From NCBI RefSeq assembly GCF_964212655.1, contig NZ_OZ156465.1:2790001-2854000 (forward strand): a stretch of 64,000 nt of DNA, read 5' to 3'. This DNA comes from Candidatus Thiodiazotropha sp. LNASS1 (GTDB lineage: Bacteria; Pseudomonadota; Gammaproteobacteria; Chromatiales; Chromatiaceae). Shown here piece by piece: positions 1-64,000 of the stretch. Under the pieces are notes generated by a model. That model did no database searches. It was not told the DNA's origin and was given only the letters and a program-made list of their open reading frames with translations. A program made the position numbers and the translations under genes. How positions within the stretch are numbered: the stretch's first letter is position 1; each line of letters starts with the position of its first letter.

Positions 1-324
1 AATCAACAGCTGATCGCAGAAGAGTATCGGGGCATCCGCCCCGCAATGGGGTATCCGGCCAGCCCGGACCATACGGAGAAAGAGGTGTTGTGGGAGCTTC
101 TCTCCGTTGAAGGGCATACCGGCATCTGGCTCACGGAGAGTAAGGCGATGGTACCTACAGCGTCGGTCAGCGGCCTCTACTTCAGCCACCCCGATGCCCG
201 CTACTTCGCAGTGGGCAAGCTGAATCGGGATCAGGTGAGTGATTATGCTCGCCGCAAGGGTCGTTCAGTGGCTGAAATGGAACGTTGGCTTGCGCCCAAT
301 CTCGCCTATGAACCCGGAGAGTGA
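1..324 (+). CDS. metH: Methionine synthase (cobalamin-dependent), C-terminal end
   Basis: The frame is open from the first base, so the 5' part lies outside the window. The roughly 107 residues seen match the end of the S-adenosylmethionine-binding reactivation domain of MetH. Visible blocks are [18 protein letters not shown], the TESKAM stretch, and [19 protein letters not shown], which contribute to AdoMet binding in the E. coli enzyme. MetH transfers a methyl group from methyltetrahydrofolate to homocysteine through cobalamin; this domain rescues oxidised cobalamin with AdoMet and flavodoxin. The protein ends in the usual place after the RDQV-DYARRKG helix. No clear intrinsic terminator follows. 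Confidence 0.95.
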
Positions 325-433
325 ATAGACTTCGCAGCAAATCCTACATTCCATTCCATGCCGGATCCTTGAGACTCACCAATACACGATCCTGACACGG
401 CCTGGAATGTTTTGCCTTGCCGGCCGCCTATGA

Positions 434-754
434 TCAGGCGACATCGGCTACCGACGGTCCGCCGGCTTCATGCACAACCGGGGACCCCAGTTCGGCAAAA
501 GAGAAGAGCTTGAAGGCGCGCTCGCCGTTGTAGTCGAGTACCCGCAGATCGTCACTTTCATGCAGATCGTTGGCTACCACATTAAAGTGGCCGCCGTAGC
601 GCTTTTTGGCCAGATCATAGGGAACCTCATAGGCGAGAAACTTCTCGATGCCTTTGCTCACCAGTTTTTCCAATATCAGAGGGTCTTCTATGGAGGTGTG
701 GGATGTGAGAATCATCAATGGACCGCTTCCGGTCATTAACATAAAGGTCTTCAT
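434..754 (-). CDS. Hypothetical protein, 106 aa
   Basis: I do not recognise the family. The start is supported by a strong purine-rich ribosome site (GGGAGGGAGG) about 5-9 bases upstream of the ATG. The protein is soluble, mildly acidic, with no signal peptide and no cysteine. The N-terminus MKTFMLMTGSGPLMILTS suggests a small alpha/beta fold; an aromatic-rich middle (FLAYEVPYDLAKKRYGG) follows. It stands alone between metH on the other strand and a lipoprotein gene about 130 bp upstream. No function is proposed. Confidence 0.75.
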   Translation of the reverse strand: MKTFMLMTGSGPLMILTSHTSIEDPLILEKLVSKGIEKFLAYEVPYDLAKKRYGGHFNVVANDLHESDDLRVLDYNGERAFKLFSFAELGSPVVHEAGGPSVADVA

Positions 755-885
755 GACTACCTCCCTCCCGCAGGGTTAAGGATTGAAGGTTTTCGTCTTT
801 ACCTGCATTAATTTTAGCTCACTCCACAATATCCAGGTCAATCAGCGCGATTAACTCAATATCGAGTGGACAATGTTCCAATGCG

Positions 886-1749
886 CTACTTCAACTGGAT
901 ATGGCCCTGTTTTTCCAGGGGGATCTTGAAACTCTTCAATAATTCCCGGGGACCGGATGCCAGAATTGAACCATTCAATTCATAGCGGATACCGGAGAGG
1001 CCCAGCAGTGCCGAATAGAGTCCCTTGCCGGCTTCGGCCAAATCGATGGTGAGGGGGATGCTCACCACACTGTTGCCGCCCTGTTCGATATCCACAGGTT
1101 GCCGGATCAAACCCTTGCCGATCGCCGCACCATTCAGCTTAAGATTATAATCCAGCTGCTGCAGCACCAGGGAGAAGCTGTTCGGATTCTCCACCCCGAG
1201 TTGCAGCAACACTTCGGCCTCATTCAGGGTAAGCCGCTTGACCGCCAAAGATTTGATACTGAAATCGGGTATTTTCGGTACTGGAAAATCACCAGAAAAA
1301 TTAACAGGGATGCGCAGGCTTCCGATCACCGGCATTTTGAAACCCAATCCCATATCCAGTTGATAGCTGGCCTGATCGGCCTTTCTCAGTTGCCGGTAGC
1401 TCTTCAGCAGCTGCTGGAAACCGAGCCGCAGCGGCACCTCTATACGGTTTGTGGTTTGAGCCGCCAGATTCACGCCCGCAGATTGTCTGCCCTTGAGAAA
1501 CGATTGTTCAAAGAGTTGCAGATCATAATCAAATTCAGCCAAATCAATGGAGAAGGCATTCGGGTTGTGAACATCCACATCGAACACCAGATCCACACCA
1601 TCGAAATCGAGACCGGTCAGCCTGATCCCCTCAACCTGAGCCGTAGGTTTACGGCCTTCCATAACCTGACCGACCTGCTGCAGGGAGGAACACCCCTGTA
1701 CAAGCCCTATCAAAAGACAGCAGATCAGTAACGGTACATACCTGGGCAT
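886..1749 (-). CDS. Lipoprotein with two LEA14/WHy-type domains
   Basis: The N-terminus is a lipoprotein signal: a hydrophobic stretch ending in LVQGC, so Cys20 would be lipidated. Two related beta-sandwich halves follow. Each carries the pattern of the water-stress/late-embryogenesis-abundant type 2 family: VDVHNPNAFSIDLAEFDYDL near residues 58-77 and LGVENPNSFSLVLQQLDYNL near 184-203. The duplication is visible by eye. Bacterial members are periplasmic or outer-membrane lipoproteins of unclear role, sometimes linked to desiccation or stress. Length 287 aa is normal for a two-domain member. It is transcribed with the exported-protein gene just upstream (30 bp gap). Confidence 0.85.
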   Translation of the reverse strand: MPRYVPLLICCLLIGLVQGCSSLQQVGQVMEGRKPTAQVEGIRLTGLDFDGVDLVFDVDVHNPNAFSIDLAEFDYDLQLFEQSFLKGRQSAGVNLAAQTTNRIEVPLRLGFQQLLKSYRQLRKADQASYQLDMGLGFKMPVIGSLRIPVNFSGDFPVPKIPDFSIKSLAVKRLTLNEAEVLLQLGVENPNSFSLVLQQLDYNLKLNGAAIGKGLIRQPVDIEQGGNSVVSIPLTIDLAEAGKGLYSALLGLSGIRYELNGSILASGPRELLKSFKIPLEKQGHIQLK

Positions 1750-1779
1750 TATCGGAAACTCCCGGCGTCCAGCGCCTTG

Positions 1780-2547
1780 TCAGGTTGAGATGCCCATCTT
1801 ACTCCTTGAAATAGCGTATTCCACCACACCGCCTTGGGTTGACAAACGTATTGCAAGAAGCGTCAGGGCCAGCAGCAGAGTCATGAGACCGGAGGCACCG
1901 CCGCCACCATAATCGTCACGATAACTATCCTCCAAAGGCAATACCGCCAGATCTCCATCCTCATATGGCCCATAATTCACCGCCAGCAGATCGTTATCGC
2001 CATCATACAGCTCGATCAGGACATCATAGTAACCACTCGGGTAACCATCCAGTAGCCGTGTCACCACCTCATACTCATCATCGCTGACATCACCCTCAAC
2101 GGGAAACAGGTCGGTTGTGTAGTAGTGGTTCCATGGCCCCCCTTCCAGGCTGAGGTAGAGTCTGGCATAGACCCAGACCTCATCACCCGATGTGTCCGCA
2201 TCGAAAATCACCTTAATGCGGTGGTAAAATCCATCGTCGTCGTCATCCCTGCTGATCACGGTATGTGCATCGAATATACTCAATTCACGTCCCACAGCAT
2301 GTGCTGCGAAAGTACGCTGAGCTGTTGCCCGAATACGGCCTCCCGAGACGACCAATTCCTGATATTCGTCCACATCGGCCTGATCAAGCTGGATTTCGTC
2401 CTTTTCGACACCTGCAGCGACCGTTCCCTCCACAGATTGCGAGAGCCTCGCAACACCCTCAACCGCAAATGCATACTGCCCGGTCGTCAGCATCACTAGC
2501 AGCAGTGCGCTCAATCGCAGCCATCCGATATTGCTATACCTTTGCAT
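1780..2547 (-). CDS. Choice-of-anchor-H-like exported protein with GlyGly-CTERM-like tail
   Basis: I chose the ATG at 2547 because GGGAGAG lies 5 bases upstream; a TTG 18 bases earlier would contain that site. A signal peptide (residues 1-28, ending YAFA) leads to an acidic region. The core (DADTSGDEVWVYARLYLSLE, then a GGPWNHYYTTDLF block, then a DEYEVVTRLLDGYPSGYYDVL block) resembles what I recall of choice-of-anchor H proteins. The C-terminus has a GGGGASG run, a hydrophobic helix and a basic residue, as in GlyGly-CTERM sorting signals cut by rhombosortase. Unusually, about 20 residues follow the helix. Likely surface-attached; function unknown. Confidence 0.65.
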   Translation of the reverse strand: MQRYSNIGWLRLSALLLVMLTTGQYAFAVEGVARLSQSVEGTVAAGVEKDEIQLDQADVDEYQELVVSGGRIRATAQRTFAAHAVGRELSIFDAHTVISRDDDDDGFYHRIKVIFDADTSGDEVWVYARLYLSLEGGPWNHYYTTDLFPVEGDVSDDEYEVVTRLLDGYPSGYYDVLIELYDGDNDLLAVNYGPYEDGDLAVLPLEDSYRDDYGGGGASGLMTLLLALTLLAIRLSTQGGVVEYAISRSKMGIST

Positions 2548-2561
2548 CACGACTCTCCCGC

Positions 2562-2912
2562 TCAATCCCTACGGTCTCGACGATGGCGAGGTTTGTCGCC
2601 ATGACGGTGGTTTCTGTGTCTGTCGCCGTGACGGGGGTTTCTGTGTCTGTCGCCGTGACGATGGTGTCTGTGTTTGTCGCGGTGGCGATGGCCGTAACTC
2701 TCACTGCGCCGATACTCTCTGTGGCGATAGTGGCGGTCTCCATGGCGATGGGAGTGGCCATGGTCATGGTAATGATTCCAACTCAAACCGAGGAACAACC
2801 CGCCCAGCAAACCGTAAGGGTAGTCATAGTTATCGTGGGCCTGTGCCGGCGCTGCCATTACCACTGAGGCAGAGAGTGCGCTTGCCAGGATCAGTGCTTT
2901 AGCTGTCATCAT
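2562..2912 (-). CDS. Small exported histidine/arginine-rich protein with internal repeats
   Basis: A signal peptide (MMTAKALILASALSASVVMA, cut near AQA-H) precedes a short Tyr/Gly-rich piece and a tail made almost only of His, Arg, Asp and Gly. The motif RHGDRHRN/H recurs at roughly nine-residue steps from about residue 60, and the DNA shows matching direct repeats. GGAG sits 4-7 bases upstream of the paired ATG codons. Such His-rich periplasmic proteins can bind Ni, Zn, Cu or Co, but nothing here fixes the metal. The downstream gene at 1780-2547 begins 14 bases after the stop, so the two are probably co-transcribed. Confidence 0.75.
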   Translation of the reverse strand: MMTAKALILASALSASVVMAAPAQAHDNYDYPYGLLGGLFLGLSWNHYHDHGHSHRHGDRHYRHREYRRSESYGHRHRDKHRHHRHGDRHRNPRHGDRHRNHRHGDKPRHRRDRRD

Positions 2913-3016
2913 GTTTCTCCAAATTGAACTAGCTTATGAGTAAGCATATGGAGCTGTGGCTGAACGAAAGCTGAATGGTGTGAAACCAGTTCGGATACAG
3001 GCAGAAAAATAAAGAC

Positions 3017-3355
3017 TTAGGAAACGGGGGACCTCTCCAGCAGACCGTTCTGATACAACGCCTGGGCAATCTTTTTACTCTTCGCCGCCAAACGGCTGAG
3101 GTCACCAAAGCTGGGTATGGCGCCATTGGCCAGTTTGGCCTCCCACCCATCCAGTTCGGTTTCCAGATAGATAAGCAGCTTGCTTGAGCAGCCTTTACAC
3201 GAATCGCCACACAACGCCTCATCGGGGAGACCGAAGGGAATCTCGTTCCGCACCTGTTCGATAAGTTGGCGCATTGCGGTTTGGGTATTCGGTTTACGGT
3301 TTCTGTTCGTCACGCTAATCAACTCGAACGCTACCATCGAAGGGTTGGCATTCAT
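3017..3355 (-). CDS. Hypothetical protein with C-x3-C-x2-C motif, behind a PhoB-like box
   Basis: I do not recognise the family. The 112-residue protein is soluble and helical, with a cysteine cluster ALCGDSCKGCSSKL (Cys49, Cys53, Cys56) that could hold a metal or form disulfides. AGAGG lies about 8 bases before the ATG. About 70 bp upstream on the same strand is a PhoB-box-like array with a TATATT hexamer exactly 10 bases after two half-sites, the layout of E. coli Pho promoters. That suggests expression under phosphate starvation (inference). Confidence 0.7.
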   Translation of the reverse strand: MNANPSMVAFELISVTNRNRKPNTQTAMRQLIEQVRNEIPFGLPDEALCGDSCKGCSSKLLIYLETELDGWEAKLANGAIPSFGDLSRLAAKSKKIAQALYQNGLLERSPVS

Positions 3356-3758
3356 GGATGGGCCTCTAGATCATCCAAAATTGAGGCAAGATCCGGCCAT
3401 ACTGGGACCAGAGATCGTCACATCAAATATATTACAGTAATATGTCATTTAGATGACAGTGATCAAGGCAATTGGCAGCACACCGTATTAAAATCCGAAA
3501 CATCAAAAAATAAGCATCTAACAAATTGTGTATCGACTTAGAGGAGGGGGCGCGACAGAACGAGGCAAGAACTCGATCAGGCTTGCGTGGAAGACATGCA
3601 TTTACCTCGCAAAATCCGCACATAGTAGTTATACCTACTACTAGAGACCCTGATTTCCAATGTTTCAAAATCAATCTGATACACATTGTTAACAAGTTAT
3701 CTAAACCTGCCGTAAGGCAGCACTTTCATACCAACTCACACTAAATGAGGATAACTTT
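3356..3758. other. Intergenic region between divergent genes
   Basis: This 403-bp gap separates the leftward Cys-motif gene from the rightward DUF47-pit pair. It holds the PhoB-box-like array (3431-3459) and its -10-like hexamer. A short inverted repeat, AGTAG-N6-CTACT, lies near 3627-3642. I see no open frame with a ribosome site and no tRNA. The last 20 bases carry the DUF47 ribosome site (ATGAGGATAAC). Confidence 0.6.
3426..3459 (-). promoter_or_regulatory. PhoB-box-like array and -10 hexamer
   Basis: Read on the minus strand, three seven-base half-sites lie at exact 11-bp steps: CTGTCAT, ATGACAT and CTGTAAT, separated by 4-base spacers CTAA and ATTA. The PhoB half-site consensus is CTGTCAT. 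The first two form an 18-bp Pho box; after a 10-base gap comes TATATT (3431 down to 3426), which matches the -10 consensus at 5 of 6. This spacing drives transcription toward the gene at 3017-3355. The centre also reads as a perfect inverted repeat TGTCAT-TTAG-ATGACA, so an unrelated dimeric operator is the main alternative. Confidence 0.55.
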
Positions 3759-4439
3759 ATGCGACCAACCAACCCCATTGCTTCCCTTCTGGGAAGCTCA
3801 CCTTTCAAACCCTTGCAGATGCATATGGGTAAAGTCAGAGAGTGTATCTCAGAAGTTCCTGGTCTATTCGATGCCCTCATCGATAAAGACCAAGAAAAAC
3901 TGAAGGCTATTAAAGAACAAATCTTCTCCCTCGAGCATGAAGCCGACCAGATTGAAAACGACATCCGTGCCCGTTTGCCAAAAAGTCTGTTCATGCCGGT
4001 AGACCGACGAGACCTGCTCGAGCTGTTGGAGATGCAGGACAGCATTGCCGATACCGCACAGGATATCGCCGGACTCCTGATGGAACGGGACATGTCCGTA
4101 CCGGCCGATATGAGTGAACCACTGCGTAACTTCGTGCAACGGTGCGTCGACACCTGCAACCAGGCGGCCACCATTATCGATGAACTTGATGAACTGATAG
4201 AAATGGGATTCAAGGGCAATCAAGCCAATAAGGTCGAGGAGATGGTGGAAGCACTCGGCAAGGTCGAGGACGAAACCGATGAGATGGGCATGGCGCTGGC
4301 GCGCAGTCTGTTCGCCCAGGAGGAGTCCATGAACCCGGTCTCTGTCATGTTCTGGTATCAGATGATCCAGTGGATCGGCGACCTGGCCGATTATGCAGAG
4401 AAAGTGGGTGACCGCATGCGATTACTGATCGCACGCTGA
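3759..4439 (+). CDS. DUF47 (TIGR00153) PhoU-like phosphate transport regulator
   Basis: The 226-residue helical protein shows the DUF47 pattern: an N-terminal MRPTNPIASLLGSSPFKPLQMHM block, then long helices with the E/D motif IKEQIFSLEHEADQIENDIR (residues 47-66) typical of PhoU-type three-helix bundles, and IQWIGDLADYAEKVGDRMRLL near the C-terminus. These proteins pair with low-affinity Pit phosphate transporters and probably gate them. AGGA precedes the ATG. The pit gene begins 120 bp downstream on the same strand, which supports the pairing. No signal peptide, so it acts in the cytoplasm. Confidence 0.93.
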   Translation: MRPTNPIASLLGSSPFKPLQMHMGKVRECISEVPGLFDALIDKDQEKLKAIKEQIFSLEHEADQIENDIRARLPKSLFMPVDRRDLLELLEMQDSIADTAQDIAGLLMERDMSVPADMSEPLRNFVQRCVDTCNQAATIIDELDELIEMGFKGNQANKVEEMVEALGKVEDETDEMGMALARSLFAQEESMNPVSVMFWYQMIQWIGDLADYAEKVGDRMRLLIAR

Positions 4440-4559
4440 CAGAGAAGACCGGAATAGCGTTTATCCGGGATTCTGACAAGGGTCTCAAGAATCAACCGAC
4501 CGTATCACGCCAAGCAATCCGCGTGAACACGGGCACAAAAGAACATCGAGGATTTCAAA

Positions 4560-5825
4560 GTGGAAATCATTAGCGAATGGGGTACAGTCTTTATTGCGTT
4601 GGCCGTCATCTTCGGCCTTTACATGAGCTGGGGCATCGGCGCCAATGACGTGGCCAATGCCATGGGCACATCGGTAGGCTCAGGTGCGATCACCGTAAAA
4701 CAGGCGATTATCATCGCCGCCATCTTCGAATTTGCCGGCGCCTTCATAGCCGGCGGCTCTGTCACCAAGACCATCCGTAAGGGGATCATCGATCCCACCA
4801 GTATTGTCGGCAACCCGGAACTGCTGATCTACGGCATGCTGGCCGCGCTGCTGGCATCTGCCATCTGGTTGATGATCGCCTCAACCCGTGGCTGGCCGGT
4901 CTCCACCACACACTCCATCGTCGGCGCCATTGTCGGCTTCGCCATGGTGGGCATCGGCGTGGACGCGGTAAACTGGGGCAAGATCGGCAGCATCGTCGCC
5001 AGCTGGATCGTCTCTCCCGTGGTGGGCGGTTTCATCGCCCTGATCTTGATGATCAGCATTCGAAAATTGATCCTGAACACAGACAATCCCTTCGCGCGCG
5101 CCAAAACCTGGGCGCCGGTATACGTCTTCCTGGTCGGTTGGATCGTCTCTCTTGTCACCCTTTTCAAGGGCCTGAAACACCTGAAACTGGAACTCAATAT
5201 GTTTGAGAGCCTGGTGGTTGCAACCATAATCGGTATCATTGTTGCCGCTATCGGTAAAGCGATGATCAACAAGGTCAAGGTCGATGACGAGGCTGACCGG
5301 GATTTCCATTTCGCCAGTGTGGAGAAGGTGTTCACGCCATTGATGATCTTCACCGCCTGCGCCATGGCGTTCGCCCATGGATCAAACGACGTTGCCAACG
5401 GTATCGGTCCCATGGCGGCGGTACTCTCACTGGTCGAAAACGGCGGTGATATCGCGCAAAAGTCAGAATTGCCGATTTGGGTACTCTTTGTCGGTGGTGC
5501 CGGTATCGTAATCGGACTCGCCACCATGGGCTACAAGGTGATGCAGACAATCGGAACCAAGATCACAGAGCTGACACCAACCCGCGGTTACTGTGCAACC
5601 CTGGCGGCAGCCACCACGGTGGTCATCGCTTCCAAGACCGGCCTACCGGTCTCGACCACTCAAATCGCGGTCGGCTGTGTGATGGGTGTCGGCCTGGCCC
5701 GCGGTGTTGGCGCCATCGACCTGCGCGTTGTAGGTAATATCGTCGTCTCATGGGCCATAACACTGCCGGCGGGTGGTATACTGGCCGCAGTATTCTTCTT
5801 CATGCTGAAGGGTATATTCAGCTGA
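4560..5825 (+). CDS. pit: PiT-family inorganic phosphate transporter
   Basis: The protein has 421 residues and about ten or more membrane helices in an inverted-duplicated fold. The two PiT signatures are present: GANDVANAMGTS (residues 27-38) and GSNDVANGIGP (274-284). The paired helical hairpins PVSTTHSIVGA (about 113-123) and PVSTTQIAVG (about 367) are also present. It would carry phosphate with H+ or Na+, or a neutral metal-phosphate, across the inner membrane. The start is GTG, preceded by GAGGA about 6-8 bases upstream. The DUF47 partner lies directly upstream and an intrinsic terminator directly downstream. Confidence 0.95.
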   Translation: MEIISEWGTVFIALAVIFGLYMSWGIGANDVANAMGTSVGSGAITVKQAIIIAAIFEFAGAFIAGGSVTKTIRKGIIDPTSIVGNPELLIYGMLAALLASAIWLMIASTRGWPVSTTHSIVGAIVGFAMVGIGVDAVNWGKIGSIVASWIVSPVVGGFIALILMISIRKLILNTDNPFARAKTWAPVYVFLVGWIVSLVTLFKGLKHLKLELNMFESLVVATIIGIIVAAIGKAMINKVKVDDEADRDFHFASVEKVFTPLMIFTACAMAFAHGSNDVANGIGPMAAVLSLVENGGDIAQKSELPIWVLFVGGAGIVIGLATMGYKVMQTIGTKITELTPTRGYCATLAAATTVVIASKTGLPVSTTQIAVGCVMGVGLARGVGAIDLRVVGNIVVSWAITLPAGGILAAVFFFMLKGIFS

Positions 5826-5846
5826 CAGACGATAGTAAACGGGAGG

Positions 5847-5873
5847 AAAAGCCCCTGCCACAGGGGCTTTTTC
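5847..5873 (+). terminator. Intrinsic terminator of the DUF47-pit operon
   Basis: A perfect 7-bp stem GCCCCTG / CAGGGGC with a CCA loop (5851-5867) is flanked by AAAA before and a T-run after, about 25 bases past the pit stop codon. The A-run and T-run can extend the stem, so it may also act on the opposite strand. Confidence 0.9.
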
Positions 5874-5942
5874 CTTTTCTCCCATTGCTTGTTGTCCTCA
5901 CCTGACAGACCAAAAGACACCCAACGATTCAATACAGGCTGT

Positions 5943-6542
5943 ATGGACTCATTACATACCCGACCTTTCGAAAGCACAAAAATCATCAAGGGGATCACTT
6001 TTCCGGGATTTGTCTCTTTCCGGCAACTGCTGATCACCGGCCCTCCCGGAGCCGGCAAGAGCACCATCATCCGTAAGCTGGGCGGCTGGTCTGAAGAGGG
6101 CTATATCGACCTCTCTCTGAAGAATTGGTGGACTGCGCAGAGCCTCTCTCTACGCCCACGGGAAATCCATCTCGGATTCCCTTTCAAAGGGGCTAAAGAG
6201 GCCTTGACGGTGTTCGATAAGGCATGGATCGATGCCTCCCCACCACTGGAAATCGATTTTGAGCGGATTGTACTGCCACCTCCCAAGCGATTTTTCTTTT
6301 CGGTCAACTGGAAAGAACGCTACGTTTTTGAGTTCATACTGCCCGAACCGGGCGCACTGCTCAGGCAACGAATAAAGCGGGCCAAGCTTGGCACCCATCA
6401 CGTGGATGAGGCTGTCAACCTGGAAAGGATCAAAAGACAGTTGTCGGTCTATCGCCAGGTAGCGAAATATCTTCATCAACAAGGCATCTCTATCTATATT
6501 CGGGAAGGGACCGAAGGCGGACCACTGCAGATTATCGATTAG
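5943..6542 (+). CDS. P-loop NTPase of unknown role, paired with a PPP phosphatase
   Basis: A Walker A motif GPPGAGKST (residues 33-41) follows a short N-terminal strand region (FRQLLITG), as in small nucleotide or protein kinases. The rest has basic helices (LLRQRIKRAKLG, ERIKRQLSVYRQVAKYL) and I see no recognised Walker B. I chose the ATG at 5943; an upstream TTG at 5889 would add 18 residues that look non-coding. Ribosome site is weak either way. The stop lies 12 bases before the phosphatase gene, so the pair is surely one transcript, and a kinase/phosphatase partnership is a reasonable inference. Substrate unknown. Confidence 0.75.
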   Translation: MDSLHTRPFESTKIIKGITFPGFVSFRQLLITGPPGAGKSTIIRKLGGWSEEGYIDLSLKNWWTAQSLSLRPREIHLGFPFKGAKEALTVFDKAWIDASPPLEIDFERIVLPPPKRFFFSVNWKERYVFEFILPEPGALLRQRIKRAKLGTHHVDEAVNLERIKRQLSVYRQVAKYLHQQGISIYIREGTEGGPLQIID

Positions 6543-6554
6543 AGCAACAGGACC

Positions 6555-8012
6555 ATGAACCAAACCGGAACGAAAAGTAAAAAGGGTCTTCTTCAGCTGA
6601 TTAAGAATGCCTTTGCCGGTCTGTCACAGTGCGAGGAGATCGACCTCAAGGAGTCGTACCATCTGCATGGCACCAAAGTGAAGGTGCCAATTCACTGTTA
6701 TCCGCTGCAGATCAATCTCCCCCCCGATGGCAAGGCGCTCCACCTCTATCCGGAAAGCCTGACCAATGCCATAGATAACAGCTGTAATTCAAACAGCTTT
6801 ATTGTTTTCGATCCCGAGACCTACTATAAGCAGATCTGTGGTTTTTTCCGCGTGGGAGACGGAGAGAAACTGGTTATCGGCAGCCAGGATAAAGAGCGTC
6901 AACGGACCTTTCTCAACATGCAACCCAAATTCTCGGATTATGTCTTTTCCATCACAAACGAGGATGGCAACCTGATATTCCGAGACTACTCCCCGAAAGC
7001 TGGCAGTTGCATGTCGCCATTGCTAAAAGACAAAAAGATGATGCGGGTTGCCACTTGGCGGCGTAAAAAGCTTAAGCGTATAGCTAAATTGTTTAATGGC
7101 GAGATTGCTGCATTAGAGAAGGATAGGGCTCTAAACCTCATCCAGGACGTCAACCGGATCATGGAGAATGAGGCATTCCGCGAAAAGGACAGGGACGGCA
7201 ACCCCGGGGGGATCGTCCGACTGCCCGATGATATGGCACCGTTCATCATTGGGGACCTGCACGGAAGGGTCGACAACCTGTTGGTCATTCTGAGTCAGAA
7301 TGGATTTCTCGAAGCCATGGAGCTAGGCAAGGCCTGCCTGGTGATCCTGGGCGATGCGGTACACAGTGAAGAGGAGGGCCGCTTCCATGAGATGGACAGT
7401 TCCATACTGATCATGGATATTATCTTTAGACTTAAACAGCAATTCCCCCAGCAGGTTTTCTATCTGCGCGGCAACCATGACGGTTTTTCCGATGAGATTG
7501 CAAAAGGCGGAGTGGCGCAAGGCCTGCTGTGGAAAAAGGCATTAAATAAAATCCGGGGTAAAGAGTACCGCAAAGAGATGGAACGCTTCTACGACTTGCT
7601 TCCATACGTCGCCTATTCTGAGCAAATGGTCTGCTGTCATGCTGCCCCCCCCACCTCGAAGACAAAACCGGAATTATTGGTCAATATCAAAAGCAATCCG
7701 GGGCTGATCAAGGAGCTATGCCAAAATAGACTGCAAAAGCCCAACCGTCCCGGTGGTTATACGAAGGGTGACATTAAGCGCTTCCGCAAACTATTCAACC
7801 TTTCTGCCGATGTACCGGTTATCGTCGGGCATACCCCTATCACCCTGGACAACACGCTATGGAGCAATGTCGGCGATATCGAAAATCACTATGTCGTGTA
7901 CGGCGGCTATGACCAGTGGATAGGCGTCATGACCCGCCTGGGCGATAAAATGTATCCGCTCACCTATCCGGTAGAACCGCTACTCGACTATATCAATTCA
8001 CTCGCAGAGTGA
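6555..8012 (+). CDS. PPP-type metallophosphatase with FHA-like N-terminus
   Basis: The C-terminal half is a calcineurin-like serine/threonine phosphatase domain: GDLHG (233-237), GDAVH (266-270, in place of the usual GDxVDRG), GNHD (306-309), His362 in CCHAAPP, and GHTP (425-428). These residues hold the two-metal centre. The N-terminal part (about 85-155) reads like a degenerate forkhead-associated fold: LVIGS, then an FSITNEDGNLIFRDYSP strand pair and a Gly-Ser turn. That would give phosphothreonine binding, but it is inference. It lies 12 bases after the P-loop gene. No signal peptide or membrane segment, so cytosolic. Confidence 0.82.
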   Translation: MNQTGTKSKKGLLQLIKNAFAGLSQCEEIDLKESYHLHGTKVKVPIHCYPLQINLPPDGKALHLYPESLTNAIDNSCNSNSFIVFDPETYYKQICGFFRVGDGEKLVIGSQDKERQRTFLNMQPKFSDYVFSITNEDGNLIFRDYSPKAGSCMSPLLKDKKMMRVATWRRKKLKRIAKLFNGEIAALEKDRALNLIQDVNRIMENEAFREKDRDGNPGGIVRLPDDMAPFIIGDLHGRVDNLLVILSQNGFLEAMELGKACLVILGDAVHSEEEGRFHEMDSSILIMDIIFRLKQQFPQQVFYLRGNHDGFSDEIAKGGVAQGLLWKKALNKIRGKEYRKEMERFYDLLPYVAYSEQMVCCHAAPPTSKTKPELLVNIKSNPGLIKELCQNRLQKPNRPGGYTKGDIKRFRKLFNLSADVPVIVGHTPITLDNTLWSNVGDIENHYVVYGGYDQWIGVMTRLGDKMYPLTYPVEPLLDYINSLAE

Positions 8013-8069
8013 GCAGATCCAGCGATACCACACTACAGTCGTCATCGGTCATAACGATAGTTACTCACG

Positions 8070-8324
8070 TCACCGGATTTTAGGGCCAAGTTGCTTTCGT
8101 CGCTTTCTACCCTTCTTCAGTTTGATCTCGACAATCTTCAGTTCCGCCTTCAGGCGCTTTTGTTTGCAGACACGCTTCTCCTTTTTCAAGCAATGTCGTA
8201 AATGATCTCTCCTGTCTCCTAGACGCTTCAGAAGCTGATCAATTTTACCCAGGTCATCCTCACTGCCCTTCTTCCCCTTATCAAGAGTCTTGAATAGACG
8301 CCGGATGAGTTTGTCTAACTTCAT
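8070..8324 (-). CDS. Small Lys/Arg-rich coiled-coil protein, copy A, after nptA copy 1
   Basis: This 84-residue protein is almost all charged helix with leucine spacing of a coiled coil (LIRRLFKTLDKGKK, then IDQLLKRLGDRRDHL, then KRLKAELKIVEIKLKK) and is strongly basic. I chose the ATG at 8324, which gives the same length as its paralogue at 15747-16001; a TTG at 8333 is possible. No good ribosome site is visible. It lies 48 bp downstream of the Na/Pi cotransporter gene on the same strand. The paralogue aligns over 75 columns without gaps (27 identities by hand count) and sits after the other Na/Pi gene. Function unknown. Confidence 0.8.
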   Translation of the reverse strand: MKLDKLIRRLFKTLDKGKKGSEDDLGKIDQLLKRLGDRRDHLRHCLKKEKRVCKQKRLKAELKIVEIKLKKGRKRRKQLGPKIR

Positions 8325-8372
8325 ATTCGGCAATCGACGCAGGGGATGGCGCTAAATTTTTCAAGAAACAGC

Positions 8373-10172
8373 TTATTCCTCCTTGATCTCTTCCGGCGGA
8401 ATCACGGATTTCGCCATACGCTTGGCAAAGTAGTAGATTCGTTTTTGCTTTTCGATAATATCCACCTCTGTGGTATAGGCTGCGATTCGATTGGGCTCTT
8501 CCGCAACCAACCTTGCGGCTTGGTGTATTGAAGCGGACTCCACCATCCTATTGATCTCATTCTTCATTGCGATCACGCTTTGCGCAACTTCGGCATTCAA
8601 CTGGGATACGGACTGAACGGCACCATCGACCGCTTTTTTCACAACCTTGTGAAAACCTGACAATACTTCCTTGGTAGGCTCACTGATGGAAAAACCGTGT
8701 TCAATGCGTTCATGGCCCAAAGCAACCATATTGGTCTCTATGGTGTCACCGATATTCTCCAGGTCGCCGACCGCCTCCATCAATGCAAGGAACTCCTCGG
8801 TCTGTTGGTCCGTCATCGACTGTTTACTGATCTTGCCGAGATAGTCGATGATCTGCTCATAGAGAATATCCACTTCATCGTCAAGCGTTGCCACGTCATC
8901 CAACGATTTATGATCGCCATTTAGAATGGCGGGCATTATCCTGTCCAACATTTCCATAACCCGCTCACCCATGTGCAGTACTTCAAGTCGCACACGATCC
9001 AATGCCAATGAAGGGGTGGAGAGCAGTTCATCGTCCAGATACTTGGCACTGACGGCCAATCCCTCTTCCTCCAACAGCCGATCGGGAATCAACCACTCCA
9101 CAAAGCGAGCCAACTGGGCAGTGAACCATATAAAGATGATTGTGTTCGCGATATTGAAAATCGTATGAGCATTGGCGATCTGGCGTGGCGTTTCGGCACC
9201 CAGACGCTCTATACCCGAGAGTTCCGGGTGACTCGGGGAAATCATGGTCACGACTTCGGCCAGTTGGGGAATGAACATAATCCATAGCACCACCCCAGCC
9301 ACATTGAATATGACATGCACAATTGCGGCACGCACCGCCTCCCTCGGCTTGCCGATCGCTGCAAGCATGGCCGTCACACAAGTACCTATATTGGCACCGA
9401 AAGCCAATGCAATCCCTGCAGGCAGGGTAATGAATCCCTGGCTTGCCATCACAATCACGATACCGGTGGTGGCCGAGGAAGATTGGATCAGACCTGTGAA
9501 ACCGGCGGCAACAAGGATACCGATCAGTGGGTTTTCCATGCTGATCATCAAGTCAAGAAATGGCTGATAGCTGCGCAGCGGTTTCATGCCGTCACTCATG
9601 ACGCTCATGCCGAAGAACACCAAGCCCAATCCCATCAGCATGGCACCGTAGTGCTTGATGCGCTCCTGCTTGGATGCAAACAACATGCTAAAGCCGACAC
9701 CAATCATCAATAGCGCTGCTTTTGTGACTTTGAATGCCACGATCTGAGCAGTGATCGTAGTACCGATATTCGCCCCCATGATGACGCCGATCGATTGCGA
9801 CAGCGACATCAAACCGGCGGTTATAAACCCGACCACTAAGACCGTCGTTACGGATGAGGATTGAATAACTGCGGTTACGAAGGCCCCTGTGATCGCGCCC
9901 ATAAAGCGATTTGTAGTCAGTTTGGCAAGAATACCCTTCATACGGGCACCGGCCACAGCCTTCAGCGCATCCGCCATCTGTTCCATACCGAACAGAAACA
10001 GGGCAAGGCCGCCAAACAGCTTCATCCCCATCACACCCCATTCGATACCCGCATCTGCACTGCCATCCGCAAATACAGGCAGTGCCAAAAGCAGGCCCAG
10101 CACGCCTGCAAGTAAGATGATCGACTGTTTAAGATTAAATTCAGTATTCTGGATGAACTTATCGATAATCAT
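8373..10172 (-). CDS. Na/Pi cotransporter with C-terminal PhoU-like domain (copy 1)
   Basis: The 599-residue protein has the NptA/YjbB layout. There is an N-terminal hydrophobic segment, two repeated Na_Pi_cotrans units carrying QSSSVTT (from 104) and QSSSATT (from 230), and GANIGTT / GANIGTC partner motifs. After residue about 370 comes a soluble helical PhoU-like tail (MGERVMEMLDRIM, LMEAVGDLENIGDTIETN). Relatives move phosphate with Na+, and E. coli YjbB promotes phosphate export. The ATG begins one base after the stop of the universal stress protein gene (TGATATG), so translation is coupled. The small coiled-coil gene follows. Confidence 0.93.
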   Translation of the reverse strand: MIIDKFIQNTEFNLKQSIILLAGVLGLLLALPVFADGSADAGIEWGVMGMKLFGGLALFLFGMEQMADALKAVAGARMKGILAKLTTNRFMGAITGAFVTAVIQSSSVTTVLVVGFITAGLMSLSQSIGVIMGANIGTTITAQIVAFKVTKAALLMIGVGFSMLFASKQERIKHYGAMLMGLGLVFFGMSVMSDGMKPLRSYQPFLDLMISMENPLIGILVAAGFTGLIQSSSATTGIVIVMASQGFITLPAGIALAFGANIGTCVTAMLAAIGKPREAVRAAIVHVIFNVAGVVLWIMFIPQLAEVVTMISPSHPELSGIERLGAETPRQIANAHTIFNIANTIIFIWFTAQLARFVEWLIPDRLLEEEGLAVSAKYLDDELLSTPSLALDRVRLEVLHMGERVMEMLDRIMPAILNGDHKSLDDVATLDDEVDILYEQIIDYLGKISKQSMTDQQTEEFLALMEAVGDLENIGDTIETNMVALGHERIEHGFSISEPTKEVLSGFHKVVKKAVDGAVQSVSQLNAEVAQSVIAMKNEINRMVESASIHQAARLVAEEPNRIAAYTTEVDIIEKQKRIYYFAKRMAKSVIPPEEIKEE

Positions 10173-10173
10173 A

Positions 10174-10659
10174 TCAGGACGCCTCTTCTTGGGGTGCTAC
10201 CTTCACCACCATGACTGGCAGCGGACAGAGTTGAACCACGCGTTCGGCCACTGAGCCCAACATGAGATGCTTAATCCCTGTCTCACCTTTACTGCCCATC
10301 ACCACGAATGAGGCATCGATTTTTTTCGCGACTTGCAGAATCCGCGTTACTGGCAAACCGATTACCAACATCCGCTCAGCCCTCTTGAGGCGCTGTTTGG
10401 TGTTGTATTTTTTACGAAATTCCAGGATGAAGTCCTCCAGCATGACACGTGCCGCATCTTGCATTCTGCCGAATTTCTTCTTTTTTACCATCGCCGAATA
10501 GTATCCCGGCATATCCCCGGGATCGTGAACGACATGTAAAACCACTACCCTTACCTTGAGGCACTCCGCCAATTCAAATGCCTTAAGTAGTGCCGCCTCC
10601 GATGCTTCAGAAAAGTCGACAGGTACCAGGATAGGTTGTTTGGCTGCTTTATCGGCCAT
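10174..10659 (-). CDS. Universal stress protein (UspA family, ATP-binding type)
   Basis: A single Usp domain of 161 residues. The start MADKAAKQPILVPVDFSEAS is chosen because GGGAGGA lies about 8 bases upstream; an ATG 27 bases earlier would contain that site. The ATP-binding loop G-x2-G-x9-G-S is intact in VMGSKGETGIKHLMLGS, so it should bind ATP rather than behave like E. coli UspA. A Lys/Arg-rich insert (FGRMQDAARVMLEDFILEFRKKYNTKQRLKRAERM) is longer than usual. It sits between a CNNM gene (45 bp upstream) and nptA copy 1, coupled to the latter, suggesting a link with ion or phosphate transport. Confidence 0.92.
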   Translation of the reverse strand: MADKAAKQPILVPVDFSEASEAALLKAFELAECLKVRVVVLHVVHDPGDMPGYYSAMVKKKKFGRMQDAARVMLEDFILEFRKKYNTKQRLKRAERMLVIGLPVTRILQVAKKIDASFVVMGSKGETGIKHLMLGSVAERVVQLCPLPVMVVKVAPQEEAS

Positions 10660-10704
10660 GACCACATTCCTCCCCCATTCAGTCATTATAAATTAGTGAT
10701 TATT

Positions 10705-11970
10705 TCACCCTAGTTGTCTTTCGATTCTCACTTTTAGCACAGAACGTTCATCAGATTCGACCACAGTCAGGCGGTGACCTTTCTCTTCGATCGCATCGCC
10801 CTCTGACGGAATATGACGCAGGCGGCTGACGATCAAGCCGCCCACCGTCAGTGCCTCCTCCACCGGGAAATCCACATGTAAAATATCATTGATCTCCGAT
10901 ATCGGCGTTCTGCCGCTCACAAGGTGGCTGTTTTCACTCTCATATTCTATGTAGTTACGACGTTTCGGGTGGTATTCATCAAAGTCGTACCCCACATCGA
11001 TTTCACCCACCACCTCTTCAAAAACGTCTTCCATGGTCAGGATACCGATCGCAGAGCCGAATTCATCCACCACCACAGCCATATGATCCTTCCTTGCCTG
11101 CAGCATCGGCAGCGCACGATCGATGGTCTGCCTTGGAGACAGATAGAGCACCGGGCTAATGTAATCGGTTATCGGTTTCTCCTCCAGGTCCGGCAACATC
11201 AGAGCCCAGGTATCAAGGGTGAGAATTCCTTTGACATTGGTGATATTACCGCGATAGACGGGCAGGCGATTGTAACCATGCTTCATGACCAACCGCACTG
11301 CCTCCTTCATGTTACGCACTTCATTAAAACCCACTACATCCGGCAATGGGATCATCGCTTCACCAACCGTGGTATCGGCAAAACGAATGATTCTTCGGAT
11401 CCGCTTGCGATCGATGGTTTGCATGTCAGAGGTCGAATCGGACACATCCAACAGCACCCGCAACTCCTCGCGGGTAATGAACATGTTCTGCGGCACTGTA
11501 CCACCACCGACAATCCGGGTCGCCAGCCTGGCCACGCGACTGAAGATAAAGATCACCGGATAGAAGACATAGGAGAAGAAGCGCAGGATATAGACCAATC
11601 GGCTGACCAGGCTGTCAGCTTCCTGCTGAAATACACTTTTCGGCACCACTTCGCCAAAGATCAACAGGATGGGTGTCAATATGATCACTGAGATCAGGTC
11701 GCCGGTATTGCCAAACAGATCGATACAGACAAGCGCACCCAGGGTTGAGATAGTGACTGTAGCGATATTGGTGCCGACCAGGGTCGTACCCAGGATCACA
11801 TCAGGTGTTTTGAACAGCCTGAGAACCAAATTTGCACCACGATTGCCCAGTTTCCCCTGATGCCGCAGTTTCAGCTTGTCAGAGTTCACCATCGCGATCT
11901 CCGATCCGGAGAAAAATCCCTTCAACAAAAGAAAGAAAAGGATCATCAGCAATTCAACGCTCCAGTTCAT
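10705..11970 (-). CDS. CNNM/CorC-type transporter with CBS domains (HlyC/CorC family)
   Basis: The start at 11970 follows an excellent ribosome site (AAAGGAGG, 6 bases away); an upstream in-frame start would add only a basic run. Four membrane segments form the CNNM domain, beginning LLKGFFSGSEIAMVNSDKL and including TLVGTNIATVTIS and FGEVVPKSVFQ. Two CBS domains follow (about 195-315: YNRLPVYRG, MAVVVDEFGSAIGILTMED), then a CorC/HlyC domain ending about residue 420. Relatives handle Mg2+ and Co2+ efflux or Na+/Mg2+ exchange; the older haemolysin label is not supported. Its start overlaps the end of the broken CNNM paralogue by 17 bases. Confidence 0.92.
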   Translation of the reverse strand: MNWSVELLMILFFLLLKGFFSGSEIAMVNSDKLKLRHQGKLGNRGANLVLRLFKTPDVILGTTLVGTNIATVTISTLGALVCIDLFGNTGDLISVIILTPILLIFGEVVPKSVFQQEADSLVSRLVYILRFFSYVFYPVIFIFSRVARLATRIVGGGTVPQNMFITREELRVLLDVSDSTSDMQTIDRKRIRRIIRFADTTVGEAMIPLPDVVGFNEVRNMKEAVRLVMKHGYNRLPVYRGNITNVKGILTLDTWALMLPDLEEKPITDYISPVLYLSPRQTIDRALPMLQARKDHMAVVVDEFGSAIGILTMEDVFEEVVGEIDVGYDFDEYHPKRRNYIEYESENSHLVSGRTPISEINDILHVDFPVEEALTVGGLIVSRLRHIPSEGDAIEEKGHRLTVVESDERSVLKVRIERQLG

Positions 11971-13336
11971 TTTCAACCTCCTTTGATTGCGTCTTTGCCT
12001 TCTCCTCCTGATCAATCATGGCTGGCTTCTCAATCCCCTCCTCGACCTTCTCCTTACCCGCTATTGTCGCCTCTGACCCTTCATCTTCGACAACAGGAGG
12101 CTCCTCATCTGTGGCCACGATTTTACGCACCTGTACCTTGCTGATCCGCAGGCCTTTCACCTCCTTGACGATAAACTCATAGCCTTCATTGCGCAGGTTA
12201 TCCCCCTCATTTGGCAGACGGTCGAAGAGGCGGAAAACCACGCCTCCTATGGTTGCCATCACGGGATCTTCAATATCGAAATTGGTGAGATTGTAAAAGT
12301 CGGTAAGGCGCATATCACCAGGAACGGTGTAACTGTTCTCATCCTCTTCCTGGTAATACTCCGAACCGGCCATCTTTCCGGTAATCTCACCGAAGATGAA
12401 GGTCAACACATCCTTCATGGTAACGACGCCAAGTACCTCACCGTATTCGCCGAGTACGATGGATATTCGGGTATTATTGGCCTGAAAATAGTCGAACATC
12501 TCATCCACCTTCTTGGTGGGCGGAACGAAATGCGCCGGTTTGAGGATCATATCCAGGGTAACCTGCTCCAGATCACCCCCACCTCTGACAAGTCGCAGGA
12601 TATCCTCCGAGTGGAGAAAACCGATAACGTTGTCCCAGTGCCCCTTATAAACCGGAATCCTTGGATGCTGATAACTGCGAAACGCCTCGATCAGTTCAGA
12701 TACAGGCAGGTTCGCATCCAGGAAAAGTATGCGCGGACCGGGCGTCATTATCCGTGAAATATCCGTCTCTGAGGCCTCCAGTACATTATCGATCAACACA
12801 CGTTCAGTGGCTTCGATCACGCCACTCTCTTCACCCTCTTCCAATAAGGTGCGCAGTTCGTCGGCATGCAGAATGTTCTCCCGACTTATCGCCTCACCCA
12901 CGATCATGGTGGTGATGCGGTCGGATACCGATCTGACCGCTTCTCTCAGGGGCGTGATAAAAACAATCCATCGCGGCAGTATTCTTGCTGTCAACCGGGT
13001 TGCGAACTTAACGGGAAAACTGACCGCAATGGTCTTTGGGGTTACCTCACCGATCAACAACAAACAACGGCACCATGATGAGGATGTTAAACCAGGTGAC
13101 GTTGGCATCACCGTAGAGCATCAGCAGGATCGCCGCCATATTGGCGGCCGAGGCGATATTCACCAGTTCGTTGCCGCATAGTATCGAAATAATCAGGCGT
13201 CGCGGCTCATCCAGCATGGCATGGATGCTTTCCGAATGCTTGTCACGGCTGTTTCTGAGTTTTTGCAGATCTATCCGACTGAGAGAGAAGAATCTGCGAG
13301 TCCAAGAGAATCGATGAGTGTTCTCAACTCTTCCAT
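11954..13336 (-). pseudogene. CNNM/CorC-type gene, frameshifted and missing its first membrane helix
   Basis: A second CNNM-CBS-CorC gene is split over two frames. The upstream frame (to a stop at 13047) reads FFSLSRIDLQKLRNS through MAAILLMLYGDANVTW to MVPLF; the downstream frame resumes with LLLIGEVTPKTIAVSF and continues through both CBS domains to the end at 11954. Removing one T from the TTT at 13062-13064 restores MVPLLLLIGEVTPKT. The N-terminus is also odd: the usual hydrophobic helix ending FSGSETAL is absent, and the plausible ATG at 13336 (MEELRTLIDSLGLA) is in a different frame from FFSLSR. A sequencing error could explain one shift but not the missing helix. The acidic tail is long. 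Confidence 0.8.
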
Positions 13337-13893
13337 TAACTATTCCGAATCGGCTTCTAGCGGCCACGATGGGCGGACAGATTATTACTGAAGCGGGGCC
13401 TTTGAATCAGATCGCATGATTCAGAACCCCATCATCAATGGCCAATTAAATGGGCTTGCAGTTATCGGGATTTCAAATACAGCTTCATCCGCTGTATGAA
13501 TCAAAACAAACCCGGTTATTTTTTTCGTTCAGGATTGAAGTGACCCTGTCGAAGCAACTAAGACTGCACGACAGCTACCTGTTTAATTCTACCTGAAATC
13601 ACCAGCCCTGGTGAAATGCCGGAATGTTGCTGCCTCCCGGAACGAGCGGTTCGGATGAATCTTAGAACAGCCCCTATATGAGTTTAACAAGAATACAGCC
13701 CTTAGCGTATAATTGTTACAGTTTTATGACAGTATGATGACAAAAGCCAGCATACAATAGAAATCCCGACCATAAATTCTCTCTACATCACCACATTGAG
13801 GCATGGTGCTGCTTGTCTATCAGAGCAGAAAGCGTTGATACACATACTTCGATAATGCAGCCATGATAATGGCTACTTGAAACAGGCCCGATA
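13337..13893. other. Intergenic region between divergent CNNM and Na/Pi groups
   Basis: This gap of about 560 bp contains the PhoB-box-like array (13715-13743). To its right on the plus strand is a TACAAT hexamer (13753-13758) with no -35 match, as expected for an activator-dependent promoter. On the minus strand an AT-rich TTATAC/TATACG stretch follows the array within about 5 bases. I see no coding frame with a ribosome site, and no hydrophobic peptide that could be the lost first helix of the CNNM pseudogene. Confidence 0.6.
13715..13743 (-). promoter_or_regulatory. PhoB-box-like array between divergent phosphate genes
   Basis: On the minus strand three half-sites stand at exact 11-bp steps: TTGTCAT, CTGTCAT and CTGTAAC, with spacers CATA and AAAA. 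The last two form an 18-bp unit very close to the E. coli Pho box (CTGTCAT-N4-CTGTCAC). The array lies 150 bp upstream of nptA copy 2 and points toward the leftward CNNM-CNNM-usp-nptA group, so it could serve either or both. The layout repeats that at 3431-3459. PhoB control is inferred; no phoB or phoR gene lies in the window. Confidence 0.65.
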
Positions 13894-15726
13894 ATGATAC
13901 GAAAAATATTTCTTCCCAGCATTCTGATCATACTTACCTATGGCTTCTGGATCAGTCCTGATTTCAAGGAGATAGCAGCAGGTGTCGCCATCTTTCTATT
14001 CGGCATGTTATCTCTCGAGGAAGGCTTCAAGGCATTTACCGGCGGAACGCTGGAGCGGATCCTGCGCAATAGTACCAACCGTTACTGGAAAAGCCTCAGC
14101 TTCGGTATCGTCAGCACCACGATCATGCAGTCCAGCTCTCTGGTGTCGGTCATCACCATCTCTTTCCTCAGTGCCGGTCTGATCACCCTGGCTGCCGGTA
14201 TCGGCATCATCTTCGGCGCCAATATCGGTACGACAACAGGGGCCTGGTTGATTGCCGGCCTCGGTTTGAAGGTGAAAATCTCAGCCTACGCCATGCCCAT
14301 GCTGGCATTCGGCATCATCATGGTTTTCCAAAAATCCAATACATACAAAGGTTTAGGCTACATACTAGCCGGTCTCGGCTTCCTGTTTCTCGGCATACAC
14401 CACATGAAGGAGGGCTTCGAGGCCTTCAAATCCACCATCGACCTCACCGAATTTGCCGTTGCCGGATACCCCGGTCTGTTTCTGTTTGCCGGCATCGGCA
14501 TCTTCGCCACCGTCGTCATGCAATCGAGCCATGCCACCCTGGTATTGATTCTGACCGGCCTCGCAGCCGGGCAGATCACCTATGAAAACGCCCTTGCATT
14601 GGCGATAGGCGCCAACGTGGGTACCTGTATTACCGCAATCCTCGGCTCGCTCAGCGCCAATGTGGAGGGAAAACGCCTGGCGGCTGCACACCTTGTCTTC
14701 AATGTCATAACCGGTGTCATCGCCATCGTCTTTATCCAACAGTTTCTGTGGGGAGTGGAGAGCATCAGCACCCTGGTGGGTATCGCGGACGACGACTACA
14801 CCCTGAAACTGGCGGTATTCCATACCCTGTTCAACATCACCGGTGTATTGGTCATGACACCCACGATAAACATCCTGGTCACTAAATTGGAAAGCATGCT
14901 GCAGGCAAAGGAGGTTTCGGTGGTGGAACCCAAATACCTCTACGATGCCACCATGGGATTTCCCGATACCGTGATGGAATCGGTACGTAAAGAAACCCTG
15001 CATCTCTACGATAATGCCCTGGAGATCATTGCCCATGGCGTCAGTCTCCACAGGCGTGATGTTTTCTCCTCGGCCGATCTGCCTGAAATCGTTGAAAAAC
15101 CTCATAAAGTTATCGATATCGATATCGACGAGGTGTATGGCCGCAACGTCAAGGTGCTGTACGGCGCCATCGTCAGCTATATCTCGGAAGCCCAGACCCA
15201 CATCACGTCGGAGTACTCTGAAGACCTCTACTCACTGAGACTGGCAGGCCGACACATCGTGGAGGCCTTGAAGGACGTGAAACACTTGCGCAAGAACCTG
15301 GCAACCTATATGGTTTCAGACAATGAGCATATTCGTGCAGAATATAATAAATTCAGGTTGCAAATTGGTAACATTTTGCGTGAGCTTGGGGATTTAAGGG
15401 TACAGTCCGAGGATCCGGATAACATCACAATCCTCAATCTGGACGGTCTGAAAGCGGAGATTGAAGAGATCGATGTGGTTGCCAACGGTTCGCTGGATCA
15501 TCTGATTCGTGAGAACCTGATAACCGAGAAGATGGCCACATCGATTATGAATGACAGCGCCTACACCTTCGACATCTCCAAAAATCTGATCGACATGGCG
15601 GAGATATTGTTCGCCGCACGCGCACTTGATCTCAGAGAGGCGGAACAGGATATCGCACTCAACGAAGATGAGCTGGAACAGATCATCGAAGAGGTCGAGG
15701 CCGAAGAAAAAGCACAAGACAGATAG
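13894..15726 (+). CDS. Na/Pi cotransporter with C-terminal PhoU-like domain (copy 2)
   Basis: The protein has 610 residues and the same fold as copy 1. The first repeat carries QSSS (79-82) and GANIGTTTG. The second repeat reads QSSHATL (from 210) instead of QSSSAT, with GANVGTCIT after it. From about residue 350 a helical PhoU-like region follows (RKETLHLYDNALEIIAHGV, RLAGRHIVEALKDVKHLRKNL). The tail is acidic (EEVEAEEKAQDR). The His for Ser change in the second substrate motif may alter ion coupling. It starts 150 bp after the PhoB-like array and is followed 20 bp later by the small basic coiled-coil gene. Confidence 0.92.
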   Translation: MIRKIFLPSILIILTYGFWISPDFKEIAAGVAIFLFGMLSLEEGFKAFTGGTLERILRNSTNRYWKSLSFGIVSTTIMQSSSLVSVITISFLSAGLITLAAGIGIIFGANIGTTTGAWLIAGLGLKVKISAYAMPMLAFGIIMVFQKSNTYKGLGYILAGLGFLFLGIHHMKEGFEAFKSTIDLTEFAVAGYPGLFLFAGIGIFATVVMQSSHATLVLILTGLAAGQITYENALALAIGANVGTCITAILGSLSANVEGKRLAAAHLVFNVITGVIAIVFIQQFLWGVESISTLVGIADDDYTLKLAVFHTLFNITGVLVMTPTINILVTKLESMLQAKEVSVVEPKYLYDATMGFPDTVMESVRKETLHLYDNALEIIAHGVSLHRRDVFSSADLPEIVEKPHKVIDIDIDEVYGRNVKVLYGAIVSYISEAQTHITSEYSEDLYSLRLAGRHIVEALKDVKHLRKNLATYMVSDNEHIRAEYNKFRLQIGNILRELGDLRVQSEDPDNITILNLDGLKAEIEEIDVVANGSLDHLIRENLITEKMATSIMNDSAYTFDISKNLIDMAEILFAARALDLREAEQDIALNEDELEQIIEEVEAEEKAQDR

Positions 15727-15746
15727 ATAACGAAGAGGTAGCCACC

Positions 15747-16001
15747 ATGCCCCCACCAGAGAAAATTGTAAAAAAATTGATGGACCTGCTCGATGCAGGC
15801 AAAAAGAAGGACCGGGCCAAATGTGACCGCATCTCAGAACTCCTAAAGAAACTAAAAAAGCAGGAACGCGTAGTCAAAGAGAAACTGGCTAACGAAAAGG
15901 ACCGAACAAAACGCAAGCGCCTTTCAACCGAGGTCAAGATCATCCACACTCAGCGCAAAAAAGCGATTCGGCGTTTCAAGGAGCTTAAAAACAAGTGTTA
16001 G
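15747..16001 (+). CDS. Small Lys/Arg-rich coiled-coil protein, copy B, after nptA copy 2
   Basis: An 84-residue, very basic helical protein (KIVKKLMDLLDAGKKK, then ISELLKKLKKQERVVKEKL, then KRLSTEVKIIHTQRKK). GAAGAGG lies about 8 bases before the ATG. It is a paralogue of the protein at 8070-8324: from the residue-6 region onward the two align without a gap over 75 positions, sharing LLK-x-L, KRL-x2-E-x-K-I and the C-terminal KK/KEL pattern. Both follow a Na/Pi cotransporter gene on the same strand. It could contact the acidic PhoU-like tail, polyphosphate or RNA; none of these is shown. Confidence 0.85.
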   Translation: MPPPEKIVKKLMDLLDAGKKKDRAKCDRISELLKKLKKQERVVKEKLANEKDRTKRKRLSTEVKIIHTQRKKAIRRFKELKNKC

Positions 16002-16023
16002 GTAAGCGTGAACACGCTGACAA

Positions 16024-16995
16024 TCACTTTTTATAGTTATCCACTGCGTCAAGCAGGCGCTGCCGAATTGCTTGACGCAGATCAGGCGGTGAAACAATTT
16101 CCACATCAGGACCATATTTCAATAGATCCATCAGTAGTTCCTCAGGGTTGCCATAGGGTAATGTCAACTCGTATCGCCCATCTTCCAGCCAGCGATACTG
16201 TTGTTTGGGGTGCCACTCTTCAGAAGCCACCCACTTGGCTGCATGGGGAGTGAAGCGCACGACCGCCAGATTATTGGCTTGCCCCGAGAATATGCCGTAG
16301 GTATCGGCAAAGTGGTGTTCCAGCTGTTCTTCCTCCACCTCTTTCGCAACATAATCCAGCTGCCTTGCTTGCCGAATCGAATCCATGGCAAAGGTACGTA
16401 TTCCCTCACGCAAATGACACCAAGTATCCAGATACCAGTTGTCGCGATAGTGGGTGAGGCGTTGTGGTGACACCTCGCGCTCGCTGACCGTATCACCTGA
16501 TCGGTTGTAATAGACAAGATAGATCCGGCGCCTGGCTGCCAGACTTCCTGCAATGAGGGTGAAGAACGGACTGGAGGGCCGGGCGGCGGCCCGTATCAGT
16601 CGAATCCTGTTTGAGAGCGACTCACCACCCTGCCCCTGCTGCCGCTCCAGCAATGTGTCGATCTTTCGCCGCAACGGTTGCAGGTGGCTCTCCAGGAGAC
16701 CAGGCTGCACGCCTTCAAGTAACTGCTGAACGGTGAGTAATGCATGCAGTTCTGAGGCATTGAACCAGAGTCCCGGCAGCTCATACATCTCCCCTTCATT
16801 CGGATCGTATCGATAGCCGTTGAGTCTTCGATCATAGACGATCGGCGCATTGAGGTAGAGGCGCATCTCTTCGATGAGGCGCTTCACCGTGGCCCGGGAA
16901 CACTCCAGCTCCTGTTCCAATCGATGTCTCGAAACCGGATAGCGGGCTGTCTGCAGAATACGGTTGAGCTCGAAAATCCGGTCGAACCGATCCAT
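16024..16995 (-). CDS. WYL-domain transcriptional regulator (HTH type 11)
   Basis: The N-terminus MDRFDRIFELNRILQTARYPVSRHRLEQELECSRATVKRLIEEMR is a DeoR-like winged helix as found in YafY-type regulators. It is followed by a WYL domain: IYLVYYNRSGDTVSEREVSPQRLTHYRDNWYLDTWCH contains the ligand-binding strand pair. A C-terminal WCX segment (GRYELTLPYGNPEELLMDLLKYGPDVEIVSP) ends the protein. Such regulators often sense nucleic acids or nucleotides; the target here is unknown. The ATG at 16995 is chosen although no ribosome site is visible. It is convergent with the coiled-coil gene, with about 20 bp between stops. Confidence 0.9.
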   Translation of the reverse strand: MDRFDRIFELNRILQTARYPVSRHRLEQELECSRATVKRLIEEMRLYLNAPIVYDRRLNGYRYDPNEGEMYELPGLWFNASELHALLTVQQLLEGVQPGLLESHLQPLRRKIDTLLERQQGQGGESLSNRIRLIRAAARPSSPFFTLIAGSLAARRRIYLVYYNRSGDTVSEREVSPQRLTHYRDNWYLDTWCHLREGIRTFAMDSIRQARQLDYVAKEVEEEQLEHHFADTYGIFSGQANNLAVVRFTPHAAKWVASEEWHPKQQYRWLEDGRYELTLPYGNPEELLMDLLKYGPDVEIVSPPDLRQAIRQRLLDAVDNYKK

Positions 16996-17003
16996 GCAAG
17001 GTG

Positions 17004-17363
17004 TCAAATAGATTTAAGTTTCTGCGCAGGGTTGTCCGGCTCATCCAGGGACCAGAGTCTTTCCAGATGGTAGAAATCCCGCACCTTTGGCTGCATCACA
17101 TGTACCACGACACCGTTAAGGTCCACCAGGGCCCATTCACCATCTTCCATCCCCTCGGTACCGAGCGGGGCTTCACCGGCTTGTTTCGCTTTGAAGGCCA
17201 CTGTCTGTGCAATCGATTTCACATGCCTGTCAGAGGTGCCGCTGGCGACAACCATGATATCTGTTATGCTGGTCTTTCCTCGTACATCCAGTACCACCAC
17301 ATCCTTAGCTTTCATGTCGTCCAGCGCCTGCAGAACGACGTCTCTGAGTTCTTCTATTTGCAT
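17004..17363 (-). CDS. rsfS: Ribosome silencing factor RsfS
   Basis: The 119-residue Iojap/RsfS domain is plain: [36 protein letters not shown] and the [16 protein letters not shown] strand pair, ending [13 protein letters not shown]. RsfS binds ribosomal protein uL14 and blocks subunit joining when nutrients are short. It follows nadD as usual, with an 82-bp gap. The normal next gene, rlmH, is not here; the WYL regulator follows instead. Confidence 0.96.
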
Positions 17364-17445
17364 TGAGTCCTGTGTCTGTTGCCTAATAAAGTGACCGGAT
17401 CACCGGTGGGGTGCGATTTTACCCAATCTTAAGGTCAAGCATAAC

Positions 17446-18096
17446 CTATTGTGGCTCTTTTGCTTGATCCGTCAGATAGAGATGGTTGTTTTCAATGAGT
17501 TGCAGCACCGCCTCCGGTAGCAGAAAGCGTGGAGTCCGCCCCTCGGCAACCAAGCTACGGATCTTGCTTGCTGAAATATCAAGCTGGGTAACCGGCTGGT
17601 GCAGGATCGCGCCACAGTCCCGAGCCCTGAGTTGCGCAGGCTTGGAGACCAGATGGGCACCAAGCAGCGTTTCAACCTTTGATTCCTTGGGGCGTTCCTC
17701 CCCCGGTCGCTTCATCACAATAAGATGGGCAAGGCGTAAAATCTGATCCGGTCGATGCCAGTCGAGAAAACCGTCAAATGCATCCCTGCCCAACAACAGG
17801 CATAACGACCTGTCAGGTTGTTCTTTTCGCAAACTGGCGAGTGTATCCACCGTATAGGAATCCCCAGCACGCCGTATCTCCCTGTCGTCGACAACAAAAC
17901 CCTGTTGCTGCCGGATTGCGAGCCGCACCATTTCGAGTCTCAGATCTGCGGGAGTCTTGGGCTGAGCGCGGTGTACCGCACCATGCAGGGGGATGAATCG
18001 GACCTCATCCAGCCCGACAGCCTGCATCACATCCAGCGCAGTGCGCAGATGGCCGAAGTGAACTGGATCGAAGGTGCCACCGAAAATGCCGATCAT
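17446..18096 (-). CDS. nadD: Nicotinate-nucleotide adenylyltransferase
   Basis: NadD joins nicotinate mononucleotide to AMP in NAD synthesis. The nucleotidyltransferase signature GGTFDPVHFGHL occupies residues 6-17 (His13 and His16 contact ATP phosphates), and SASKIRSLV (175-183) is the ISSTxIR-type motif. Length 216 aa is standard. The gene lies 14 bp after proA and before rsfS, the conserved gammaproteobacterial order, so it is probably read from the proA promoter. Confidence 0.97.
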   Translation of the reverse strand: MIGIFGGTFDPVHFGHLRTALDVMQAVGLDEVRFIPLHGAVHRAQPKTPADLRLEMVRLAIRQQQGFVVDDREIRRAGDSYTVDTLASLRKEQPDRSLCLLLGRDAFDGFLDWHRPDQILRLAHLIVMKRPGEERPKESKVETLLGAHLVSKPAQLRARDCGAILHQPVTQLDISASKIRSLVAEGRTPRFLLPEAVLQLIENNHLYLTDQAKEPQ

Positions 18097-18110
18097 CTTC
18101 TCGCGTCTAA

Positions 18111-19382
18111 TCAGCTACGGATGTGACCATCACCAAGCACGATGAACTTTACCGAGGTCAATCCCTCCAGGCCGACCGGGCCCCGGGCGTGGAACTTGTC
18201 TGTCGAGATACCGATTTCAGCACCTAAGCCATATTCGAATCCATCTGCGAAACGGGTCGAGGCGTTAACCATCACCGAGCTAGAATCCACTTCGGTGAGA
18301 AAACGGCGGGCACGTGTGTAATTCTCGGTCACAATGGCATCAGTATGCTGAGAACTGTGGTGATTGATATGAGCAATGGCCTGTTCCAGCCCTGCGACAA
18401 CCTTGATGGAGAGTATCGGCGCCAGATACTCTGTATCCCAATCAGCCTCGGTCGCTGGCTGACAGTCGGCAACGATCTCCCGCGTGCGTTCACACCCCCG
18501 CAGCTCAACCCCCTTTTCGATCAGCGCACCGCCAATCATTGAGAGGGTCTGTTCAGCCACCCCATCCGCCACCAGCAGGGTCTCCATTGTGTTACAGGTG
18601 CCATAACGTTGAGTTTTGGCGTTCATAGCCACTGCAAATGCCTTGTCAAGATCGGCCTGGTCATCGATATAGACATGGCAGATCCCGTCCAGATGCTTGA
18701 TAACCGGCACTCTGGCTTCCTGGCTGATACGTTCGATCAGGCCTTTGCCTCCGCGCGGAATAATGACATCGATCGATTCAGGCATGGTGATCATCCGGCC
18801 CACGGCAGAGCGGTCGGTGGTGGCCACCACCTGTACCGCTTCCTGAGGCAGGCCCGCTTTTCGTAAACCGCTATGAATCGAAGCCGCAATTGCCTGGTTG
18901 GAATAGTAGGCCTCGCTGCCACCCCGCAATACGGCGGCATTGCCGGATTTCATACAGAGTGCCGCAGCATCGGCTGTGACATTGGGACGTGATTCGTAAA
19001 TGATGCCGACGACCCCCAAAGGCACCCGCATACGACCCACCTGGATCCCGCTCGGGAGATACTTCATGTCAAAGATCTCGCCGATGGGATCGGAAAGAGC
19101 GGCAATCTGACGCAATCCCTCGATCATGCTGTCGATACGCCCAGGCGTCAGTTCGAGGCGATCCAGCAAGGCTGCGTCCAGTCCTTTCTCCGCACCCGCC
19201 TCCAGATCCTTGCTGTTTTCTGCCATCAACCTCTGTCTGGACAAACCCAGTTCATCGGCAATGGCCTCGAGAGCCCTGTTCTTTTGCGCAGTGGTTGCGC
19301 TGGCAAGCACCCTTGAGGCCTGGCGGGCATCCCCGCCGAGCGCTGTCATGTAGCTGGCAACATCGGAAATCTGTTTTGACAT
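18111..19382 (-). CDS. proA: Glutamate-5-semialdehyde dehydrogenase (gamma-glutamyl phosphate reductase)
   Basis: The enzyme reduces gamma-glutamyl phosphate to glutamate semialdehyde with NADPH, the second step of proline synthesis. The aldehyde dehydrogenase fold is complete at 423 residues. Catalytic Cys263 sits in [28 protein letters not shown]-type sequence and [13 protein letters not shown]-type sequence ([13 protein letters not shown]) mark the cofactor region. proB is not in the window. nadD and rsfS follow closely. Upstream, the usual neighbour holA is separated by three other genes. Confidence 0.97.
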
Positions 19383-19784
19383 GATCGTATGGTTGTCTCG
19401 TTAATTACTGCCGCCAAGGTTTCGGCAGCTGGATCGATTAAACTGCTAACTTTAACAAATCTCGAACAAAATAACGCCATACTTGATCCGATCCTCACCC
19501 TAAACCGCAGTGCAACAGGTTCTCAAATGCGTGCATCTCCAAAACCATATTCTGTTTATGGAAATATTCTGCAGGCCCTTTAACATCCCAACAGACCTTT
19601 TACATCTCATTGATAATTCTCAGTAATTATCTCACTGTGGTATCCATGGTAGAGGCTAAAAGAAACTGATTGCCACCACGGGATTGAATTATTGCCTCTA
19701 TTGATCACCAAATTACTTAAGTTCAACAGAATCCAACCGATCTATGTAGTGAGTAAAGATATATATCGAGCAAAGCCTACGACC
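19383..19784. other. Intergenic region between proA and the retropepsin-like gene
   Basis: About 400 bp separate the divergent starts. I see AT-rich stretches that could hold promoters on both strands but no clear hexamer pair, no hairpin with a T-run and no coding frame with a ribosome site. Confidence 0.5.
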
Positions 19785-20300
19785 ATGATCAAAACACTTC
19801 TAAGCACCCTGTTGATACTCAGTTATAGCGGTCAGCTGTGGGCGGAGCAGTTCATCTTTGATGTACCCATGTTCTCCAAGGGTGCCAGCACCTACTACAT
19901 AGCGGGTAAGATCGGCGACATGCCAGAGACAGAGTTCATGGTCGATACAGGCTCCAGTTATATGACTATCAACGAGGCTACTTTGAGTAAGCTGCAGGCC
20001 AGTGGCAGTCCACTCTACTTACGGAACCTGAGGGGAGTATTGGCCAATGGAGATGAGTTGAGTGTGCCTGTCTACAAGATCTCGAATGTTCGAATCGGCG
20101 ATGAATGCCTGTTGAAAGAGGTTGACGTCGCGGTGTTTCCCGGCAAGACGCGTCAGATCCTGGGGTTAAGTGCATTGTCGAAGACCGCACCTTTTATTTT
20201 TTCCACCCAACCACCACAGCTACAGTTGAGTAATTGCCATCTGGTTAAGGCGGAGACCGGCAACCAGACTAAGCTGGCTGCCGGGATTACGACCCCATAA
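19785..20300 (+). CDS. Exported retropepsin-like aspartic protease
   Basis: The ATG at 19785 gives a signal peptide (MIKTLLSTLLILSYSGQLWA) directly. An earlier in-frame ATG would add about 30 residues before it. The mature part holds one retroviral-type aspartyl protease fold: FMVDTGSSYMTI with catalytic Asp54, a flap region (LANGDELSVPVYKISNVRIG), and ILGLSALSK matching the second hydrophobic-hydrophobic-Gly motif. Such single-domain proteases act as dimers. One cysteine pair (in DECLL and SNCHL) could form a disulfide. Probably periplasmic. It breaks the usual holA-proA order and is divergent from proA. Confidence 0.85.
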   Translation: MIKTLLSTLLILSYSGQLWAEQFIFDVPMFSKGASTYYIAGKIGDMPETEFMVDTGSSYMTINEATLSKLQASGSPLYLRNLRGVLANGDELSVPVYKISNVRIGDECLLKEVDVAVFPGKTRQILGLSALSKTAPFIFSTQPPQLQLSNCHLVKAETGNQTKLAAGITTP

Positions 20301-20324
20301 AGGGGATCCTACTCCCTACCGAAG

Positions 20325-20576
20325 TTATTTACCTTCAGGAGCGCTGCTGGCCTCGAATGCACTGAACTCGGCCGCATCAACTTGTCCATCCTGGTTCGCA
20401 TCGGCGGTCTCCCAGCCCTTATAGAGAGCCTCGTGAGCTGTCGCCTCTTCAGAAGAGATGGCACCATCAGCATTGGCGTCGAGTTTGCTGAATGCATCCT
20501 CGCCAGCAACCGCTGCGGTAAGAAAACCTGCTGCTGCCAGAGCTACTGCAGAATGGAGGATAGTTTTTTTATTCAT
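20325..20576 (-). CDS. Exported EF-hand calcium-binding protein, copy 1
   Basis: An 83-residue protein with a signal peptide (MNKKTILHSAVALAAAGFLTAAVA) and two EF-hand loops, DANADGAISSEE (33-44) and DANQDGQVDAAE (59-70). Both have Asp/Asn at positions 1, 3 and 5, Gly at 6 and Glu at 12, so both should bind Ca2+. AAGGAG stands 7 bases before the ATG at 20576, which rules out the longer frame. The paralogue at 20736-20984 lies just upstream on the same strand; the two are clearly a tandem duplication. Role unknown. Confidence 0.9.
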   Translation of the reverse strand: MNKKTILHSAVALAAAGFLTAAVAGEDAFSKLDANADGAISSEEATAHEALYKGWETADANQDGQVDAAEFSAFEASSAPEGK

Positions 20577-20613
20577 AATGTTCTCCTTAACGGAATGTAA
20601 TGATTTTCGATCC

Positions 20614-20631
20614 AAAAAGCCCTGTCAGGGC
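20614..20631 (-). terminator. Intrinsic terminator between the two EF-hand genes
   Basis: On the minus strand GCCC-TGACA-GGGC (or GCCCTG-A-CAGGGC) is followed by TTTTT. It lies about 105 bp past the stop of the gene at 20736-20984 and before the start of the second EF-hand gene, so the two may be separate transcripts. Confidence 0.65.
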
Positions 20632-20735
20632 CCTCCGGTATTTCATGAGACACCGCTGGGGGAAGAATTTAAGTGAAGTCAATCACAAAAACACAACTTT
20701 AATTCCCAGCAAAAATGGGTTTTTGGGGTTACTCC

Positions 20736-20984
20736 TTATTTCCCGCTATTTTCACTTTTGATTTCAAAGGCACTGAACTCGGCGGTATCGATTCTGCCAT
20801 CGTTATTGGCATCGACAGTTGACCAGTTCTTATAGAGTGCCTCACTTACAATCGACTCTTCTGCGGAGATGAAACCATCGGCATTTCGATCCAGCTTCAT
20901 GAACACGTCTTCAGCGGCTATGGCGCCACAAACTCCACCTAATGTTAAAATTGCAACAAATTGATTTATTAGGATTTTTTTCAT
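20736..20984 (-). CDS. Exported EF-hand calcium-binding protein, copy 2
   Basis: An 82-residue paralogue of the neighbouring gene. A signal peptide (MKKILINQFVAILTLGGVCGAIA) precedes loops DRNADGFISAEE and DANNDGRIDTAE, both complete for Ca2+ binding. The shared stretch SEALYKNWSTVDAN versus HEALYKGWETADAN shows the duplication. The ATG at 20984 is preceded by AAGGAG six bases away; a GTG three bases earlier is too close to that site. A 6-bp hairpin (GGCCGC / GCGGCC) lies at 21018-21036 in its leader. Confidence 0.9.
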   Translation of the reverse strand: MKKILINQFVAILTLGGVCGAIAAEDVFMKLDRNADGFISAEESIVSEALYKNWSTVDANNDGRIDTAEFSAFEIKSENSGK

Positions 20985-21146
20985 CACCTACTCCTTGTTG
21001 ATGTTGTTTGAATCCCAGGCCGCCAGGATAGCGGCCCTAGGTGACAGATCTGACTACGCGGGAAGAATTAATGGCTTGACCTGGTTCACAAATAAGCGTT
21101 ATGCCCATTAAAAGCCATTATCTCCCTGGGAACTGTGAGGAACAGG

Positions 21147-22157
21147 TCACATCTGAGGTATGCCCGCCATACCCCTTGCGAGCTGTTGAAACAACAACCA
21201 GGGATCCGCAGAATCCAGCCCCTTTATTGCCTTGTCCGCAAGTGCGCAATCCGATAACAGACGCTGCCAATGATCCACCTGCCGTTGCAATGCCCTGCGC
21301 AGGATCGGCTTACGCCTGTCCCAGACGCGATGTTTAGCCATTACCTGGTCCACGCCCTCGCCCAGCCTTATCTCAAAGCTCATTTCGGCGAGCAGGCGAA
21401 TCTCCCGGCTTAATGCCCAAAGCACCACCGGTGCCGCAACACCCTCACCCTTTAGGCCCTGCAAAATACGGCTCCCCTTGGCGATATCGCCCTCAAGCAG
21501 GGTATCGACGAGGCTAAAGATATCGAACCGGGCACTATCAGCCACGGCCTCGATGAGCTTTTCCGGTGTAACCACACCCTGACCATACAACAGCAACAGT
21601 TTCTCTATCTCCTGGCTGGCTGCAAGCAGATTACCCTCTACCCGATCTGCAAGCATCTCCACCACTCCTGTTTCCGGTATCAGTCCCGCGCGTCGCAAGC
21701 GCTGCTCGATCCAGGGGACCAGCCGCTTCCCTTCAACCGGCCAGATCTGTACCACCACACCTGTCCGCTCAACCGACTGATACCACTTGCTGTTTGTCTG
21801 CATCCGTTCCAATTTGGGAAGTGTTATCAGCAAGATGGTATTGATTGCCGGACGCTGGCAGTAGGCGCCGAGGGATTTCCCCCCTTCTGCACCCAGTTTT
21901 CCACTGTTGAGGCGTAGCTCCAGTAGTCGTTTCTCACCAAACAGCGAAAGGCTTTCGGCGGCAGTATTCAAACTCGACCAGTCAAATCCACCCACCTGAT
22001 CCAGGACTTCACGTTCGCTGTATCCCTGCCGATGCGCTGCATGCCTTATCGCATCCCCCGCCTCTTGCATCTGTAAGGGTTCGTCACCGCTCAACAGATA
22101 GACAGGGGCAAGCTGTTGCTGCAGATGGTTTTCCAGTTGTTCATTGCGTAGACGCAT
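21147..22157 (-). CDS. holA: DNA polymerase III subunit delta
   Basis: The delta subunit opens the beta clamp within the clamp loader. The 336-residue protein shows the family start MRLRNEQLENHLQQQLAPVYLLSGDEPLQMQEAGDAIR, the INTILLITLPKLERMQTNSKWYQ strand-helix, the EGNLLAASQEIEKLLLL motif and the C-terminal collar helices (VLWALSREIRLLAEM). As usual for delta, no functional Walker A is present. It follows lptE by 20 bp and ends the leuS-lptE-holA unit; proA normally comes next but is 1.8 kb away. Confidence 0.96.
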   Translation of the reverse strand: MRLRNEQLENHLQQQLAPVYLLSGDEPLQMQEAGDAIRHAAHRQGYSEREVLDQVGGFDWSSLNTAAESLSLFGEKRLLELRLNSGKLGAEGGKSLGAYCQRPAINTILLITLPKLERMQTNSKWYQSVERTGVVVQIWPVEGKRLVPWIEQRLRRAGLIPETGVVEMLADRVEGNLLAASQEIEKLLLLYGQGVVTPEKLIEAVADSARFDIFSLVDTLLEGDIAKGSRILQGLKGEGVAAPVVLWALSREIRLLAEMSFEIRLGEGVDQVMAKHRVWDRRKPILRRALQRQVDHWQRLLSDCALADKAIKGLDSADPWLLFQQLARGMAGIPQM

Positions 22158-22177
22158 GTGGCATCCCGAATATATCG

Positions 22178-22672
22178 CTATTTGATGGCTTCGAGACGAC
22201 GAATGATCTGTTCCGCCATTTCATTTCGCATATCGTATTTCATCAAGCTGGTTTCACTTCTTTGACCGAGCTCATCGTCACCACTGAAACTGAGCTGACG
22301 CGACAGATCCAGCTGCTGCTCCACGCCCGGTTCACCGCTACCCGGCACCCTGGCACGAATCACGGCAGATAGATGCAGTTCCTTGTCCAACGCCTTGCCG
22401 CCGGCATCCACCGATAGTACTCTGCTGGTGAACCTTTCCTCTACAACCTCGATATTCAGCTTTGCTGAGGCTTCATCACCGGCCATTACCGCACCCCTGC
22501 CCTGTAAATTGTCATACAGAACAGCGGCCAGACTCTCCCGTTTCTCAAAACCGGAGATATAGAGTCCATTCAGTGCGGGTGACAGCTGCCCATACCCCTT
22601 GAGGTGGAAACCACAACCCGCGAAAAGGACCGATATCAGCACGCTCCAAAGCAGTTGATGGTGAATATGCAC
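22178..22672 (-). CDS. lptE: LPS-assembly lipoprotein LptE
   Basis: LptE is the outer-membrane lipoprotein plug of LptD and helps insert lipopolysaccharide. The signal HQLLWSVLISVLFAGC gives a lipidated Cys after LFAG, followed by GFHLKG, the conserved LptE start. Then come YISGFEKRESLAAVLYDNLQGRG and the C-terminal MRNEMAEQIIRRLEAIK. The start is uncertain: GTG at 22672 gives a compact signal peptide just after the leuS stop, while TTG at 22687 overlaps leuS by 11 bases. Position between leuS and holA confirms the call. Confidence 0.94.
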   Translation of the reverse strand: MHIHHQLLWSVLISVLFAGCGFHLKGYGQLSPALNGLYISGFEKRESLAAVLYDNLQGRGAVMAGDEASAKLNIEVVEERFTSRVLSVDAGGKALDKELHLSAVIRARVPGSGEPGVEQQLDLSRQLSFSGDDELGQRSETSLMKYDMRNEMAEQIIRRLEAIK

Positions 22673-22676
22673 TGAA

Positions 22677-25256
22677 CTATTTGGCAACGATATTCACCAG
22701 TTTATTCGGCACCACGATGGTCTTTCTGACTGTAGCCTCACCGATAAATCGCTGTACATTGTCATTTGCCAGTGCCAATGCCTCGATAGCCTGTTTCTCG
22801 GCATCCGCAGGTACCTGTATGGTTGCCCGCACCTTGCCGTTAACCTGCACCACATAGGGCAGGCTCTCCTGTTTCAGGGCAGCCTCATCGGGTTGTGGCC
22901 ATTCGCTGTCGAGTATCTCATCCCCATACCCCAGATCACACCAAAGGCGGTGGGTTACGTGAGGTGCGATCGGCGCCAGCAAGCGCAATACCAGGGATAC
23001 GCCTTCACGCAGCAGCTGAAGATCCGCAGGTGCGTCTCCCAGCTTGTAGAGGATATTTATCATCCCCATACAGGCAGACACGACATTGTTGAAACGCTGA
23101 CGCTCGTAGTCATAAAGGGCTTTTTTCAATAACTCATGAATTTCCCGCCGTGCCGTCTTCTGGGATTCAGCCAGTTCTTCCGCTACCGACGCCACCATCG
23201 GCCTGGCGTAGATAGCCTCTGCCAACGCCCACAAGCGCTTGAGAAATCGATGCGCACCCTCGACCCCCTCGTCATTCCATTCCAATGACTGGTCTGGCGG
23301 GGATGTAAACATGGTATAGAGACGAACCGTATCGGCCCCATAACGATCGATGAGCGACTGTGGATCAACTCCATTATTCTTTGACTTCGACATCTTTTCG
23401 ATGCCGCCGATGATAACCGGTCCGCCATCCTCCTTCAGACAGGCTGAAAGCGGGCGTCCCTTCTGATCACGCTCAACCTCAACCTCGGTCGGGTTATACC
23501 AATGCTTGGATCCGTCATCCTGATCCCGATAATAGGTGTCCGCGACAACCATTCCCTGGGTCAACAGACGCGTGAACGGCTCATCACTCTTCACCAGACC
23601 GGCATCGCGCAACAATTTGTGATAGAAACGGGCATATAACAGGTGCAACACCGCATGTTCGATACCGCCTATATAGTGGTCGACAGGTAACCAATAGTCC
23701 GCCCGGTCATCGAGCATGGCGTTGGCATCAGGGCAGGTATATCGCGCATAGTACCAACTCGATTCCATAAAGGTATCGAAGGTATCCGTTTCCCGCTGCG
23801 CCGCTCCGCCACACTCTGGACAAATGCAGGCAGAGAATGCGGGATTGTCTTTAATCGGATTGATCGTATTTTCGTCGTAGACGATGTCTTCGGGCAGCCG
23901 CACCGGCAAGTCTTTCAGCGGCACCGGAACAATCCCACAGTTATCACAGTGAATCATGGGTATCGGCGCACCCCAGTAGCGCTGGCGTGAAACCCCCCAA
24001 TCGCGCAGACGATACTGTTTGGTCTTTTGCCCTTTGCCCCTTTCCTGCAGCCACTCCGCTATGGCATCGAAAGCGGCGGCCGACGAAAGACCGTTAAAGG
24101 GGCCCGAATCCTGCAGAACACCCGGCTCGATATAGGCGGCGGCCGATATATCAGGATTTGCTCCTTCGCTGGGGTAGATCACCTGTTTGATCGGAATTCC
24201 ATACTCGCGGGCAAAGGCATGATCGCGTTCATCATGGGCCGGAACCGCCATAACCGCCCCCGTTCCATAACCCATCAACACAAAGTTCGCGGCATAGATG
24301 GGTACCGCTTCACCGCTTACCGGATGGATCGCATCGATCCCCAGCGGAATCCCCTTTTTCTCGATCGTCTCCAGATCGGCCTCGGAGGTCCCGCCCCGGC
24401 GACACTCTTCTATAAAGGCCGCGAGCCGATCATTCGTTTCTGCGGCCTTCAACGCCAGCGGATGTTCAGCGGCAACGGCGACATAAGTGACCCCCATCAA
24501 GGTGTCAGGGCGCGTTGTATAGACGGTCAGGGGTTCATCCGATGCATCGATATCGAATACCATCTCGACACCAAAGGAGCGGCCGATCCAGTTGCGTTGC
24601 ATGGTACGCACCTGCTCGGGCCAACCCTCCAGATTATCGATCTCATCCAGCAGTTCATCCGCGTAGTCGGTGATCTTGACGAACCATTGGGGAATCTCAC
24701 GCCGCTCGACCAGAGCCCCCGAGCGCCAGCCACGACCGTCGATGACCTGTTCATTGGCCAGAACTGTCTGATCCACCGGATCCCAGTTGACAACGGCATG
24801 CTTGCGGTACACCAAACCCTTTTTGAAGAGCTCGGTGAACAACCACTGCTCCCACTTATAGTAACCGGGTTGACAGGTTGCCAGCTCCCGGCGCCAATCG
24901 TAGCCGAAACCGAGCCGAATCAACTGGCCCTTCATATAGGCGATGTTGTCATATGTCCACCCGGCCGGAGCAACCCTGTTCTTCAACGCCGCATTCTCCG
25001 CAGGAAGACCGAAGGCATCCCAGCCCATGGGTTGCAGCACGTTTTTACCCAGCATGCGTTGATATCGGGCAATCACATCACCGATAGTGTAATTACGCAC
25101 ATGCCCCATATGCAGCTTGCCGCTGGGGTAAGGAAACATGGAGAGGGAGTAAAATTTCTCTTTACCTGGATCCTCTTCGACCTCAAAGGTCTTTTCTGTC
25201 TCCCAGTATGCCTGCACCTCTGCCTCGAGGGCTGCAGGTTCGTAGTTTTTATGCAT
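22677..25256 (-). CDS. leuS: Leucyl-tRNA synthetase
   Basis: The ATG at 25256 ([19 protein letters not shown]) gives 859 residues, the standard length; longer upstream starts add unrelated sequence. Class I motifs HMGH (49-52, in [14 protein letters not shown]) and KMSKS (in [13 protein letters not shown]) are intact. The CP1 editing domain carries [16 protein letters not shown] and [15 protein letters not shown], with the Asp that blocks leucine hydrolysis. A Cys-rich insert (HCDNCG, CPECGG) could bind zinc. It heads the leuS-lptE-holA operon. Confidence 0.98.
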
Positions 25257-25648
25257 GTTATGGTCCGACTGGATAATTGTTAAATATGGATTAACCGGAA
25301 GGCATGTCCCGCAGAGAATGGTTCCGGTCCGCGCCAAAGCGCTTAATATCGCGGAAGGATACCGCAGCTGGCTGCTGACAGAAAGATGTCACACCCAGGT
25401 CTCTATGAATTCAAGAACCAATAGATGCAAACTCACACCCTACGATGACCATACATACTCATTTTCAATCTTGGCAACTAGACTTTATGGCTCGTTAGAG
25501 TAATTCGTGGGTAGCTCTAAATGATAAGTGTCACTAACCTCTTGAAAGACGGAAACAATATCTAAATCATCAGTAATATCTTTTTTGCGGGTCGATTCTG
25601 ACTACCTGACGCTGCCTAAGTAACTGACAAGCTTATATCCTATCATCA
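25257..25648. other. Leader of leuS and spacer before the repeat-bounded unit
   Basis: About 390 bp without a gene. It must contain the leuS promoter, but I cannot fix it. No T-box or other recognised leader, no tRNA and no terminator are visible. Confidence 0.5.
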
Positions 25649-25676
25649 CGTCATTCCGGCGCATGCCGGAATCCAG
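25649..25676 (+). repeat. 28-bp terminal inverted repeat, left copy
   Basis: This copy is an exact reverse complement of 25975-26002. Inside it an 8-bp stem ATTCCGGC / GCCGGAAT with loop GCAT can form a hairpin, flanked by CGTC and CCAG. It resembles REP or dRS3-type intergenic palindromes of Proteobacteria. Confidence 0.85.
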
Positions 25677-25697
25677 GATGAATGCCAGGGAGACGGT

Positions 25698-25923
25698 ATG
25701 GAGCGACAACCGTGCGTGTATCTATTGGCCAGTAAACGAAATAGAACCCTATACACGGGTATGACTTCTAACCTGCTAAAGCGGGGTTTGGGAACATAAG
25801 AATAGTCGAGTTGAAGGCTTTTCCAGTCATTACAGTGTGCATAATTTAGTCTGGTATGAGATGCATGAGACGATTGAAGCGCTGAACCCACGCTGGCGTG
25901 ATTTGTATCCGGAGCTGATTTGA
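25698..25923 (+). pseudogene. Decayed GIY-YIG nuclease gene (UPF0213 type)
   Basis: The ATG at 25698 opens MERQPCVYLLASKRNRTLYTGMTSNLLKR, matching the GIY-YIG start (VYLLAS, then LYxGxTSNLLKR). The next codons hit a stop, but dropping one G from the GGGG near 25780 restores WEHKN, then VEGFSSHYSVHNLVWYEMHETIEA, as in intact relatives. After ETIEA it jumps to LNPRWRDLYPELI and the stop at 25921-25923, so some 20 codons around the usual REKQLKKWNRAWK block are gone. Frameshift plus deletion make it a pseudogene. It fills the space between two 28-bp inverted repeats. Confidence 0.85.
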
Positions 25924-25974
25924 CGAGCAGTATTCTTTGCTGAAAGGCTGACGGTCGAGAATCGTGTGGAGCAT

Positions 25975-26002
25975 CTGGATTCCGGCATGCGCCGGAATGA
26001 CG
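25975..26002 (-). repeat. 28-bp terminal inverted repeat, right copy
   Basis: Exact reverse complement of 25649-25676 with the same 8-bp hairpin (ATTCCGGC / GCCGGAAT). Together the copies bound a 354-bp unit that contains the GIY-YIG pseudogene. Confidence 0.85.
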
Positions 26003-26125
26003 GGATCAGTGAAATCTATCCACAAATTCTTCGGTGGATCCGATCTGTTAAGACTGTTTTCAGTGTGAAAGTCTGAGTGGCGGACCTATGTGTAAACAGG
26101 AATTTAAAGCAGGCTTATAGTAGGT

Positions 26126-26548
26126 CTAAGAGGCCATCAACCGTGCTTCTTCCAGAGCGGAAAACATTGTTTCGATAACTTCATCGATCACGTACAGCCA
26201 TGCGGCCAGAACCTCGTCATCGTATTCATCATCATAAATCTTGACCGCTTCCAACAGCGCCTCTTCCCACATGTTGAAGTGCTTGCGCTGAACGTTCAGG
26301 CGCTTGTGTATGCGCCCCAACATCTCGATATAGAGTGTCAGCCCTGGCCGCCCCTCGGCGGTTTCAGCAAGCATGAACAGGGTCTCGCGCAACTTTTTTT
26401 TCAACTGCGCCATATCTCTATTCTTGAAAAACTCACTGATTTCATCGGACTGGCTGATGAAATTATCGTAAAAACAGTCGAAAAAGGCTGGCGATGAAGT
26501 CACCCGCTGCAAACTTTGATTAAATATTTCGAGATTGTGTTGATTCAT
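26126..26548 (-). CDS. Single-domain globin-like protein
   Basis: The 140 residues fit a globin: FFDCFYDNFISQSDEISEFFKNRDM (helices A-C), LKKKLRETLFMLAE (helix E), MLGRIHKRLNVQRKHFNMWEEALLEAVK (helices F-G) with a candidate proximal haem ligand His81, and a C-terminal helix with VLAAWLYVIDEVIETM. Relatives bind haem and O2 or NO, or act as haem-free sensors. No signal peptide. The start ATG has only a weak ribosome site. It stands alone, flanked by the repeat unit and a gene-free stretch. Confidence 0.8.
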   Translation of the reverse strand: MNQHNLEIFNQSLQRVTSSPAFFDCFYDNFISQSDEISEFFKNRDMAQLKKKLRETLFMLAETAEGRPGLTLYIEMLGRIHKRLNVQRKHFNMWEEALLEAVKIYDDEYDDEVLAAWLYVIDEVIETMFSALEEARLMAS

Positions 26549-27022
26549 ATCCGACAGTCAATACCAGCCTATTGCACTACTAGTTATCGGCCGTAAGCGC
26601 CCAGACATTAACCAGGGTTTGTTAACATGTCTGTAAACGGTTCTGCTGGGACCTTTTTTGTGTCCCACAAGACTGAATGAGGGATTAGCATTCACCCTAG
26701 ATGAGCAAGAAATGAGGCCGCTATGTGGCCGCAATCCTGTAGGTTGCATCTGAAAAGCGCCTATTGGAATAGTTATAACAGGCCCTAGGGATAGGTGCGG
26801 ACATGACCTCATTCGCTGTTTGAGGCCTGAATCGACAACTAAGAATCTTTTTTTCTTCTCATCCATGATAAGTTACATCTCCAAAGCGATAATAAATGGT
26901 ATATTACGTACCAAAATAGGAAATTAACATATCTTATTCATTGAATTTGTTCAATTTTCACTGTGTGGCGACTGGTATTCAAACCCGTTCTGGAATAAAT
27001 CATTTTTCATGGATGAGACAAT
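26549..27022. other. Gene-free stretch before the polysaccharide locus
   Basis: About 470 bp with no supported gene. The part at 26880-26950 is AT-rich and may carry the promoter of the glycosyltransferase at 27023 (AATAAATGGTATATTA region). A leftward open frame at 26558-26866 has no ribosome site or recognisable motif and was not called. Confidence 0.5.
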
Positions 27023-28027
27023 GTGAGTGCCGATGCGATGAAGCTGATAATACAGATCCCCTGTTATAACGAAGAAAAAACCCTGGCCCTCGCACTCGCG
27101 GAACTGCCCAGAGAGGTGCCTGGCTTCAGCCAAGTGGAATGGTTGGTCATTGATGACGGCAGTACGGATGAAACCCGCCAGGTCGCTATCGATAACGGGG
27201 TTGACCATATCGTCGGTTACACCAGAAATCAGGGATTGGCAAAGGTTTTTATGTTGGGCCTGGACGCATGTGTAAGACAAGGGGCCGACGTAATCGTCAA
27301 TACGGATGCCGACAATCAGTACGATGCCGGATACATCCCCAGCCTGACCCAGCCAATATTGGATGGAAAGGCGGACATGGTCATCGGTGCCAGACCTATC
27401 AAAATGATTGAGCACTTCTCGTTCACCAAGAAGGTGTTGCAACGCCTGGGTAGCAGTGTGGTAAGAAAGGTTAGTCATACCGACATACCGGACGCCCCGA
27501 GCGGCTTCAGGGCCTTCAGTCGCGATGCCGCGATGAAACTGAATGTCTTCAACGAGTATACCTATACCCTTGAAACCATTATCCAGGCCGGTATGAAGCA
27601 GATGGCGGTAACCTCGGTCCCGGTCGAGGTCAACGAAGACCTCAGACCATCCAGACTGGTCAAAAGCATCAGCAGTTACATTAAAAAGTCCATAATCACC
27701 ATACTGCGGATCTTTGTTGTCTACAAACCGTTCCGTTTCTTTCTCATAACCGGACTGATCCTCTTCGGTATGGGTTTAATCCTGGGATTGCGCTTTCTCT
27801 ATTACTACCTGTTCGGAGATGGAACGGGACACATACAATCCGTCATCCTCGCCGGCGTAATGATGGGGATTGGGTTTCAAACCATTCTCGTGGCTTTTAT
27901 CGCCGATCTGTTGAGTGTCAATCGAAAATTACTGGAAGAAGTGCAGTACCGCATCAGAAAACTGGAATCACAACCGGACAAAGGCAAGCGGGATGATTCT
28001 ACCCAAACCCGGCCCCAAGCGACCTGA
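27023..28027 (+). CDS. Family 2 glycosyltransferase, DPM1-like, with C-terminal membrane helices
   Basis: A GT-A domain opens with LIIQIPCYNEEKTLALALAELP; nucleotide-sugar motifs WLVIDDGSTDET and VNTDADNQY (the DxD site) follow, then APSGFRAFSRDAAMKLN as in polyprenyl-phosphate sugar synthases. Two membrane helices end the protein (FRFFLITGLILFGMGLIL; VILAGVMMGIGFQTILVAFIADLL). It probably makes undecaprenyl-phosphate-linked sugar at the inner membrane. GTG at 27023 is used, with GGATGAG upstream; an internal ATG at 27038 lacks a site. Its 3' end overlaps the convergent transferase gene by 29 bp. Confidence 0.9.
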   Translation: MSADAMKLIIQIPCYNEEKTLALALAELPREVPGFSQVEWLVIDDGSTDETRQVAIDNGVDHIVGYTRNQGLAKVFMLGLDACVRQGADVIVNTDADNQYDAGYIPSLTQPILDGKADMVIGARPIKMIEHFSFTKKVLQRLGSSVVRKVSHTDIPDAPSGFRAFSRDAAMKLNVFNEYTYTLETIIQAGMKQMAVTSVPVEVNEDLRPSRLVKSISSYIKKSIITILRIFVVYKPFRFFLITGLILFGMGLILGLRFLYYYLFGDGTGHIQSVILAGVMMGIGFQTILVAFIADLLSVNRKLLEEVQYRIRKLESQPDKGKRDDSTQTRPQAT

Positions 28028-29078
28028 CCAGAATCACCAGCGGCACAAAGGCAATCAGTGTCAACAGCAGTCCATAGCCGGGGAATACTGCAGCAAGCCA
28101 GGCCAACGGCAACAACCAAAACAGGTTGATCAGCAGGCCTTGCAGGATGACCCAACGGTGCGCAAGGCTCCGGGAATGTTCTGCCGACAGACCTTGATTG
28201 ATACTGAGAGACTGTCTTTGTCTGGCAAGATGCTGGTAGGCGTGTTTGGCATGAGGCCGGTACCATTTTTCACCATTCGCCATACGCACACCAAGCGTCC
28301 AGGTGGCATCCACGACGAATAGCCCCAGCAAAATCAGCCAGCTCCAAAGGGAAATTGGGTAGGCATTGGCCGTGTAGAGGGCAAAGACACCCAATGCATA
28401 TCCGATAAAACCGCTCCCTGCATCTCCCATAAAGATCTTTGCGGGGGGCCAGTTCCAGACCAGAAAACCCGCTATGCCCGCTGCCAGAATCAGCAACCAA
28501 GCTGTCGCTTCTGAACCGGCATGGTTAAGCACCAGCACCAAGGCTGCGCCACACAGCACGGTAATTCCCTGAAGACTGGCAATCCCGTCGATACCGTCCA
28601 TGAAATTGTAGAGATTCAATAACCAAACCAGACCAATCACCATCAATGCATCGAGCCACCACCCCTCCAAGATCAATCCCGGCCAGAGATCAATGGCAGG
28701 CATCTGCAACAATGTCACGGCAACTACAGCCGCAATCAAATGAACAATAAAACGAACCATGGCGGAGACGTGGCGATGATCATCGATATACCCGATCGCT
28801 ACAACCAGGCCACCACCCAAGAGAAGGGTAAGGTGTAGATTGCGGTCAAGATCGTCAATGCTGAAAGAGAAGATCATTGCCCCGGCCAGTAGCGCCAGAT
28901 AGACCAGAACAAAGGCGATCCCACCCCCGCGAGGCGTCTCAACCAGATGGGAACTGCGATTATTGGGCCGGTCCATCAAACCACGTTGCAATGCATAGGA
29001 ACGTGCCAGCCCCGTCAATCCCAGGGACAACGAAAAACTCAGTGCCATCATCCAAAAAGAATGCAACCACTCAGCCAT
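27999..29078 (-). CDS. Initiating glycosyl-1-phosphate transferase (MraY/WecA/WbpL family)
   Basis: About ten membrane helices with the family motifs: PNNRSSHLVETPRGGGIAFV (N-terminal cytosolic loop), GYIDDHRHVS (the DD metal site), LYNFMDGIDGIAS (NxxNxxDGIDGL-type), WPPAKIFMGDAGSGFIGY, and the H-rich loop RPHAKHAYQHLARQR. It transfers a HexNAc-1-phosphate to undecaprenyl phosphate to begin O-unit or capsule synthesis. ATG at 29078 is chosen (GGTGAG eight bases upstream); it overlaps the upstream epimerase gene by 8 bases. The pairing with a sugar epimerase and GT4 matches the wbpJ-K-L arrangement. Confidence 0.93.
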   Translation of the reverse strand: MAEWLHSFWMMALSFSLSLGLTGLARSYALQRGLMDRPNNRSSHLVETPRGGGIAFVLVYLALLAGAMIFSFSIDDLDRNLHLTLLLGGGLVVAIGYIDDHRHVSAMVRFIVHLIAAVVAVTLLQMPAIDLWPGLILEGWWLDALMVIGLVWLLNLYNFMDGIDGIASLQGITVLCGAALVLVLNHAGSEATAWLLILAAGIAGFLVWNWPPAKIFMGDAGSGFIGYALGVFALYTANAYPISLWSWLILLGLFVVDATWTLGVRMANGEKWYRPHAKHAYQHLARQRQSLSINQGLSAEHSRSLAHRWVILQGLLINLFWLLPLAWLAAVFPGYGLLLTLIAFVPLVILVRSLGAGFG

Positions 29079-30015
29079 TATCAAAACTCACCATTTCCGA
29101 TAGCGCCCGATCCATCTCCATCACGGGCGCCCAACCCAGCCGCTCCCTGTTCTTCGACAGGTCCACTTGAAGGTCTTCAGTCAACCTCGCAATCATTGAG
29201 GAGCGCCCTGTCAGCCATCCACCGAGACGAAGCAGCGTCAATGGCACAGGGTACAACCTGGCCCTGCAATCCATAGCATGCGCCAGTTTGCGGATCAGGT
29301 CGGGTGTCGACAGACCCTCCCCGTCAGCTGCCAGGAATATCTCACCCGCCGCATTCGGATGATCGACACAGCAATGCAGGAAATCGAGCAGATTCTGGAT
29401 ACTCAAGAAACTGCGACGGTTTGAAATCCCCCCCAGAGGCAGAGGCACGTCCCGCCTGATCAGGCTCATCAAACGCTCAAAATTCCCCTTTACTCCGGCG
29501 CCGTATACAAGGACTGGCCGCACGATGACCAGTTCCAGCTCCGTCTGCGCCGCAACCCGGATCAACGCCTGTTCCGCTTCCCATTTAGAAATACCATAAG
29601 CATCTTCCGGTCTGGGCTCATCATCCGCCCTATAGGGTTCTCCATGGGTCCTTTCACCGTTCACTTTCACGCTACTCAGATAGATCATGCGTTTAACACC
29701 GGCTTCAGCGGCTTGACGGGCGAGCGCAGCAGAGCCTGCCACATTGACTCGACGAAACGCAGCCAGGGGATCGGATTCGGACTCCCGCATCACATGCACC
29801 CGGGCAGCCAGATGAACGATGGTATCCATGCCATCCAAGGCAGTGCTCCAGTCAGTGGAGCCGTCTATATCTCCAACCGCGACATGCTCACACAACTGCC
29901 AGTGTGGCGACTTTTGGCGAAGCACGGCCCTTACACCATACCCGCTGGAGAGCATATAACGGCAAAGGTGTTCACCGACGAATCCGTTTGCTCCCGTAAC
30001 CAGAATAGTGTTCAC
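29071..30015 (-). CDS. NAD-dependent sugar epimerase/dehydratase (extended SDR)
   Basis: A Rossmann start ILVTGANGFVGEHLCRYM binds NAD. The active site is present as Ser in LSSVKVNGE and YGISKWEAEQAL (YxxxK), and HLAARVHVMRESESDP and RPVLVYGAGVKGNFERLM are typical of the WbpK/GalE-like UDP-HexNAc group. The GTG start overlaps the upstream GT4 stop (GTGA). It probably oxidises or epimerises the sugar that the next gene product loads on the lipid carrier. Exact substrate unknown. Confidence 0.9.
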   Translation of the reverse strand: MNTILVTGANGFVGEHLCRYMLSSGYGVRAVLRQKSPHWQLCEHVAVGDIDGSTDWSTALDGMDTIVHLAARVHVMRESESDPLAAFRRVNVAGSAALARQAAEAGVKRMIYLSSVKVNGERTHGEPYRADDEPRPEDAYGISKWEAEQALIRVAAQTELELVIVRPVLVYGAGVKGNFERLMSLIRRDVPLPLGGISNRRSFLSIQNLLDFLHCCVDHPNAAGEIFLAADGEGLSTPDLIRKLAHAMDCRARLYPVPLTLLRLGGWLTGRSSMIARLTEDLQVDLSKNRERLGWAPVMEMDRALSEMVSFDNG

Positions 30016-31157
30016 GGTTCCAGTGCCCGCTGATAGATATTCAAATGGCGCTCAATGACTTGATGAATGGAGAACTCCGCTTCCGCCATCGCTCTGCCCT
30101 TCTGCCCCATGGATTGGCGTAGTGCTGGATTTGTAATCAAACGCCTCAGCGCATCTGCCAAGGGTCTGCTTTCTCTGGCCGGCACCAACAGCCCGTTCTC
30201 CCCTTCAATGACAATCTCGCGACAACCCGGAACATCGGTGGCGACGATCGCTCTCCCTGTGGCGGCGGCCTCCAACAGCACTTTTGGCAATCCCTCCCGG
30301 TAGGAGGGTAAACAGACGATATGAGCATCACTGTAGATTTCAGGCATATCCTGGCGGTTACCCCACCACTCAACATTACCTTCTCTGGCCCACTCCGCCA
30401 GGCGAGCGGCAGGCACAGACTCCGGATTATTTGGATCAATGCCTCCCACCAGGGCAAAGCGGGCCTTGATTCCCATTCGGTGTAACTGCTGGGCTGCCTC
30501 AACAAATTCACCGACCCCCTTATCCCACAACATGCGACCCGGGAGCACAACCAGTGGCAGATCATCACTCTCCGTCGACATGACAAAATTGTCCACATCA
30601 ACACCTGAGCCCCGAATCAATTCAATCTTATCCTGACTCAGACACTCTTTTTCCAGCAAGTAATCATAATCATCCCGGTTCTGCACAATGACCCAGAGTC
30701 GTTTGCGGGAAAACAGCCAACGATAGCTGGTCAGTACCGCAGAACGCGCCATGGCGCTGAACCAACCTCGCGCCAGAAAAACAAAACCCAGACCGGATAT
30801 TGCATTGACTACAGCAGATACTTTAGCCACACGCGCAGCCAATGTACCGTACAGAACCGGTTTTATGGTCACATGATGGACGATTAACGGCTGCAACTCC
30901 CGATAAAGTCTGTACAGATTCCATATCGTCCGCAGCTCAGCCAAAGGATTCGCACCACTTCGGCTAAGTGAAACCTGCCTATAGCTTAAACCCTCTGCTT
31001 TGATCTGCTCCACACCGTCACCGGGGGGTGTGGCGACACACACATCATACCCCTGTTTCTTTGCCGCCAGTGCCAGGGGCAATCGATGAGAGAGAAAAAA
31101 ACCGGCATCATTGACAACAAACAGAATCAATCGATTGTTAGGCAGGGCACGAAACAT
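30012..31157 (-). CDS. Family 4 glycosyltransferase (PglA/WbpJ-like)
   Basis: GT-B fold: N-terminal domain LILFVVNDAGFFLSHRLPLALAAKKQGYDVCVATP, then VIVQNRDDYDYL, and a C-terminal donor domain with LPGRMLWDKGVGEFVEAA and the EGLPKVLLEAAATGRAIVATDVPGCREIV block that includes the EX7E motif. It would add the second sugar to an undecaprenyl-linked HexNAc. ATG at 31157 is used; an in-frame GTG five codons earlier is possible. Last base overlap with the epimerase gene couples their translation. Confidence 0.92.
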   Translation of the reverse strand: MFRALPNNRLILFVVNDAGFFLSHRLPLALAAKKQGYDVCVATPPGDGVEQIKAEGLSYRQVSLSRSGANPLAELRTIWNLYRLYRELQPLIVHHVTIKPVLYGTLAARVAKVSAVVNAISGLGFVFLARGWFSAMARSAVLTSYRWLFSRKRLWVIVQNRDDYDYLLEKECLSQDKIELIRGSGVDVDNFVMSTESDDLPLVVLPGRMLWDKGVGEFVEAAQQLHRMGIKARFALVGGIDPNNPESVPAARLAEWAREGNVEWWGNRQDMPEIYSDAHIVCLPSYREGLPKVLLEAAATGRAIVATDVPGCREIVIEGENGLLVPARESRPLADALRRLITNPALRQSMGQKGRAMAEAEFSIHQVIERHLNIYQRALEP

Positions 31158-31371
31158 GGAGTGTGTCACCAAAATAGAGAAATTGGGTTCTCCCCAAATA
31201 GATCAGAACTGACCCTGCATTATAACCGGATTGCAGCGGATGCCGCATGGATGCGATCGTCATCTCACAGCAACACATGAACGACTGATCATACGGGCGG
31301 TTGTACGCCACACAGCAATATTTAATTAACATAACGATAGGGTGAAAAGGCTATGGCAGACAACAACAGGG

Positions 31372-32892
31372 TTAGCATTCACGTCTGACACCCAAGCCTC
31401 TCAGGAGCCACAAACGCTCCTTTTGCTCCAAAACATGACGCCACACCAGGTAGATAAAACCTGTCAGTACGATACCGACAAACAGGAACTTCTCCAGCAG
31501 ATCCTGAAACTGGGTGGCGACAACAAAAAGCGTGACCGCCATAAGCACCGACAATCCAAATCGCATGGCTGATGCCCGACACTCGGGTACCAGCGTCAAA
31601 GACATCATATACAGTGCAAGCGCATCCAGCCATGCTCTCAGCGTCCAAATCAGTGCAGCGCCCAAAATGCCGTAGTGGGACAAGGCCCACCACAGACCAG
31701 CCAGATAGATCGGCAACTCCAAAAGATGCAGCTTGGCAGACCAATCGGGGTGACCCGCCGACTGCACCAGAGAAAAAGGCACCAGAGAGAGCCCATAGAA
31801 GAGAACCCCGACAGCCAGCCACTGCATCACCTGGTAACCATTGTCAGCAAATTCCTCGCCCACCCACAATTTCAAGCCATCGAATGAGAATACCGAAATC
31901 ACCAGCAGCAGAGGAAACAGGGCGATAAAGATGTAACTGAGCCCTTTGTTGAACAGTTCAGCTGAGTATTTTCGATCCTGGCCCTGTTCTATAGCCAGTG
32001 TAGTCGATTGGGCAGGCAGCAAAACGGCGACAAAGGCGGTTGGTATAACCATCAATCGAAATACGATTTCATAGGGTGTCGTATAAAAGGCCACTGCGGT
32101 CACTGACAACACCGCGCCGATCACAAAACGGTCCATGGATACCATTAACGGCACGACAATGTTGCTCACCGTCATCCACCCGCCAAAACCGAAAAGCGGA
32201 CGTAATTGACCGGGGTCGATTCGATAGTGTTGGCGTACCTCAGGCACGATTCGAAACATCAACATGAAGTGAGCCAGGACAGCGATGAATCTGCCAGCAA
32301 CCAGTACAGCAACAATGGGATAAAGACTGGTGGAGAATGGCAATACTGCAACCGGACCGACAAAGGTAAATATACCCATAGGTATGCGTATGGCTGTTAA
32401 TAACTTAAATTGCTGATAGGCTGCAATCACACCTCGCAGGCCAACTGTGATAATAACGAATGGAATCGACACGGAGAGGAGATAGAAGGCCTTCAACGTC
32501 TCCTGTTGCAATTCGGACGGAACCTTCAACACCGAGCCAACCAACCAGGGTGTGAGCCAGAAGATGACAACAAATCCGATCACGCCAAGGACAGTCATCA
32601 GGATCATAGCCGTCCATACCAGGCCGGGTATCTTGTGGTGTTGATGTTCACCTAGGCACTTTGCAACCAATACCGTCAACGCACGCCCAAGGCCAAAATC
32701 AAACAGACTGAAGTAACCGACGAACATCCAACTGATTGCCAACAGCCCAAAACGGTCTTTGCCAATGCCGTCAATCAGGATTGGTATGGTGATGATGGCG
32801 ACAAGGAAAGGGACAATGATACTCAGCAAATTCCAGACGACGTTCTTGGCCAGTCGGCCACCACGTGTCAGTTCATTATCTTCGGCGCTCAT
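31372..32892 (-). CDS. Wzx-like oligosaccharide flippase
   Basis: A 506-residue membrane protein with about 12-14 helices and the MATE/PST start NVVWNLLSIIVPFLVAIITIPILIDGIG, then FGLLAISWMFVGYFSLFDFGLGRAL, a common pattern of polysaccharide flippases. It would turn lipid-linked glycan units across the inner membrane. It stands between the GT4 (214 bp downstream) and a GT2 gene (127 bp upstream) on the same strand. The presence of both this flippase and a Wzm/Wzt exporter suggests two different glycans. Confidence 0.9.
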   Translation of the reverse strand: MSAEDNELTRGGRLAKNVVWNLLSIIVPFLVAIITIPILIDGIGKDRFGLLAISWMFVGYFSLFDFGLGRALTVLVAKCLGEHQHHKIPGLVWTAMILMTVLGVIGFVVIFWLTPWLVGSVLKVPSELQQETLKAFYLLSVSIPFVIITVGLRGVIAAYQQFKLLTAIRIPMGIFTFVGPVAVLPFSTSLYPIVAVLVAGRFIAVLAHFMLMFRIVPEVRQHYRIDPGQLRPLFGFGGWMTVSNIVVPLMVSMDRFVIGAVLSVTAVAFYTTPYEIVFRLMVIPTAFVAVLLPAQSTTLAIEQGQDRKYSAELFNKGLSYIFIALFPLLLVISVFSFDGLKLWVGEEFADNGYQVMQWLAVGVLFYGLSLVPFSLVQSAGHPDWSAKLHLLELPIYLAGLWWALSHYGILGAALIWTLRAWLDALALYMMSLTLVPECRASAMRFGLSVLMAVTLFVVATQFQDLLEKFLFVGIVLTGFIYLVWRHVLEQKERLWLLRGLGVRREC

Positions 32893-33019
32893 GATCAGCT
32901 ACGATTCCGGACAGAGAGTCATGTATCCAAGCACTCCAAAATTTCAAATCGTTACGAGGCCTAAACATAACGATGCCTGCAGACCACAAAACTCCGAAAG
33001 AGTGGTGTTCTAGGGCCTC

Positions 33020-33835
33020 TTAAGCCCAGCGCCAACCGTGCTTGTGATAAAAAACAAACGCCGACTTGGCAAACATGAGAATATGCTTGATTCCCTTTTT
33101 TGAAGCGTTGCCTCCACCATGGACAATACGCACATCCGGAACATAGGCGATGGTGGAACGTTTGCCTATCCTGATCGACAGGTCGAAATCTTCAAAGTAA
33201 ACAAAGAAATCCGGCGAAAAGCCTTTTACATTCACCAACACATTGTGTCGTACAAACATAAAACAGCCACTGGCCATAACTTCCTTACTGAGCGTACGTC
33301 CCTTTAAATCGTATCGCATCTCATATTCCTGCAGACGCTCCGCAAAATATCGCTTCACGAACCTTGGTGCAAAACCACGCAAAAACAGATCGAGAACCGC
33401 GGGATAGCGCTTGCAAAGATACTGCTTGTAACCTTCCGGGTCTTCAGAATAGGGGGATAACAAACCGATGTTGGGATTGTGGTGCATATATTTGATCGCC
33501 TTCAGAAAGGCATCTTCGAGCACTTCCACATCGGGATTGATAACCAGATGATAGTCGCTCTGTTCATTCAGGATTACCAGGTTATGGGCGGCGCCATATC
33601 CAATATTACCGCCCGTCCCAAGCACCATCCACTCATGTACGCCATTTTCGAATACCTGTGATGCCAGGTGCTTAACCTGGTTCAGAATCCCACCATTGTC
33701 GACAACCACAACCTTGGCCTTGAGATCCTGCAACTCCTCGGCGGCATAGTCAAGGGACCTGACTATGCTCACAAGCGTCTCCCTTAGAGTAGGCAGGCCG
33801 CTATCATAGTAGACAATGGATATTACGAGTTTCAT
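33020..33835 (-). CDS. Family 2 glycosyltransferase (rhamnosyltransferase-like)
   Basis: A GT-A protein of 271 residues: VISIVYYDSGLPTLRETLVSIVRSL, VVVDNGGILNQ, LGTGGNIGYGAAHN, HLVINPDVEVLEDAF (DxD-like NPDVE), SGCFMFVRHNVLVNVKGFSPDFFVYFEDFDLSIRIG. The NPDV and YFED-D patterns recall WbbL-type rhamnosyltransferases. Cytosolic face of the inner membrane. A weak terminator and the DUF3144-like gene lie just upstream. Confidence 0.92.
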   Translation of the reverse strand: MKLVISIVYYDSGLPTLRETLVSIVRSLDYAAEELQDLKAKVVVVDNGGILNQVKHLASQVFENGVHEWMVLGTGGNIGYGAAHNLVILNEQSDYHLVINPDVEVLEDAFLKAIKYMHHNPNIGLLSPYSEDPEGYKQYLCKRYPAVLDLFLRGFAPRFVKRYFAERLQEYEMRYDLKGRTLSKEVMASGCFMFVRHNVLVNVKGFSPDFFVYFEDFDLSIRIGKRSTIAYVPDVRIVHGGGNASKKGIKHILMFAKSAFVFYHKHGWRWA

Positions 33836-33872
33836 GACAATTCCAAGTCACATCAAGCACAAACCGGAAGGA

Positions 33873-33900
33873 GGAAAAAACTACTGCTTTTTAGTAGTCT
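33873..33900 (-). terminator. Short intrinsic terminator overlapping a stop codon
   Basis: On the minus strand ACTACT-N7-AGTAGT (33898 to 33880) is followed by six Ts. The stem includes the TAG stop of the DUF3144-like gene. The stem is only 6 bp and AT-containing, so it may be a partial terminator inside the locus. Confidence 0.6.
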
Positions 33901-34171
33901 TTTGGCCACTACTTTCCGCTGCCTTCCGTTTGATCTCCTGAATCTTGGCCAACTGAGCACGGTAAGTATCGACCAGACGATCAACACCACTCGGCTTCAG
34001 ATATCCCTGATTGCCCGCAGCCACATAGGTACTATAGGTTGCAGATGCCGACATCAAAGCTGCATTGACCAACGGCAGAGGTTTACCCTCACTTTTGATT
34101 TCGTTGGCCAAGGCAATGAAACGTTCGGCCACCGCTGTAAATTCAGCAAATTCTGTTTCTTGATCAGACAT
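33881..34171 (-). CDS. DUF3144-like small protein
   Basis: The 96-residue protein resembles DUF3144: AVAERFIALANEIKSEGK, then VNAALMSASATYSTYVAAGNQGYL, then YRAQLAKIQEIKRKAA with a Lys-rich tail. Start ATG at 34171 has GAGG six bases upstream; an ATG two codons earlier is too near that site. It overlaps the end of the 999-residue transferase gene by 8 bases, so it is translationally coupled to it. Function of the family is unknown; the coupling suggests a partner of that transferase. Resemblance is by eye and moderate. Confidence 0.65.
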   Translation of the reverse strand: MSDQETEFAEFTAVAERFIALANEIKSEGKPLPLVNAALMSASATYSTYVAAGNQGYLKPSGVDRLVDTYRAQLAKIQEIKRKAAESSGQKTTKKQ

Positions 34172-37163
34172 CGTCATCCTCGTCGTTTACACCCTTCCAA
34201 TTCAGTGAAAAATCCTCTGCGATACGCGTCAAGTTCGGATTGTAGGCTGGATCACGCTGCAACAGAGGTCCATATTTTTCTAGCATATACTCGGCTTCAC
34301 CACTGAAACGCTGTTGTTTTTCCGGTGTGTCCTCCGCACCACGGGAGGCCGATTCGTGATGATAAAGCTCCGCATAGGGCGTCCAAAGATTGTAATATCC
34401 AGCTTGATAAATCCGAATACAGAGATCCACATCATTGAAGGCAACCGCGAGATGTTCACTATCAAAACCGCACACGGCATCAAAAACCTCCCGCCTAAGC
34501 AACAGACAGGCAGCTGTCACCGCAGTGTAGTTCTGAATCAACACGGAACGCCCCATGTAGCCTTTGTTATCTTTACTCGAATATTTCATGGCATGGCCTG
34601 CCACGCCCCCAAGACCCAAAACTACACCACCGTGCTGTAATCGGTCGTCCGGATACCAGAGCCTTGCGCCGACGGCGCCTATCTCGGGTCTGACGCCGTG
34701 ACTCACCATCTCTCCCAACCAGTCCGGAGAAATCACTTCGATATCGTCATTCATGAAGCAGAGCAGTTCCCCACTCGCATGTTCTACGGCAAAGTTGTTG
34801 ATGGCGGAAAAATTGAAGGGATGGTCATAGTGCAATACCTTGGTAGCGCCCTGGCTGTCGAGCTCAGTAAGATACGCCAGGGTCGCCTGATCATCGCTTT
34901 GGTTATCGACAATGATAAACTCAATATTCTTGTAGTCGCTCCTGTCACGAATGCTTTCAATGCATTGGCGCAACAATTTCTCGCCATTACGGGTTGGGAT
35001 GATTATCGAGACAAGCGGCCGGGAATCCGGCAGTTGATACCGCACCCGGATCATACCATCGATATACTCCGACTCCGTGACATCGGCTTTAAGTCCGCGA
35101 ATATCAAGATCGTCTTTAACCGCACGCAGGGCCGCATCGATTGCATAGGATTTTGCCTCTCCGCCCGAGGCAGTGCTTTCCGGTATCGCACGCCAGTGAT
35201 ACAAGATCCATGGTATGTGACGCACCTGCTTGCGAGGATCGATCTCCCGCAAACACCTGAGCGCCAGATCGTAGTCCTGCGCGCCCTCGAAACCTTCACG
35301 CATTCCTCCCACCTTCTCCACCAGGGTACGGCGGTAGACGCCGAAGTGACAGATCATGTTGTGGGAGCGCATCAGATCCGGATTGAAATCCGGTTTGAAG
35401 TAGTGGTCGAATCGCACCTCTTCGTTATTCAGCTTGTCTTCATCGGAGTAAACAATCTCAGCATGCGGATTGAGAATGATCTCCTGGGCCACAAAATAGA
35501 GTGCAAAGTCAGCCAATTGATCATCGTGATCCATCAGGGCAATAAAATCCCCGCTTGCTATGGAAAAGGCGGAATTCGTGGCATTCGAGATGTGGCCGTT
35601 CTCCTCCCGGTAGATGACCTTGATGCGTTTGTAACGGCGCATGTATTCATCCAACACGCGCTTTATATGTGGTCGCGTGGATGCATCATCTGCAATACAC
35701 AACTCCCAATTCTCATAGGATTGTGCAAGCACAGAGTCTAGTGCGGCCCGCAACAAATATTCATCGACGTTATAAACCGGCATGACAATCGAGATAAAAG
35801 GCCTGTCAGGATGTTCATTGAGCTGTTCAACCATTTCAAGGGTCGGCACACCCACAGGTTCAACATCCCTGATCCATAACGAGTAGTCATAGGTTGGTGA
35901 TGACTCGGTATTCAACTGTTCGCGTATAGCCTGTAGACCACCTAGTTTCCAAAGCCGCGCTGCCTCCCGGCTCCAGTCACGTATCAGACCTGGCTCTTTC
36001 CTCAATTTCTTCAGCTCCGGCGCAAACCTACGCATTAGCCGTAATGGCCTGGTCAACGCCATGTAGACGCGCCAACCTCGACTGTTCACGACAGCCCGAA
36101 GATCTTTTTTAGTATGTTTAAGGTCATTTTTAAGCCAAAACAGGTCATGGTTCATGGAGCGATTACTCCTGTCCATAATCTGCAGCTGACTCTGCAATTC
36201 ACTCCTCAGACTGCTCTCCTTCGCTAATGCATTGTGCGCTTCCCGGGTCTCCCTGACTGCATTCTCCATAGCCTCTCTATGCCTGAGCAACTCATCGTTC
36301 AAAGTACCCAGCGCCTGCTGTTGATCCTGCAGAATCCTGTCCCGCTCTTCCACCATTTTGAGGCGTGTCTCTGCGGTACTGCCCGCCTGATGCAACTCAT
36401 CGAGCAGATTTCTATAGACCTCGACCGAGGCCTGCATCGGCTTGTCGTTGAGGACAGGAAATTCCTCGACAGTGACACTGCTGTCCGGGGTTGCAGAGAC
36501 GATGTACTGAAAGGCTGCCGCATCCGGCGTATGAAACAGCGCAAGTCCACGTTCACTCGCCTCAAACCCCATCCTCTCCAGCCGCTTCTCAATTTCGGAA
36601 TCGGCCATATCGTGAAAGGTGTAAGTCAGCTCGTTAACCCTGAAGCCGCCGCGGGCAAACATCTCGCGCAAAGAATTGTAGGTAAACAGATGCAGATGGG
36701 TGCGATCAAGAAGCCCCGTATCCTCATAGGTGAAACGCCCTTCCAACAGTTCGAGACGAAGCGAAGCATGGGCGCCATTGGGCAAGGAGGCGAGAAGGAT
36801 TCCCCCGTCACTCAACAGATGGGGAAGTTTCTTGAGCAGGGCAATGGGTTTTCGCAGATGTTCGAGAATGTCGGCACAGGTGATGATATCGAAGCGTTCA
36901 TCACCAAGGCTCTTCAGCCAGCCTCTGCTTTGCACATCCCCGACGATGACACGATCGCAAACCGCTTTGGCTCTGTTCGCCATACCCCGGTCGATCTCAA
37001 CACCCACCACATAGCAATCCTTTTCCTGGCGCAGATAGTCCGACATATAGCCGGTCGCACATCCCAACTCAAGCACCCGGCTGCCTGCCGGTATCCGTTT
37101 AACCAACTGGGTATGGGAATTGTTCTCGACGTTCAAATCGAGTTTAAAATCGTATTCAGCCAC
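34164..37163 (-). CDS. Methyltransferase / coiled-coil / tandem GT2 fusion, 999 aa
   Basis: Four parts are visible. Residues 10-175 are a class I methyltransferase (VLELGCATGYMSDYL at 30-44, then ITCADILEHLRKP). Residues about 260-350 form a coiled coil (RLKMVEERDRILQDQQQAL, then SELQSQLQIM). A first GT2 domain spans about 455-680 (PFISIVMPVYNVDEYLLRAA, ADDAS 491-495, MDHDD 544-548). A second spans about 715-960 (PLVSIIIPTRNGEKLLRQCI, VDNQSDD, FMNDD 803-807). This design suits a polymerase or chain-capping enzyme whose coiled coil acts as a ruler, as in WbdA/WbdD-type systems; that comparison is inference. No signal peptide. Confidence 0.92.
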   Translation of the reverse strand: MAEYDFKLDLNVENNSHTQLVKRIPAGSRVLELGCATGYMSDYLRQEKDCYVVGVEIDRGMANRAKAVCDRVIVGDVQSRGWLKSLGDERFDIITCADILEHLRKPIALLKKLPHLLSDGGILLASLPNGAHASLRLELLEGRFTYEDTGLLDRTHLHLFTYNSLREMFARGGFRVNELTYTFHDMADSEIEKRLERMGFEASERGLALFHTPDAAAFQYIVSATPDSSVTVEEFPVLNDKPMQASVEVYRNLLDELHQAGSTAETRLKMVEERDRILQDQQQALGTLNDELLRHREAMENAVRETREAHNALAKESSLRSELQSQLQIMDRSNRSMNHDLFWLKNDLKHTKKDLRAVVNSRGWRVYMALTRPLRLMRRFAPELKKLRKEPGLIRDWSREAARLWKLGGLQAIREQLNTESSPTYDYSLWIRDVEPVGVPTLEMVEQLNEHPDRPFISIVMPVYNVDEYLLRAALDSVLAQSYENWELCIADDASTRPHIKRVLDEYMRRYKRIKVIYREENGHISNATNSAFSIASGDFIALMDHDDQLADFALYFVAQEIILNPHAEIVYSDEDKLNNEEVRFDHYFKPDFNPDLMRSHNMICHFGVYRRTLVEKVGGMREGFEGAQDYDLALRCLREIDPRKQVRHIPWILYHWRAIPESTASGGEAKSYAIDAALRAVKDDLDIRGLKADVTESEYIDGMIRVRYQLPDSRPLVSIIIPTRNGEKLLRQCIESIRDRSDYKNIEFIIVDNQSDDQATLAYLTELDSQGATKVLHYDHPFNFSAINNFAVEHASGELLCFMNDDIEVISPDWLGEMVSHGVRPEIGAVGARLWYPDDRLQHGGVVLGLGGVAGHAMKYSSKDNKGYMGRSVLIQNYTAVTAACLLLRREVFDAVCGFDSEHLAVAFNDVDLCIRIYQAGYYNLWTPYAELYHHESASRGAEDTPEKQQRFSGEAEYMLEKYGPLLQRDPAYNPNLTRIAEDFSLNWKGVNDEDDDV

Positions 37164-37288
37164 GTGGGTACTATCGACGTATTAATTGTATATGGCTACT
37201 TGTCGGTCAGCTATTCGAACCATAGCAGAGCGTCAGTGATTTAGACACGGATATGTGCTGGTAAAAGTACCGATCCGTGCCAACTGCT

Positions 37289-38197
37289 TCACTCCGCACT
37301 TTGCTGCTTTTGCTTTTGCTTTTGCGCATACGCTTCGACTTTATCTTCATAGATGCCGGCCTTGTTTTTCTTCAGAAGCCCATCGAAGTAATCATCACGC
37401 CGATTCTGGATATAATCACTCTTCATTGTCTCAATGATCTTATCCTTTACCTGTTCAAAGGATAATTTCTTTGGCGAATATCGGTTAACCAACTTAATGA
37501 TGTGATAGCCAAACTTGGTCTCTACTATATCGCTGATCTCTCCCGGTTTATGCATCGCCACCACTGCCTCGTCGAAGGATTCAACCATAGAACCCCGTTT
37601 GAACACTCCCAAAGATCCCTGATTCTTCAGTGTCACCGTATCCTCTGAATAGACCATGACAAGGTCCTCAAATGAGCTTTGGCCACTGTCGAGCTCCTCC
37701 TTCACCTTCTTGATAATCTCGAGCGCCTCTTCCTTGGGATGGTGCTTGGGCAATCTGTCCGTCGTGGAGATCAGGATATGTTTCGCTTCAAATCGTTCGG
37801 GTATCGTGTAGGCTTCGGGATTCCCCTCATACTGTTCCCTGGCCGCCTGCTCGAAATCCGGAATGGGTTCGGCGTCGATCTGCTTCAGTCGCTCCAAATA
37901 GAGCAGTTTTTCTCTTTGACGGCGAAGCTTGGCCTGAAACAACTCTGAATCGCCGAGGCCGTTTTTTTCAGCCTCTTCGGAGAGGGCGCGAATCAGGTAG
38001 ATCTGGCGCAACAGTTTCAATAACTGATTGTGGTCTGCCACGACCTTGCTTCTGGCATCCTCCGGCCCACTCAATAACAGAGCGTCCAGGTCCACATCCT
38101 TGACCTCAATTCCTCCGCCGAACATCAAAGTCTCGCCGGCTAACGATGCGACAGGTGACAGGCAAAGCGCCATTGTCAGTAACAAGCAGAACTTCAT
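37289..38197 (-). CDS. Periplasmic parvulin-type peptidylprolyl isomerase
   Basis: Signal peptide MKFCLLLTMALCLSPVASLA, an N-terminal helical region like SurA/PrsA (LIRALSEEAEKNGLGDSELFQAKLRRQREKLL), and a PpiC domain at about 135-240 (FEAKHILISTTDRLP, FEDLVMVYSEDTVTLKNQGSLGVFKRGSMVESFDEAV, ETKFGYHIIKLVNR). The C-terminal tail is a Lys/Gln-rich stretch. It folds exported proteins. It lies 125 bp upstream of the 999-residue transferase on the same strand, but the link to polysaccharide synthesis is unclear. A 283-bp gap with a strong terminator separates it from the exported protein upstream. Confidence 0.9.
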   Translation of the reverse strand: MKFCLLLTMALCLSPVASLAGETLMFGGGIEVKDVDLDALLLSGPEDARSKVVADHNQLLKLLRQIYLIRALSEEAEKNGLGDSELFQAKLRRQREKLLYLERLKQIDAEPIPDFEQAAREQYEGNPEAYTIPERFEAKHILISTTDRLPKHHPKEEALEIIKKVKEELDSGQSSFEDLVMVYSEDTVTLKNQGSLGVFKRGSMVESFDEAVVAMHKPGEISDIVETKFGYHIIKLVNRYSPKKLSFEQVKDKIIETMKSDYIQNRRDDYFDGLLKKNKAGIYEDKVEAYAQKQKQKQQSAE

Positions 38198-38420
38198 AGA
38201 TAACCTCTAAGATATATGCAGATAGTAAGTCGGGAATTATACGGCGGCACTATCAGCAACGCCATTGCTCTATAGACGACAACACAAGCAACCGGTTCAA
38301 AATCAAAAGTTAAATCAAACCCTATTCAATAAGTAACTTCAATACTTGCTCCAACCTGAAGCAGATTTTCATCAGATTGCAACATGTGGAACTTAAAAAC
38401 CGCCACGCAATTTCAGGCAT

Positions 38421-38449
38421 AAAAAAAGGCAGGCCTTTCGGCCTGCCTT
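38421..38449 (-). terminator. Strong intrinsic terminator of the 597-aa exported protein gene
   Basis: Perfect 10-bp stem AAGGCAGGCC / GGCCTGCCTT with a GAAA tetraloop (38426-38449) followed by a T-run on the minus strand, 31 bp past the stop at 38481. The strength and stable tetraloop fit a highly expressed gene. Confidence 0.95.
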
Positions 38450-38480
38450 CCCACGTTTCGCTTACGCGATTCGTACTTGG

Positions 38481-40274
38481 TTACGGAGTACGGTTGACGC
38501 TGCGGATCAGGTCAACGGTCTCACCCAGCTGGGCAGGACCGACATCACCCGCCATGGCGGAGAAGCCGATGACCGGAACACCAGTCCACACGCCCGCTGC
38601 ACCTGGGACACCACCAACAGCCTCAACCATCGCGATAATGCTAGGATGAGAAGTGTAGTCGTACGCAGCAGCAGCGCTGATGGTTACCCAACCAGCCTCG
38701 AAGCCAGGATCCAGGTTCCAGTTGAAGACGTTGGCAGCAGGCGTACCCAGAACAGACTGGTTACCGCCAGCAGAACGGTTCACGGAAACAACGTTAACCT
38801 CACGCTCCAGGGCTACGATGGTCGGCGCATTGATCGGTACCGGTGAGAAGTCACTGGAACCGGCAACAACCTGGGCCACCTGCTCTTCATAGTCGTAGTA
38901 GACCAGACCCACTTCAACATCAGGTGACGAAGCTTCGTAACCGGCATTGGTACAATGGATACCTGATCCAAGTGCTGTTTCCGGATAGTCGTTTGCAGGC
39001 GTACCCAGAGTCGTCAAGGCGACAGTGGCACCATCATCGACACCATCGTTCAAGGTACCTGCACAAGGTGCCAGAGGACCGGCGCCGTCCAGATCCAGAG
39101 TCAGGATACTACCGTTGTAGATACCATGCTTACGCATCGGAAAGGTTGCGACGATATCGGTCTCACCATTGATGCCGGCCTCGACGAAGTAAGGCGCGGA
39201 GATTGCATCAGCACTGAGGACGATAGCCATCGGCAGCGGATTGGAACCCATGGGAATCGACGGATTCGGCGCGATGTCGTTGATGGCGCCCGTGTCCAAC
39301 TCGACCAACGGTAAGGGCCCCGTAGTTTTCACACCGGCACCGGTGTTGTCCAGCATGTTCGCAACCACCACATCACCGGATGCCAGCGAAGGCAGCAGGT
39401 AGTTGGACTGATCGTCTGACTGGTAGTGCTGTGCGACCGTGGCATAATCGTCTACGTGGGTACCCTGCTCAACGAAGGCGGCACCTGTCGCGGTGTTGAT
39501 CATGATCGAATAGGCGTTGATACCACCGGTGGGCGCTACAAGACCTGCGTTCATGGTGTCTGCATAAGGGTTAACAGGACCACCCGCATCTTGCGCAACG
39601 CCTTCAGTCGTCATCGCGCCAGGCTCGAAACCATCGATATTGGCCGCGCTAGCCGCACCGGCAGTCCAGGCATCATCGACGACCGTGCAGTCTGCAGGCA
39701 TGCCAGTGGCATCATGCAGAAGGCCTGCAGGGATGGAACGGTCGCCTGCTGCAATAGTGACCGTGCCGTCAGCAATACCGGTTCCATCGATCTCAGCTTC
39801 CAGACCGCCGTCATTAGCAGGTCCAGCACCGTCAGCGATTACGCCCATCTCGATGATTTCGACATAACCTTCGGTCAGATCCTCATCGGTGGTAGCGGTG
39901 TAGATGTTACGGAAGTCTACGCCAGCCTGCAGCAGGGCCTTGGCAGGATAGGTACAAGTCTCGTCTTCGGTGATGATGTTGGCAACAGAGCCATTCAGAC
40001 GAATGGTGGCGTTCCAGACATCAAAGGGTGACATGTAGACGTTGAAGTCGAGCACGTCAGCCGAGATACGGGACTCACGGAATCTAACCTTGACAGCCTT
40101 GTACTCGCCTGTGGTGTTGGTGATGTTGACGTTGGTGATAAAGTTGTTGTTTACATTGTAGTAAGGCAGCAGCGCAACTTGACCTGTTCCGTCTGTATTG
40201 ACGTGAGCCGCATTGACTCCGGCAGTAGCGGTAGCCATAAGCATGGCTGCAGCGATCTTAGATTTTCTCAACAC
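38481..40274 (-). CDS. Exported surface-type protein of unknown function, 597 aa
   Basis: Signal peptide MLRKSKIAAAMLMATATAGVNA, then GTGQVALLPYYNVNNNFITNVNITNTTGEYKAVKVRFRES and VLDFNVYMSPFDVWNATI. This beta-rich, Gly/Ala/Thr/Asp-rich, cysteine-poor pattern occurs in uncharacterised exported proteins of sulfur-oxidising Gammaproteobacteria, as far as I recall. Low Lys and high Asp make it acidic. TAGGAG precedes a GTG start by 8 bases; a TTG follows at once. It has a long AT-rich leader and a strong terminator, so it looks like a single abundantly made cell-surface or S-layer-like protein. Function unknown. Confidence 0.85.
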   Translation of the reverse strand: MLRKSKIAAAMLMATATAGVNAAHVNTDGTGQVALLPYYNVNNNFITNVNITNTTGEYKAVKVRFRESRISADVLDFNVYMSPFDVWNATIRLNGSVANIITEDETCTYPAKALLQAGVDFRNIYTATTDEDLTEGYVEIIEMGVIADGAGPANDGGLEAEIDGTGIADGTVTIAAGDRSIPAGLLHDATGMPADCTVVDDAWTAGAASAANIDGFEPGAMTTEGVAQDAGGPVNPYADTMNAGLVAPTGGINAYSIMINTATGAAFVEQGTHVDDYATVAQHYQSDDQSNYLLPSLASGDVVVANMLDNTGAGVKTTGPLPLVELDTGAINDIAPNPSIPMGSNPLPMAIVLSADAISAPYFVEAGINGETDIVATFPMRKHGIYNGSILTLDLDGAGPLAPCAGTLNDGVDDGATVALTTLGTPANDYPETALGSGIHCTNAGYEASSPDVEVGLVYYDYEEQVAQVVAGSSDFSPVPINAPTIVALEREVNVVSVNRSAGGNQSVLGTPAANVFNWNLDPGFEAGWVTISAAAAYDYTSHPSIIAMVEAVGGVPGAAGVWTGVPVIGFSAMAGDVGPAQLGETVDLIRSVNRTP

Positions 40275-40775
40275 AGTTGTGTCTCCTATTACTTTTGCGT
40301 GTTAACACTAAAAAACTAACTGAGCCTGTTTATGCGGCCAGCTAAAAGCCTTGAGATCAGGCGCATGTCGAGGATTATCGACCTAAACCCAAGACCGTGC
40401 AAGGGAATGATCATTCCTTTTGTGAGGGAGGTCTCAGCAACAAGTTACCTTACACTCCTAATTCTCACGCAGGGAAGTCTAACATAAATCCTCTACCTAA
40501 CAAACGCTATTCTAGCAAAAAAAACAAAAAATGTTGCAAATTTACCAAAAAAGACACTAACTACATGAAAACAAAAGAGATATATTTTGTAGCCTGTTGT
40601 AAATAGTGACTTGACCAAATGGGATTACGGCTTGAAAAGCACCCGAATTTTCCAGTTATAGAGCAACTTTAATGATGTATGATCGACACCCTTAAAACAT
40701 AAACCCATAACTTATTGAATTTTAGGTAAATTGTTATGCGTGTATCAAAAATACAACAAGTTGTCATATGTGTGG
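40275..40775. other. AT-rich upstream region of the exported protein gene
   Basis: About 500 bp without a supported gene. A clearly AT-rich and A-rich stretch at 40500-40620 contrasts with the GC-richer neighbours and probably holds the promoter region of the gene at 38481-40274. No inverted repeat with a T-run, tRNA or coding frame with a ribosome site was seen. Confidence 0.5.
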
Positions 40776-41240
40776 TTAATTCATCGTGGGAAGAAAACCC
40801 CAATTTCCATCCCCATCTTTTACCCACTTTTCCTTGATCTGGTTGCCTGTCTCGACAGGCCCCTTCATGAGTGGATAACGGATAACAACCCTTATATCGA
40901 CCACTGCAGTACAAACTTCAGCGGACTCGCAGGATACCTCTGATACCTCAGCTGATTTCCAGATTCCCACCCCTTTCACCGTCTTCTGATAGTGGGGAAA
41001 CGGCGTCACCTGACGATAGCCGGTCGACAGATATTCATACGCGGACTCCACGCGCCCCTCTATCAACAATCCCCAGCGCTCCTGCGCCCTTTTCGCGACG
41101 ATCTCCTGATCTGACATCGCCTCATCGTGAGGCACCATGGCGCAGCCTCCCGCTATCAGGGGGATTACCAGCAGGGCCAACCATTTAAAGCGCTGTAGGC
41201 AAGCAACTCTCATAATCATAGTCATAGTCATCATATTCAT
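40776..41240 (-). CDS. Small lipoprotein, unknown function
   Basis: After an ATG-rich start (MNMMTMTMIMRVACLQRFKW) a lipoprotein signal ends LIAGGC, so Cys33 or so is lipidated. The mature part (DQEIVAKRAQERWGLLIEGRVESAYEYLSTGYRQVTPFPHYQKTV) looks like a small NTF2/cystatin-like alpha+beta domain, with two cysteines (SCESAEVC) likely bridged. Several in-frame ATGs make the start uncertain (41240 is one choice; 41216 is another). It is the last gene of the Wzm-Wzt-acyltransferase strand group, 64 bp after the acyltransferase. Confidence 0.8.
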   Translation of the reverse strand: MNMMTMTMIMRVACLQRFKWLALLVIPLIAGGCAMVPHDEAMSDQEIVAKRAQERWGLLIEGRVESAYEYLSTGYRQVTPFPHYQKTVKGVGIWKSAEVSEVSCESAEVCTAVVDIRVVIRYPLMKGPVETGNQIKEKWVKDGDGNWGFLPTMN

Positions 41241-41303
41241 GTCCAATTGAAGAGGGCCGATTCTACGAGACCGCAATACAGGGTTCAATCCCTCACCATG
41301 TCC

Positions 41304-42221
41304 TCATACTTCGCCCCAAAACATGGGCAGCGCCGGCCATTGCCACCAGCGGCCGGGGTTGAGACGGATCCTGCGTTCGATATCCGCCACCAACAGGGCC
41401 ATTGATTCATCGGAGGGTAATGCGCCCGCTTCATGAGCCGGTAAAAAGTCGAGCATCAATCCATGCCTGTGTTCCTCGACACAAAAAGGCTGTATCAGGG
41501 CGCCGGTCTTTTTCGCCAGTTTAATCGTACCTTCGGGAAAAAAGGCCTCACGACCGAAAAACGGAACGCCTACCAGTCCGGCGCTCCCCTTCGCATAGGG
41601 GACATCAAGCAATATGGCGATCGGTTGTTTCCGCAGCGCCTCCAGCAAGGGCCGCATGTTGGCTGCGCCAGGCATCAGAAAGTCCCCCCGATAGCAAGCC
41701 CTCAGGCGGGATAGTTTCAACTTGCGATATCTGAACTCGGGCCCGGCAAGGCCCCAGGTGTTCCGCTCTTCATCATCCCTGGCCAAGGCCCCTGTTGCAA
41801 TACCATAAGCCGCCGTTGTCACACCCAGCATCCAGAATCGTCCCAGGTGGGCGCCGGCGAAGATCATCGGCCTGCCGTCCCGTCTCGCCTCCAGGACCTG
41901 CTGAAAGTTTTTGACTTCGATGGTTTTGGCCACCTGCTCCACGGTTCTCAAGCGCGGATAGTGCCAGGTATCGAGGATCTCCCTCTGCTGCAAGCCATAG
42001 AAATAACCGGTCCACTGTCGATACTGCTCCGTGGATTCGCCCGGAATGGCCCGACTCATCTGATAGGCTATCTGCTCGGCCATCTCTTTCTGCCTGGCAC
42101 ACTCCCACTTACCGTAGAAACTCGCCAGTCGATAGGCGATATAGCGTGGGAACCGGGACAATACAGGAAAGAGCAACCTGTATTTCAGCGCCAGATCCCA
42201 GTGCTCAAATGGCTGCCGCAT
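41304..42221 (-). CDS. LpxL/HtrB-like acyltransferase with altered active-site motif
   Basis: The 305-residue protein has the lysophospholipid/lauroyl acyltransferase layout: a helical N-terminus, AGAHLGRFWMLGVTTAAYG, AILLDVPYAKGSAGLVGVPFFGREAFFPEGTIKLAKKTGALIQPFCVEE, and RIRLNPGRWWQWPALPMFW. The catalytic His-x4-Asp/Glu motif reads H125-LGRF-W130, so the usual acid is missing, while the GREAFFPEG strand is kept. It may be inactive, use another acid, or transfer to another acceptor. Its start overlaps the wzt-like gene by 17 bases, tying it to the ABC exporter. Confidence 0.85.
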   Translation of the reverse strand: MRQPFEHWDLALKYRLLFPVLSRFPRYIAYRLASFYGKWECARQKEMAEQIAYQMSRAIPGESTEQYRQWTGYFYGLQQREILDTWHYPRLRTVEQVAKTIEVKNFQQVLEARRDGRPMIFAGAHLGRFWMLGVTTAAYGIATGALARDDEERNTWGLAGPEFRYRKLKLSRLRACYRGDFLMPGAANMRPLLEALRKQPIAILLDVPYAKGSAGLVGVPFFGREAFFPEGTIKLAKKTGALIQPFCVEEHRHGLMLDFLPAHEAGALPSDESMALLVADIERRIRLNPGRWWQWPALPMFWGEV

Positions 42222-43419
42222 GTTTCACCGGCCCCCATTGATGGGCCATTTTCACCAGTCCCACCTCGCTGCTTTCGTGTCGTACCTTGAACTGGCAGCA
42301 GACCGGGCGAGAATCGTAGACGTGCAATCCGCTGCGGTCGATCAACCAGGCCTCCAGGGCATAGTCACCCGACATCAACATCAGAGGATCGAACAGTAAG
42401 CGCACACCATGAACAGTCCCATCAATGGGCAGCAGATTGCATTGATCGATCAGGGTCGAGACACCGTAGACCTGCAGACCGTCATTGCGGATCAGCACCA
42501 ATCCGATATGCACGTCATCGACCGGGCGCGCTCCGATCTCCGCCCGTACATTGATCGCCAAGGCGTCTCCCTGCCGGAAAAGCGGGGCGCCCTCTGCGGT
42601 ATCGACACCCCCCTCGAGGGTGACATCCTGCAGGTAGACATCGCTCACCGCATCTGTCTCCGCAGATAGCCGTTGCCCCGAGGGACTGCCGCCCTGCCGG
42701 GAACGGACATAATCCTGATAGTCATCCACAACTGTGGCGGAATCGCCCTGCGCCCTGATCACGCCATGATCCAGCCAGATCGCCTGCTCGCACAACTCTT
42801 TCACCTGATAGAGATTATGTGAACAAAACACCAAGGTGCGCTTTTCGTCGCGAAATCCCATCATTCGGTCCATGCTCTTCTTCTGGAACAGTGCATCTCC
42901 GACCGACAGGGCCTCGTCCACAATCAGCACATCGGGCTCGATCGAGGTCACCACCGAAAAGGCAAGTCTCACAAACATCCCTGAGGAGTAGGATTTGACC
43001 GGCCGCATTATGGCGTCACCCAGCTCGGAAAAGGCGATGATATCGGGTATGCGGGCCTTGGTTTCAACTGCACTGAGGCCGAGCATCGAACAGGCCAGAC
43101 GAATATTCTCCAGGCCTGAGAATTCCGGATGGAATCCCGACCCCAACTCCAGGATGGCCGACTTACGTCCCTCTATGTGCAGGGTGCCGGATGAGGGTTG
43201 CAAGGTGCCTGCCAGCAGCTTGAGCAGTGTCGACTTGCCAGCCCCGTTGTCGCCAATGACGCCGAACGTCGCACCTTTCTCGATAGTCAGATCGATTGGA
43301 GTCAAGGCCTTGATCTCAGTATGAAAGGGCCTCTTCAACAACCACTCCTTGAAGAGGTCCGCGGGCTTTGCGTACTGTCGATAGTTTTTTGACAACTGTT
43401 GGGCTTGAATCGCGATCAC
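42205..43419 (-). CDS. wzt: Wzt-like ABC exporter ATPase with C-terminal carbohydrate-binding domain
   Basis: GTG at 43419, with AAGGAC upstream, overlaps the permease stop (GTGA) and gives 404 residues; the longer open frame runs into the permease gene. The ATPase part has Walker A GDNGAGKST, signature SYSSGMFVRLAFSV and Walker B VLIVDEALSVGD. From about residue 255 a beta-sandwich follows (VYLQDVTLEGG, LAINVRAEIGA, IHIGLVLIRNDGLQVYG-like VHIGLVLIRNDGLQVYG) as in Wzt of O8/O9a systems, which reads the glycan end. It would export a polysaccharide finished on the cytoplasmic side. Confidence 0.93.
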   Translation of the reverse strand: MIAIQAQQLSKNYRQYAKPADLFKEWLLKRPFHTEIKALTPIDLTIEKGATFGVIGDNGAGKSTLLKLLAGTLQPSSGTLHIEGRKSAILELGSGFHPEFSGLENIRLACSMLGLSAVETKARIPDIIAFSELGDAIMRPVKSYSSGMFVRLAFSVVTSIEPDVLIVDEALSVGDALFQKKSMDRMMGFRDEKRTLVFCSHNLYQVKELCEQAIWLDHGVIRAQGDSATVVDDYQDYVRSRQGGSPSGQRLSAETDAVSDVYLQDVTLEGGVDTAEGAPLFRQGDALAINVRAEIGARPVDDVHIGLVLIRNDGLQVYGVSTLIDQCNLLPIDGTVHGVRLLFDPLMLMSGDYALEAWLIDRSGLHVYDSRPVCCQFKVRHESSEVGLVKMAHQWGPVKHAAAI

Positions 43420-44252
43420 AGAAAGTCCTTGGCGCGATGCTGAAGACGCATGAACAGGGCTCCGATCAGAAGAGTCAGGAGCAAACTTGCTATGGCCAAT
43501 ACTGCCAGATCTGCAACAGGCCACTGGTTTTCCAGAATCACGGCACGGTAGGACTGAACCAACCAGGTGATCGGATTGGCTTCAATGACTGATCGATATT
43601 CCTCAGGGACCATCTCCAATGGATAGATGATCGGCGTGGTGAAAAATAGCGCGGTCAACAACATGGGTAACAATTGACCCAGATCCTTGATAACCACGGA
43701 CAGGAGCGCCACCAAAGGCGCCAGCGCGAAAGTCAGCAACAGTCTCAAGGCCACCAGCAAAGGCAGCAACACCAACGTAACCCCCGGGACATATCCCATC
43801 AACCAGGCAGCAACAATCAAAATCAAAAGACCGGTCACCTCCTGTACCAGGGTTCCCATCGTCGCCACGGCAGGAAAGACCGCTGGTGGCATTTGAGTTT
43901 TAAGCAGCAGATCACGGTTTTCCATCAAGCTGCCACTAGCCCGCAGCAAGCCATCCTGAAACGCGCTGAAGGGTATCAGGGCCGCAAACAGATAGAGGGC
44001 AAAATCGCCGGTGTCTCCACCGGGCCGAAAACTGACCTTGAGTATTCCCGAGAAGACAAAGCTGTATACAAGCAACAGAAACAGTGGCTGTGCCAATAGC
44101 CAAAGTGGGCCCAGCAAGGTGCCTTTCAGCCTCAGCAGGGTATCGCGTCGCACCATCAAGATCAGACTCTGACGATGGCGAAAGAGATCTAGATAAAGCT
44201 TGAACAATCGTCTTAAACTTCCAGCAGGATGGGTTGGGAGTGCATCATACAA
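43416..44252 (-). CDS. wzm: Wzm-like ABC polysaccharide export permease
   Basis: An ABC-2 type permease of 278 residues: N-terminal amphipathic helix (RQSLILMVRRDTLLRLKGTLLGPLWLLAQP), six membrane helices, and the family motif LTALFFTTPIIYPLEMVP followed by NPITWLVQSYRAVIL. It pairs with the ATPase gene with a 4-base overlap. Together they would move undecaprenyl-linked polysaccharide to the periplasm. It begins the leftward group and is divergent from the Gtr-like operon. Confidence 0.93.
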   Translation of the reverse strand: MYDALPTHPAGSLRRLFKLYLDLFRHRQSLILMVRRDTLLRLKGTLLGPLWLLAQPLFLLLVYSFVFSGILKVSFRPGGDTGDFALYLFAALIPFSAFQDGLLRASGSLMENRDLLLKTQMPPAVFPAVATMGTLVQEVTGLLILIVAAWLMGYVPGVTLVLLPLLVALRLLLTFALAPLVALLSVVIKDLGQLLPMLLTALFFTTPIIYPLEMVPEEYRSVIEANPITWLVQSYRAVILENQWPVADLAVLAIASLLLTLLIGALFMRLQHRAKDFL

Positions 44253-44399
44253 CAGTTGATTCTCAATGCCGAATCATATCGCCACGTGGTTCGCTTAACA
44301 GGTGACGTTCGTGATAACGTCTGTACCGAAGGAGCCACACCATCAGCCGTGACAAGGATGGGCTTCTACCCGGTCGAGATTGTACCCTACCATGATTTT

Positions 44400-46205
44400 A
44401 TGAGGGCAAAGTTGAGCGGACTTTTATCTATAGTGCGTCCACATGTGACGACGTCAATATCCATTCTGGTGCTGTTGGCGGTAACCTTTCTTGCCAATCA
44501 AAGTGCACTTTCCGCATTCTGGCGTTTCGACGACGGCTGGCTTCTCGATTACGCCAGTCGCTTTTCACCTTCAGACTACTTCCTCAATCCGGCAATCACA
44601 CGGGGTTATTCGTTAAACAACCTCACACCATTCAATCCTTTCATATATGACATGAACCTCTGGTTGCTCGGTGTTTCACCCCGGGGATTCTACGTCCAAC
44701 ACCTAGTGGTAATGGCCGGGTGTGCGATCACCACGTTTCTGTTGCTCCGCATCTGGCTCGCCCCACGCTTTGCACTCACAGGCGCCATACTGTTTCTGAT
44801 CGGGGCTCCGTCATTAATCGTTTCTCAACAACTGATGGTTGGCCACTATCTTGCCGGGCTCATGTTCAGCATCCTTTCAATACACGCCTATGTACGCAGT
44901 ATCGAGAGAGAGAGTTGGCGGCTTGCCCTGGCCGCACTGCTGTTCTATATGTTGGCCACCACCTGTAAAGAGATCTATGTTCCACTGCCGGTTACCTTGC
45001 TTTTCATACATAAAGGCACACCGGGCAGACGCATCATGCATGCAGCGCCAATGGTTGGCTGGATACTCTGCTATACCCTATGGCGGTATCTCGTACTGGG
45101 CAGCTTGATCGGCGGTTATGACGCCATGTCCCACGGATACACATGGCCGGAAAAGCTGTCGCAGCTTGTTGGAATCCCCCATCTACTGTTTGGCGGCGCG
45201 CCTCTGAACATCGCTGTGATGGTGGTGGTTGGCGTGTTGGTCAGTCACACACTGTACAAAAGAAGACTCAATCTGCCACTGACCACGGTAATTGCAGCTG
45301 CTGTTTTGCTGCCAATGGTTCCATTGCTTGAGTTTCCCGGGATCACACGACCGAATCGTCATCTATTTCTACCCTGGTGGCTGATTTCCGTCATTTGCAC
45401 GGTCGCTGTCGCCAACCTGCCTTCATCGAAATATCCCTATCGCATGGGCATCAGCCTGCTCTTGATAGTTGGGGTGGCCATTCATGCCCACCAGGTGCGA
45501 AGCAGTGCTCAACCCGGACTTCATGCCTTTGATACCAAATACCGCCTGTTCGCTTCGCAAGCACCCGATACGGTCTACTTTTCAGGCAATAAGGATGCCT
45601 ATCACCAGGAGACTGTATTAAACGGTATCAGGAATGCCCTCAACAGGGTACACGGCGCCAAGCTGCAGAGAGTTGGTATACTCACGAAAAGAGAGAACCT
45701 AACCAGGCTCAACAATAGAAAGTTTTCCATTGTGCAATATGATCAATCATGCAATTGCATACGAGAGATTGAAGACCCATTACCCGAAAATGGGAAATCC
45801 AAGCATAGTGGGCAGCCCGGGGTGCTTGAAGTGGCCCTCTCTCCACCCTATCCACCGCTGTTTGAATATGCCACTGGAGAAATCGAGCACATCAGCGTAG
45901 AGGGTAATAACCTAAATATCAAAGGTTGGACCGAACTAAGCAACGAAGATCTTGAACAGCAGTTCTTGATCGTCACGCCGGGCAGACCGGAACAGACACG
46001 GCTCACTTCAATCAAAACAGACACACAGAATAAACTCATGCAGAGGTATAGCTTCGATCTACGCTTGAGTTATCACGATGAGACAACGGCAGAATTTTCC
46101 CGGTCGAGGATCTGCCTGTTGACGAGATCCATGCTGACACCCGTTAGACTGATTCGCGATGCCAACAATCACGGCTGTAACGGATTTCTGAGTTCCAATC
46201 GATGA
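44400..46205 (+). CDS. GT-C-like membrane protein, probable glycosyltransferase of a Gtr-type operon
   Basis: About ten membrane helices follow MRAKLSGLLSIVRPHVTTS; the first loop FWRFDDGWLLDYASRFSPSDYF contains an acidic pair (DD) as in PMT-type GT-C enzymes. A soluble C-terminal region (about 390-600) follows. The exact start is uncertain: ATGs at 44358 and 44400 are both possible and no ribosome site is clear. Its last bases overlap the gtrA-like gene (ATGA). In Gtr systems GtrA and GtrB carry a lipid-linked sugar outward and a serotype-specific membrane transferase adds it to the glycan; this gene fits the third role. Confidence 0.8.
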   Translation: MRAKLSGLLSIVRPHVTTSISILVLLAVTFLANQSALSAFWRFDDGWLLDYASRFSPSDYFLNPAITRGYSLNNLTPFNPFIYDMNLWLLGVSPRGFYVQHLVVMAGCAITTFLLLRIWLAPRFALTGAILFLIGAPSLIVSQQLMVGHYLAGLMFSILSIHAYVRSIERESWRLALAALLFYMLATTCKEIYVPLPVTLLFIHKGTPGRRIMHAAPMVGWILCYTLWRYLVLGSLIGGYDAMSHGYTWPEKLSQLVGIPHLLFGGAPLNIAVMVVVGVLVSHTLYKRRLNLPLTTVIAAAVLLPMVPLLEFPGITRPNRHLFLPWWLISVICTVAVANLPSSKYPYRMGISLLLIVGVAIHAHQVRSSAQPGLHAFDTKYRLFASQAPDTVYFSGNKDAYHQETVLNGIRNALNRVHGAKLQRVGILTKRENLTRLNNRKFSIVQYDQSCNCIREIEDPLPENGKSKHSGQPGVLEVALSPPYPPLFEYATGEIEHISVEGNNLNIKGWTELSNEDLEQQFLIVTPGRPEQTRLTSIKTDTQNKLMQRYSFDLRLSYHDETTAEFSRSRICLLTRSMLTPVRLIRDANNHGCNGFLSSNR

Positions 46206-46618
46206 GTTACTCCTCCTTGCGAAGTCTCGTCGAAAAAGCTGTTTCTTTGCAGTTTTCACGCTACTTGTTGGTTGGCATCATTGCCTGGATCATTGATTTC
46301 ATGGTCTTCGTTTTGAGCCATGCCGCGATCGGCGTCGTTTGGGCGCAGACAGCGGCAAGAATCAGCGGCGCTGTTACCGCTTTTGCGGGCCATAAGGTAT
46401 TTGTTTACAACAACAGAGACTTTACTCGACGCCAGTTAGGCAAACAGGCATTCGGCTATCTGCTGCTTTGGGTGTTCTCATACTTGCTGAGTGTCGGTTG
46501 TATCATTCTGTTTACGGACAAACTGGGGCTCGATCCCATCCCGGCGAAACTGGTCACTGAAATTATCCTGGTCGGCATCAATTACATTACAATGAAGCGG
46601 CTGATTTTTCTTACATGA
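46202..46618 (+). CDS. gtrA: GtrA-family membrane protein
   Basis: Four-helix protein of 138 residues: FSRYLLVGIIAWIIDFMVFVLS, TAARISGAVTAFAGHKVFVYNNR, GYLLLWVFSYLLSVGCIILF and KLVTEIILVGINYITMKRLIF, the standard GtrA pattern. GtrA is thought to flip undecaprenyl-phosphate-linked sugar. It overlaps the preceding stop by four bases and lies 13 bases before the gtrB-like gene. Confidence 0.92.
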   Translation: MSYSSLRSLVEKAVSLQFSRYLLVGIIAWIIDFMVFVLSHAAIGVVWAQTAARISGAVTAFAGHKVFVYNNRDFTRRQLGKQAFGYLLLWVFSYLLSVGCIILFTDKLGLDPIPAKLVTEIILVGINYITMKRLIFLT

Positions 46619-46631
46619 GCCGGAGAGACCC

Positions 46632-47639
46632 ATGCTTATCTCACTGATTGTTCCAATCCACAATGAGCAGGCCGGACTAGCGCGTTTCTGGCAGGCTGTC
46701 TCGGCATCGTTGAAACAATCCGGCTATACGTTTGAAGTGGTCATGGTGGATGACGGATCCACGGATGACTCTTGGCAGTTGATCTCTGAATTGACCACTG
46801 CAGACCAATCATCGTTCGATGTTACGGCAATTCGCTTAAGTCGAAATTTCGGTAAGGAGGCCGCTATTCTGGCCGGCCTACGCCGGGCTGGCGGCAACGC
46901 CGCCATCGTCATTGACGCCGACCTGCAACACCCACCGAAACTGATACCAAAAATGTTGGAATTGTGGGACAAGGGGAAAATCCCGATTGTGGAGGGCGTG
47001 AAACACAAACGCCAGCATGAGTCATCCCTAAAACGCGTCGGGGCCACCCTTTATTACCGTGTATTCAAGCTATCGAGCGGACTTGATATGCGGGGTGCCA
47101 GCGATTTCAAGTTGCTCGATCGGCGTGTCATTGACCACTATATCAATCTGCCGGAAACCGCTCGTTATTTCCGTGGCCTGACTGCATGGATGGGATTCGA
47201 TTCCGCCGCCATCGAGTTTGAACCGCCAAACAGAGAGGCGGGGATGAGCGGATGGAGTATCCGTAACCTGTTGGCGCTGGCCAGAACGACCATTATCAGC
47301 TTTTCGTCACTGCCGCTCAGAATCGTCACATGGCTTGGATTGATTGGACTGATCTTCAGTCTGGGTTTGACCATCCAGACCCTGTGGTACAAATGGATGG
47401 GGTACGCCGAAGCGGGATTTCCAACCGTCATTCTGCTGATTCTCGGCATGGGTAGTATGATTCTCTTCGGTCTTGGTTTAATCGGAGAATATATCGGAGA
47501 AATATATCGTGAAGTGAAAAGAAGGCCTTCATATATCGTGTCCGATATACACTCGACCTCTGACCGCGGCGGAAATCCCGGTAACGAGCAGCCAACCGAT
47601 ACTGAGCTGGCCTCATTGCACAGTGATGATTACGAATAA
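46632..47639 (+). CDS. gtrB: GtrB-like undecaprenyl-phosphate glycosyltransferase
   Basis: GT2 domain with ISLIVPIHNEQAGLARFW, VMVDDGSTDDSW, AIRLSRNFGKEAAILAGL, VIDADLQHPPKLI (the DAD site), RGASDFKLLDRRVID and MSGWSIRNLLALARTTIISFSSLPLR, then two membrane helices. This is the GtrB pattern, which loads glucose or another hexose on undecaprenyl phosphate. A hydrophilic tail of about 35 residues is longer than usual. It closes the three-gene plus-strand operon. Confidence 0.92.
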   Translation: MLISLIVPIHNEQAGLARFWQAVSASLKQSGYTFEVVMVDDGSTDDSWQLISELTTADQSSFDVTAIRLSRNFGKEAAILAGLRRAGGNAAIVIDADLQHPPKLIPKMLELWDKGKIPIVEGVKHKRQHESSLKRVGATLYYRVFKLSSGLDMRGASDFKLLDRRVIDHYINLPETARYFRGLTAWMGFDSAAIEFEPPNREAGMSGWSIRNLLALARTTIISFSSLPLRIVTWLGLIGLIFSLGLTIQTLWYKWMGYAEAGFPTVILLILGMGSMILFGLGLIGEYIGEIYREVKRRPSYIVSDIHSTSDRGGNPGNEQPTDTELASLHSDDYE

Positions 47640-47747
47640 GCGTCACACATTGAACTTCATACGACGATACCGATCTCAGTCCTAGTTTTGATAAGATCAA
47701 AAAAACCGAATTGAACCATTTCATGACACTCAGGAAATATTGTAACG

Positions 47748-48446
47748 ATGAGACGTTTAAACATTACTTTATTGATTACAGTACTATGCTGTTCCTTGCC
47801 CCTCTTCGCCGGTGAACTTGCTTCCGATAAACAGCAGTACAGTTATACCGTTGGCGTTCAGATCGGCAAGATGCTACGAGCCCAGCAGACTGGCGAGCTT
47901 GATATTGAGACATTTATCCAAGCCATTGAAGACTCTCTGCATAACAGAAAATTGAAGCTCGACGCGAATCAGATGCGTGCCGCCATGAAAAAGCATTATG
48001 CAAACATGGAAGCGCAACGCACTAAATCCGCCACGGAAAACAGCGCCCAGGGCACCGCCTATCGTGAACAAAACGGTAAGCGCCAAAACGTCGTGACCCT
48101 GAAAAGCGGACTACAGTATGAGGTGATGGAAGCCGGCAACGGCGCATCACCACAGACCGGTGATGCGGTAGAGGTGCACTACCATGGCACCCTTATCGAC
48201 GGGTCGGTCTTCGATAGTTCCCGCCAACGGGGAAAACCGGCTAGATTCGGCCTGGACAATGTAGTACCCGGCTTCAGGGAGGCCCTGCTTCTGATGAAGC
48301 CCGGGGCGAAATGGAAAATTGTCATACCACCCGAATTGGCTTATGGTGAACGGGGGGCAGGCAAGAAAATCGGGCCCAACGAGACCATTATCTTCGAGCT
48401 TGAACTCATCAAGGTGGCGGCAAAGCCAAAATCCACTAAACAGTGA
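47748..48446 (+). CDS. Periplasmic FKBP-type peptidylprolyl isomerase (FkpA/Mip-like)
   Basis: Signal peptide MRRLNITLLITVLCCSLPLFA, then an N-terminal dimerisation region (SYTVGVQIGKMLRAQQTGELDIETFIQAIEDSL) as in Mip and FkpA, and an FKBP domain from about residue 128: VEVHYHGTLIDGSVFDSSRQRGKPARFGLDNVVPGFREAL, KWKIVIPPELAYGERGAGKKIGPNETIIFELELI. The active-site aromatics (Y, F, V, W) are kept. It helps fold outer-membrane or secreted proteins. Convergent with cyaA, 24 bp apart. Confidence 0.94.
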   Translation: MRRLNITLLITVLCCSLPLFAGELASDKQQYSYTVGVQIGKMLRAQQTGELDIETFIQAIEDSLHNRKLKLDANQMRAAMKKHYANMEAQRTKSATENSAQGTAYREQNGKRQNVVTLKSGLQYEVMEAGNGASPQTGDAVEVHYHGTLIDGSVFDSSRQRGKPARFGLDNVVPGFREALLLMKPGAKWKIVIPPELAYGERGAGKKIGPNETIIFELELIKVAAKPKSTKQ

Positions 48447-48470
48447 GGCGTTGTCGCAGGATTGACCCGC

Positions 48471-51290
48471 TTACTCCTGTTGTGAATTCAGACGCTCTTC
48501 CACGTATTTTTTCATATTCAGTAAATCTACTGTGGAGAGCGTCTGGATAGGCTTCATACCACTCAATCGAATGGATGTCAGATAGATGGGATATCGCTCG
48601 TCACTGTCGCGAATGCCGTGAATATATTCAAAGGTTGCGGCATAAAGATCAGCGCCATACTCCAGACGGGTAAACTCCTTGTCGCCACAAATCAGGGAAA
48701 CCGGTTCTCTCCTGGTCATACTGGAATCACCGATCATGGTTAGCTCCAGATAGTCATCACCATCCACCAAGGGTACACGCCGCTGTTCAGTGTAATACTG
48801 CCCATCCCTGTCAATGGAGAGTTGATGAAATTCCGGCTCAAGCAACAGATCGCTTGGCGTATCCAGAACAAGATTACGCAGCTGCTGCAGGCTGTTGAGG
48901 AAACGACGCTGCTGTCGCATGAGAAATCGGGGACTGTCTACCGCAATAGTCTGCTGAAACAGGGCTCCCTGCTCATCAAGGACATAGATTTCAGCATGCT
49001 TTTTCTGGATTCTGAAGAAGAGTTGTATAACATCCGGTTTATTTAACTTATAGAGTACCGGATAGGGACTGTTTACGAGTATCTCAGGATCGAATTCAAG
49101 AGCACGGTAGGTCTGTTGCGGCAGTTCCAACTCGTCGATCAGACTCTCGAATGACTCCAGGCTTTGCCAGACAAATTCTGACTCAGCCTGCTTCTGTACG
49201 ATAAAAAAGGCCCTTCCCATACGGAACACATAGCGACCATTATCGAATTCATCACCGCTGAATCGATGAATCACGTGATTGAACAATTCTGTAACTCTCA
49301 ATGCGATCTGGCCACCCCTTACGCCCGAATAGCTGTAGGCGCGTATCAGAGAGCGCGGCAGGTCCCGTTCAGGCTGCAGATTGAGGATATAACAGAGCAC
49401 ATCCATCAATCCCTCAGCCCCCTCGTGACGCGATACCTGCAGCTCCCCCCAGCTGGTCTGGTGTATCTTTTCCAGGTTCATTACCAGATTGGTGCGCGAC
49501 GAAGCAAAACTCAGTGGATCGTGGCGCTCACTGGTTAGTTGCATTCCCTCCCTGGTCAGATGCTCCATCGGATCAACGCCGATATTGATAAACAGCGCAC
49601 TCAAGACAATCGATGCCGGTTTGGCGAGAGTCGCCATACCCGCAGATGGGGGCATGTATTGGGGAAAGAGGCGGCTGACGCTCCTCTGCAGTGAGAGCAA
49701 CTCATCACGTGGCAGTGCAGACTCACCCGCATCGTAGGTAATAAGGGTGACATTTCCCCAAACCTGATTGACGTGGCTCCACAACAGGATCTCGATCAGA
49801 TTATTTGAGATCTTTATGGGCCGATGTTCGATTGCCTCTCCCGCTTCCAGTTTACCGCGATATAACATCCATGCCGGCTCCCCATCCCTTGTCGGGCGAT
49901 AGTGGAGTGAAAGATTCTCCTCGGTGAGATTTTTCGAGATACCCGGATTGATATGATCGATCTTCCCCGGCCGATGATCGAGCGCAGTATAGAGCTTACG
50001 CCCCAACAGATTGAGCTCATGGGGGTCGATGTGGCTCTCCTGGGCATACTTACGGACGAAATCGGTCAACAATCTGTAGCTGCGCGTCAGTACTCCGACC
50101 AGTGCATTGCGTTCCTTGATGACCCTGTCTATCTTCCAATCTGACCGGGTATCCATCATCTGTAATTGTGTCTGCCCCCAGCCCCACTGTCGAGTCAGTG
50201 TCAACATGGACCGTAAACGCCAATTATCGCTATTCCGGGAACGGCTCAGCCGTTCGCCAACCTTGAAGTAGAAGCAACGGCGCGCAAGCTCCAGACGATC
50301 GAGATCTTTGTTCTGCTTCAGATAGGCCTCGACCTGCTGATAGAGCAGAATATAGGAATCCAGTTTGTCGATATCCTTTTCACCGTCGTAAATCGCCCGT
50401 TTCGCCTGCTGCGCCAACCAGGGCGGCGAGGGATATTGGCGGCTGTAGGCCTCCATAAGAAAGATCTTCAGGATCGATTTATAGGGTGAATCAATGCCTT
50501 TATAGAGTTGCCATAGGGCTGCACCGAAGAATTCACCGGCTTGCACATGATCAAGTCCACCCAGGTCAAAGATCTCGGCTGACTTGACAAAGCGATTGGT
50601 GAGCAGATAGTCGGCAAATGCCTGATAGTCATCCTCTTTATCGGGTGGAACCAGCCACCATAAAGGATATCGTCCTGCGAGCAGCACCGCGCTGCGATAA
50701 AACTCTTCCAACAACAGGTTATGCTGGGTAGTCCCCGTGCTCTCATGGGATAGTTTGGATTTCTCCCCCTGCCGGAATCGCTCGGGATCGATGAGAAAGA
50801 TATGCAGTTCCAAATCCAGCTCCGCAGCACTCTTCTCTATCTGGGCTGCCTTTTGCTGCAGTTGCTTACGCTGCTTTTCATTCAAGGCCGGGTCAAAGCA
50901 GAGCCATAGGTCGAAATCGCTACCCGATGATTGACCGATCGTACCAGTACTACCCATCAGATAGAGACCATGGATGTGATACACACGCTGGGCACGCTTC
51001 TTAAACTCGAAACTGCGGCTCAGTTTGTTTGCCGCTTCCAGGGCCTTTCTGGAGGGACTGTAATCTGAGATGCCGGTGGGCGTTTCGCTGCTGACGAATC
51101 CGGGCAGCATAGGATGATTGATATGCAGCAGCAGTGGCAGAAGGTGCATAAACTCCTGCTGGCTTTTCCGCAGCTCAACCAGGATTCGCCGCAGGCGTTC
51201 ACGATGCAATCGCATGAAGCGTTGGCGGACGGCATTCAGCTCCTTTCTGCTGATTCCCTCATCGAAGCTGATACGTTGCGATTCGGGCAT
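48471..51290 (-). CDS. cyaA: Class I adenylate cyclase
   Basis: The 939-residue protein matches the enterobacterial-type class I enzyme. The N-terminal catalytic half carries YLMGSTGTIGQSSGSDFDLWLCFD (GST 113-115; SDFDLW 124-129), the nucleotidyltransferase palm with its metal-binding aspartates. The HESTGTTQHNLLLEEFYRSAVLLAGRYPLWWLVPP segment is also typical. The C-terminal half is regulatory. It makes cAMP for CRP control. crp is not in the window. Length is slightly above the 850 aa of E. coli. Confidence 0.96.
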   Translation of the reverse strand: MPESQRISFDEGISRKELNAVRQRFMRLHRERLRRILVELRKSQQEFMHLLPLLLHINHPMLPGFVSSETPTGISDYSPSRKALEAANKLSRSFEFKKRAQRVYHIHGLYLMGSTGTIGQSSGSDFDLWLCFDPALNEKQRKQLQQKAAQIEKSAAELDLELHIFLIDPERFRQGEKSKLSHESTGTTQHNLLLEEFYRSAVLLAGRYPLWWLVPPDKEDDYQAFADYLLTNRFVKSAEIFDLGGLDHVQAGEFFGAALWQLYKGIDSPYKSILKIFLMEAYSRQYPSPPWLAQQAKRAIYDGEKDIDKLDSYILLYQQVEAYLKQNKDLDRLELARRCFYFKVGERLSRSRNSDNWRLRSMLTLTRQWGWGQTQLQMMDTRSDWKIDRVIKERNALVGVLTRSYRLLTDFVRKYAQESHIDPHELNLLGRKLYTALDHRPGKIDHINPGISKNLTEENLSLHYRPTRDGEPAWMLYRGKLEAGEAIEHRPIKISNNLIEILLWSHVNQVWGNVTLITYDAGESALPRDELLSLQRSVSRLFPQYMPPSAGMATLAKPASIVLSALFINIGVDPMEHLTREGMQLTSERHDPLSFASSRTNLVMNLEKIHQTSWGELQVSRHEGAEGLMDVLCYILNLQPERDLPRSLIRAYSYSGVRGGQIALRVTELFNHVIHRFSGDEFDNGRYVFRMGRAFFIVQKQAESEFVWQSLESFESLIDELELPQQTYRALEFDPEILVNSPYPVLYKLNKPDVIQLFFRIQKKHAEIYVLDEQGALFQQTIAVDSPRFLMRQQRRFLNSLQQLRNLVLDTPSDLLLEPEFHQLSIDRDGQYYTEQRRVPLVDGDDYLELTMIGDSSMTRREPVSLICGDKEFTRLEYGADLYAATFEYIHGIRDSDERYPIYLTSIRLSGMKPIQTLSTVDLLNMKKYVEERLNSQQE

Positions 51291-51499
51291 ACGCGTTACT
51301 ACCGATAATGAGAAAGCTGGAGGATGTCACAGCAGAGTTTGCACATAGAGGTCATTGTTTTCTCCAGGTCCTCTTCTGCAGCGCATATACCACCGGATAA
51401 CAGGCGAAATTTGCTGCGCAGGTCCGCCAATCACCCGTTAAAGTGTCCGGCAACACCAGTGAGATGACACCTGTAGGATACTGCTCCTTTTTTCGCAGC

Positions 51500-52303
51500 C
51501 TAGGCTTCGATCGACTCGATCGTCCGGGTAATCAGCCGCTGTGAATCATCACCTTTAGACCATTCCGACACACCGATCCTCAACTCGGGAACAGGATTCT
51601 CCCCAAGATCAGGCAAAGCGCCTCCACGGCACTCGTTGGCGATCTGTTGCAGCAGATTCTCACCATCCTCTATGGCGGTCTCAGGCATCACGAGAAGAAA
51701 CAGCTGATCTTCATAGCGGCCGATAACGTCTGCCCAGCGTAGGCGCTCACGCAGATACTGGGTCAATACCAGAATAGAAGTATCCGGTAATGCCTCCCCA
51801 TCCTGGTCGGGATGGCTCAATCGCATTGCACCCAGAGTCAGTAAATTTCCGTAACGTCTGCTGCGGGTTACCTGCGCACTTATTGCCTGAATCGTGGCGC
51901 GTCGATTGGCCATACCGGTAAGTTCATCGGTAATCGTGAGATCCTGCACCTGCCTGCGCAATTGATCGGTCTCACGTTGCGCCAGGATCAACTGGCTAAT
52001 ATCCTGATAGAAATGCAATCTTAATTGGGCATTCTCGCCATCCACGACCTCACGCACTTCGCGCTGCAGCCATCGTTCGCCTTCACCATTGAGTGAAAGG
52101 TGCAACATATCGGTCTCATCAAACAGGGCATGCAGACTTTCAGGCAGTGTATTCTTGTCTTTGCCGATAAGCTCATCACCGGACAGATCGAGCATCGCTT
52201 CCAATGCAGGATTCATCCATCGAATACAGACTTCACTGTCTATAGCCAGCATACCAGTAGGACAGACATCAAAAAGTTCTCGGTTAAAACTGATTTCGGC
52301 CAT
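51500..52303 (-). CDS. PAS domain protein with degenerate GGDEF domain
   Basis: Residues 1-110 form a PAS domain (FDVCPTGMLAIDSEVCIRWMNPALEAMLDLSGDELIGK). A short coiled linker leads to a GGDEF fold beginning DLTITDELTGMANRRATIQAI, which is the normal entry motif. The active-site loop reads GRYEDQLFLLVMPET (RYEDQ at 196-200) instead of GGDEF, and the metal-binding DxDxFK strand reads RLSHPDQDG. It therefore should not make c-di-GMP and may sense or bind GTP. No receiver or membrane segment. It is separated from cyaA by about 200 bp. Confidence 0.88.
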   Translation of the reverse strand: MAEISFNRELFDVCPTGMLAIDSEVCIRWMNPALEAMLDLSGDELIGKDKNTLPESLHALFDETDMLHLSLNGEGERWLQREVREVVDGENAQLRLHFYQDISQLILAQRETDQLRRQVQDLTITDELTGMANRRATIQAISAQVTRSRRYGNLLTLGAMRLSHPDQDGEALPDTSILVLTQYLRERLRWADVIGRYEDQLFLLVMPETAIEDGENLLQQIANECRGGALPDLGENPVPELRIGVSEWSKGDDSQRLITRTIESIEA

Positions 52304-52562
52304 TATTCGATTCTCTCTCTATCATCCTGATGCGCAGCCTCGCAGGCTCGCACGAGTTTCAATACAGGTTCACAGACTCAACAATGTTGAACCTCAGAAT
52401 GATTGAGCGGCTGACGAGAGTAATTCTTTAATTCTTCACATCCGCAGCTGCCGTGCCGGCCTGATATGCCCATTGATAGAGAAAATCAGATTAACTATCT
52501 GTAAATTCTTTATTTTTTCTAACCCCTGCCAACCTGGGCAACACAGCGAGCGCTTTGCGATA

Positions 52563-53033
52563 TCAGTTATAGACAGCCGTAATTCGCCACTGCAGACCCT
52601 GCAGGCTGAGGTGGGCGTGTACCGGGTTGTCATCCAGGTCGCCGATGCGTAACAACAGCCTGTCGGGACCATCAAAAAATGCATAGGTCATGCGATCCAG
52701 AATACCGCCTTGCTCAGATTTTCGATTGTGCGATCGCAATTGAGTAACAACCCACTGGTTGTCGACCATGTGCTCAACCGCATCGGCGCCCATGCGCTGA
52801 ATGCCGTTTTGTAACCAGTCGATAAAGCTATTCGAGACCTCCCCGATGGTGCTTTGCACATTCTTGTTGAGTTTGCGTTTGATCTGCTCCCTAATTGAGG
52901 CCAGATCGATCATCTCACTGAGCGTCTGCTGATCATTTGTCTGGAGGGCCTGATCCAGGCGATAGACCGCGGTATAGGGCCAGATCAGGAATGCGAGGGT
53001 GATCAGAAATAGTAGTGCAAAGAAGCCTTTCAT
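52563..53033 (-). CDS. DUF2939 protein with N-terminal membrane anchor
   Basis: ATG at 53033 gives MKGFFALLFLITLAFLIWPYTAVYRLDQALQTNDQQTLSEMIDLASIREQIKRKL, the DUF2939 hallmark: one membrane helix, then YRLxxAxxxxDxxxLxxxVDxxxVR. The remaining part is a small soluble domain ending LSLQGLQWRITAVYN. It probably faces the periplasm. Function of the family is unknown. A leftward terminator of the RRM gene lies just upstream. Confidence 0.85.
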   Translation of the reverse strand: MKGFFALLFLITLAFLIWPYTAVYRLDQALQTNDQQTLSEMIDLASIREQIKRKLNKNVQSTIGEVSNSFIDWLQNGIQRMGADAVEHMVDNQWVVTQLRSHNRKSEQGGILDRMTYAFFDGPDRLLLRIGDLDDNPVHAHLSLQGLQWRITAVYN

Positions 53034-53083
53034 ATCGCGAATAGGTCTCTGTCCTGTTATTACAGGCAATCCTGTTGTTACTC

Positions 53084-53115
53084 AAAAAATCGGGGATTGC
53101 TCTGCATGCAATCCC
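53084..53115 (-). terminator. Intrinsic terminator of the RRM protein gene
   Basis: On the minus strand GGGATTGC-N7-GCAATCCC (perfect 8-bp stem, 53115 to 53093) is followed by CGA and six Ts (53089 to 53084). It lies 13 bp past the stop codon of the RRM gene. Confidence 0.9.
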
Positions 53116-53127
53116 TATCTCTTCTTA

Positions 53128-53403
53128 TCAGTGCCTGGATCGACGCGGGGGGCGTTCTTCCCGGGGCTTTGCTTCGTTGACGCGTAGATTGCGCCCACCA
53201 ACCTCTTTTTCATTCAGCGCCTTGATTGCGTTTTCGGCCGCTGATGAGTCTGGCATCTCGACAAATCCGAATCCTCTGGACCGGCCTGAAAACTTGTCCA
53301 TGATAACATTAGCACTGGAGACATCTCCAAACTCAGTGAAGAGCTGACGTAACTCATCGTCCTTAACACTCCAGGGCAGATTTCCTACATAAATATTCAT
53401 CAT
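53128..53403 (-). CDS. Single-RRM RNA-binding protein
   Basis: A 91-residue RNA-recognition motif: RNP2 IYVGNL at the start, RNP1 SRGFGFVEM in the middle, and the usual AAENAIKALNEKEVGGRNLRVNEA, then a short Arg-rich tail (PREERPPRRSRH). Such proteins occur in cyanobacteria and many Proteobacteria and are often cold-induced. ATGs at 53403 and 53400 are both possible. An inverted repeat lies 17 bases upstream of the start and an intrinsic terminator follows, so it is a single-gene unit. Confidence 0.95.
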   Translation of the reverse strand: MMNIYVGNLPWSVKDDELRQLFTEFGDVSSANVIMDKFSGRSRGFGFVEMPDSSAAENAIKALNEKEVGGRNLRVNEAKPREERPPRRSRH

Positions 53404-53419
53404 CAAATCTCAAAATGCG

Positions 53420-53439
53420 TGCATGTCCCAATTCATGCA
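53420..53439. promoter_or_regulatory. Inverted repeat in the leader of the RRM gene
   Basis: TGCATG-N8-CATGCA, a perfect 6-bp inverted repeat ending 17 bases before the start codon. It could be an operator or an RNA hairpin near the ribosome site, perhaps for autoregulation or temperature response. No direct evidence beyond position and symmetry. Confidence 0.4.
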
Positions 53440-53536
53440 GCCAAACAATCCAATGCACAAATCGTTTGAATGCAGGCTACAGTCAGCCCCTATTCCTGCT
53501 GAAGTTGACTGTCTAAGGATCTAAATCCTATACACT

Positions 53537-55456
53537 TTAGACTGTTTCATCGTTTTCTGCAGCCTCCAGTTGCTCACTGATGGCCAGCCAACGCCGTTCA
53601 CACTCGCTTAACTCTCTGTCTAAATCACTCTTTTCTTTAAGATTATGTTTTAAATCGTTTTTTAGCGATGGGTCGTAGAGCGCCGGATCCGCCAGTGCCT
53701 GATCCAACTGTTGTTGCCTGTGGTGTAGTTTTTCTATTTCTTGTTCAATTTTCAATTGTTGCGTACGTAAAGGCTGAAGACGTTTTCGCTGCTCAGCCTG
53801 CTGGCGCTTTCTATCCTTTCTGGCCGCCGCAGTATGGCCGCTCGATTGTGATTCGACCTGGGCTCCGTTCCCACCGCTTCCGCTACGACGTTCCGCTGCC
53901 AGCCATTGCGGGTAATCATCCAGGGATCCGGCGAAGGGCTCTACCTGACCACTATACACCAGCCAAAACTCATCTGTGGTTATGCGTAACAGATGACGGT
54001 CATGGGATACGATCACCATGGCCCCCTGATAATCCTGCAGCGCCTGACCCACGGCATAGCGCATCTCCAGATCGAGATGGTTGGTCGGCTCATCCAGCAG
54101 TAACAGGTTGGGGCGTTGGTAGACCAGCATAGCGAGTACCAAGCGGGCCTTCTCGCCGCCGGAAAAGGGGGCCACCGGTTGTAACGACTGATCATCATGA
54201 AAACCGAACCCCCCCAGATAGCTGCGCAGGGATTGCTCGCTGGCCTTGCGATCCAATCGTTGCAGATGGAGCAGCGGAGTGGCATCGGGATCCAGTTGCT
54301 CAAGCTGATGTTGAGCGAAATATCCTATCCGCAGCTCTTGTGCCGGCGACCGCAAACCGGAGATCGGCTCGAGTTCTCCCGCCAGCAGCTTGATCAGGGT
54401 CGATTTGCCTGCGCCATTCGGTCCCAACAGGCCGATACGGTCACCCGGTGCCAGGTTGAAATGGACATCTCTCAAAATGGACTGTCCGTCATAGCCCACC
54501 TCCAGATCACTCAGCTGAAGCAAGGGGTGTGGATTCTTGTCCGGCTCGGCAAAGCTGAAATGAAAGGGTGAATCCACATGGGCTGGGGCGATCACTTCCA
54601 TACGCTGCAACGCCTTCAGGCGGCTCTGTGCCTGACGCGCCTTGGTGGCCTTGGCACGAAACCGGTCGACGTAACTACGGATATGGGCAATCTCCCGTTG
54701 CTGTTTTTCATAGGCCGCCTGCTGATTGGCCAGGCGCGCGGCACGGGTATTCTCAAAGCCGCTGTAGTTACTGTTGTAGAGGATCGCCTGCCGATGCTCG
54801 ATGTGGACAATATGATCTGTGACCTGATCGAGGAAATCACGATCATGGGATATCAGCAGCAGGGTGCCGGCGTAGTTGCGCAACCAGGTCTCCAGCCAGA
54901 TCACTGCATCCAGATCCAGGTGGTTGGTAGGCTCGTCAAGCAGCAACATATCGGAGCGACACATCAAAGCCTGCGCCAGATTGAGGCGTACCCGCCACCC
55001 CCCTGAAAAGCGGTTGACCTGTTGTAACTCATCATCGGGTGAAAAACCCAGTCCATGCAGCAGCTCACCGGCACGGGCCTTGGCGCTGTATCCGTCAACA
55101 TTGTGGAATGCCTCGTGTAACCGTGCCAGGGCGGCGCCGTCACCGGCCGCCTCTGCCGAGCACAGCTCCCGCTCGATTTCCCGCAGTCCACGGTCACCAT
55201 CGATGACATAATCGAGGGCAGAGCGAGTCAGCGCCGGAGTTTCCTGTGCCACATGGGCGATCTCAATGTTCTGGGGCAGGGAGAGAGTTCCTTCGTCTGC
55301 CTGCAATTCACCCAATATCAGATCGAACAGGCTTGATTTACCACTGCCATTACCCCCGGTAATACCGACCTTCCACCCGGCATAGAGGGTAAAGTCCATC
55401 CGCTGCAAGAGCAGTTTGCTGCCGCGTCTGAGTGAAATGTGGTCAAACTGGATCAT
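53537..55456 (-). CDS. yheS: ABC-F family ATPase (YheS-type)
   Basis: Two ABC cassettes in 639 residues with no membrane segment. The first has GGNGSGKSS, FSGGWRVRLNLAQAL and LLLDEPTNHLDLDAV; the second has GPNGAGKST, FSGGEKARLVLAMLV and LLLDEPTNHLDLEMR. The linker (QAAYEKQQREIAHIRSYVDRFRAKATKARQAQSRLKAL) is the P-site interaction motif of ABC-F factors. The start MIQFDHISLRRGSKLLL and the C-terminal coiled coil fit YheS. Such proteins bind the ribosomal E site and relieve stalling. It lies after the isolated gspG gene. Confidence 0.94.
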   Translation of the reverse strand: MIQFDHISLRRGSKLLLQRMDFTLYAGWKVGITGGNGSGKSSLFDLILGELQADEGTLSLPQNIEIAHVAQETPALTRSALDYVIDGDRGLREIERELCSAEAAGDGAALARLHEAFHNVDGYSAKARAGELLHGLGFSPDDELQQVNRFSGGWRVRLNLAQALMCRSDMLLLDEPTNHLDLDAVIWLETWLRNYAGTLLLISHDRDFLDQVTDHIVHIEHRQAILYNSNYSGFENTRAARLANQQAAYEKQQREIAHIRSYVDRFRAKATKARQAQSRLKALQRMEVIAPAHVDSPFHFSFAEPDKNPHPLLQLSDLEVGYDGQSILRDVHFNLAPGDRIGLLGPNGAGKSTLIKLLAGELEPISGLRSPAQELRIGYFAQHQLEQLDPDATPLLHLQRLDRKASEQSLRSYLGGFGFHDDQSLQPVAPFSGGEKARLVLAMLVYQRPNLLLLDEPTNHLDLEMRYAVGQALQDYQGAMVIVSHDRHLLRITTDEFWLVYSGQVEPFAGSLDDYPQWLAAERRSGSGGNGAQVESQSSGHTAAARKDRKRQQAEQRKRLQPLRTQQLKIEQEIEKLHHRQQQLDQALADPALYDPSLKNDLKHNLKEKSDLDRELSECERRWLAISEQLEAAENDETV

Positions 55457-55518
55457 CCCGGGACACGCTGATGATTATCTCAGGATTTGCGGATGGTCGG
55501 GGTGCAACGCCTTGAGCG

Positions 55519-55950
55519 TCACTCCCAGCCCTTGATATCCTTCGCTTCGCCATCGCCCCCTTCTGTACCATCAGCACCGAGGGAATAGAGATCATAGTCG
55601 CCGTGTTCACCGGGGAAACTGTATATATAGTCAGCTCCCCAGGGATCTTTGGGCAATTTTGTCTTTTTCAGGTAGGGGCCATTCCAGTTTTCCACCCCAT
55701 CGACACGCTCCACCAGCGCCCGCAGGCCGTGATGGCCGCGTGGATAATTCCCCGTGTCGAGACGATAGATATCCAACGCCGCTGAGAGCTCCTCCAATTG
55801 CACCCTGGCAGTCTTGCTTTTCGATTCACCCAGAGCATTCATCACCTTGGGGCCAACCAGCCCGGCCAACATCGCAAGGATCGCCATAACCACCAGCAGT
55901 TCGATGAGGGTAAAACCGCTGCAGCGGTTCCGGCATGGAATCAATTTCAT
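55519..55950 (-). CDS. gspG: Type II secretion major pseudopilin GspG
   Basis: A prepilin leader MKLIPCRNRCSG is cut before Phe13 in FTLIELLVVMAILAMLAGLVGPKVM (with Glu5 of the mature chain). The globular part has the GspG hallmarks: LEELSAALDIYRLDTGNYPRGHHGLRALVE, GPYLKKTKLPKDPWGADYIYSFPGEHGDYDLYSLGADGTEGGDGEAKDI, including the Ca2+-binding loop residues. No other gsp gene is near. It is either an orphan subunit of a secretion system encoded elsewhere or a remnant. Confidence 0.95.
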   Translation of the reverse strand: MKLIPCRNRCSGFTLIELLVVMAILAMLAGLVGPKVMNALGESKSKTARVQLEELSAALDIYRLDTGNYPRGHHGLRALVERVDGVENWNGPYLKKTKLPKDPWGADYIYSFPGEHGDYDLYSLGADGTEGGDGEAKDIKGWE

Positions 55951-56187
55951 TATCAGACTCTCTTCGCTATGGGTGGCTTCAGCCTACTTAATGTAAATCA
56001 GAAAAAATTATACCAGCAATCATCGACCATGGTTCTATCCGGATTTTCAGGCGGAGTGATATTCATCTCTGAACGGTCATTTACGCACGAAATGTGCAGA
56101 CATCGCTCTGTCCCATTAGCGCAATGGGGTAGAATAGTCTCAAAACAGCAGTCCATACTTGAATTCACAGGGCCCGGGAGTGCCTGA

Positions 56188-58065
56188 ATGAGCAAACACA
56201 TATTACCTCATCATCTACGTTCGCAAGCAGTAGCGCTGGCGCACGATGTGCTGATGGTACCGATCGCCTGGCTCTTGGCATACTGGTTGCGCTACAACCT
56301 GGAGGTGGTACCTGCCGCCTATTACGAGGATGCCCTGGTGGGCCTGCTCTTCGTCCTGCCGATTCAACTCACTGCATTTCTGCTGTTTGGCCTCTATCGC
56401 GGTATCTGGCGCTTCGCCTCTCTGCCCGATATCGTGCGAATTCTGAAGGCGGTCGCGGTCGGCACCGTGGTCAGCGTGGCACTGTTGTTCATTTTCACCA
56501 GGGCGGGTGGCGTTCCACGTTCTGTTCCGGTGATCCATGCGATCCTGCTGGTGATGCTGTTGAGCGGTCCGAGACTGATCTATCGCCTGCTCAAAGACCA
56601 CCGTCTGGACCTGTCACCCGGCCAACGCGTCCTGATCGTGGGCTCGGGCAAGGCCGGCGAGATGCTTGCCAGGGATATCCTGCGCAATCGTCGGGGCGAT
56701 TACACCCCCGTTGCCTTTGTCGACGACAAAAGAAGGCGCCAGGGCCGCGAGATCCATGGCGTACCGGTATCCGGAACCTGTGACGATATCCCACGGCTGT
56801 GCGAGGATCTGGCCATCGATATCGTAATGCTGGCTATCCCATCCGCCTCATCCAAACAGATGCGCCGTGTCGTCGAGCTTTGCGAACGGGCGGATATACC
56901 ATTCAGGTCAGTGCCGCAACTGAATGATCTGATATCCGGGAATGTGCAGATCAACAACCTGCGTACCGTATCCATCGAGGACCTGTTGGGGCGCGACCCG
57001 GTATCCCTCGACTGGGACAGCATCGACAGTGCGCTCTCCGGCAAGGTGATCCTTGTCACCGGTGCCGGTGGATCGATCGGTTCCGAACTCTGTCGCCAGC
57101 TTGCCAAGATCAGGCCGGCCCGGCTGGTGTTGCTGGAGATCAGTGAATTCAACCTTTACACCATCGAAATGGAACTGCTCAGCGCCTTTCCAGACCTCTC
57201 CCTGGAGTGCCATCTCGGCGATATCATCGATCAGCCATTGGTGGAAAACCTATTCGCCCGGACAAGGCCCGAGGTGGTGTTTCACGCCGCTGCCTACAAA
57301 CACGTGCCGATGCTGGAACACCAGCTGCGACAGGCAGTGCGTAACAATATCCTGGGCACGCAAATCCTGGCACAGACCGCCGACCGCTTCAAATGTGGCG
57401 TCTTTGTTCTGGTCTCCACCGACAAGGCGGTCAATCCCGCCAATGTTATGGGAGCATGCAAACGGGGGGCGGAGATCTATTGCCAGAATCTGGATGCCCA
57501 CTCTGACACAAGATTCATCACCGTACGTTTCGGTAACGTACTGGGGTCCGCCGGCAGCGTAATCCCCCTGTTCCGTAAGCAGATCGAGGCGGGAGGGCCA
57601 GTCACCGTGACCGATCCCCGCATGGAGCGCTATTTCATGACTATCCCGGAGGCCTGCCAGTTGATCATGCAGACAGTGGTACTGGGAAAGGGCGGTGAAA
57701 TCTTCGTGCTGGACATGGGAGATCCAATCAAGATCAGTTATCTGGCGGAACAGATGATTCACCTGTCAGGCAGAACACCGGGCACAGACATCCTGATCGA
57801 ATACATTGGCCTGCGTCCAGGCGAAAAGCTCTATGAGGAGCTATTCCACGAGAAGGAGCAGTTGCACAAAACGGATCATGAGAAGGTCTTTCTCGCCCAT
57901 CATCGACAGGTTGACTGGTCCCGGCTCCTGGATAACCTCGAAAAAATGAAAGAGGCCTGCGACAATCATGAGACTGTAATATTGAAATCCCTTCTGGATA
58001 AATTAGTGCCGGAGCATGCTGAACTCGAGAAGAGAGTCAATTCAACCCACGAGGCTACTGCTTGA
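56188..58065 (+). CDS. Nucleoside-diphosphate-sugar dehydratase/epimerase (WbpM/CapD/PglF type)
   Basis: N-terminal four membrane helices (AHDVLMVPIAWLLAYWLRY and following) lead to a first Rossmann-like domain (VLIVGSGKAGEMLARDIL). The catalytic SDR domain has VILVTGAGGSIGSELCRQL, FHAAAYKHVPMLEHQLRQAVRNNILGT, VSTDKAVNPANVMGACKRGAE and DMGDPIKISYLAEQMI. The 625-residue length is usual. It dehydrates UDP-GlcNAc to a 4-keto-6-deoxy sugar at the inner membrane. GGGAG precedes the ATG. It opens the plus-strand polysaccharide block. Confidence 0.95.
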   Translation: MSKHILPHHLRSQAVALAHDVLMVPIAWLLAYWLRYNLEVVPAAYYEDALVGLLFVLPIQLTAFLLFGLYRGIWRFASLPDIVRILKAVAVGTVVSVALLFIFTRAGGVPRSVPVIHAILLVMLLSGPRLIYRLLKDHRLDLSPGQRVLIVGSGKAGEMLARDILRNRRGDYTPVAFVDDKRRRQGREIHGVPVSGTCDDIPRLCEDLAIDIVMLAIPSASSKQMRRVVELCERADIPFRSVPQLNDLISGNVQINNLRTVSIEDLLGRDPVSLDWDSIDSALSGKVILVTGAGGSIGSELCRQLAKIRPARLVLLEISEFNLYTIEMELLSAFPDLSLECHLGDIIDQPLVENLFARTRPEVVFHAAAYKHVPMLEHQLRQAVRNNILGTQILAQTADRFKCGVFVLVSTDKAVNPANVMGACKRGAEIYCQNLDAHSDTRFITVRFGNVLGSAGSVIPLFRKQIEAGGPVTVTDPRMERYFMTIPEACQLIMQTVVLGKGGEIFVLDMGDPIKISYLAEQMIHLSGRTPGTDILIEYIGLRPGEKLYEELFHEKEQLHKTDHEKVFLAHHRQVDWSRLLDNLEKMKEACDNHETVILKSLLDKLVPEHAELEKRVNSTHEATA

Positions 58066-58238
58066 CTGGGCAACATGCCACACCCGGAAGAATCCCACTG
58101 AATGATAAAGGACTGTCTCTCTTCATTTCATTAAATGATCTCAAATAATAAAATCAGCCGGGCTAAGAAAACAGAAATTCTATAAAAGCGTCAAACCAAT
58201 ATTTTCAGGTACTAACTTGCCTCCCGAACTAAAACACA

Positions 58239-59357
58239 ATGCGTAATATGTTCAATCTAATTACTGACAGGTTGCTGCGAAGAACATGGACTGAAACACA
58301 GATACGCATGCTTGTCGGAGAGTATCGCGAGTTATATCACGCCTATGCGACTGATGAATCCAACCGGGTCAACGCTGCATCGGGCGGGGCCGGGTCCGCA
58401 CTCTTGATTTCACTCCTGGAGCAGGATGAGATCGATGGCGCGTTGGTTTGCAACACCGTTATTGAGAAAGAAAAGATTAGAGCACATTTTTCAATTGCCA
58501 CTTCTAAGCAAGAAATTCTTGATGCCCAAGGAAGTAAATATGTAGAAACCGCCTTTATGAAAGAGGCCCTGCCCCTGATTCGTCAATTTCACGGACGCAT
58601 CGCCGTGGTCGGCCTGCCCTGTGATATTACAAATCTTACCCGGTGGATTGCGAAAGATAACGACATTTCCAATAAGGTCAAGCTGAAAATCGCTTTGGTA
58701 TGCGGACATAATTCAAGGACCGAATTAATTGATGAAATCTCGCAACAGCTGATGAAAGAGGCTGCCAGCCCGTTGCGCTCTTATCGCTTTCGCAAAGGTC
58801 ACTGGCGGGGCAAGCTGGAAGCCGAGTTTTTGAATGGAACCACCATCAGAAAACCATTCTCCTATTTCAGTCTTTATCAAAATCTCTACTTTTATTCGGA
58901 AAAGAAATGCCTCGTTTGCCATGATCATTTCGGTTATCAAGCTGATATTTCCCTCGGAGACGTGTGGGCCTACCGGTTTAAACAGGATCCGAAAAAGAAA
59001 ACGGGGGTAATAATACGCACCCAGCAAGGCATTGATTTATGGAATAGCGCAAACCGCAGTGGAGCAATCACTGCAGAAGCCCTGGGGATATGTGATATTC
59101 TGGACGGGCAGGCACGTACCGCCCCCTTCCACTACAATGTCAGCGCGAGGAATCGCGTGGCCCCAATGTTTGGCTATAAAATCCCGGACAATGTCAAGGC
59201 ACGGGTTTCATGGCATGCTTGGCTCACCGCGCTGTTTACACTGTTTAACATGCGCTGGAGTGAATCATCGCAGTGGAACAAGTTGATATTCAAATTACCT
59301 CGCCCGCTTCTAAAAGCCTACCTCTACCTTAGAAAAGGCATCGAAACCTTACCATGA
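58239..59357 (+). CDS. FrhB-like (coenzyme F420 hydrogenase beta C-terminal) protein
   Basis: The domain NAASGGAGSALLISLLEQDEIDGALV, then GLPCDITNL, then CLVCHDHFGYQADISLGDVW, is the FrhB/FdhB C-terminal fold, with Cys residues able to hold a cluster or flavin. The N-terminal 4Fe-4S segment of true hydrogenase subunits is absent. Members in polysaccharide loci normally stand beside a pyruvyl transferase, as here: the stop overlaps the next start by 4 bases (59354-59357). Probable role is redox modification linked to pyruvylation, unproven. Ribosome site is weak. Confidence 0.88.
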   Translation: MRNMFNLITDRLLRRTWTETQIRMLVGEYRELYHAYATDESNRVNAASGGAGSALLISLLEQDEIDGALVCNTVIEKEKIRAHFSIATSKQEILDAQGSKYVETAFMKEALPLIRQFHGRIAVVGLPCDITNLTRWIAKDNDISNKVKLKIALVCGHNSRTELIDEISQQLMKEAASPLRSYRFRKGHWRGKLEAEFLNGTTIRKPFSYFSLYQNLYFYSEKKCLVCHDHFGYQADISLGDVWAYRFKQDPKKKTGVIIRTQQGIDLWNSANRSGAITAEALGICDILDGQARTAPFHYNVSARNRVAPMFGYKIPDNVKARVSWHAWLTALFTLFNMRWSESSQWNKLIFKLPRPLLKAYLYLRKGIETLP

Positions 59358-60628
59358 AAACCATCTCAATCATTGCAGCAACAGTGAGTGGTAACCGGGG
59401 TGCAGAGGCCATGTTAACCACCACCATCGGAAGAATACGTGATCGCTATCCAGAGGCGAACTTCAACATCTACTCCTATTATCCAAAGCGGGACCGGAAG
59501 CTCATCAACGATTCAAGGATCAAGGTTTACAGCGCAGACCCCTTGTACCTTGTTACCGTGCTTCTACCCTGCTCACTTCTATTGATGCTGCTTAACAGTC
59601 TACACCTTAAAATTCTGGCCCGGCTGACACCCGAATCCACCCGCTCCCTTGGCAGCTCCGACGTCCTTATCGATCTAGCCGGCGTCGCTTTCATCGATGG
59701 CAGAGAAAAGTTTTTACCTTACAACGTTCTCACCCTGGTACCGGCTTTCCTCCTTGATACGCCAGTGGTTAAGTTCTCTCAAGCCGCCGGGCCATTCAAT
59801 AATCCGCTGAATCACTTCCTCGCCAGACATACCCTATCGAGAATCGATCAAATATTTGCCCGCGGAGCCACCACTCATCAACACTTGCAATCATTGTTAC
59901 TGGATACTTGTTATGTCGAACCGGTTGCCGATGTAGCCTTTCTTCACCAGCCACAAGACATGATCAGCGACGAGAGTCGCCAGCAACTTGCCGCTCTCAG
60001 CAATAGACTTCAGCGAGAGGACAGGGAACTGATCGGTATCTGCCCCAGTAGTGTATTGGCAGCAATGTCGCAGCGACAAGACAACAGTTACCATCATCAA
60101 ATCGCAACACTTTGCCGTCAACTCATAGCGCATGGGTACGCCATACTTCTCTATCCAAACGCCACCCGTAAAGATGAAATGTCCAAGTTGCGTAATAACG
60201 ACCTGCCTGTGATCAGAGACATCGTTAACCAAGTGGAGGGTGATAACCACGAATCAGCACCAATCTATTATGTTGATTTTGATCTCAATACACCAGGCAT
60301 TAAACTGCTAATGAGTTATTGCAGGCTTGTGATGGTCTCCCGGTTTCACGCAATGATCGCTGCACTAGCCAGCGGCCAGCCCGTCATAGTATTGGGCTGG
60401 AGCCACAAATATCAGGAAGTGATGGATTTTTTTGGGCTTGGTGATCTTGTCTTTGACTTCAACCAGCTTAATTCCGAACTCATGATGGAGACGATTCGAC
60501 ACACTCTGGATAACGAACCATCCATACGCCAAAAAATTAATCAACAACAGAAACACGCAAAGGCTTCTGCCTATAAACAGTTCGCCTATTTGTTTAACCT
60601 TTTGGATCAAGGCAAATCGTGCAAGTAA
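59354..60628 (+). CDS. Polysaccharide pyruvyl transferase family protein (CsaB/WcaK-like)
   Basis: A GT-B-like fold: SIIAATVSGNRGAEAMLTTTIGRIRDRYPEANFNIYSYYP (the NxGAEAML entry motif), GSSDVLIDLAGVAFIDGREKFLPYN, FSQAAGPF, IFARGATTHQHL, and VSRFHAMIAALASGQPVIVLGWSHKYQEVMDFFG at the C-terminus. Known members transfer pyruvate from phosphoenolpyruvate to a glycan hexose. It overlaps the flippase-like gene by 10 bases. Confidence 0.92.
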   Translation: MKTISIIAATVSGNRGAEAMLTTTIGRIRDRYPEANFNIYSYYPKRDRKLINDSRIKVYSADPLYLVTVLLPCSLLLMLLNSLHLKILARLTPESTRSLGSSDVLIDLAGVAFIDGREKFLPYNVLTLVPAFLLDTPVVKFSQAAGPFNNPLNHFLARHTLSRIDQIFARGATTHQHLQSLLLDTCYVEPVADVAFLHQPQDMISDESRQQLAALSNRLQREDRELIGICPSSVLAAMSQRQDNSYHHQIATLCRQLIAHGYAILLYPNATRKDEMSKLRNNDLPVIRDIVNQVEGDNHESAPIYYVDFDLNTPGIKLLMSYCRLVMVSRFHAMIAALASGQPVIVLGWSHKYQEVMDFFGLGDLVFDFNQLNSELMMETIRHTLDNEPSIRQKINQQQKHAKASAYKQFAYLFNLLDQGKSCK

Positions 60629-61530
60629 ACATAAAAACTGCATTAAAGACTCTATGGTGGGTGGTTGTCTTAAGCTTCATTTTTTTCTTCCTGCTGGGAA
60701 ATCTCCACCGCGTGTTTGACGTTGTGAAGCTTCTTCCGATTGAAATAATAGTCTATTCCCTGCTCTCACTTACCATCGGCAAACTGCTGTTGGTAGCTAT
60801 CATGCACCAATCGTTGCTCCACTATAAAGTCAATTTTTTGTTTTCCCAAAGCTTCAGTATCTACAATATTACGCAACTGGGCAAATACATACCCGGCTCG
60901 ATATGGCAGTTTGTTGGTAAAATCGGGATGTATAAATCTGCCGGCCTCGATAACCAGACCGTACGTGACACCATCCTGCTAGAAACATTCTGGGTTGTTT
61001 TCAGCGCTTTCATCTTTGGTCTATTGCTTATCAGTTTCACGCAATATCAACTCTTGATTACACTGACTCAAGAAATCCCATTAATCATCCTACTAGCAAT
61101 ACTAGGCACTACTTCATTCCTTCTGTTGTTACCACAGTTGAGACACCATCGTAAGAGGTTGTATGATTACTGTCGACGATTGTTATTCACGCCCCTGTCC
61201 TTTATAACTTCACTGCTGATATGGCTGGCACTCGGGTTCGCTTTTTGGATTACTTTAATACCATTCTCAGCATCCGAGATTGGTCTTGTTTTTATTATTG
61301 GGCTCTATGCATTCAGTTATGCGGTAGGATTTGCTGTACCTTTCGCTCCCGCCGGAATCGGCATCCGCGAATCGGTTCTGGTGCTTGGCCTGGCACCTTT
61401 TCTAGATATAAATACTGCAATTATCTTAGCCGCACTTAACAGAATTTTTTATATCCTTATCGAAATTATATTAGCTGCCCTGTCAGTAACAATCTCCCCA
61501 CACTCATCGGCGGACGTCTCAAACTCATGA
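60619..61530 (+). CDS. UPF0104/LPG-synthase-TM family membrane protein
   Basis: About eight membrane helices in 303 residues. The FSIYNITQLGKYIPGSIWQFVGKIGMYKSAGLD stretch and AVGFAVPFAPAGIGIRESVLVLGL are the family signatures. Relatives are the membrane half of lysylphosphatidylglycerol synthase and flippase-like proteins in polysaccharide clusters. The start is GTG inside the end of the preceding gene. Ends 25 bp from a convergent membrane protein gene. Confidence 0.9.
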   Translation: MQVNIKTALKTLWWVVVLSFIFFFLLGNLHRVFDVVKLLPIEIIVYSLLSLTIGKLLLVAIMHQSLLHYKVNFLFSQSFSIYNITQLGKYIPGSIWQFVGKIGMYKSAGLDNQTVRDTILLETFWVVFSAFIFGLLLISFTQYQLLITLTQEIPLIILLAILGTTSFLLLLPQLRHHRKRLYDYCRRLLFTPLSFITSLLIWLALGFAFWITLIPFSASEIGLVFIIGLYAFSYAVGFAVPFAPAGIGIRESVLVLGLAPFLDINTAIILAALNRIFYILIEIILAALSVTISPHSSADVSNS

Positions 61531-61554
61531 CCATAGAGCCTTGTTGTTATATGG

Positions 61555-63558
61555 TCAGTTTTTAACGCCCATTCTTGTAGATTTTCGCAACACGGCCGGC
61601 AGCTCAAAAAGAATAAGAAAATTCAACCCGATATACAGAAGCAGCAACGGCATAATCGGTATAAAATGGCGGAACTGGCCGATAACCGGACTTTGGGTAA
61701 AATCATCGAACAGGGCAAGCACTCCCAACCGCGTTGCGATGCCTATGATCGCAATCAAGGAACCCCACAGCAAAAGGCTTCTATATCCCCTAAAAAGAAA
61801 GGCAAAACAGGCAATCGCAAATACCATGGTGGCAAGCAACGCAAGATAGACAAGTGCATGATTGTACAATTTACCAATTTTTTTAAAGACATTGATTTTA
61901 AACTGGTCAACCCAAAATAACTGCTGGTTACTTTCTTTCTGCTTAACCGAGTCGATATGCAGATGCATTCCTGCTTTCTTCAAATCAGCCCCGGGACGAA
62001 TCAAAGCCTGGTCGAATTTAGTATGCTCACCACCAGACATAACCAATAGTTCACACTGACCACCCTTACACGGCCCTTCCACGTTAAACCGCGACAAGGC
62101 AGAATCTGCGTTGTCTATAAAGTGACGCTGCACATCCCTGCTCGACTTCAAGCTAAAAAGATTGGTATAGGCAGCAAATGGCTTTGGCACGATCGCGATA
62201 TATTTTTCCTGGCTATCTGAAATCAACCACCCGGAAACCGAGTATTGATCCCGCTGGGTTTTCGCTTTGATGGCTGTATTCGACAGCCTCTTAAACACCT
62301 CGAGTCTCTCATCCGGACCATGTGAAGCGCCATAGCTAGGTAGGCGTCCGTGTAAACCTGATACCATATAATTCACGAAGGCTGGCAATTTTGCCAGATA
62401 GTCGTCTATCCTCTCTAATCTGATCGGATAGCGGAGAGGCCAGACAGTACGCGAACAGTCCAATTGTCCGCTGCTGCATCCCCTTTGCAACTCTTCACTG
62501 ATTTCGCTGTACACAGATCTCATCTCATTCGGGCTTTGGTAATAACCCTCAGCGGCGAGAGCATCTCGCAATGCCCAGAAAATGTAACCGCCACCGATCT
62601 CGTTGCATGCCTCAGCATGCCGTTTGCACATCAGTCCACCCCATTGCTTACCCAGCCCCCCCTGCAAATGGGGTTGAAACCTGGCCAACGCTGGGCTCAC
62701 ATCGAACATTTGATTTAGTGACTTGTGAGTCACGTCGACAAAGGGCTTTTCCTCATCAGTACGCACACTCTTCATCAACTTGAATGTGGTTTTAAACTCC
62801 TTAACTGCGCTGTCTTTGATTCCGAAATGTCCATATTTCATATAATTCATACTCAATACCGCTGAAATTGGTATTGCCAGACCCAACAGCAGCAATGGCA
62901 ACACCTTAGCCGTCAACAGCAGTACTCTCTGTCTATCCGGCTGGTAGAACAGGAGAGTAAATGCAACCGCTAACAAGGGGTAAAGCCAAATCGTCTCTTC
63001 CCGGGAAAGATAGAGTGACGCCAAGCCCAAACCCAGCAGAAACGCATGTGACGATCTAACACTCCCCGATACGGTTCGCATCGAAATCATGTAGTAAATA
63101 CCGGCAATGACTAAAAACACTATTGCCGCATAGAACCACCCCCGCTCCACACTACCGTGATGATAGGGATTGAAAAGCAAGAGTATAAATGGCACTAGGG
63201 CCAGAAAAGGGTTGACTTTTGCCTTTATCAAAGCCAGGTAGAGAATCACGCAGGCCACAATGTAGATTGCGTGCTCCATGGTCTTGAACTGTAAACCCAG
63301 TAAATAGTTTGCGGCAATATACAGAGGATAGAGCGGCGCCTTCACCAATGTCAGCTTGTCGTAGTCGCCCAGCCACTGACCGGACACCACACTCTCCGCC
63401 AAGCGTATGAACAATGCATCGTCATAGATACCGTGAGCATGCGCAGTTATTGGCAGACCAGCGGTCAACCAATAGCGAATCAGTGCCGAGGAGGCAACAA
63501 AGATAAGCAATGCAAGGCCAAACCGGCCAAGCGTCCGTAGATAGGAGCGGTTATCCAT
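61555..63558 (-). CDS. GT-C/PMT-like membrane protein, 667 aa
   Basis: An ATG at 63558 overlaps the upstream stop (TAATG); a start 30 bases earlier has no better ribosome site. The first helix (FGLALLIFVASSALIRYWLTAG) is followed by a loop YDDALFIRLAESVVSGQWLGDYDKLTLVKAPLYPLYIA. This resembles dolichyl-phosphate-mannose-type transferases with an acidic DD in loop 1. About eight helices, then a large soluble part (about 280-550) and three C-terminal helices. It probably adds a lipid-linked sugar to a glycan or protein in the periplasm. Exact role unknown. Confidence 0.78.
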   Translation of the reverse strand: MDNRSYLRTLGRFGLALLIFVASSALIRYWLTAGLPITAHAHGIYDDALFIRLAESVVSGQWLGDYDKLTLVKAPLYPLYIAANYLLGLQFKTMEHAIYIVACVILYLALIKAKVNPFLALVPFILLLFNPYHHGSVERGWFYAAIVFLVIAGIYYMISMRTVSGSVRSSHAFLLGLGLASLYLSREETIWLYPLLAVAFTLLFYQPDRQRVLLLTAKVLPLLLLGLAIPISAVLSMNYMKYGHFGIKDSAVKEFKTTFKLMKSVRTDEEKPFVDVTHKSLNQMFDVSPALARFQPHLQGGLGKQWGGLMCKRHAEACNEIGGGYIFWALRDALAAEGYYQSPNEMRSVYSEISEELQRGCSSGQLDCSRTVWPLRYPIRLERIDDYLAKLPAFVNYMVSGLHGRLPSYGASHGPDERLEVFKRLSNTAIKAKTQRDQYSVSGWLISDSQEKYIAIVPKPFAAYTNLFSLKSSRDVQRHFIDNADSALSRFNVEGPCKGGQCELLVMSGGEHTKFDQALIRPGADLKKAGMHLHIDSVKQKESNQQLFWVDQFKINVFKKIGKLYNHALVYLALLATMVFAIACFAFLFRGYRSLLLWGSLIAIIGIATRLGVLALFDDFTQSPVIGQFRHFIPIMPLLLLYIGLNFLILFELPAVLRKSTRMGVKN

Positions 63559-64000
63559 TAGTTCGTTTTGTAATGGTCCGTTAACCATCGGTTAATCGAT
63601 TGTGCTTTGAATGATAAAAGCAAGCCAAGGAGTACTCCGAGAATAGAAACCGCAGCAGGAACTGCGTAGTGGGTCGGCGAATAGATGAAATCAACTCTGC
63701 TGTTGCCGCGTACCGGCACTGCAGGCATCACTCCTTTGAAGAGCGCCGGTTCCACCTTTTTCCCATTAACCAAGCATAACCAGCCGGGATACATCCTAAC
63801 CGGGATGACCACCCATCCGGGTCTGTCCCCAATGTACTCAAACTGCATCGAGGTGTCGTTATAGGTATTCAGCCTCAGCTGATCGTAACGGGCATCGGAC
63901 ACACCACTAAGGGATGATATAAAATAGGCACTACCGTTGACTAGCCTGTTTTCCACCAGAACCACCCCGGGTTCCAGCTCATGCACAATATATGAATTAT
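63558..64000 (-). CDS. YfhO-like membrane protein, C-terminal part (runs off window)
   Basis: The frame is open to the window edge, so the 5' part lies outside. The visible 146 codons read as the end of a YfhO-like protein: a beta-rich domain with YPGWLCLVNGKKVEPALFKGVMPAVPVRGNSRVDFIYSP, then a last helix VPAAVSILGVLLGLLLSF. These multi-pass proteins are GT-C-like and often glycosylate cell-wall polymers. It is coupled to the downstream membrane protein gene by a one-base overlap (TAATG). Confidence 0.82.
   Translation of the reverse strand, partial: NSYIVHELEPGVVLVENRLVNGSAYFISSLSGVSDARYDQLRLNTYNDTSMQFEYIGDRPGWVVIPVRMYPGWLCLVNGKKVEPALFKGVMPAVPVRGNSRVDFIYSPTHYAVPAAVSILGVLLGLLLSFKAQSINRWLTDHYKTN

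Follow-up and report, generated by a model that had tools for sequence, protein, structure and literature searches.

A probable, reversed three-unit Pho box beside the predicted nptA2 promoter of Candidatus Thiodiazotropha: a candidate operator for shutting off a Na+/phosphate symporter in starvation

The response regulator PhoB activates or represses according to the position of its site, as described in the excerpted text of PMC10294691. The E. coli Pho box consensus is given as CTGTCAT-AWAW-CTGTMAY in the excerpt of PMC3465305. Control of phosphate importers of the Pit and NptA types has been reported in several bacteria. The excerpted portions of two Sinorhizobium studies describe orfA-pit as repressed in starvation, with a Pho box just before the coding start (PMC3131613), and pit1 as one of the most repressed genes (PMC8829014). 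In similar excerpts, the Pho system switches on nptA in Staphylococcus aureus (PMC13170248) and pitH2 of Streptomyces needs PhoP (PMC7866108), so that the sign of Pho control differs between lineages. According to PMC10294691, PhoB does not bind at E. coli pitB, and intragenic PhoB sites of E. coli did not act as roadblocks. Among the records listed in a literature search, judged by titles and the beginnings of abstracts, there was no report of a PhoB site at nptA in the genus Candidatus Thiodiazotropha, which comprises gammaproteobacterial symbionts of lucinid clams.

The window analyzed here is a 64,000-nucleotide stretch (positions 2,790,001-2,854,000) of a single-contig Candidatus Thiodiazotropha genome of 4,746,093 bp. 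The original prediction, made from the letters of this window, had placed PhoB-like half-sites between divergent phosphate and cation genes and suggested that one control region may drive the whole island. Pfam and NCBIfam searches gave the following genes:

3759..4439, plus strand: PhoU-like DUF47 gene before pit (PF01865)
4560..5825, plus strand: pit phosphate transporter gene (PF01384)
8070..8333, minus strand: 87-aa gene after nptA1, no Pfam/NCBIfam match
8373..10172, minus strand: nptA1, Na+/Pi symporter with C-terminal PhoU domain (Pfam/NCBIfam)
10174..10686, minus strand: universal stress protein gene, usp (Pfam search)
10705..12015, minus strand: CNNM2, with domains CNNM-CBS-CorC_HlyC (Pfam search)
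11954..13336, minus strand: CNNM1, broken here by an 85-bp deletion near the start and a one-base frameshift
13894..15726, plus strand: nptA2, Na+/Pi symporter family, the proposed target (Pfam PF02690; NF037997 over cut-off)
15747..16001, plus strand: 84-aa gene after nptA2, a coiled coil according to the original prediction, no Pfam/NCBIfam match

The leftward CNNM-CNNM-usp-nptA group and the rightward nptA group lie as had been claimed, apart from the broken CNNM1. In G009, G003, G001, G006 and G017 this gene is a single open frame and in G056 its matches are in frame, while in G011 it is likewise split between frames. The one-base shift may stem from a sequencing error.

Between the two groups lie these elements:

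13737..13743, minus strand: half-site 1, TTGTCAT (CTGTCAT in G009; CCGTCAG in G003, G011 and G001)
13726..13732, minus strand: half-site 2, CTGTCAT, from sequence reading and alignment
13715..13721, minus strand: half-site 3, CTGTAAC, which pairs with half-site 2
13708..13713, plus strand: TATAAT, predicted -10 of the nptA2 promoter (TTAACA-18-TATAAT), one base before the array
13684..13689, plus strand: TTAACA, predicted -35, poorly conserved between species
13586..13615, minus strand: putative leftward promoter TTCACC-18-TAGAAT, 9/12, score within chance

Direct reading of the minus strand from 13743 to 13715 gave the three 7-base half-sites with CATA and AAAA between them, at the exact 11-bp period that had been described. 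The predicted closeness to the Pho box was borne out as well: the inner pair, CTGTCATAAAACTGTAAC, agrees with the published consensus of E. coli in 18/18 positions and is the sole such match in the 4.75-Mb genome, for which our arithmetic gives a chance rate of ~0.002 per genome. A scan of all 4,746,093 bp with YTGTMAY-N4-YTGTMAY-N4-YTGTMAY found one exact match, the array, and three more at 1-2 mismatches, against none at up to two mismatches with the pattern written backwards. The two-half pattern had eight exact matches (backwards control 0); two of these are the overlapping pairs of the array, and only the one at 13715 also fits the E. coli consensus. Within the window this consensus was found four times at three or fewer mismatches, where shuffles gave 0.41; the array pair is the sole exact match and the other three lie within the array and a second array at 3431-3459. 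A looser pattern, CTGTCATNNNNCTGTCAT, stayed at chance level in the window (9 found at three mismatches, 6.15 expected).

To avoid circularity, a PhoB matrix was built on pstS2 (L020), which is not part of the island, from the sites in its upstream region. It comprised 11 non-identical sites from the pstS2 promoters of other members of the genus, with the sequence of the genome itself and of its sister left out. The sites were chosen by a motif filter, which all 16 genomes given passed; G056 and G020 were not in the input, and the pstS2 alignment was used without three PstS paralog rows (G001b, G003b and G011b). With this matrix the array scored 27.0 of a possible 29.0, the top value in the window, followed by 20.3 (at 3431, before pit), 17.7 (at 13726, the overlapping pair) and 13.1. 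In 300 simulated 64-kb windows no score exceeded 20.2; the array lies well above this level. The matrix scores given below for CNNM operons, pit loci and clade arrays come from an earlier version (with the other G016 copy, and with the genome's own and its sister's site included), between which and the final version places 2 and 3 of the window swap.

The pstS2 box is exact in 16/18 aligned genomes; its last base differs in G056 and G020 has no box. By our reading, a TAnnnT stands 10 bases past the aligned copy in 16/16 tabulated genomes, taking the first of two copies in G016. The motif TGTCAY-N4-CTGTAAY, written TGTCAYNNNNCTGTAAY, occurs exactly at only two places in the genome, upstream of pstS2 and in the array. 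At one mismatch there were 32 matches and in the backwards control 16, a two-fold excess, which means that the weaker matches are mostly noise.

The genome encodes two response regulators above the TIGR02154 (PhoB) cut-off, and the one kinase tested is above the TIGR02966 (PhoR) cut-off. One PhoB lies beside a pstS-like gene in an apparent pst-phoU operon (L025, named by eye); the other adjoins the PhoR-like kinase (L026). Given the 11-bp repeats, the fit to the consensus, the presence of PhoB and PhoR, the motif shared with a pst gene and the conservation in relatives described below, binding of PhoB to this predicted site is very likely. This part of the original interpretation is well supported by the sequence comparisons; the island-wide control region is not, for reasons of geometry and gene distribution that follow.

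A weak Pho-box-like CTGTCATCTTTATGTAAC stands just before phoB1 (L025 8677-8694, minus strand), where autoregulation is possible. No site lay upstream of pstS1 among the best three matrix matches of L025. Before phoB2 no Pho box was seen by eye in two alignments covering 20/21 loci, 19 of them usable (G012, with a locus cut short, was left out and the G019 row is misplaced for the same cause), and the matrix reached at most 11.2 in the gap upstream of phoB2 in the genome itself. At L026 9046-13598 a third CNNM-like gene lies divergent to the phoB2-phoR pair, and the gene after it resembles polyphosphate kinase (both named by eye). These two are separated by a usp and an nptA1-like gene in G013, G018, G004 and G014. 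CNNM, NptA and Pho genes are thus clustered twice.

The promoter predicted for nptA2, TTAACA-18-TATAAT, matches the sigma-70 consensus at 11/12 positions. Its TATAAT is unchanged in 8/8 genomes with the same gene arrangement (G000, G009, G003, G011, G001, G006, G017 and G056). Transcription is predicted to start near 13720, which means that the array would span about -5 to +24, in reversed orientation to nptA2. In an intergenic alignment of seven genomes 64% of the columns from 13706 to 13741 are invariant, compared to 25% overall; these are the most conserved 36 bases of the alignment, apart from one stretch that reaches into the nptA2 coding start. The geometry of a PhoB-activated promoter, a box in sense orientation with a -10 element about 10 bases downstream, is found at the array in neither direction. 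The leftward hexamer ten bases past half-site 3 reads TAAGGG here and TAGGGG, TATGCG or TAGGCG in four array-bearing relatives, unlike the TAnnnT at the same distance from the pstS2 box (read from alignments). The array would have the position expected of a box at or after the start region, as in the orfA-pit type, if the predicted start is right.

Compared to the E. coli pstS class of Pho box, the array has the same 7-base direct repeats at 11-bp steps, the same consensus at 18/18 positions and a genome with PhoB and PhoR, but it faces away from its gene and lies over the predicted start, not ~10 bases before the -10. With S. meliloti orfA-pit, as excerpted, it shares the position of a Pho box on an importer gene near the gene start and not ahead of the promoter, and pit here also carries an array. 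The present case differs in that the main target is an NptA gene in a gammaproteobacterium and that repression is predicted from geometry. S. aureus nptA under PhoPR, again as excerpted, likewise is an NptA-family importer under a phosphate two-component system, but it is induced in starvation, the opposite of what the geometry here predicts.

The reading that we prefer, with a probability of roughly 0.6, is that PhoB represses nptA2 in phosphate starvation from the reversed array over its predicted start. With ample phosphate, sigma-70 polymerase would start from the TATAAT at 13708-13713 and NptA2 would be made. In starvation, phosphorylated PhoB would fill the three half-sites from about -5 to +24 and block initiation, turning NptA2 off, and would meanwhile turn on pstS2 from a correctly oriented box ten bases before its -10. 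NptA2, and perhaps also Pit, would then be off while Pst is on. Repression is predicted from the reversed, start-covering site. By our reading the half-sites at pstS2 also continue past the -10, so that overlap of a box with the start does not by itself prove repression. What is observed is the sequence, its rarity and conservation, the conserved TATAAT beside it and its occurrence together with nptA2 or pit; we infer that PhoB binds it, where transcription starts and that control is negative.

Orthologs of nptA2 (at least 61% identity) were found in 15/21 genomes of the genus, in two arrangements. In the seven genomes of clade 1, nptA2 is divergent from CNNM1-CNNM2-usp-nptA1. In the eight of clade 2 it lies elsewhere: directly after pit in five, with a pit fragment in G016, and at a place where pit was not found in G010 and G007. 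The reversed three-unit array is present in 5/7 clade-1 and 8/8 clade-2 genomes, 13/15 in all. A three-unit score of at least 17 was reached 15 times in 206 kb (15 regions), namely by these 13 arrays, the pit array of the window genome and one other site. The matrix reached at least 14 at the array in 9/15 genomes with nptA2. Among clade-2 genomes this holds for 4/8 (G016 25.3, G007 21.6, G012 20.7, G010 16.9); G013 (13.6) and G018, G004 and G014 (11.9 each) fall below owing to inversion of the middle unit, an arrangement that is not textbook for PhoB. G006 and G017 have a decayed array (matrix 7.9) though nptA2 and TATAAT are intact. At the place of the TATAAT, clade-2 genomes have TTTAAT, TTGAAT, CATAAA or TATAAA by our reading of the alignment.

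In the five pit-bearing clade-2 genomes the reversed array precedes the pit start by ~50 bp. The next upstream ORF in G013, G018, G004 and G014 is a WYL gene reading toward pit, and the two nearest listed upstream ORFs of G012 also read toward pit; therefore, among the ORFs listed, no leftward gene is seen at these five arrays. The window genome has an array of its own before pit:

3431..3459, minus strand: second array, CTGTCAT-CTAA-ATGACAT-ATTA-CTGTAAT, middle unit inverted, reversed to DUF47-pit and ~300 bp before the coding start

The stretch aligned to this second array in G003, G011 and G001 holds TTGTCAT, CTGTCTT and GTGTCAT at 11-bp steps. A matrix site was found at 5/10 DUF47-pit loci, and by the matrix 0/15 other pit copies outside the clade-2 pit-nptA2 units had one. 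With a like array before pit here and in some relatives, these importers would form a switched-off set opposite Pst.

Ten genomes have a CNNM-nptA1 operon with no nptA2 next to it. Its upstream region was scanned in nine, G008 being left out of the count because its contig begins ~200 bp before CNNM1. No site scoring at least 14 was found at 7/9 of these operons; G005 has one of 13.0 that faces away from CNNM1. A single weaker pair (18.2), directed toward CNNM1, occupies the aligned place in the sisters G015 and G020, where the TATAAT is gone. The array is present in genomes with nptA2 or pit-nptA2 and mostly absent at lone CNNM operons, and it therefore tracks nptA2 and pit-nptA2, not the CNNM operon. 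A shared bidirectional activator was dropped as the best reading on this co-occurrence. The proposal that a single control region serves the whole island is not supported: the array is reversed on the predicted rightward start, there is no leftward TAnnnT at the pstS2 distance and the CNNM group exists without the array.

An unlikely alternative, although the leading one, is that in starvation PhoB activates the leftward CNNM-usp-nptA1 operon from the array. The half-sites have the right orientation for leftward transcription, a conserved AATTAT lies 11 bases after half-site 2 and the weaker pair of G015 and G020 also reads toward CNNM1. However, the hexamer at the pstS2 distance past half-site 3 is not TAnnnT, and in array-bearing relatives roughly 350-400 bp separate the array from the start of CNNM1. 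The distribution argues against leftward activation too, with the CNNM operon lacking the array in 7/9 genomes and the clade-2 pit-side array lacking a leftward gene among the ORFs listed. Moreover, half-site 1 is degenerate in G003, G011 and G001, and the first gene to be activated is broken in the window genome. Somewhat less probable still is that PhoB, bound to this unusual reversed site over the start point, activates nptA2 itself under starvation. The PhoPR-induced nptA of S. aureus (excerpt of PMC13170248) would be a precedent and three loci (L244, L237 and L234) have arrays in sense orientation before nptA2 relatives, but the site here covers the predicted start without the activation geometry of pstS2, and among the matrix matches of the window no second box lies on the -35 side.

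The array might also bind another OmpR-family regulator of the genome instead of PhoB. There are 93 genome matches to the PhoB model, most of them far below the cut-off, and half of the arrays in clade 2 score too low with the PhoB matrix on account of their inverted middle unit. The 18/18 fit to the Pho box of E. coli and the exact presence of this two-unit motif at pstS2 in 16/18 genomes speak against it, and we consider it improbable. That the array is a match without transcriptional effect is the least credible of these readings and would surprise us: many intragenic PhoB sites of E. coli are reportedly inert (excerpt of PMC10294691) and the array has decayed in G006 and G017, but it is intergenic, adjoins the conserved TATAAT within a highly conserved stretch and was kept in two gene arrangements.

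Among wider relatives, 80 loci with nptA2 relatives were scored for triple arrays within 500 bp upstream, using weights of our own derived from the Pho box consensus. At a triple score of at least 22 there were 14 reversed and 3 sense arrays, compared to 0.3% and 0.1% of shuffles, respectively. At 18.5 the excess was small (29/80 reversed and 20/80 sense, versus 18% and 14.5% of shuffles). Counted by lineage, there are about 7 reversed and 3 sense cases, and two of the ~7 reversed lineages face a plausible Pho gene across the gap (by eye, pstS-like in L283 and porin-like in L275). With so few lineages and such genes across the gap, the reversed excess is suggestive only. At L283 (-1341 to +1799 relative to nptA2) the nptA2 relative is divergent from the pstS-like gene (by eye) with the Pho array between them. 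In L230 and L231, from tubeworm symbionts, a reversed array precedes nptA2 in a row pit-ATPase-PPase-nptA2 (by eye), and among the ORFs listed no gene starts leftward from it.

We tentatively propose, as a wider idea that is rather less probable than repression at this locus, that in chemosynthetic clam and tubeworm symbionts the sign of control follows from the direction in which a Pho box points. A reversed operator over the start point may then be an ancestral negative element of a pit-nptA2 unit, one that nptA2 retained when pit was lost and through rearrangements, and starvation would swap uptake by NptA2 and Pit for uptake by Pst. If so, these symbionts would switch importer types via one regulator, and the sign would be readable from box orientation. 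The case also cautions against taking a Pho box that separates divergent genes for an activator of both. According to the excerpt of a 2026 study of Ca. T. endolucinida (PMC13137333; metatranscriptome reads in ENA PRJEB101735), pstA, B, C, S, phoB and phoU reach higher levels in one clam host than in two other hosts, which its authors read as faster growth. This near relative (G009) carries the array; if repression is true, nptA2 should be lower in the high-pst/phoB host.

Some minor observations concern the surroundings of the array and the other sites. G056, of the same species as the window genome, has an nptA2 without its 5' end (L218 8860-10537), a half-site 3 reading ATGTAAC and CNNM1 in frame; the two genomes are damaged on opposite sides of the divergent CNNM1/nptA2 pair. 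The block of the putative leftward promoter is common to G015, G020, G005 and G019, all of which are without nptA2. A search of window positions 1-24000 for an RNA element in the long CNNM1 leader gave no Rfam family at the gathering threshold; parts of this leader (13332-13464, minus strand) are conserved in clade 1. The other exact two-half matches lie inside ORFs at 576361 and 1259963, and at 1106697, 3549739 and 4448431 they are intergenic or at an ORF start. A Pho-box-like pair precedes a chemotaxis-receptor-like gene (L023 3740-3757, named by eye), and another precedes a gene with a secreted, DUF4124-like start (L024 3432-3449, by eye). Beside pit, a small protein with GDSCKGCSSKLLIYLE is encoded at 3017-3355 on the minus strand of the window, with no NCBIfam match; a similar small protein (by eye) follows nptA2 in G013, G018, G004 and G014.
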